From an uncultured Neisseriaceae bacterium (lineage in GTDB: Bacteria; Pseudomonadota; Gammaproteobacteria; Burkholderiales; UBA11063): a stretch of 15,632 nucleotides of DNA. Location: NCBI GenBank assembly GCA_903891375.1, contig CAITEL010000136.1:1-15632 (forward strand). The letters run 5' to 3'. This document shows positions 1-15,632 of this stretch, piece by piece. Each line of letters opens with the position of its first letter. Position 1 is the stretch's first letter. A program made the position numbers and the translations under genes. Under the pieces are notes generated by a model. That model made no database searches, was not told the DNA's origin, and was given only the letters and a program-made list of their open reading frames with translations.

Positions 1-1
1 T

Positions 2-433
2 TATTTAAATTATAGCAACAAAAATGATGCAATTAAGGTTGTCGTATCCTATGTGTGTAAAGAAGAGATAGTTACGACCTTTAATAATTATTTAAATTTA
101 TATAAAAAGAACATTGCTGAGGCAGGAACTACAGAAGAGAAAATTGCAGCAATTATATTATTTACGTTTCAAGTTGAATGTTCACATTTTTTTATAAATG
201 GAAATGGACGTTTATGTAGCCAAGCATTATTGTCGAAATTATTAATAGATAATCAACTTCACCCGACAGTATTATTTAATCCTTGGGAAGCTGGGGTTAC
301 AGCTATGATCTTAGTCGCAAACAGTGTAATTAATAATGAGCTCCCCACTATTCATGATTTAACTATGTGCTTATACCCGATAATTGAATGGGTTAAAGAG
401 GGGCAGTTATTTTATCAACAAATGAGTAAGTAA
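2..433 (+). CDS. Fic-like domain protein, C-terminal part (5' end outside window)
   Basis: The reading frame is open back to the first bases, so the gene most likely starts upstream. A GTG at 53 has no convincing ribosome-binding site. The key motif at 185-211 reads HFFINGNGR, which matches the Fic core HxFx(D/E)GNGRxxR: the catalytic His, the Phe and the GNGR anion-binding loop are present. The acidic Mg-binding residue is Asn here and the second Arg is replaced (RLCS). Fic proteins usually transfer AMP or another phosphate-containing group to target proteins. With these changes this one may be weakened or may use different chemistry. The helical segments before and after the motif fit a Fic fold. 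It converges on nadD, with 28 bp between the stop codons and no clear terminator. Family assignment is fairly likely; activity and target are unknown. Confidence 0.6.
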   Translation, partial: YLNYSNKNDAIKVVVSYVCKEEIVTTFNNYLNLYKKNIAEAGTTEEKIAAIILFTFQVECSHFFINGNGRLCSQALLSKLLIDNQLHPTVLFNPWEAGVTAMILVANSVINNELPTIHDLTMCLYPIIEWVKEGQLFYQQMSK

Positions 434-461
434 GTCACGTTGAGATATTGTGCGTTCAATT

Positions 462-1118
462 TTATTTATTTCCTTGATGTCTTGCGTATAATTGTTGATT
501 ATTAATATACGTAGCGATTTTGGACGGGACTAAATTTTCAATAGACTGATGTTCTGTGACCATATTTCTAATTTGAGTTGATGAAATATCAATCGGTTCA
601 AAGTCAACCACAAAAAATTGCCCGTGATTACTCGCTTTAAAATTTGTTAAATCATTAGTTTTGCGTTTTGTAAATTCGGTTATTAATTCGTTAGCCATCA
701 GGCTTTCATTATAATTTTGGCGTTTGATTACGATAAAATTGGTTAATTCAAGTAATAATTTCCAGTTATCCCATGTGTCTAAACTCACAAGCGAATCACT
801 ACCTATAATAAAAAAAACAGGTGTGGCGTGACCAACTTCATTTCTGATTATGCTCAATGTGTTATAGGTGTAACAGAACTCATCTTTATCAATTTCGCTA
901 GTATTTATTAAAAAGCGGTTATCATGTTCAAGTGCAAGATTCAGCATATTTAAACGGTCTGTGGCTGTGGTTAATGGTGCAGCTTTATACGGCGGGATTC
1001 CTGTAGGTAAGAATGTTATTGGATGCTGAAATAGACTATACAATTTGATTGCAATAATCATATGTCCATTATGTAGTGGATTAAATGTACCACCAAATAA
1101 AATTATTGAATTATTCAT
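462..1118 (-). CDS. nadD: Nicotinate-nucleotide adenylyltransferase
   Basis: This enzyme joins nicotinate mononucleotide and ATP to form deamido-NAD, a step shared by de novo and salvage NAD synthesis in the cytoplasm. The 218-aa product begins with the nucleotidyltransferase signature GGTFNPLHNGH (residues 9-19), whose H16 and H19 form the HxGH ATP-binding motif. IIGSDSL (104-110) followed by DTWDNW matches the substrate-binding segment, and ISSTQIR (178-184) is the C-terminal ISSTxIR motif. The length is normal for the family. Its ATG lies 11 nt after the purF stop and has no clear Shine-Dalgarno sequence, so translation probably depends on coupling to purF. It is the last gene of the minus-strand operon. 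The frequent partner rsfS (ybeB) is not adjacent. Confidence 0.95.
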   Translation of the reverse strand: MNNSIILFGGTFNPLHNGHMIIAIKLYSLFQHPITFLPTGIPPYKAAPLTTATDRLNMLNLALEHDNRFLINTSEIDKDEFCYTYNTLSIIRNEVGHATPVFFIIGSDSLVSLDTWDNWKLLLELTNFIVIKRQNYNESLMANELITEFTKRKTNDLTNFKASNHGQFFVVDFEPIDISSTQIRNMVTEHQSIENLVPSKIATYINNQQLYARHQGNK

Positions 1119-1129
1119 TTATGAATTTT

Positions 1130-2584
1130 TTAATTCCAGTCAACTTTTAATAATGAGTTTAAATATTTGTCATCTATATTACCTGTTATATATTTGCCAT
1201 CAAAACATGAAGCATCAAAGTTTGATAGTTCAGGATTAATATCTGTTATAGATTTCTTTAAGTTATCCAGTGTTTGAAATATTACTTTATCAGCGCCAAT
1301 TACCTGACAAATCTCTTCATCACTTCGGTTGTATGCAATTAATTCATTATGTGTTGGCATGTCAATACCGTAGACATTAGGGAATCTAACTTGTGGAGCA
1401 GCTGAGGCTATATAAACATTTTTAGCTCCACAACTGCGAATAATATTTATAATTTCTTTAGATGTGGTGCCTCTTACGATAGAATCATCAACTAGAAGAA
1501 CATTTTTGTCTCTAAATTCTACAGCAACAGGGTTCAGTTTATTTCTAACGGCAATTTTACGTTCTTCCTGACTAGATAACATAAAAGTGCGACCAGTAAA
1601 ATGATTTTTTACAAACCCTTCACGATATGGTTTTTTTAGTGTATCTGCAACTTCAACTGCTATAGTGCGTGATGTATCAGGTACAGGGATAACTACATCA
1701 ATCTCTAAATTAAGATTACGAATTTGTTCTGCTAAATATTTACCCATATTGCGCCGTGCTAATTGCACTGTAACGTTTTCAATTATAGAATCAGGGCGAG
1801 CTAGGTATACATATTCAAAAATACAAATATGTAATTGTGGGTTGGCGTGACACATTCTTGTCTCGAGTTTACCATCTTTGGTAACAATAACCCCTTCACC
1901 TGGTTTTATATCACGAATAATTTCAAAACCATTAATCTCAATCGCACAACTTTCAGAAGATAAGAGGTAGGTAATCGTACCATTAGCTTCGACTTTTTTC
2001 CCTAAAATTAAAGGGCGTATTCCAAATGGATCTCTGAAACCAACTAGAGCGTAATCGGCAATTAAGCTAACAACGGCATATGCTCCAGTTATTCTTGAGT
2101 GAAGATTAGTAATTGCAGCAAATATTTTGTCGTTGTTTAACTCTTGATTTGTAGTTAGTTGTTCCAATTCAAAAGCAAAAACATTTGTTAAAATCTCTGA
2201 GTCAGAGCGAGTGCGTACATGCCGATGATTTTTCTTTAACACATCATTGCGAAGAAGTGCGGAGTTATTTAAATTACCATTATGTGCAACCATCATGCCA
2301 AATGGAGAATTTACATAAAACGGGTGTGCTTGTTCTGGGTCATTAGCCTCACCTGCAGTAGGGTAGCGTACGTGTCCAATTCCAATATTTCCACGTAGAT
2401 AGGTTAGGTCAAATTCAGAAATCACCTCTTTAACGAGGCCCAATTCTTTTTTTAAATGCATCAAGTTACCATCCATAGTGGCAACCCCTGCGGCTTGTTG
2501 ACCACGATGTTGTAAGCCTTTTAAGGCACTTATTAACACGTGGTTAATAGGGTTGCTGGAGGCGATTCCGATGATTCCGCACAT
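1130..2584 (-). CDS. purF: Amidophosphoribosyltransferase (glutamine PRPP amidotransferase)
   Basis: PurF catalyses the first committed step of purine synthesis: PRPP plus glutamine gives 5-phosphoribosylamine. The 484-aa protein starts MCGIIGI. Removal of Met exposes the nucleophilic Cys of the class II glutaminase domain, so there is no propeptide, as in the E. coli type. LQHRGQQAAG (24-33), YPTAGE (74-79) and AHNGN (100-104) are glutaminase-site segments. IFEYVYLARPDS (255-266) and the PRPP loop LLVDDSIVRGTTS (363-375) define the phosphoribosyltransferase half. Length and motif order are normal. It lies 14 nt downstream of cvpA and 11 nt upstream of nadD, in one apparent operon. The spacing cvpA-purF is the classical proteobacterial arrangement. 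Confidence 0.97.
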   Translation of the reverse strand: MCGIIGIASSNPINHVLISALKGLQHRGQQAAGVATMDGNLMHLKKELGLVKEVISEFDLTYLRGNIGIGHVRYPTAGEANDPEQAHPFYVNSPFGMMVAHNGNLNNSALLRNDVLKKNHRHVRTRSDSEILTNVFAFELEQLTTNQELNNDKIFAAITNLHSRITGAYAVVSLIADYALVGFRDPFGIRPLILGKKVEANGTITYLLSSESCAIEINGFEIIRDIKPGEGVIVTKDGKLETRMCHANPQLHICIFEYVYLARPDSIIENVTVQLARRNMGKYLAEQIRNLNLEIDVVIPVPDTSRTIAVEVADTLKKPYREGFVKNHFTGRTFMLSSQEERKIAVRNKLNPVAVEFRDKNVLLVDDSIVRGTTSKEIINIIRSCGAKNVYIASAAPQVRFPNVYGIDMPTHNELIAYNRSDEEICQVIGADKVIFQTLDNLKKSITDINPELSNFDASCFDGKYITGNIDDKYLNSLLKVDWN

Positions 2585-2598
2585 ATATTTATATTCTC

Positions 2599-3111
2599 TT
2601 AAAAAAGTTTAGCTGGAGCAGGAAGATTTTTAATACTCTCTGGGATAGCGTGTAAAATAAGGTTTACTGTAGGGTAAATAATTGGATATGCTTTTGAGTT
2701 TTTCCAGTTATGAGAAGTGTCTAAATTAAGCATTTCAATTAGAATGACTATTATAGCACAAATAAACACACCACGAACGATTCCAAAGATAAAGCCAATG
2801 ATACGATTAAGTCCGCCAAGATTGAGCGCACTAATAACATTTGCAAAAATTTTACGTAAAATTGCCAGAAAAACCGCTACGATAATAAAAATAACAACAT
2901 AAACAATAACACTGCGTAAGAATTGGCTAGTAACGGCGTTAGGTATAAGATGAATGATAGAATCGCCAAATTTGTGCATTAGCCATAAAGCAATAAACCA
3001 TACGCTTAGAGATAATACTTCAGCTATTCCGCCACGTATTAGGGCAAAGATTGCCGAGACAATAATTATTCCAAAGAACATTAAGTCATAATTTGAGCTG
3101 ATTAATTGCAT
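2599..3111 (-). CDS. cvpA: CvpA family inner-membrane protein
   Basis: The 170-aa protein has four hydrophobic stretches (about residues 8-25, 31-46, 66-86 and 104-127), an early RGG...E motif (R26-E31) and a GGLNRIIGFIFGIVRG segment (99-114). Both motifs are typical of CvpA. In E. coli CvpA was found through its requirement for colicin V production, and it is an inner-membrane protein linked to envelope homeostasis. Its biochemical role is not settled. Its position directly before purF is the well-known conserved arrangement and supports the call. An AGG ribosome-binding element precedes the ATG, 18 nt after the SPOR gene stops. Confidence 0.92.
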   Translation of the reverse strand: MQLISSNYDLMFFGIIIVSAIFALIRGGIAEVLSLSVWFIALWLMHKFGDSIIHLIPNAVTSQFLRSVIVYVVIFIIVAVFLAILRKIFANVISALNLGGLNRIIGFIFGIVRGVFICAIIVILIEMLNLDTSHNWKNSKAYPIIYPTVNLILHAIPESIKNLPAPAKLF

Positions 3112-3129
3112 AACTGCCTACCGTATCTG

Positions 3130-3993
3130 TTAATTGTTGCTTACTTTTGCTAAATTTTGATTAGCTTCATCTTTTGAATTAAATGGTCCCATTCTTAAGC
3201 GATATATAGTACTACCATTTGCCATTTGTACGGGCTCTATAAAAGTATGAATATTTTTGTGATTCAATGTTTGTTGTATCTGCTGTAATTTTGTTTTATT
3301 ATTTGATGCAGTTAATTGAATAAAGAATTTTGTTGGCGATTGCGTATGCGCTACTCCGTTTAGAATATCTTCAGGCGATGGTGCTTGTGATTTTTCGCTA
3401 ATTACTCGTGGTGAGAATTTAGGTGGATTATTATTAGCTTTATTTGGAGAAATATTTTCTGTATTTTTTATCGTGTCATGGTCAATAGAAACATTTTTGT
3501 TGGTTGTGTTTTTGTTATCTATTTCATTGTTTTTTGATATTACACTGGCTTTATATCCATTGTCAGTTTGTGGCTGTTCTTGAGTATTGTTGTTATTTAT
3601 TGTTTGTGGACTATTCACAATATTGTTATGTTGTGAGGTATCTGCTGAACTATTATTCTTTTGTACGTTGTTGTTTTGAGAGTTATCTACCACTTTATTT
3701 GAAATTGAGTTATTGTTAGATATAACTTGTGAGGAAACTAATGCCTGATTATCACTTGTTGTTGCTGATGTGCTTGGATGTTCAGTGGCTTTAACGACTT
3801 GGGTGTTTTTGATTTCAACTTTATCTGGAGTGACGTTTACTTGCTTAATTTTAGATGTGACGTTTAATAAAACAACTAATGCAACTAATAGAAGAAAAAT
3901 ACTTCCCATTAAACGGTGACGTGATTTACGTTTGGCATCTTGGGTTGCCTTGATTAAGTGGCTTTTATTTTTGTGTTGAAAATTGTGTTGCAT
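3130..3993 (-). CDS. SPOR-domain membrane protein (DedD/FtsN-like)
   Basis: The 287-aa protein has a short basic cytoplasmic N-terminus and one transmembrane helix (about residues 29-46). A long linker very rich in Asn, Gln, Ser and Thr (about 75-200) follows, then a C-terminal SPOR domain (about 223-287) with FFIQL at its start and YRLRMGPF (264-271). SPOR domains bind denuded peptidoglycan at the division septum, so the protein probably acts in the periplasm during cell division, as DedD and FtsN do. The position between folC and cvpA is where DedD-type genes sit in Proteobacteria. Its ATG is 4 nt after the folC stop, with only a distant AAGG, which suggests translational coupling. The Asn-rich linker is low complexity and should not be used for homology claims. 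Confidence 0.88.
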   Translation of the reverse strand: MQHNFQHKNKSHLIKATQDAKRKSRHRLMGSIFLLLVALVVLLNVTSKIKQVNVTPDKVEIKNTQVVKATEHPSTSATTSDNQALVSSQVISNNNSISNKVVDNSQNNNVQKNNSSADTSQHNNIVNSPQTINNNNTQEQPQTDNGYKASVISKNNEIDNKNTTNKNVSIDHDTIKNTENISPNKANNNPPKFSPRVISEKSQAPSPEDILNGVAHTQSPTKFFIQLTASNNKTKLQQIQQTLNHKNIHTFIEPVQMANGSTIYRLRMGPFNSKDEANQNLAKVSNN

Positions 3994-3997
3994 TTAA

Positions 3998-5272
3998 TTA
4001 TATTGCCTTTAAATAATATTTTTTTATAGCGTCTTCTACTGCCAAAAATGAGCCAAAACATATAATTCTGTCGGCATCAGTTACAGACTCTACAGCAGAT
4101 GTCATAGCATCATTAATAGATGTGTGTTCATTAATATGTTGCAAATCAACTCCATGTGCAACTAAGACGTCTTTTATTTTATGACTATCTAAACCACGAC
4201 TAGAGTTTAATTTCGCTATATGCCAAACATTGAACGATTTTTTACATAAGTCAATCACTTTATTTACATCTTTATCTGATGCTATACCAAAAACAGCTAT
4301 ATTGTTTTTAGCAAAGGGTAATTTTACCATATTTTCTAACATGTGTTGTACTGCTTGTGGATTATGTGCAACATCAAATATTATTTGTGGTACTCCTGGG
4401 ATAACTTGGAATCTACCTACTAATGTTGTTTGTAGTAATGCTGTTTTAATAGTGCCAATGGTTACAGGGAACTTTTGACGTAGTTTTGTTAGAATCGTTA
4501 AGGCAGTTGCGACATTATAAACTTGTTCTTTTCCACGTAGTGCGGGGTATGGTAGGGTGTAAAAATTATTGTCTTTGCTTAAAACATTAAAGCTTGTGTC
4601 ATTTTTTACTACGCTAAAATCATTATTTAGATATTCGAGTTTAGCATTTATTTTATGTGCATAACTTACCACACTTTGCGGAATATTTAAACCACCAAAA
4701 ATCGCCCATTTATTTTCACGAAAAATCCCAGCTTTTTGAAGGCCTATTTCTTCTAAAGTATTGCCAAGTATGTGGCAATGATCGTAATCAATACTAGTAA
4801 TTGCACTAATTGTTGGTTCAAATAAATTTGTTACATCATTAGTCCCACCAATTCCAACCTCAATGACAGCTACGTCAATGTTTTGTTGTATAAAGTATTG
4901 GTGCGCAGCTAGAGTAAAAGTTTTAAATAGCCCGAGAGAATAGTTAGAGTATTCAATAAGTGGTGTGAGTAATTCGGTTAATTTTATATTATCAATTGGG
5001 GTGTTATTTATACTAATTCGTTCATTGTAATTAAATACATGAGGCGAGGTATAGGTGCCAACTTTATAACCAGATAGTTCTAGGATTTTAGTTAAATAAG
5101 CACATGTTGAGCCTTTTCCATTAGTTCCACCAATCAGAATAATTGGGTAATTTGGGTTTATATGAAATTTGCCGATTGTTTGTTTGGTAAGTTCCAAATT
5201 ATTTGAAAAGTCATGCTCTTGTAGTAATTTATTAATTATATTTTCTAAAATTTGTGGGAGTGAGGTAGTCAT
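3998..5272 (-). CDS. folC: Bifunctional dihydrofolate synthase / folylpolyglutamate synthase
   Basis: FolC adds L-glutamate to dihydropteroate and then to tetrahydrofolates, using ATP, in the cytoplasm. The 424-aa product has the Mur-ligase-type P-loop GGTNGKGST (48-56), followed by YTSPHVFNYNERI (74-86) with the folate-binding SPH. EVGIGGTNDVTN (138-149), the D164-H165 and LGNTLEEIGLQKAGI region (169-183), and FDVAHNPQA in the C-terminal domain are also present. Length and motif order are normal for the bacterial enzyme. A GGGGAT element overlapping the end of the upstream gene probably serves as ribosome-binding site; the gap is 7 nt. The pairing with the SPOR gene, cvpA and purF is conserved in Proteobacteria. 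Confidence 0.96.
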   Translation of the reverse strand: MTTSLPQILENIINKLLQEHDFSNNLELTKQTIGKFHINPNYPIILIGGTNGKGSTCAYLTKILELSGYKVGTYTSPHVFNYNERISINNTPIDNIKLTELLTPLIEYSNYSLGLFKTFTLAAHQYFIQQNIDVAVIEVGIGGTNDVTNLFEPTISAITSIDYDHCHILGNTLEEIGLQKAGIFRENKWAIFGGLNIPQSVVSYAHKINAKLEYLNNDFSVVKNDTSFNVLSKDNNFYTLPYPALRGKEQVYNVATALTILTKLRQKFPVTIGTIKTALLQTTLVGRFQVIPGVPQIIFDVAHNPQAVQHMLENMVKLPFAKNNIAVFGIASDKDVNKVIDLCKKSFNVWHIAKLNSSRGLDSHKIKDVLVAHGVDLQHINEHTSINDAMTSAVESVTDADRIICFGSFLAVEDAIKKYYLKAI

Positions 5273-5279
5273 CTGATTA

Positions 5280-5666
5280 TTATCCCCAACGTAAATATGT
5301 TTTTAGTTGTTTGTAGTCTTTGATGGTTGAGCTATCAATAAATATAGGAATTATAAAACGTCGTTGTTCTGATTTTAAATAGAGTATAGTCAGCATGAAA
5401 GTTATTTCAATGTGTTTTGTAAGTTTAATTGCTTCAACGTTGTCATTATAGCATAGATTAATTTGTGGCGGTTTGCGGTAAATATTTAATGTATATTGTG
5501 GAATAAATAGTAATCGCAATATCCAAAAAATAGTTATTAAAATCATTAAAGTAAGGATTAATGATTTTAATTGAGGTAGATAGGTGTATATAATAAATAA
5601 AGTACCAATACTCACTAAAATTAAGATTGTAGCTAAAGTTGAACTGTGTAATTTAAGTTTTATCAT
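5280..5666 (-). CDS. Small two-helix membrane protein, possibly YgfX-like
   Basis: The 128-aa protein has a basic N-terminus and two adjacent hydrophobic helices (about 9-28 and 34-54). A short beta-rich soluble part follows, ending in PIFIDSSTIKDYKQLKTYLRWG without its last two residues being unusual. This plan, with a final 'D-S...Y/F-x-x-L-x-x-x-L-R-W' pattern, resembles the YgfX family of inner-membrane proteins (E. coli YgfX/CptA). The likeness is weak and rests on topology and the C-terminal motif alone. It sits 9 nt after the acidic hypothetical and 7 nt before folC, so it is co-transcribed with them. No toxin role can be claimed. Confidence 0.55.
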   Translation of the reverse strand: MIKLKLHSSTLATILILVSIGTLFIIYTYLPQLKSLILTLMILITIFWILRLLFIPQYTLNIYRKPPQINLCYNDNVEAIKLTKHIEITFMLTILYLKSEQRRFIIPIFIDSSTIKDYKQLKTYLRWG

Positions 5667-5675
5667 TAAAATAAA

Positions 5676-6059
5676 TTAATGTATAGTAGACTCAGATGTT
5701 TTTTGCGGTTGAATATCTTCACTATCGATAGAACCTTCGCTTAAATCAATGGCAGTGGGGAATACTTCAACATCAAACCAATCCCAAAACATTTTCAAGG
5801 TAAATTCTTGCGGCCATAGATTTTCATCTTCAGTCCAAGAAGCAAGTTCCATCGCAAATAGATCTGCATATTTTTCATCAATGAAATTAACACCATCTTC
5901 AATTTCATTCACTTCTGGAATTAAATATGAATTACAATCAATACGTATACTTTCAATAGTTAATTGTTGTGGCATATCATTAAAGGTGTTGTTAACCCAG
6001 TTTAAAAATGGTTCTTTGGGTTTAATTATGGCAACTGAACGTTCTACGAAATAATACAT
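5676..6059 (-). CDS. Conserved hypothetical acidic protein, first gene of the folC-nadD operon
   Basis: The frame is open further upstream into rpsI (to 6227), but the likely start is the ATG at 6059, giving 127 aa. It is preceded by AGGA 7 nt upstream, and the longer version would have to read through the rpsI terminator hairpin. The protein is soluble, strongly acidic and Trp-rich, with IIKPKEPFLNWVN (11-23) and ELASWTEDENLWP (71-83) followed by FWDWFDVEVF (91-100). I recognise the style of a conserved proteobacterial protein of unknown function but cannot name a family. The C-terminal tail (from about 106) is polar and probably disordered. It lies 9 nt before the YgfX-like gene. Confidence 0.7.
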   Translation of the reverse strand: MYYFVERSVAIIKPKEPFLNWVNNTFNDMPQQLTIESIRIDCNSYLIPEVNEIEDGVNFIDEKYADLFAMELASWTEDENLWPQEFTLKMFWDWFDVEVFPTAIDLSEGSIDSEDIQPQKTSESTIH

Positions 6060-6080
6060 ATATATTCCTAAAAAAATAAA

Positions 6081-6098
6081 ATACCCCAGTTGGGGTAT
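6081..6098 (-). terminator. Rho-independent terminator of rplM-rpsI
   Basis: A perfect 8-bp stem ATACCCCA / TGGGGTAT with a 2-nt loop lies here. Read on the minus strand it is followed by a T-rich run of about 12 nt (6069-6080). It lies 52 nt after the rpsI stop. The T-tract runs directly into the AGGA ribosome-binding site of the next gene, so the terminator sits within the leader of the folC operon. Confidence 0.85.
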
Positions 6099-6150
6099 TT
6101 CTAGAAAAGTAATAAACGTTATAGTGTGAGTATAATCCTGTTTGAGTATA

Positions 6151-6543
6151 CTAACGTTTAGAGAATTGTTTACGTCTACGTGCTTTTCTAAGACCACATT
6201 TCTTACGTTCAACTTCACGAGCATCACGAGTTACAAAACCTGCTTGAGATAGACTAGCTTTTAGATCGGGGTTAAAGTCAATTAACGCACGAGTAATTCC
6301 ATGTCTTGCTGCTCCAGCTTGTCCTGATTCTCCACCACCAAGCACGTTTATTTTAATATCAAAATTTGATAAATGTGCTGTTAATTCTAATGGTTGACGA
6401 ACTATCATGCAGTTGGTTGCACGAGAGAAGTATTCTTCGTAGTTCATGTTGTTTACAGTGATTTTGCCATCACCTTTAATTAAGAATACGCGAGCCACAG
6501 AGCTTTTGCGTCTTCCTGTACCGTAATAGTATTTACCATTCAT
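6151..6543 (-). CDS. rpsI: 30S ribosomal protein S9 (uS9)
   Basis: The 130-aa protein shows the uS9 hallmarks. The N-terminus has [14 protein letters not shown] (6-19), and the middle carries [15 protein letters not shown] (70-84) with ITRAL next. The C-terminus is the conserved basic tail [17 protein letters not shown], which reaches the ribosomal P site. Length is normal. It begins 13 nt after the rplM stop, as in nearly all Proteobacteria, with AGGAA as ribosome-binding site. The stop is TAG, and a terminator follows. Confidence 0.98.
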
Positions 6544-6556
6544 ATATTTGTTCCTA

Positions 6557-6985
6557 TTAAATATCTAGAGTTTTTGGTTGTTGCGCAGAATGAGGGTGTG
6601 CCTCGCCTGCGTACACTTTTAATTTTTTAATCATAGCATAACCTAAAGGACCTTTAGGCAACATTCCCTTAACCGCATGGATTAGGATTTTTTCTGGGCA
6701 CTTATTTAACATTTGGTCAAAAGTGCGTGAGTAAATACCACCAGGGTAACCAGTGTGGCGATAATAAATCTTTTGTAAAGTTTTATTACCAGTAACGACT
6801 AATTTATCTACGTTAGTAACAACAACAAAATCACCAGTATCCATATGTGGGGTATAGATAGGTTTATGTTTGCCACGTAGAATGTGAGCTAGTTTAGATG
6901 CTAAACGACCAAGGGTCTTTTCTTTAGCGTCAACAATGAACCATTCATGAGTAATGTCAGAAGGTTTTGCTGAAAAAGTTTTCAT
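6557..6985 (-). CDS. rplM: 50S ribosomal protein L13 (uL13)
   Basis: The 142-aa product matches the full length of bacterial uL13. It starts [20 protein letters not shown] and continues with [18 protein letters not shown] (about 26-43), GDFVVVTNV and YRHTGYPGG. The end carries [12 protein letters not shown] and the [11 protein letters not shown] segment. The frame can be extended upstream to 7078, but the ATG at 6985 has an AGGA ribosome-binding site 9 nt before it. It also gives the family N-terminus, whereas the extension looks non-coding and contains the promoter. uL13 is an early assembly protein of the large subunit. Confidence 0.98.
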
Positions 6986-7009
6986 ACTTTGTTTTCCTAA
7001 ATATCGTGC

Positions 7010-7015
7010 ATTATA
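7010..7015 (-). promoter_or_regulatory. -10 element of the probable rplM-rpsI promoter
   Basis: A perfect TATAAT is present on the minus strand, 24 nt upstream of the rplM ATG. It would give a leader of roughly 18 nt that just includes the AGGA site. No good -35 is seen: TTGGCA lies only 13 nt upstream, and at 16-17 nt spacing the sequence is AGGTTG/GAGGTT. The call therefore rests on the -10 and its position. Confidence 0.5.
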
Positions 7016-7113
7016 CAAAAGGCTTAAATGCCAACCTCTTGTAACGGTATGTATAGTGGTAAACCATAATTGTACCACACCTACAAACAGAATATCAAAT
7101 TTTTTCCGTGAGC

Positions 7114-7123
7114 ACCAATAAGC
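7114..7123. repeat. Left copy of the 10-bp direct repeat (target duplication) of the MITE-like element
   Basis: ACCAATAAGC directly abuts the left terminal inverted repeat. The identical sequence lies immediately outside the right end at 7273-7282 (11 bp if the shared C is counted). Such duplications arise when a transposase cuts the target with a stagger. Confidence 0.85.
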
Positions 7124-7272
7124 GGGTGCAATTAAAACTCGTGGAACGTATATTTATTGAGGGTTATTGTCATTCCTGCGTAGGCAGGAATCCAGATAAA
7201 AATTTTAAAATTGATACCTGTTTTCGCAGGTATGACAGCATCACCAATTACCCACGAGTTTTAATTGCACCC
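7124..7272. mobile_element. MITE-like 149-bp non-coding insertion with perfect terminal inverted repeats
   Basis: Positions 7124-7144 (GGGTGCAATT...) and 7252-7272 are exact reverse complements over 21 bp, and the element is flanked by a 10-bp direct repeat. It encodes no protein; the short frame across it is a translation of the repeat. Inside are two REP-like units in opposite orientation. The first is 7169-7195, with stem ATTCCTGC/GCAGGAAT and a 4-nt loop. The second is 7213-7237, with stem ATACCTG/CAGGTAT. TGTCATtCCTGCG (7168-7180) and its one-mismatch inverse (7225-7237) also pair, so the transcript could form one long hairpin. The element lies between the rplM promoter and the RelBE pair. 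A parent transposase is not in the window. Confidence 0.8.
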
Positions 7273-7282
7273 ACCAATAAGC
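7273..7282. repeat. Right copy of the 10-bp direct repeat (target duplication)
   Basis: ACCAATAAGC directly follows the right terminal inverted repeat and is identical to the left copy at 7114-7123. Confidence 0.85.
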
Positions 7283-7359
7283 AAACTTCAAAAACACATA
7301 AGATTCCTGAGAGGGCGAATTAAATCATTAGTATGCTTAGGATTTCAAACAATTCTCGA

Positions 7360-7641
7360 CTATTTTTCTTTGTATACTTCTTTACGATGACCGAGTCCCG
7401 CAATTAAAATTAAAATATTTTCATCTTGAATATTACATAAAATTCTATAATCTCCTACCCTGTAACACCAGTTTTCACCTAAAGCACTTCCTTGTAACGC
7501 CTTACCCCATAAGCGTGGATTACTACAACCGATCAATCTCTCACTTATCCATGTCATTAAACGTTTTGATGTTTGTTTATCTAATTTTTTTAATTGCCGT
7601 AGAGCTACTTCATTATAAGTAACCTTAAAGCTCAAGCTCAC
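7360..7641 (-). CDS. relE: RelE/ParE-superfamily toxin of a type II toxin-antitoxin pair
   Basis: RelE-type toxins are small ribosome-dependent mRNA endonucleases that are inhibited by their antitoxin. The 93-aa protein has the family layout: FKVTYNEVALRQLKKLD (5-21), a two-helix N-terminus, then LWGKALQGSALGENWCYRVGD without gaps. It ends in DYRILCNI and the GLGHRKEVY motif (82-90), with R72-equivalent Arg in YRVGDYRIL and the C-terminal His-Arg-Lys and Tyr that are typical of the active site. The start is GTG at 7641, decided by a perfect AGGAGG (7648-7653) 6 nt upstream. It overlaps the antitoxin gene by 17 nt, so the two are translationally coupled. ParE and YafQ are related alternatives, but the RVGDYRIL/GHRKEVY pattern favours RelE. 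Confidence 0.88.
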   Translation of the reverse strand: MSLSFKVTYNEVALRQLKKLDKQTSKRLMTWISERLIGCSNPRLWGKALQGSALGENWCYRVGDYRILCNIQDENILILIAGLGHRKEVYKEK

Positions 7642-7846
7642 GTAAAACCTCCTCGTGTGTATATGTTTTACCTTTTTTTTGTATAACTTTATTTATAAAG
7701 TTACTATCTTCAATATCTTGCAGTTTTTCAATAATTGCATTTCTTATAAAATCACTTTTAGACATATAGTGATCATGTGCATATTGTGATAACTCTTGTT
7801 CAATACATTTTGACACTTTAAAAGAAATTGTCGTATCGTTTTTCAT
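7625..7846 (-). CDS. relB: RelB-type ribbon-helix-helix antitoxin
   Basis: The 73-aa protein starts with a beta strand TTISFKVS (5-12) and two helices containing YMSKSDFIRNAIIEKL (27-42). This is the ribbon-helix-helix DNA-binding fold found in RelB and related antitoxins. The acidic C-terminal tail (from about 43, with THEEVLRELEL at the end) is the expected toxin-binding part. It precedes and overlaps the RelE-type toxin by 17 nt, the standard order. As usual for such pairs it probably represses its own promoter, and a fitting palindrome lies just upstream. The ATG at 7846 has only a weak, distant AAAGG. Confidence 0.85.
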   Translation of the reverse strand: MKNDTTISFKVSKCIEQELSQYAHDHYMSKSDFIRNAIIEKLQDIEDSNFINKVIQKKGKTYTHEEVLRELEL

Positions 7847-7853
7847 AATAAAG

Positions 7854-7888
7854 TATTACCTTTTAATATTGTAATACGATATATTACC
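7854..7888 (-). promoter_or_regulatory. Candidate RelB operator: GTAATA/TATTAC palindrome plus extra half-site
   Basis: A 17-bp palindrome at 7871-7887 has perfect 6-bp arms (GTAATA, 5-nt spacer, TATTAC). TATTACC occurs again as a half-site at 7854-7860, with its start 28 nt from that of the right arm. The region lies 8-42 nt upstream of the antitoxin ATG, where ribbon-helix-helix antitoxins normally bind. The sequence evidence is the symmetry and position only. Confidence 0.5.
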
Positions 7889-7940
7889 TCAATAGGAAGT
7901 AATTAGTCAAATATATATTGAATTCAATTCTTTTAATCTC

Positions 7941-8070
7941 GTAGGGTAAATTCCCCGCGGCTTGCCGCGACACTGTCATACCAGCGAAGGCTGGTATCCA
8001 ACCCTCTTGCTCTGTAAAAGTTTTTGCACTCAAGATACCCAGCTGCTCTGCGGCGGGGTTATTGATTTCT
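7941..8070. repeat. Composite REP-like hairpin element
   Basis: This stretch holds an unusually GC-rich palindrome, CGCGGC-TT-GCCGCG (7956-7969). A REP-like unit GTCATACCAGCGAAGGCTGG follows (7975-8000; stem 7978-7985 with 7990-7997, 4-nt loop). Farther on, GATACCCAGC (8035-8044) can pair with GCTGGTATC (7990-7998). CCCCGC near the left end and GCGGGG near the right end (about 8052-8058) form imperfect outer arms. The REP unit shares its GTCATNCC layout with the two units in the MITE at 7124-7272, so they belong to one family. No gene is visible in 7847-8164; apart from this element and the operator, that stretch is AT-rich and featureless. Confidence 0.7.
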
Positions 8071-8164
8071 AAGGTATAATCATGATAAAAAATTGTCTGG
8101 TTTATGTTAGAGGTGGTCGTATATGAAACTTGAATGGGTGAAGTTGATAAAACACATAAGTGGC

Positions 8165-8419
8165 CTAGTGTTTTAACATCTCTTTTTTCACTAATTCATT
8201 TAAATAACCACTAGCATTTTTATGATTCCGAAGCCACGCTATAACATCCTTATCTAGTGTAAAATTAGCCTTACTTTTTATCGATTTATAAAATAAATGA
8301 TTGGGGTGTACTAATTTAGATTCTGTTGTTGTAATGTCTACATCATCACTAAAATCAATGTCTTTATCTTCCATATTTTTCAAAAAAGCTAATTGCTCTT
8401 CTCTATTTTTTGTTTTCAT
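8165..8419 (-). CDS. brnA: BrnA-type antitoxin
   Basis: BrnA is the antitoxin and autorepressor of the BrnTA type II system. The start at 8419 is chosen over the longer frame because AAAGGAG lies 8 nt upstream and the protein then begins MKTKNREEQLAFLKNM. This start, with the following KDIDFSDDVDIT, is very typical of BrnA. The 84-aa product ends with a ribbon-helix-helix-like part: ANFTLDKDVIAWLRNH, then an ASGYLNELVKKEML helix. It overlaps the 3' end of brnT by 17 nt and follows it, which matches the toxin-first order of this system. Confidence 0.92.
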   Translation of the reverse strand: MKTKNREEQLAFLKNMEDKDIDFSDDVDITTTESKLVHPNHLFYKSIKSKANFTLDKDVIAWLRNHKNASGYLNELVKKEMLKH

Positions 8420-8669
8420 AATAAATTCTCCTTTCAGTTTTACTAGCACATCTTACCGATATAATCCTATATTTATCATCTCGTATTGTATATATTACTG
8501 ATAAAACCACATCATCAATTGCACCGACAAATTTACTTCTTATTTCATTATTAACTATGCGATTTACTTCGTATGCGCTTTTATCTTGAAATACCTCTAT
8601 TGCTAACGAGAAGTCAATACTATGCTTTTCAATATTTATCTTATTTTTCTTATTATCCCACTCAAACAT
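8403..8669 (-). CDS. brnT: BrnT-type ribonuclease toxin
   Basis: BrnT is a RelE-fold RNase toxin that blocks translation by RNA cleavage. The 88-aa protein shows the family pattern: FEWDNKKNKINIEKHSIDF (2-20), then AIEVFQDK. A mid-part EIRSKFVGAIDDVVLSVIYT and the C-terminal RIISVRCASKTERRIYYE follow, with the conserved Arg/Ser/Arg and the ER..Y end. The ATG at 8669 is preferred to an in-frame GTG 6 nt upstream because AAGG lies 7 nt before the ATG. It is the first gene of the brnTA operon, and a near-consensus promoter lies just upstream. Confidence 0.92.
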   Translation of the reverse strand: MFEWDNKKNKINIEKHSIDFSLAIEVFQDKSAYEVNRIVNNEIRSKFVGAIDDVVLSVIYTIRDDKYRIISVRCASKTERRIYYENKK

Positions 8670-8694
8670 ATACACACCTTTTTATACATACTAT

Positions 8695-8723
8695 ATTATA
8701 CACCCAATAAAAATATATTGCAA
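8695..8723 (-). promoter_or_regulatory. Promoter of brnTA
   Basis: On the minus strand TTGCAA (8718-8723) and TATAAT (8695-8700) are separated by exactly 17 bp. This is close to the sigma-70 consensus and 25 nt upstream of the brnT ATG. The TATA-rich surroundings would allow binding by BrnA over the -10, but no clear operator palindrome is seen. Confidence 0.75.
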
Positions 8724-9030
8724 TATTTTAGGAGAGCTCCACAAACTTTTTTCAACAAAAATTAAAAATCAGATGAATCGCAGGCTTGCTGTTAGATGCC
8801 CTAAAAAAATCAAAAAATATTTACCATAAGCCGAAATTTGGTGATATACTCTAATCCTCAGTTAAAAAATTCATTGTGCGGAATTCTTAACGGTTGAGTC
8901 AATATCATATTCTTAAAATTGGGGTTTCTTATGGAACACTTTGCACATCAAATAATTATCAACAGCACAAGTTTATGTTAGTCTGGATTTTGTTATAAAT
9001 AATTAGTCAATTAATTGGAGGGATACGTTA
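8724..9030 (+). promoter_or_regulatory. Upstream region of the lipoprotein cassette: two possible promoters and a hairpin
   Basis: No gene is evident in these 307 bp. Two promoter candidates face the lipoprotein cassette. One is TTACCA (8821-8826), 18 bp, TATACT (8845-8850). The other is TTTATG (8972-8977), 16 bp, an extended -10 TGTTATAAA (8991-8999). Between them is a hairpin: GTTAAAAAATTC (8861-8872) can pair with GAATTCTTAAC (8881-8891) with one unpaired base. A transcript from the first promoter would have a leader of about 170 nt. GGAGGG (9017-9022) is the ribosome-binding site, 8 nt before the ATG. Both promoters are guesses from sequence. Confidence 0.45.
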
Positions 9031-11001
9031 ATGGTGTCATTTTTTTGTTCACGTCTTAAATTTTTTAAAAATTGTAATTTCATTTTAATAATAGCCGTAT
9101 TATTTGGCTTATCTGCATGTAATTCTGATGTAGGTGGTGCTAATGGCACTAATGCTAGTCAAAATCTAAAATTAATGGATAGCGTTAATGATTCCAATGT
9201 AGCCACTTTTAGTTGGATATTAGATGGAAGATTAGCTACAGCAGATGATTACGCTCAAGTTAAAGATACTGCTTGGCATTTATTAACCATAAACGTAACA
9301 AGTGCACCACAGGGATTTGAGTCAAGAACTATTGATTGGTTTCAAATAAAAGTTCCAAGCACCACGTATGGACAGGCAATTGAATTACAAGACATCAATT
9401 GTAAAGGTGCAAAATTTACGAAAGTAGGTGATTCTTGTAGCGTTCATTTTCGGCAGACCTATAATCAAGAGAAGTACCCTCAGGTAACTTCAGTACTTTT
9501 TTATAATATATTAATGGGTTTATTTGATGTAAAAGGTGAAGAGTTAAGTTCCTTAAGATATACTACATCAATTACAAAAATTGATAATTCAGTGGCTGAA
9601 TACCGAGCTATTTTACCAATTGAATCAGAATATTTTGCAGGAAGTCAGGTTCAAAGTAATAAAAATTTATATCAAATTTTAATGTTACAAAATGTTAAAC
9701 CATTAGCAGTAAACTTAACTACACTATCAACCCCACAAAATCCAAAATTTACTTTAATGCATAGGTTATCTACTGAAAGTACCGATGTTTATTATGCTGG
9801 GTTTAATGAATGTTCTTTAGTGGCTAATCCAACATTAAATCAGGTTAATCGCTTAGAGTCAACTGATGATAAATGTATCTTGGTATATAAAGTTGATGGT
9901 ACATCAACTAACTCAGTTGAAAAAGATGTTATAAATGTAGCAACTGACGCTAAAAGGTTTTATCCAGGTTACCCTAAAATATTTAACTTAATCGCTAATT
10001 ATATCAATGGTACACCATTGCCAGACCAATACGTTACATTGCAACAATCACCTGCAGATCCAAATACGTACGTTAGCCCTGTGGTGAAAACCACATTACC
10101 GTTTAAAACTGTTAATGTGAACTATGTCACACATGGCATCACTATAACTTCATTAAATAAATTACCCAATGGTATCCTCCTACCTAAAGATACTACATAT
10201 CCGTTGTGGTCTCGAATATTTGATGGGCCAAATATGTTTTATATATCTGGTTATCTAGACCAATATCCAGATGGTACACAACTTGGTACAGATTCTAAAG
10301 CAGTTTCAGGTGACCAAATGGGTGGGTGGTATAACTATACCATTAATGCAAGGAAAGATCTAACGGCACAGGGTCTATTGTCTTTTACGGTTACTTATAC
10401 CTATATTTCTTTTGCTAATTGTAATTTTGGTACTCATAGCGTTACGCAAAACTATTCATTTAATACAGGAGGGGTTACTATTGCATCTGGTGGTTGTAGT
10501 AATTGTTGCACAGGTGGGAGTGACCCAGGTTCGGCCAACTATAATGTTACTTTAAATGGTATTTCATGTAATGGAGCAAATTGTCAAATTTCCCTAAATA
10601 TGCATACCGAATTTGGACGTAGTGGCGGTTGGAGACGTGCAGATTTCCCTTCAACTATTACCATCCCACAACCAACACTTAATAAAATTGCTACTACAAC
10701 ATCGCCACTAGATGTAAGCTCATCATATAAGTTAATTACGGATGAATATCCGAATAGTCATGTTTTTAATGTTCAATTAAGTAATGTTTCCAATTTGCCA
10801 TGTTCAGAGCCAATTTGGAATGGCTCTGGTTATTCTTATTGTGGTGCATTTAATTCTACCGCACCTGTTGATAATATGTCGATTTCATCAAATAAATCTG
10901 AAGAATATAATCTATCATTTATTCGTTCAAGTGGCTATGATTTGAATGATTTTAATATAGTACAACAAGATAATAGCAAAAAAGGTAGCCAACATGAATA
11001 G
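9031..11001 (+). CDS. Lipoprotein of unknown function, 656 aa, first gene of the cassette
   Basis: I do not recognise this protein as a whole. It has a basic, hydrophobic signal peptide ending in the lipobox LSAC (27-30), so C30 should be lipidated and the mature protein anchored to a membrane. The mature part looks beta-rich, with many short Thr/Ser/Asn-containing strands. A segment near residues 128-144 (NCKGAKF...GDSCSVHF, 11 residues between the cysteines) resembles the paired-Cys end of bacterial Ig-like domains of the ASPM/HYDIN type. A glycine-rich turn with C489, C492 and C493 (GGCSNCCTGG) and a further pair C513/C518 mark a C-terminal domain. It overlaps the next gene by 8 nt (shared ATGAATAG), so the two are translationally coupled. 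A strong GGAGGG supports the ATG. Confidence 0.8.
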   Translation: MVSFFCSRLKFFKNCNFILIIAVLFGLSACNSDVGGANGTNASQNLKLMDSVNDSNVATFSWILDGRLATADDYAQVKDTAWHLLTINVTSAPQGFESRTIDWFQIKVPSTTYGQAIELQDINCKGAKFTKVGDSCSVHFRQTYNQEKYPQVTSVLFYNILMGLFDVKGEELSSLRYTTSITKIDNSVAEYRAILPIESEYFAGSQVQSNKNLYQILMLQNVKPLAVNLTTLSTPQNPKFTLMHRLSTESTDVYYAGFNECSLVANPTLNQVNRLESTDDKCILVYKVDGTSTNSVEKDVINVATDAKRFYPGYPKIFNLIANYINGTPLPDQYVTLQQSPADPNTYVSPVVKTTLPFKTVNVNYVTHGITITSLNKLPNGILLPKDTTYPLWSRIFDGPNMFYISGYLDQYPDGTQLGTDSKAVSGDQMGGWYNYTINARKDLTAQGLLSFTVTYTYISFANCNFGTHSVTQNYSFNTGGVTIASGGCSNCCTGGSDPGSANYNVTLNGISCNGANCQISLNMHTEFGRSGGWRRADFPSTITIPQPTLNKIATTTSPLDVSSSYKLITDEYPNSHVFNVQLSNVSNLPCSEPIWNGSGYSYCGAFNSTAPVDNMSISSNKSEEYNLSFIRSSGYDLNDFNIVQQDNSKKGSQHE

Positions 11002-12502
11002 ATTTTTTTATTTGGTAATTTCTTTGCTTGTTTTTACTGGTGGCTGTAGTTCGGGTGGCAACAGTGGTAGTGGCGATATTGCGGTAAATACTTATCAAGC
11101 TGGTAATATCGAAGTATCAGCTGAGAGTTTAGTAGCATTTGGTGGTACACAGCGTGTATCCGTAAAATTAGTTAATAGTAAAAATGTAACAAAACCAGTA
11201 ATGATGAGCTCTTCATCAACCAACCCTACAGCTCTTCATTATATTGGTTGTTATACTGGCCTCACTTCAGCTAACAATACTTGTGATTTAAATGTGTTAG
11301 GAGGACAAATAGGTAATGAATCTGCCGATATAACCTTAAGATTTGAATCATATGGTTCACATACGGTTCATTTACAAACAACGCATGATTGGGCGGCACT
11401 AAATGCCCCGATGGTGTCAGATAATAATTTCAGCTTTGAACCAAGCCAAATTGTATTTGATGAAAATGAAAATTATTATGTGCTAGGTCAATATGCTTAC
11501 ACAGAATCAAGTAATATAAATTATATCGCAGAATACAGAGGGGGTAATTGGGGGGCATTCACCCCAGGTGGTGAAGGTGTTATGGCTGGTCAAATTTTGA
11601 ATTTGGCGATTGAACACAATAATCTTTGTGCATTAATTTACGATGGTATAAATAATATATCTTATGTAGAATGTACTGATGGGAATACACAGTGGTCAAA
11701 GATTGGTGATAATTTCAACATGTCATTTGCGTCTTTGGCATTTGTATTTGAAAATTCTATTCTTTACCTTGCAGAATATAGTGGTAGGATAGATGGTACT
11801 AATTCAATAATTTCCACGTATCATTGCCAACTTACTAATTGTCTAGAATGGCAACCATTTGGCAGATCAGAAGACATATTTCCTGAAACTAATTCGAGCA
11901 ATCTGCTTAATCAAATTGATTTTATTGGGCATAATTTGGTTGCAAGTAACTATTTTACTGGCGGTGGTTGGAGTATGCGTATGCAAAAAGATGATGGTAC
12001 ATGGATGCCATATGCGACCAACTCTTATGCTCAGAATGAGTCTGGGCAATTTGAAATCGCAACCTCAGAAAGTTTAGTGGTTATGTCGGTAGAAGCACAA
12101 AATCAAGTGTATTATATAGATAAGGTATCGGGTGGGAATTTCGTACCTTTGGCAAACGGTGCCACATTACCAAACGGTGTTTTACCTCTCGTTGATTATC
12201 GACGTCATACTTATTCTGACAAGGATGGCAATCTTGTAAGAAGTGAAACATCGTTTAAGTTAACTCATTTAGTAGTTAGTGGCAATCGAGTATATTTAGT
12301 AGGTACCGATAATCAAATATATACTGCAACTACAATAGGCAACACATGGGAGCTTGTCGGTAATCTGCCAGAATATGTGAAACATCAACTCACTGTATTA
12401 GCAGTACATCAAAATAAACTTTTTGTTGCTACAGGAAACTCTAATGGAGTAAACCACAGTACAGTAGCCGTATTAACTAACTCTCAATATATGGATAAAT
12501 AA
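10994..12502 (+). CDS. Lipoprotein with Ig-like N-domain and possible beta-propeller, 502 aa
   Basis: A short signal peptide ends at C18 (FTGGC; Thr at -3 is unusual for a lipobox but acceptable). Residues about 35-120 look like an Ig-like domain, with SVKLVNSKNVTKP and a Cys pair ten residues apart (GCYTGLTSANNTC). From about 145 to the end the sequence repeats a pattern of a hydrophobic strand of the type 'YVLGQY', 'ILYLAEY', 'RVYLVGT', 'KLFVATG', followed some 20 residues later by a W-containing segment (GNWGAF, TQWSKIG, LEWQPFG, GTWMPYA, NTWELVG). About six such units suggest a beta-propeller, which usually means a binding or scaffold role. The ATG overlaps the previous gene by 8 nt, with AAGGT 7-11 nt upstream. 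Function is unknown. Confidence 0.75.
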   Translation: MNRFFYLVISLLVFTGGCSSGGNSGSGDIAVNTYQAGNIEVSAESLVAFGGTQRVSVKLVNSKNVTKPVMMSSSSTNPTALHYIGCYTGLTSANNTCDLNVLGGQIGNESADITLRFESYGSHTVHLQTTHDWAALNAPMVSDNNFSFEPSQIVFDENENYYVLGQYAYTESSNINYIAEYRGGNWGAFTPGGEGVMAGQILNLAIEHNNLCALIYDGINNISYVECTDGNTQWSKIGDNFNMSFASLAFVFENSILYLAEYSGRIDGTNSIISTYHCQLTNCLEWQPFGRSEDIFPETNSSNLLNQIDFIGHNLVASNYFTGGGWSMRMQKDDGTWMPYATNSYAQNESGQFEIATSESLVVMSVEAQNQVYYIDKVSGGNFVPLANGATLPNGVLPLVDYRRHTYSDKDGNLVRSETSFKLTHLVVSGNRVYLVGTDNQIYTATTIGNTWELVGNLPEYVKHQLTVLAVHQNKLFVATGNSNGVNHSTVAVLTNSQYMDK

Positions 12503-12503
12503 A

Positions 12504-14183
12504 ATGAATCAAATAAAATTATTTGCTATTGCCGTTGCGTCAACATTACTATGTGCTTGTAATAATAACACAGGAGCAACGAACACTCCAACAACAGTTG
12601 CTGCCCCGACAAATAAAACCCAGTTATTTGCGAATACCCAAAGTTCAAGCAGTATCTACTCTGTTGGTGGAACTTATGACACGATGTCGTCTAATCCAAC
12701 CGCAACTACAACATGCTTTCGTGATGGTGGCGATCCGACTAAATGGCGTATAGTTAATCCAAAAGCTAATTTAGATTTCTCACAGTCGCAATCACTACAA
12801 ACAATTGAACGCGCATTAGGTGTTGATTATTCTGAAACAATAAATGCAGGTCCATTTAGTGCAAGTATTGCCTTTAACTATGGTTATGCATCGCAGGATA
12901 CTAATTACTCTTTAAATATTAATTATGTATATCAATATGCGGGTACTGCTATGTTTAAAGACAATGCGTTAATTCAAGGTGAGAGTGTGCTAACACCAGA
13001 TGCACAAGCATTCCTGCATTCATCACCAACAGATTTTCGTCGAATGTGTGGTGATGGTTTTGTAGCATCATTAGATGCTGGGTCTAGTGTATTATTTCAT
13101 TTAACCCTAAAATTTGACTCAAACATAGAAAAGAATGCGTATAGTGATTCGTTTGATAAAATTGGTGGGTTAGATAGTGTTCTATCTAAAATTATGACAA
13201 ATCCTGGTGGAATACACTATAGTTTGAGTGCTTCAGGTCTACAATTAGGTGGTGACCCTACATTGTTAAATCAAATTTTTATCCAAAATGGAGGTAAGGT
13301 TGGTGCTGATGGATATCCAACTTTGGATTGCGGTACTGGTTCTAATAATAATTCTTGTGTGAATCTAATTAGCCAATTAATGACATATGTACAAAAAATT
13401 CCCGATGAATTACGTAGTGTTACAGATTATAATTTAATTAATCCAGTAGTCTCGAATTGGTCTAGCATAGGTATTGATCCAGGTCATACTGAGATTAATC
13501 CACAAACATTGACAGCTATGCAACAATTAACCTTGCAATACTACGCTGATGCGAGTAGTTTAACTTTATTAAAAAATTATCAGAATATGTTAATTAATAA
13601 AAATGTAAATACCGTAGATATGTTGCAAGAATTATCTAAAAATGTGCAAGATTATACAGATTTGATGAATATGTATCGTGATCCACAAATACATTTTGCC
13701 GATTGTTTTAACGGTTTTGTGTCGACTAGTTGTTTAAGTATCCATGATAAAGCTTTTGATAGTCGTCAGAAAATCTTGTCAACCAGTACTGATATATCCA
13801 AGTATATTAATAATAATCAATATACAATAGAACTACCAGTTACAAAAGATCGAACCAAAAAATGTGGGCTATCACCAGTAACATCAGAAAGTTCTGGGTT
13901 ATATTTAGTTAATTGTGATGGTCAAGTATCGGCAAATTTAAATCCAGATGCTGGATTACGAGTAACACACACGAGTAATGACGGCTTATTAATCAGTAAT
14001 TTACATTATGTGTTTACAGACAAAGATTCTGGAGTAAATACATTTAATGTTAGGTCAGATAATCCATTTTTAGTTGATGCTATAGATAATTATTCATATT
14101 TTGGTTCATTTCCTGTTGATGCTGTATTTAACGAAGTACCAATGCAATTTATGAGTTCTATATGGGTATGGCACAATCATTAA
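12504..14183 (+). CDS. Lipoprotein with possible MACPF/CDC-like pore-forming domain, 559 aa
   Basis: The signal peptide ends in lipobox LCAC (16-19), and a Thr/Pro/Asn-rich linker leads to the domain. GGTYDT (55-60) and FRRMCGDGFVASLDAG (178-193) follow, and LQLGGDP (246-252) comes later. In MACPF/perforin proteins the order is a GxGYD-like strand, a (Y/F)GTH(Y/F)(V/I)...GG signature, and a later GG-x-P. The layout here is similar, with CGDGFV in place of the GTH core. Alternating polar/hydrophobic strands (115-147, 194-206) would suit membrane-inserting hairpins. Cysteines at 71, 182, 276, 285, 401 and 410 match those of the next gene. The C-terminal part (about 440-559) is beta-rich. The start is 1 nt after the previous stop, so translation is probably coupled. 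Lipoprotein: likely. MACPF-like fold: inference. Confidence 0.75.
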   Translation: MNQIKLFAIAVASTLLCACNNNTGATNTPTTVAAPTNKTQLFANTQSSSSIYSVGGTYDTMSSNPTATTTCFRDGGDPTKWRIVNPKANLDFSQSQSLQTIERALGVDYSETINAGPFSASIAFNYGYASQDTNYSLNINYVYQYAGTAMFKDNALIQGESVLTPDAQAFLHSSPTDFRRMCGDGFVASLDAGSSVLFHLTLKFDSNIEKNAYSDSFDKIGGLDSVLSKIMTNPGGIHYSLSASGLQLGGDPTLLNQIFIQNGGKVGADGYPTLDCGTGSNNNSCVNLISQLMTYVQKIPDELRSVTDYNLINPVVSNWSSIGIDPGHTEINPQTLTAMQQLTLQYYADASSLTLLKNYQNMLINKNVNTVDMLQELSKNVQDYTDLMNMYRDPQIHFADCFNGFVSTSCLSIHDKAFDSRQKILSTSTDISKYINNNQYTIELPVTKDRTKKCGLSPVTSESSGLYLVNCDGQVSANLNPDAGLRVTHTSNDGLLISNLHYVFTDKDSGVNTFNVRSDNPFLVDAIDNYSYFGSFPVDAVFNEVPMQFMSSIWVWHNH

Positions 14184-14306
14184 ACACAAATTTAACTATT
14201 GTTTTTGAGGGAGGGTAATCTTAGATTTGATAATGTAATTTATTTTCGTGTGAATTTTACGTTAATTTTTGTTTTGTAAAATAATTTTTTTTAGGGGAAC
14301 TGATAT
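14184..14306 (+). promoter_or_regulatory. Spacer between the two paralogues, possible weak promoter
   Basis: The 123-bp gap contrasts with the overlapping or near-touching genes before it. TTGAGG (14203-14208 region) and GATAAT about 18 bp downstream could form a weak promoter. TTTTAC (14256 region) and GTAAAA (14275 region) could pair. No clear terminator is present, so read-through from the upstream genes is also possible. Confidence 0.3.
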
Positions 14307-15632
14307 ATGCGAACATTAAATAAATGTACGGTGGTCTTAGGCAGCGTATTAAGTGTTGCAATGCTAACTGGTTGTGATAATGGTGTTGGTAATGGTAATA
14401 GTAGCTCACCACAAACCACAGGTTCAACGACATCAAGCATACAATCGAAGACACAAAAGGTATCAACACCACTATTAGGTGATAGCCTATTTGCAGTACG
14501 TATGGGGTCTGGTTATGACACTGTAACAAATACAGCAACGTCAGGGCAGTCATGTTTAGCTGCTACAAGTATAGAATCGAATATGTATATAGCTAATCCA
14601 ACCGCTATGATTAATTTTGAGCAACAGCAAGGATTAGCTAATTTACAAAATAATTTAGGTGTTGATGTCAGTGGAAAATACGGTGGCGATAGATTTAGTG
14701 TGTCAGCGGCTGCACAATTCGCTACTGATTCAAAAGATAGTGGTTATACGACAAATCTGGTTTATCTATATAAATATGCAGGGCAAGCGTCATTTAAAAA
14801 TGGAGCGCTGAATCAAGGTGACGCTGCATTAACTCCAACTGCAGCATCTCTAGTGCATAAAGATCAAGTACGTTTTAGACAAATGTGTGGTAATTCATAT
14901 GTTGAACAGATGGATGCTGGAGCTACACTTGCTGTTCGATATACTTTGTCTTTCCACTCACATGCAGATCAAGAACGTTTTAGAGCTAAAATGGATATGA
15001 CTGTGGGGTTGGCGAATATCGCAGGAGACATACAACAAGCAGCTAATAATTCAAATGTAAATGTTGGTTTTTCTATAAGTGCCATTCAAATGGGTGGTCA
15101 GCCTGAAAAATTAAATAATATTTTTGGGCAAGTAGAAAGTACTGGTAATTACCCATTTGTTGATTGTGGTAGTGTTGGTGGGTCTAGCCAAGACTCGTGT
15201 AATCATATGACATCTGCAATTATAACCTATGCAAAATCAATGGAGCAACAATTAACTAACCCTGACGGAAATATTGCATTTGATAGACTATACTATAATA
15301 ATCCAGCTCATTCAGATTATTCAACATTAGGTATAGCAGTAGGTGCCCCAGATCCGAGTAAAGAAGTTCTTGAGGCAATGCGGTCATTAACACACGATTA
15401 TGATAAAGCAGTTGTAGATTATCAATTTGTGACTCATTACTTAAATGCAATTCCAGATTATCTTGATGCACCAACTTTAGGTAATTTAAAAGATGCTGCT
15501 AATAGACTAAATGCACAAGTATATGGTGTGTATCGTAGCCCTGTCTATAAAGTACTTAATTGTTATAAGGGGGATGTGTCGGAAGATTGTCTCAATATTA
15601 AAAGTAATGTGGATGACGCAGTTAAATCAGAA
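14307..15632 (+). CDS. Paralogous MACPF-like lipoprotein, 442 aa visible (3' end outside window)
   Basis: The frame is open from ATG 14307 to the last base with no stop, so the gene continues to the right. An AGGGGA element 8 nt upstream supports the start. The signal peptide ends in lipobox LTGC (20-23), with Asp at +2. It is a clear paralogue of the preceding gene: GSGYDT (67-72), FRQMCGNSYVEQMDAG (190-205) and IQMGGQP (260-266) align with that gene's motifs. YPFVDCG...DSC (282-298) and NCYKGDVSEDCLNI (418-431) align as well. Cysteines 83, 194, 287, 298, 419 and 428 correspond to 71, 182, 276, 285, 401 and 410 there. GSGYD is closer to the GxGYD strand of MACPF proteins than the GGTYD of its neighbour. 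Residues about 350-405 are helical. The pore-forming assignment is inference. Confidence 0.78.
   Translation, partial: MRTLNKCTVVLGSVLSVAMLTGCDNGVGNGNSSSPQTTGSTTSSIQSKTQKVSTPLLGDSLFAVRMGSGYDTVTNTATSGQSCLAATSIESNMYIANPTAMINFEQQQGLANLQNNLGVDVSGKYGGDRFSVSAAAQFATDSKDSGYTTNLVYLYKYAGQASFKNGALNQGDAALTPTAASLVHKDQVRFRQMCGNSYVEQMDAGATLAVRYTLSFHSHADQERFRAKMDMTVGLANIAGDIQQAANNSNVNVGFSISAIQMGGQPEKLNNIFGQVESTGNYPFVDCGSVGGSSQDSCNHMTSAIITYAKSMEQQLTNPDGNIAFDRLYYNNPAHSDYSTLGIAVGAPDPSKEVLEAMRSLTHDYDKAVVDYQFVTHYLNAIPDYLDAPTLGNLKDAANRLNAQVYGVYRSPVYKVLNCYKGDVSEDCLNIKSNVDDAVKSE

What the first reader, a model, noticed from the sequence alone, without database searches (positions are those of the whole stretch)
12504..15632. 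Tandem paralogous lipoproteins with a MACPF/CDC-like motif layout
Two adjacent lipoproteins share six cysteines at matching spacings. They also share a GxxYD strand, an F-R-x-M-C-G-x-x-(F/Y)-V...DAG block and a later (L/I)Q(L/M)GG(D/Q)P block. The order and spacing recall the core of MACPF/perforin proteins (GxGYD, the (Y/F)GTH(Y/F) signature with a following G, a later GG-x-P), but the GTH core is replaced by CGDGF or CGNSY. A divergent, cysteine-stabilised pore-former tethered as a lipoprotein would be unusual. Paired paralogues could form a mixed pore or a toxin with its regulator.
Basis: partly seen in the sequence, partly recalled or inferred. Interest (0 to 1): 0.8.

Follow-up and report, generated by a model that had tools for sequence, protein, structure and literature searches.

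The report
Divergent perforin-like lipoprotein pair
Two neighbouring bacterial lipoprotein genes look like distant relatives of perforin-type hole-punching proteins, too diverged for standard annotation, and they stand as a pair in several related genomes; whether they really make pores is untested.

Summary
ORF3 (12504-14183) and ORF4 (14307-15632, cut by the contig end) are paralogous lipoproteins with six shared cysteines and the motifs named.

Neither reaches a Pfam model, but family profiles link them to MACPF/CDC proteins. A same-genus profile finds one PDB sequence at E<=10, the fungal pore-forming protein Aeg-L (1.9e-5). A broader profile finds seven, all of which I recognise as MACPF/CDC proteins (Aeg-L 2.5e-12, the other six marginal), and retrieves a Pfam-positive MACPF protein. 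A profile of nine relatives from outside the genus recovers ORF4 (1.4e-18) and ORF3 (3.9e-10).

Y-G-T-H has become C-G-D-G or C-G-N-S, but the X6-G spacing and the second GG hold. ORF3 and ORF4 fall in separate clades and stand in tandem in four genomes; an ORF1-type lipoprotein belongs to three of these cassettes.

I file them as a Pfam-invisible, cysteine-bearing branch of the superfamily, most likely a two-part pore former. Not shown: fold (prediction unavailable), pore formation, target. Lipoprotein and paired MACPF/CDC proteins are known in Bacteroides, so this is a new variant, not a new kind.

The parts
9031..11001 (+). ORF1: 656-aa lipoprotein (lipobox LSAC), family of unknown function found with the MACPF-like genes
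   Evidence: Profile A7 finds the family in 7 of 23 genomes of the window's family, one a weak 41-residue match. In G000, G003, G021, G015 and G018 it lies next to, or one gene from, MACPF-like genes. No Pfam match at E<=10; best PDB match of profile A7 E=0.6.
10994..12502 (+). ORF2: 502-aa lipoprotein (lipobox TGGC), overlaps ORF1 by 8 bases; one base separates it from ORF3
   Evidence: tblastn match in the G021 cassette (E=1.5e-11), but phmmer found none among the neighbours. Below cut-off: DUF6242 E=0.2, an F510_1955 glycosylhydrolase model E=0.0012. No PDB match at E<=1.
12504..14183 (+). ORF3 (A component): 559-aa MACPF-like lipoprotein
12666..12680 (+). ORF3 G-G-T-Y-D, equivalent of the LGxGYD strand
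   Evidence: In one search this block of profile A6 falls on LGAGYD of perforin-like protein 1, but that sub-match scores only 0.2 bits.
12765..12923 (+). ORF3 putative TMH1 (residues 88-140, limits set by me)
   Evidence: Position and length only (51-53 aa in 16 A and B rows); inferred
13047..13085 (+). ORF3 signature equivalent C-G-D-G-F-X6-G-S
13116..13232 (+). ORF3 putative TMH2 (residues 205-243, limits set by me)
   Evidence: Position and length only (38-42 aa in 16 rows); inferred
13242..13259 (+). ORF3 Q-L-G-G-D-P, second GG
   Evidence: G249 in 48 of 49 and G250 in 49 of 49 rows
14307..15632 (+). ORF4 (B component): 442 aa, 3' end missing at the contig end; MACPF-like lipoprotein
14505..14519 (+). 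ORF4 G-S-G-Y-D
14886..14924 (+). ORF4 signature equivalent C-G-N-S-Y-X6-G-A
15084..15104 (+). ORF4 I-Q-M-G-G-Q-P, second GG

Best explanation
ORF3 and ORF4 are the two components (A and B) of a divergent MACPF/CDC-superfamily pore former, exported by the Sec/lipoprotein route. Each has an N-terminal MACPF-like core (about residues 48-260 of ORF3), probably disulfide-stabilised, and a C-terminal part of unknown fold. B stays membrane-anchored; A is anchored in some species and apparently free in others. The two would co-oligomerise on a target membrane and unfold TMH1 and TMH2 into beta-hairpins to open a pore. ORF1 and ORF2, lipoproteins of the same cassette, would be a receptor, scaffold or immunity factor. 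Shown: paralogy, homology to MACPF/CDC proteins, motif positions, recurring tandem order, ORF1 association. Inferred: fold, pore formation, heteromer, disulfides, target (neighbouring bacteria or grazing protists), role of ORF1 and ORF2.
For: Same-genus core profile A3 finds only Aeg-L in the PDB at E<=10 (1.9e-5). Broader profile A6 finds seven sequences, all MACPF/CDC as I know them: Aeg-L 2.5e-12, stonustoxin beta 0.034, perforin-like protein 1 0.041, perforin-1 twice (0.35, 0.39), Mpf2Ba1 twice (4.5, 4.7). A6 retrieves from 398 genomes a protein, L104 (E=2.1e-5 for one genome, so about 0.008 for all 398), that is over the Pfam MACPF cut-off (63.9 bits, cut-off 21.5) with its YGSHL in register. 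A profile of nine relatives from outside the genus recovers ORF4 1.4e-18, ORF3 3.9e-10 and L104 1e-4; best of 5000 decoys 0.12. G after X6 in 44 of 49 rows; second GG at +66 to +74 in 48 of 49. A and B are distinct clades, A directly upstream of B in G000, G003, G021 and G004. Lipobox: B 5 of 5, A 6 of 12 (one by eye). Aeg-L is reported as pore-forming with Aeg-S in reviews (PMC13253223, PMC13341504, PMC13211753; passages only).
Against: No Pfam or NCBIfam match over a cut-off for either protein; ORF3 alone finds only unrelated marginal PDB hits (ORF4 alone was not searched there). A profile of the A and B clades alone does not find Aeg-L at E<=10. Six of the seven A6 hits in the PDB score 9.9-16.9 bits, a range that partly overlaps that of decoys (best decoy 9.3-13.0 bits over six profiles). 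A profile of seven class members alone does not find L104 (E=1.7). That Aeg-L is a MACPF protein is my recollection, not a call. Signature T/S-H is absent and the second G of X6-GG is kept in 4 of 49 rows. The Trp of GGXnW, reported for pore-forming MACPF domains (PMC5483515), is absent at usual spacing. G003:C282 has an A gene without B downstream. No predicted structure.
Confidence: 0.7

Rival explanations
1. The proteins have the MACPF-like fold but no longer make pores: they are surface adhesins, scaffolds or signalling lipoproteins, as proposed for development-related MACPF proteins (astrotactins, BRINPs).
For: GGXnW tryptophan lacking at usual spacing (sequence; criterion from PMC5483515). 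Cysteines covary (276/285, 454/471), so disulfides could rigidify the protein. Up to seven matches in one genome (G015). Fusions to PKD/ASH, LamG, TPR and jacalin domains in relatives suit adhesion as well as targeting.
Against: Two regions of 51-53 and 38-42 aa stand where TMH1 and TMH2 are expected, whereas in neuronal MACPF proteins TMH1 is almost missing (PMC5483515). The closest solved relative is reported as a pore former.
Confidence: 0.2
2. A and B are not partners: each makes its own pore, or one is an inhibitor (immunity protein) derived from the toxin by duplication.
For: Both keep the same core and the second GG. An A gene without B downstream exists (G003:C282). In the two-component CDCL system an immunity lipoprotein lies in the operon (PMC11169675), although the passages read do not describe it as a paralogue of the toxin.
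Against: A and B form separate clades that stay adjacent and in the same order in four genomes, as for obligate partners.
Confidence: 0.3
3. The similarity to MACPF proteins is chance motif resemblance in an unrelated family of cysteine-rich surface lipoproteins.
For: No direct match for ORF3 or ORF4, none for the A/B-only profile, and marginal scores for most PDB matches.
Against: All seven PDB matches of A6 are MACPF/CDC proteins, and a Pfam-positive MACPF protein is retrieved in register with scores of 20-28 bits in three of four profiles, above their best decoys of 9-11 bits.
Confidence: 0.06

Closest known systems
Aeg-L (PDB 9uj0), pore-forming protein of Alternaria acting with Aeg-S
   Same: Best solved relative: aligned over positions 5-209 of profile A6 (E=2.5e-12); reads Y-G-D-R-F-X6-G-G where ORF3 reads C-G-D-G-F-X6-G-S.
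   Different: Fungal; works with Aeg-S (that the names stand for aegerolysin-type proteins is recalled). No aegerolysin over the Pfam cut-off in 23 family genomes; the partner here would be a paralogue. Its primary paper was not read.
Bth-MACPF BT_3439 and BT_3437 of Bacteroides thetaiotaomicron (PMC2954219: passages and section 11)
   Same: Homologous MACPF proteins, 33% identical, likely in one operon, in a cluster where most proteins have lipoprotein signal peptides; divergent signature YGEFV-X6-GG.
   Different: Bacteroidota; aromatic residue of the signature and both glycines kept; no cysteine pattern mentioned in the parts read. Recognised as MACPF, whereas ORF3 and ORF4 are not.
BSAPs, Bacteroidales secreted antimicrobial proteins (PMC12853789: passages)
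   Same: Surface lipoproteins with an MACPF domain and a variable C-terminal domain.
   Different: PF01823 members, with a lipoprotein export signal known from that phylum; receptors and killing shown. No paralogous partner is mentioned in the passages read.
Two-component CDCL toxins (PMC11169675: passages)
   Same: Two MACPF/CDC-superfamily components, with an immunity lipoprotein in the operon.
   Different: CDC-like branch, Bacteroidota, activated by C11-type proteases. Membership of ORF3/ORF4 in that branch was not tested.
Piscirickettsia salmonis plasmid protein WP_017378285.1 (hypothetical)
   Same: Same family: core E=1.3e-39 against profile A3 in a set of 19 proteins; signature Y-G-N-S-F.
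   Different: Lacks the equivalents of C71, C182, C276 and C285 (judged on L066, by eye near-identical). Fish pathogen; no second MACPF-like gene named in the 6.5 kb seen.

Membership tests
MACPF/CDC superfamily | Significant profile homology to known members | tested here: met
   Aeg-L 0.0011 (A2), 1.9e-5 (A3), 2.5e-12 (A6), its MACPF standing being recalled; Pfam-positive L104 retrieved. Not met for the A/B-only profile.
MACPF/CDC superfamily | Signature Y/W-G-T/S-H-F/Y-X6-GG (PMC2954219) | tested here: inconclusive
   G in 49, F/Y at position 5 in 42 and G after X6 in 44 of 49 rows; Y/W and T/S-H replaced; both glycines in 4 of 49. Bth-MACPF, a solved member, also departs from the consensus.
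MACPF/CDC superfamily | Second glycine pair near strand 4 | tested here: met
   48 of 49 and 49 of 49 rows
MACPF/CDC superfamily | GGXnW tryptophan of pore-forming members (PMC5483515) | tested here: not met
   No Trp in ORF4 after the GG; in ORF3 the next Trp is W319, 69 residues on. That column is W or Y in 46 of 49 rows, so a displaced equivalent is possible but unproven. The review reports this Trp absent from some non-pore-forming members, so it bears on function more than on membership.
MACPF/CDC superfamily | Bent four-stranded sheet with two helical TMH clusters | not testable with these tools
Regions of 51-53 and 38-42 aa lie at the expected places.
Pfam PF01823 (MACPF) as curated | Score over the 21.5-bit cut-off | tested here: not met
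   No match over the cut-off in the window proteins, 33 family members or 23 genomes. Of 22 core pieces scanned, one matched at E=0.0026.
Aegerolysin/MACPF bicomponent toxins | Aegerolysin partner (PF06355) | tested here: not met
   0 of 23 genomes over the cut-off; one weak match, E=0.056
Two-component pore former | Both components needed for one pore | not testable with these tools
   Only recurring adjacency and clade separation were tested.
Bacterial lipoprotein | Signal peptide with lipobox cysteine | tested here: met
   LCAC@19 in ORF3, LTGC@23 in ORF4 by pattern; lipidation itself is not testable here.

The most novel reading that the evidence does not exclude
A four-lipoprotein weapon cassette of Pseudomonadota: a surface-anchored B and a releasable A assemble a mixed MACPF-type pore that is locked by disulfides, one of which (C71 to C182) ties the start of TMH1 to the cysteine that replaced the signature aromatic, so that redox state gates the pore; ORF1 and ORF2 give target recognition or self-protection.
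Probability: 0.12. Interest if true: 0.82.

Novelty: new variant of a known kind. Interest (0 to 1): 0.56.

Why it matters
MACPF/CDC proteins kill cells in immunity, infection and bacterial competition, yet Pfam's MACPF model finds none over its cut-off in the 23 genomes of this family. The branch described here, with a cysteine in the signature, is present in 12 of those 23, occurs elsewhere in the class, reaches seven matches in one genome, and forms recurring tandem pairs. If it makes pores, it is a tractable proteobacterial counterpart of BSAPs and CDCLs; if not, it shows the fold repurposed for surface functions.

Tried and rejected
Single-protein searches gave only marginal unrelated hits for ORF3 (MPN262 model E=0.0043; PDB DUF4465 protein 0.024, a coat protein 0.15). 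The full-length profile A2 found Aeg-L at 0.0011 plus three unrelated entries at 0.88-2.6. The A/B-only profile A8 found two unrelated entries. PADLOC: none at E<=0.1 for four proteins. Phage records: none. Viral contigs: none, with two peptide patterns. First scan of genome contigs with ORF4: nine pattern matches, no relative. Aegerolysin partner: none over the cut-off. ORF1 as a hidden MACPF paralogue (it contains GTHS): rejected, -0.2 bits with A6 and unlisted with A3.

Dropped rows: L071 (GHMP kinase by Pfam) is a false positive; L070 is weak; neither entered an alignment. L067 has five stops and was used no further. The ORF1-like match beside the G004 pair (tblastn 1.3e-9) was not confirmed by phmmer or profile and is not counted. 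P0010 was left out of the tree because L024 is the same protein, but L024 was not in the tree either, so that sequence is missing from it. L025 fills 28% of the tree columns. Nine of the 49 rows come from outside the order; rows are related, so the Fisher values are not corrected for ancestry. The remote rows L099-L103 were chosen with profiles that held genus rows. The best alternation windows are the top 14 of about 255, uncorrected.

My recollections that Aeg-L is MACPF-like and resembles pleurotolysin B come from no call; the primary Aeg-L paper was not read.

Full report
What is there. The window is a complete 15,632-base contig of a 2.08-Mb, 422-contig genome. Its right-hand part holds four lipoprotein genes in a row on the + strand: ORF1 9031-11001, ORF2 10994-12502, ORF3 12504-14183 and ORF4 14307-15632, the last cut by the contig end. 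ORF1 and ORF2 overlap by 8 bases, one base separates ORF2 from ORF3, and 123 bases separate ORF3 from ORF4, so the first three look co-transcribed (inference; promoter-like matches were no more frequent than in shuffles).

The pair. ORF3 and ORF4 align over 427 positions with 130 identities, E=4e-60. In a 33-sequence family alignment the six cysteines, the C-G of the signature and Q-x-G-G are invariant.

Family and distribution. A protein database search gave nine proteins besides ORF3 itself, none with a precomputed Pfam domain; only the 7995 candidates sharing most words were scored. At the thresholds of each call the family occurs in 12 of 23 genomes of the window's family, one genus; in 13 of 399 sampled genomes of the order; in 11 of 369 of the class, of which one is a false positive and one weak; and, with a broader profile, in 7 of 398 of the phylum. 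Each count includes the window's own genome. One of 72,556 plasmid records matches, from Piscirickettsia salmonis (E=1e-4), and none of 50,697 phage records.

Link to MACPF/CDC. Neither protein matches Pfam, and PF01823 gave no match over its cut-off in the 23 genomes. A profile of the core from 24 same-genus rows gave one PDB match at E<=10, Aeg-L, 1.9e-5. The remoter relatives added next hit that profile at E<=1.6e-9 in a set of 19 proteins. With them, profile A6 (22 rows) gave seven PDB matches at E<=10 of 177,635 sequences: Aeg-L 2.5e-12, stonustoxin beta 0.034, perforin-like protein 1 0.041, perforin-1 0.35 and 0.39, Mpf2Ba1 4.5 and 4.7. That stonustoxin, Mpf2Ba1 and Aeg-L are MACPF/CDC proteins is my knowledge or recall, not a call. 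The perforin alignment puts Y-G-T-H-F on C-G-D-s-f. A6 also retrieved L104 from the phylum sample (E=2.1e-5 for one genome, about 0.008 for 398). L104 scores 63.9 bits against PF01823, cut-off 21.5, and its Y-G-S-H-L aligns on C-G-D. To limit circularity I built profiles without genus rows: nine remote relatives gave ORF4 1.4e-18, ORF3 3.9e-10, L104 1e-4 and L078 9.8e-4, best of 5000 shuffled decoys 0.12.

Results against. The A and B clades alone do not reach Aeg-L. Six of the seven PDB matches score 9.9-16.9 bits, while the best decoys over six profiles score 9.3-13.0 bits; it is their common identity rather than each score that counts. A profile of seven class members alone does not find L104 (E=1.7). 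L061, the order member nearest to Pfam's model, stays below its cut-off (16 of 21.5 bits).

Anatomy. In 49 aligned rows C182 is Cys in 46 and Tyr in 3, G183 is invariant, position 5 of the signature is F or Y in 42, G follows X6 in 44, GG in 4; the second GG lies 66-74 residues on in 48. The paralogue L058 has C-G-T-H-Y, an intermediate. The putative TMH1 is 51-53 aa and TMH2 38-42 aa in 16 A and B rows, with limits set by me on ORF3. Alternating hydrophobicity is strongest at about residues 194-209 of the A clade; both clades also show it near 236-245 and 101-115, and B at 209-223, roughly as expected of strand 3, hairpin 2 and strand 4 (inference). Cysteines 276 and 285 are missing together (5 rows, no exception), 454 and 471 nearly so (4 exceptions among 49), and 71 and 182 mostly (2 rows lack both, 1 exception), which suggests disulfides (not corrected for relatedness, gaps counted as missing).

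Pairing and cassette. The tree puts ORF3 and ORF4 in different clades (B clade 5 rows, support 100/99). A lies directly upstream of B on the same strand in G000, G003, G021 and G004. An A gene in G003:C282 has no B in the 2.8 kb downstream, the long-branched relative L006 of G015 has no B-clade neighbour among its tree rows, and context is unknown for the database proteins. B carries a lipobox in 5 of 5. For A, of 12 rows (L006 not counted), 6 carry one (P0005 by eye), 4 do not (P0002, P0008, L003, L013), L004 is ambiguous and P0007 lacks its start. ORF1 relatives occur in 7 of 23 genomes, one a weak 41-residue match. In G000, G003, G021, G015 and G018 they lie next to, or one gene from, MACPF-like genes; in G002 they lie on a 9.6-kb contig without one. 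Outside the cassette the neighbouring genes differ between G003, G021 and G004.

A second kind. G020 holds a lipoprotein (L078) with a classical E-F-G-T-H-M core, PF01823 17.7 bits in the genome search and 16.3 in hmmscan, below the cut-off; its PDB matches at E<=1 are two pleurotolysin B entries, 0.05 and 0.17. So the genus may carry two branches of the superfamily.

Comparison. Lipoprotein MACPF proteins in tandem are known from Bacteroides thetaiotaomicron (PMC2954219, passages and section 11), surface-lipoprotein antibacterial MACPF toxins as BSAPs (PMC12853789, passages), and paired pore formers with an operon-borne immunity lipoprotein as CDCLs (PMC11169675, passages). Searches for such proteins in Burkholderiales, Neisseriales, Piscirickettsia or Gammaproteobacteria listed nothing relevant among the titles and abstract starts shown; most matching papers were neither listed nor opened, so this is weak evidence of absence.

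Verdict. Membership of the MACPF/CDC superfamily at the level of homology: about 0.93. Pore formation by a two-part A/B system: about 0.55. The fold remains the missing test.

Noticed in passing
window 8168-8675 (-): BrnT toxin gene (PF04365, 1e-20) overlapping a 94-aa partner that looks like BrnA (no Pfam hit), just upstream of the cassette.
   Followed up: partly
window 7363-7641 (-): ParE-type toxin (PF05016, 3.7e-9); no antitoxin was looked for.
   Followed up: no
window 2-433 (+): Start-truncated Fic/DOC-like ORF below the Pfam cut-off (19.4 of 24 bits).
   Followed up: no
L075 1645-7647 (-), genome G584: 2000-aa protein with a PKD domain, several ASH/HYDIN-type Ig domains, an MACPF-like core near residues 1332-1562 and a Gly-rich tail.
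   Followed up: partly
L074, L064, L103, L101, L060: MACPF-like cores in proteins with LamG, TPR, jacalin, GON and PASTA-like domains; the PASTA match is just below its cut-off.
   Followed up: partly
L078 2-2296 (-), genome G020: Lipoprotein with classical EFGTHM core, MACPF below cut-off.
   Followed up: partly
L085 (G015 C5) and L092 (G018 C260): Arrays of several MACPF-like genes with an ORF1 relative inside or next to them.
   Followed up: partly
L076 11366-12766 (-), genome G119: Protein that by eye looks like a PI-PLC X-domain enzyme, about 3 kb from an MACPF-like gene.
   Followed up: no
ORF4 residue 24 (window 14376-14378): Asp directly after the lipidation cysteine, the inner-membrane retention signal in E. 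coli (recalled); also in P0009 but not in L014, L015 or L025.
   Followed up: no
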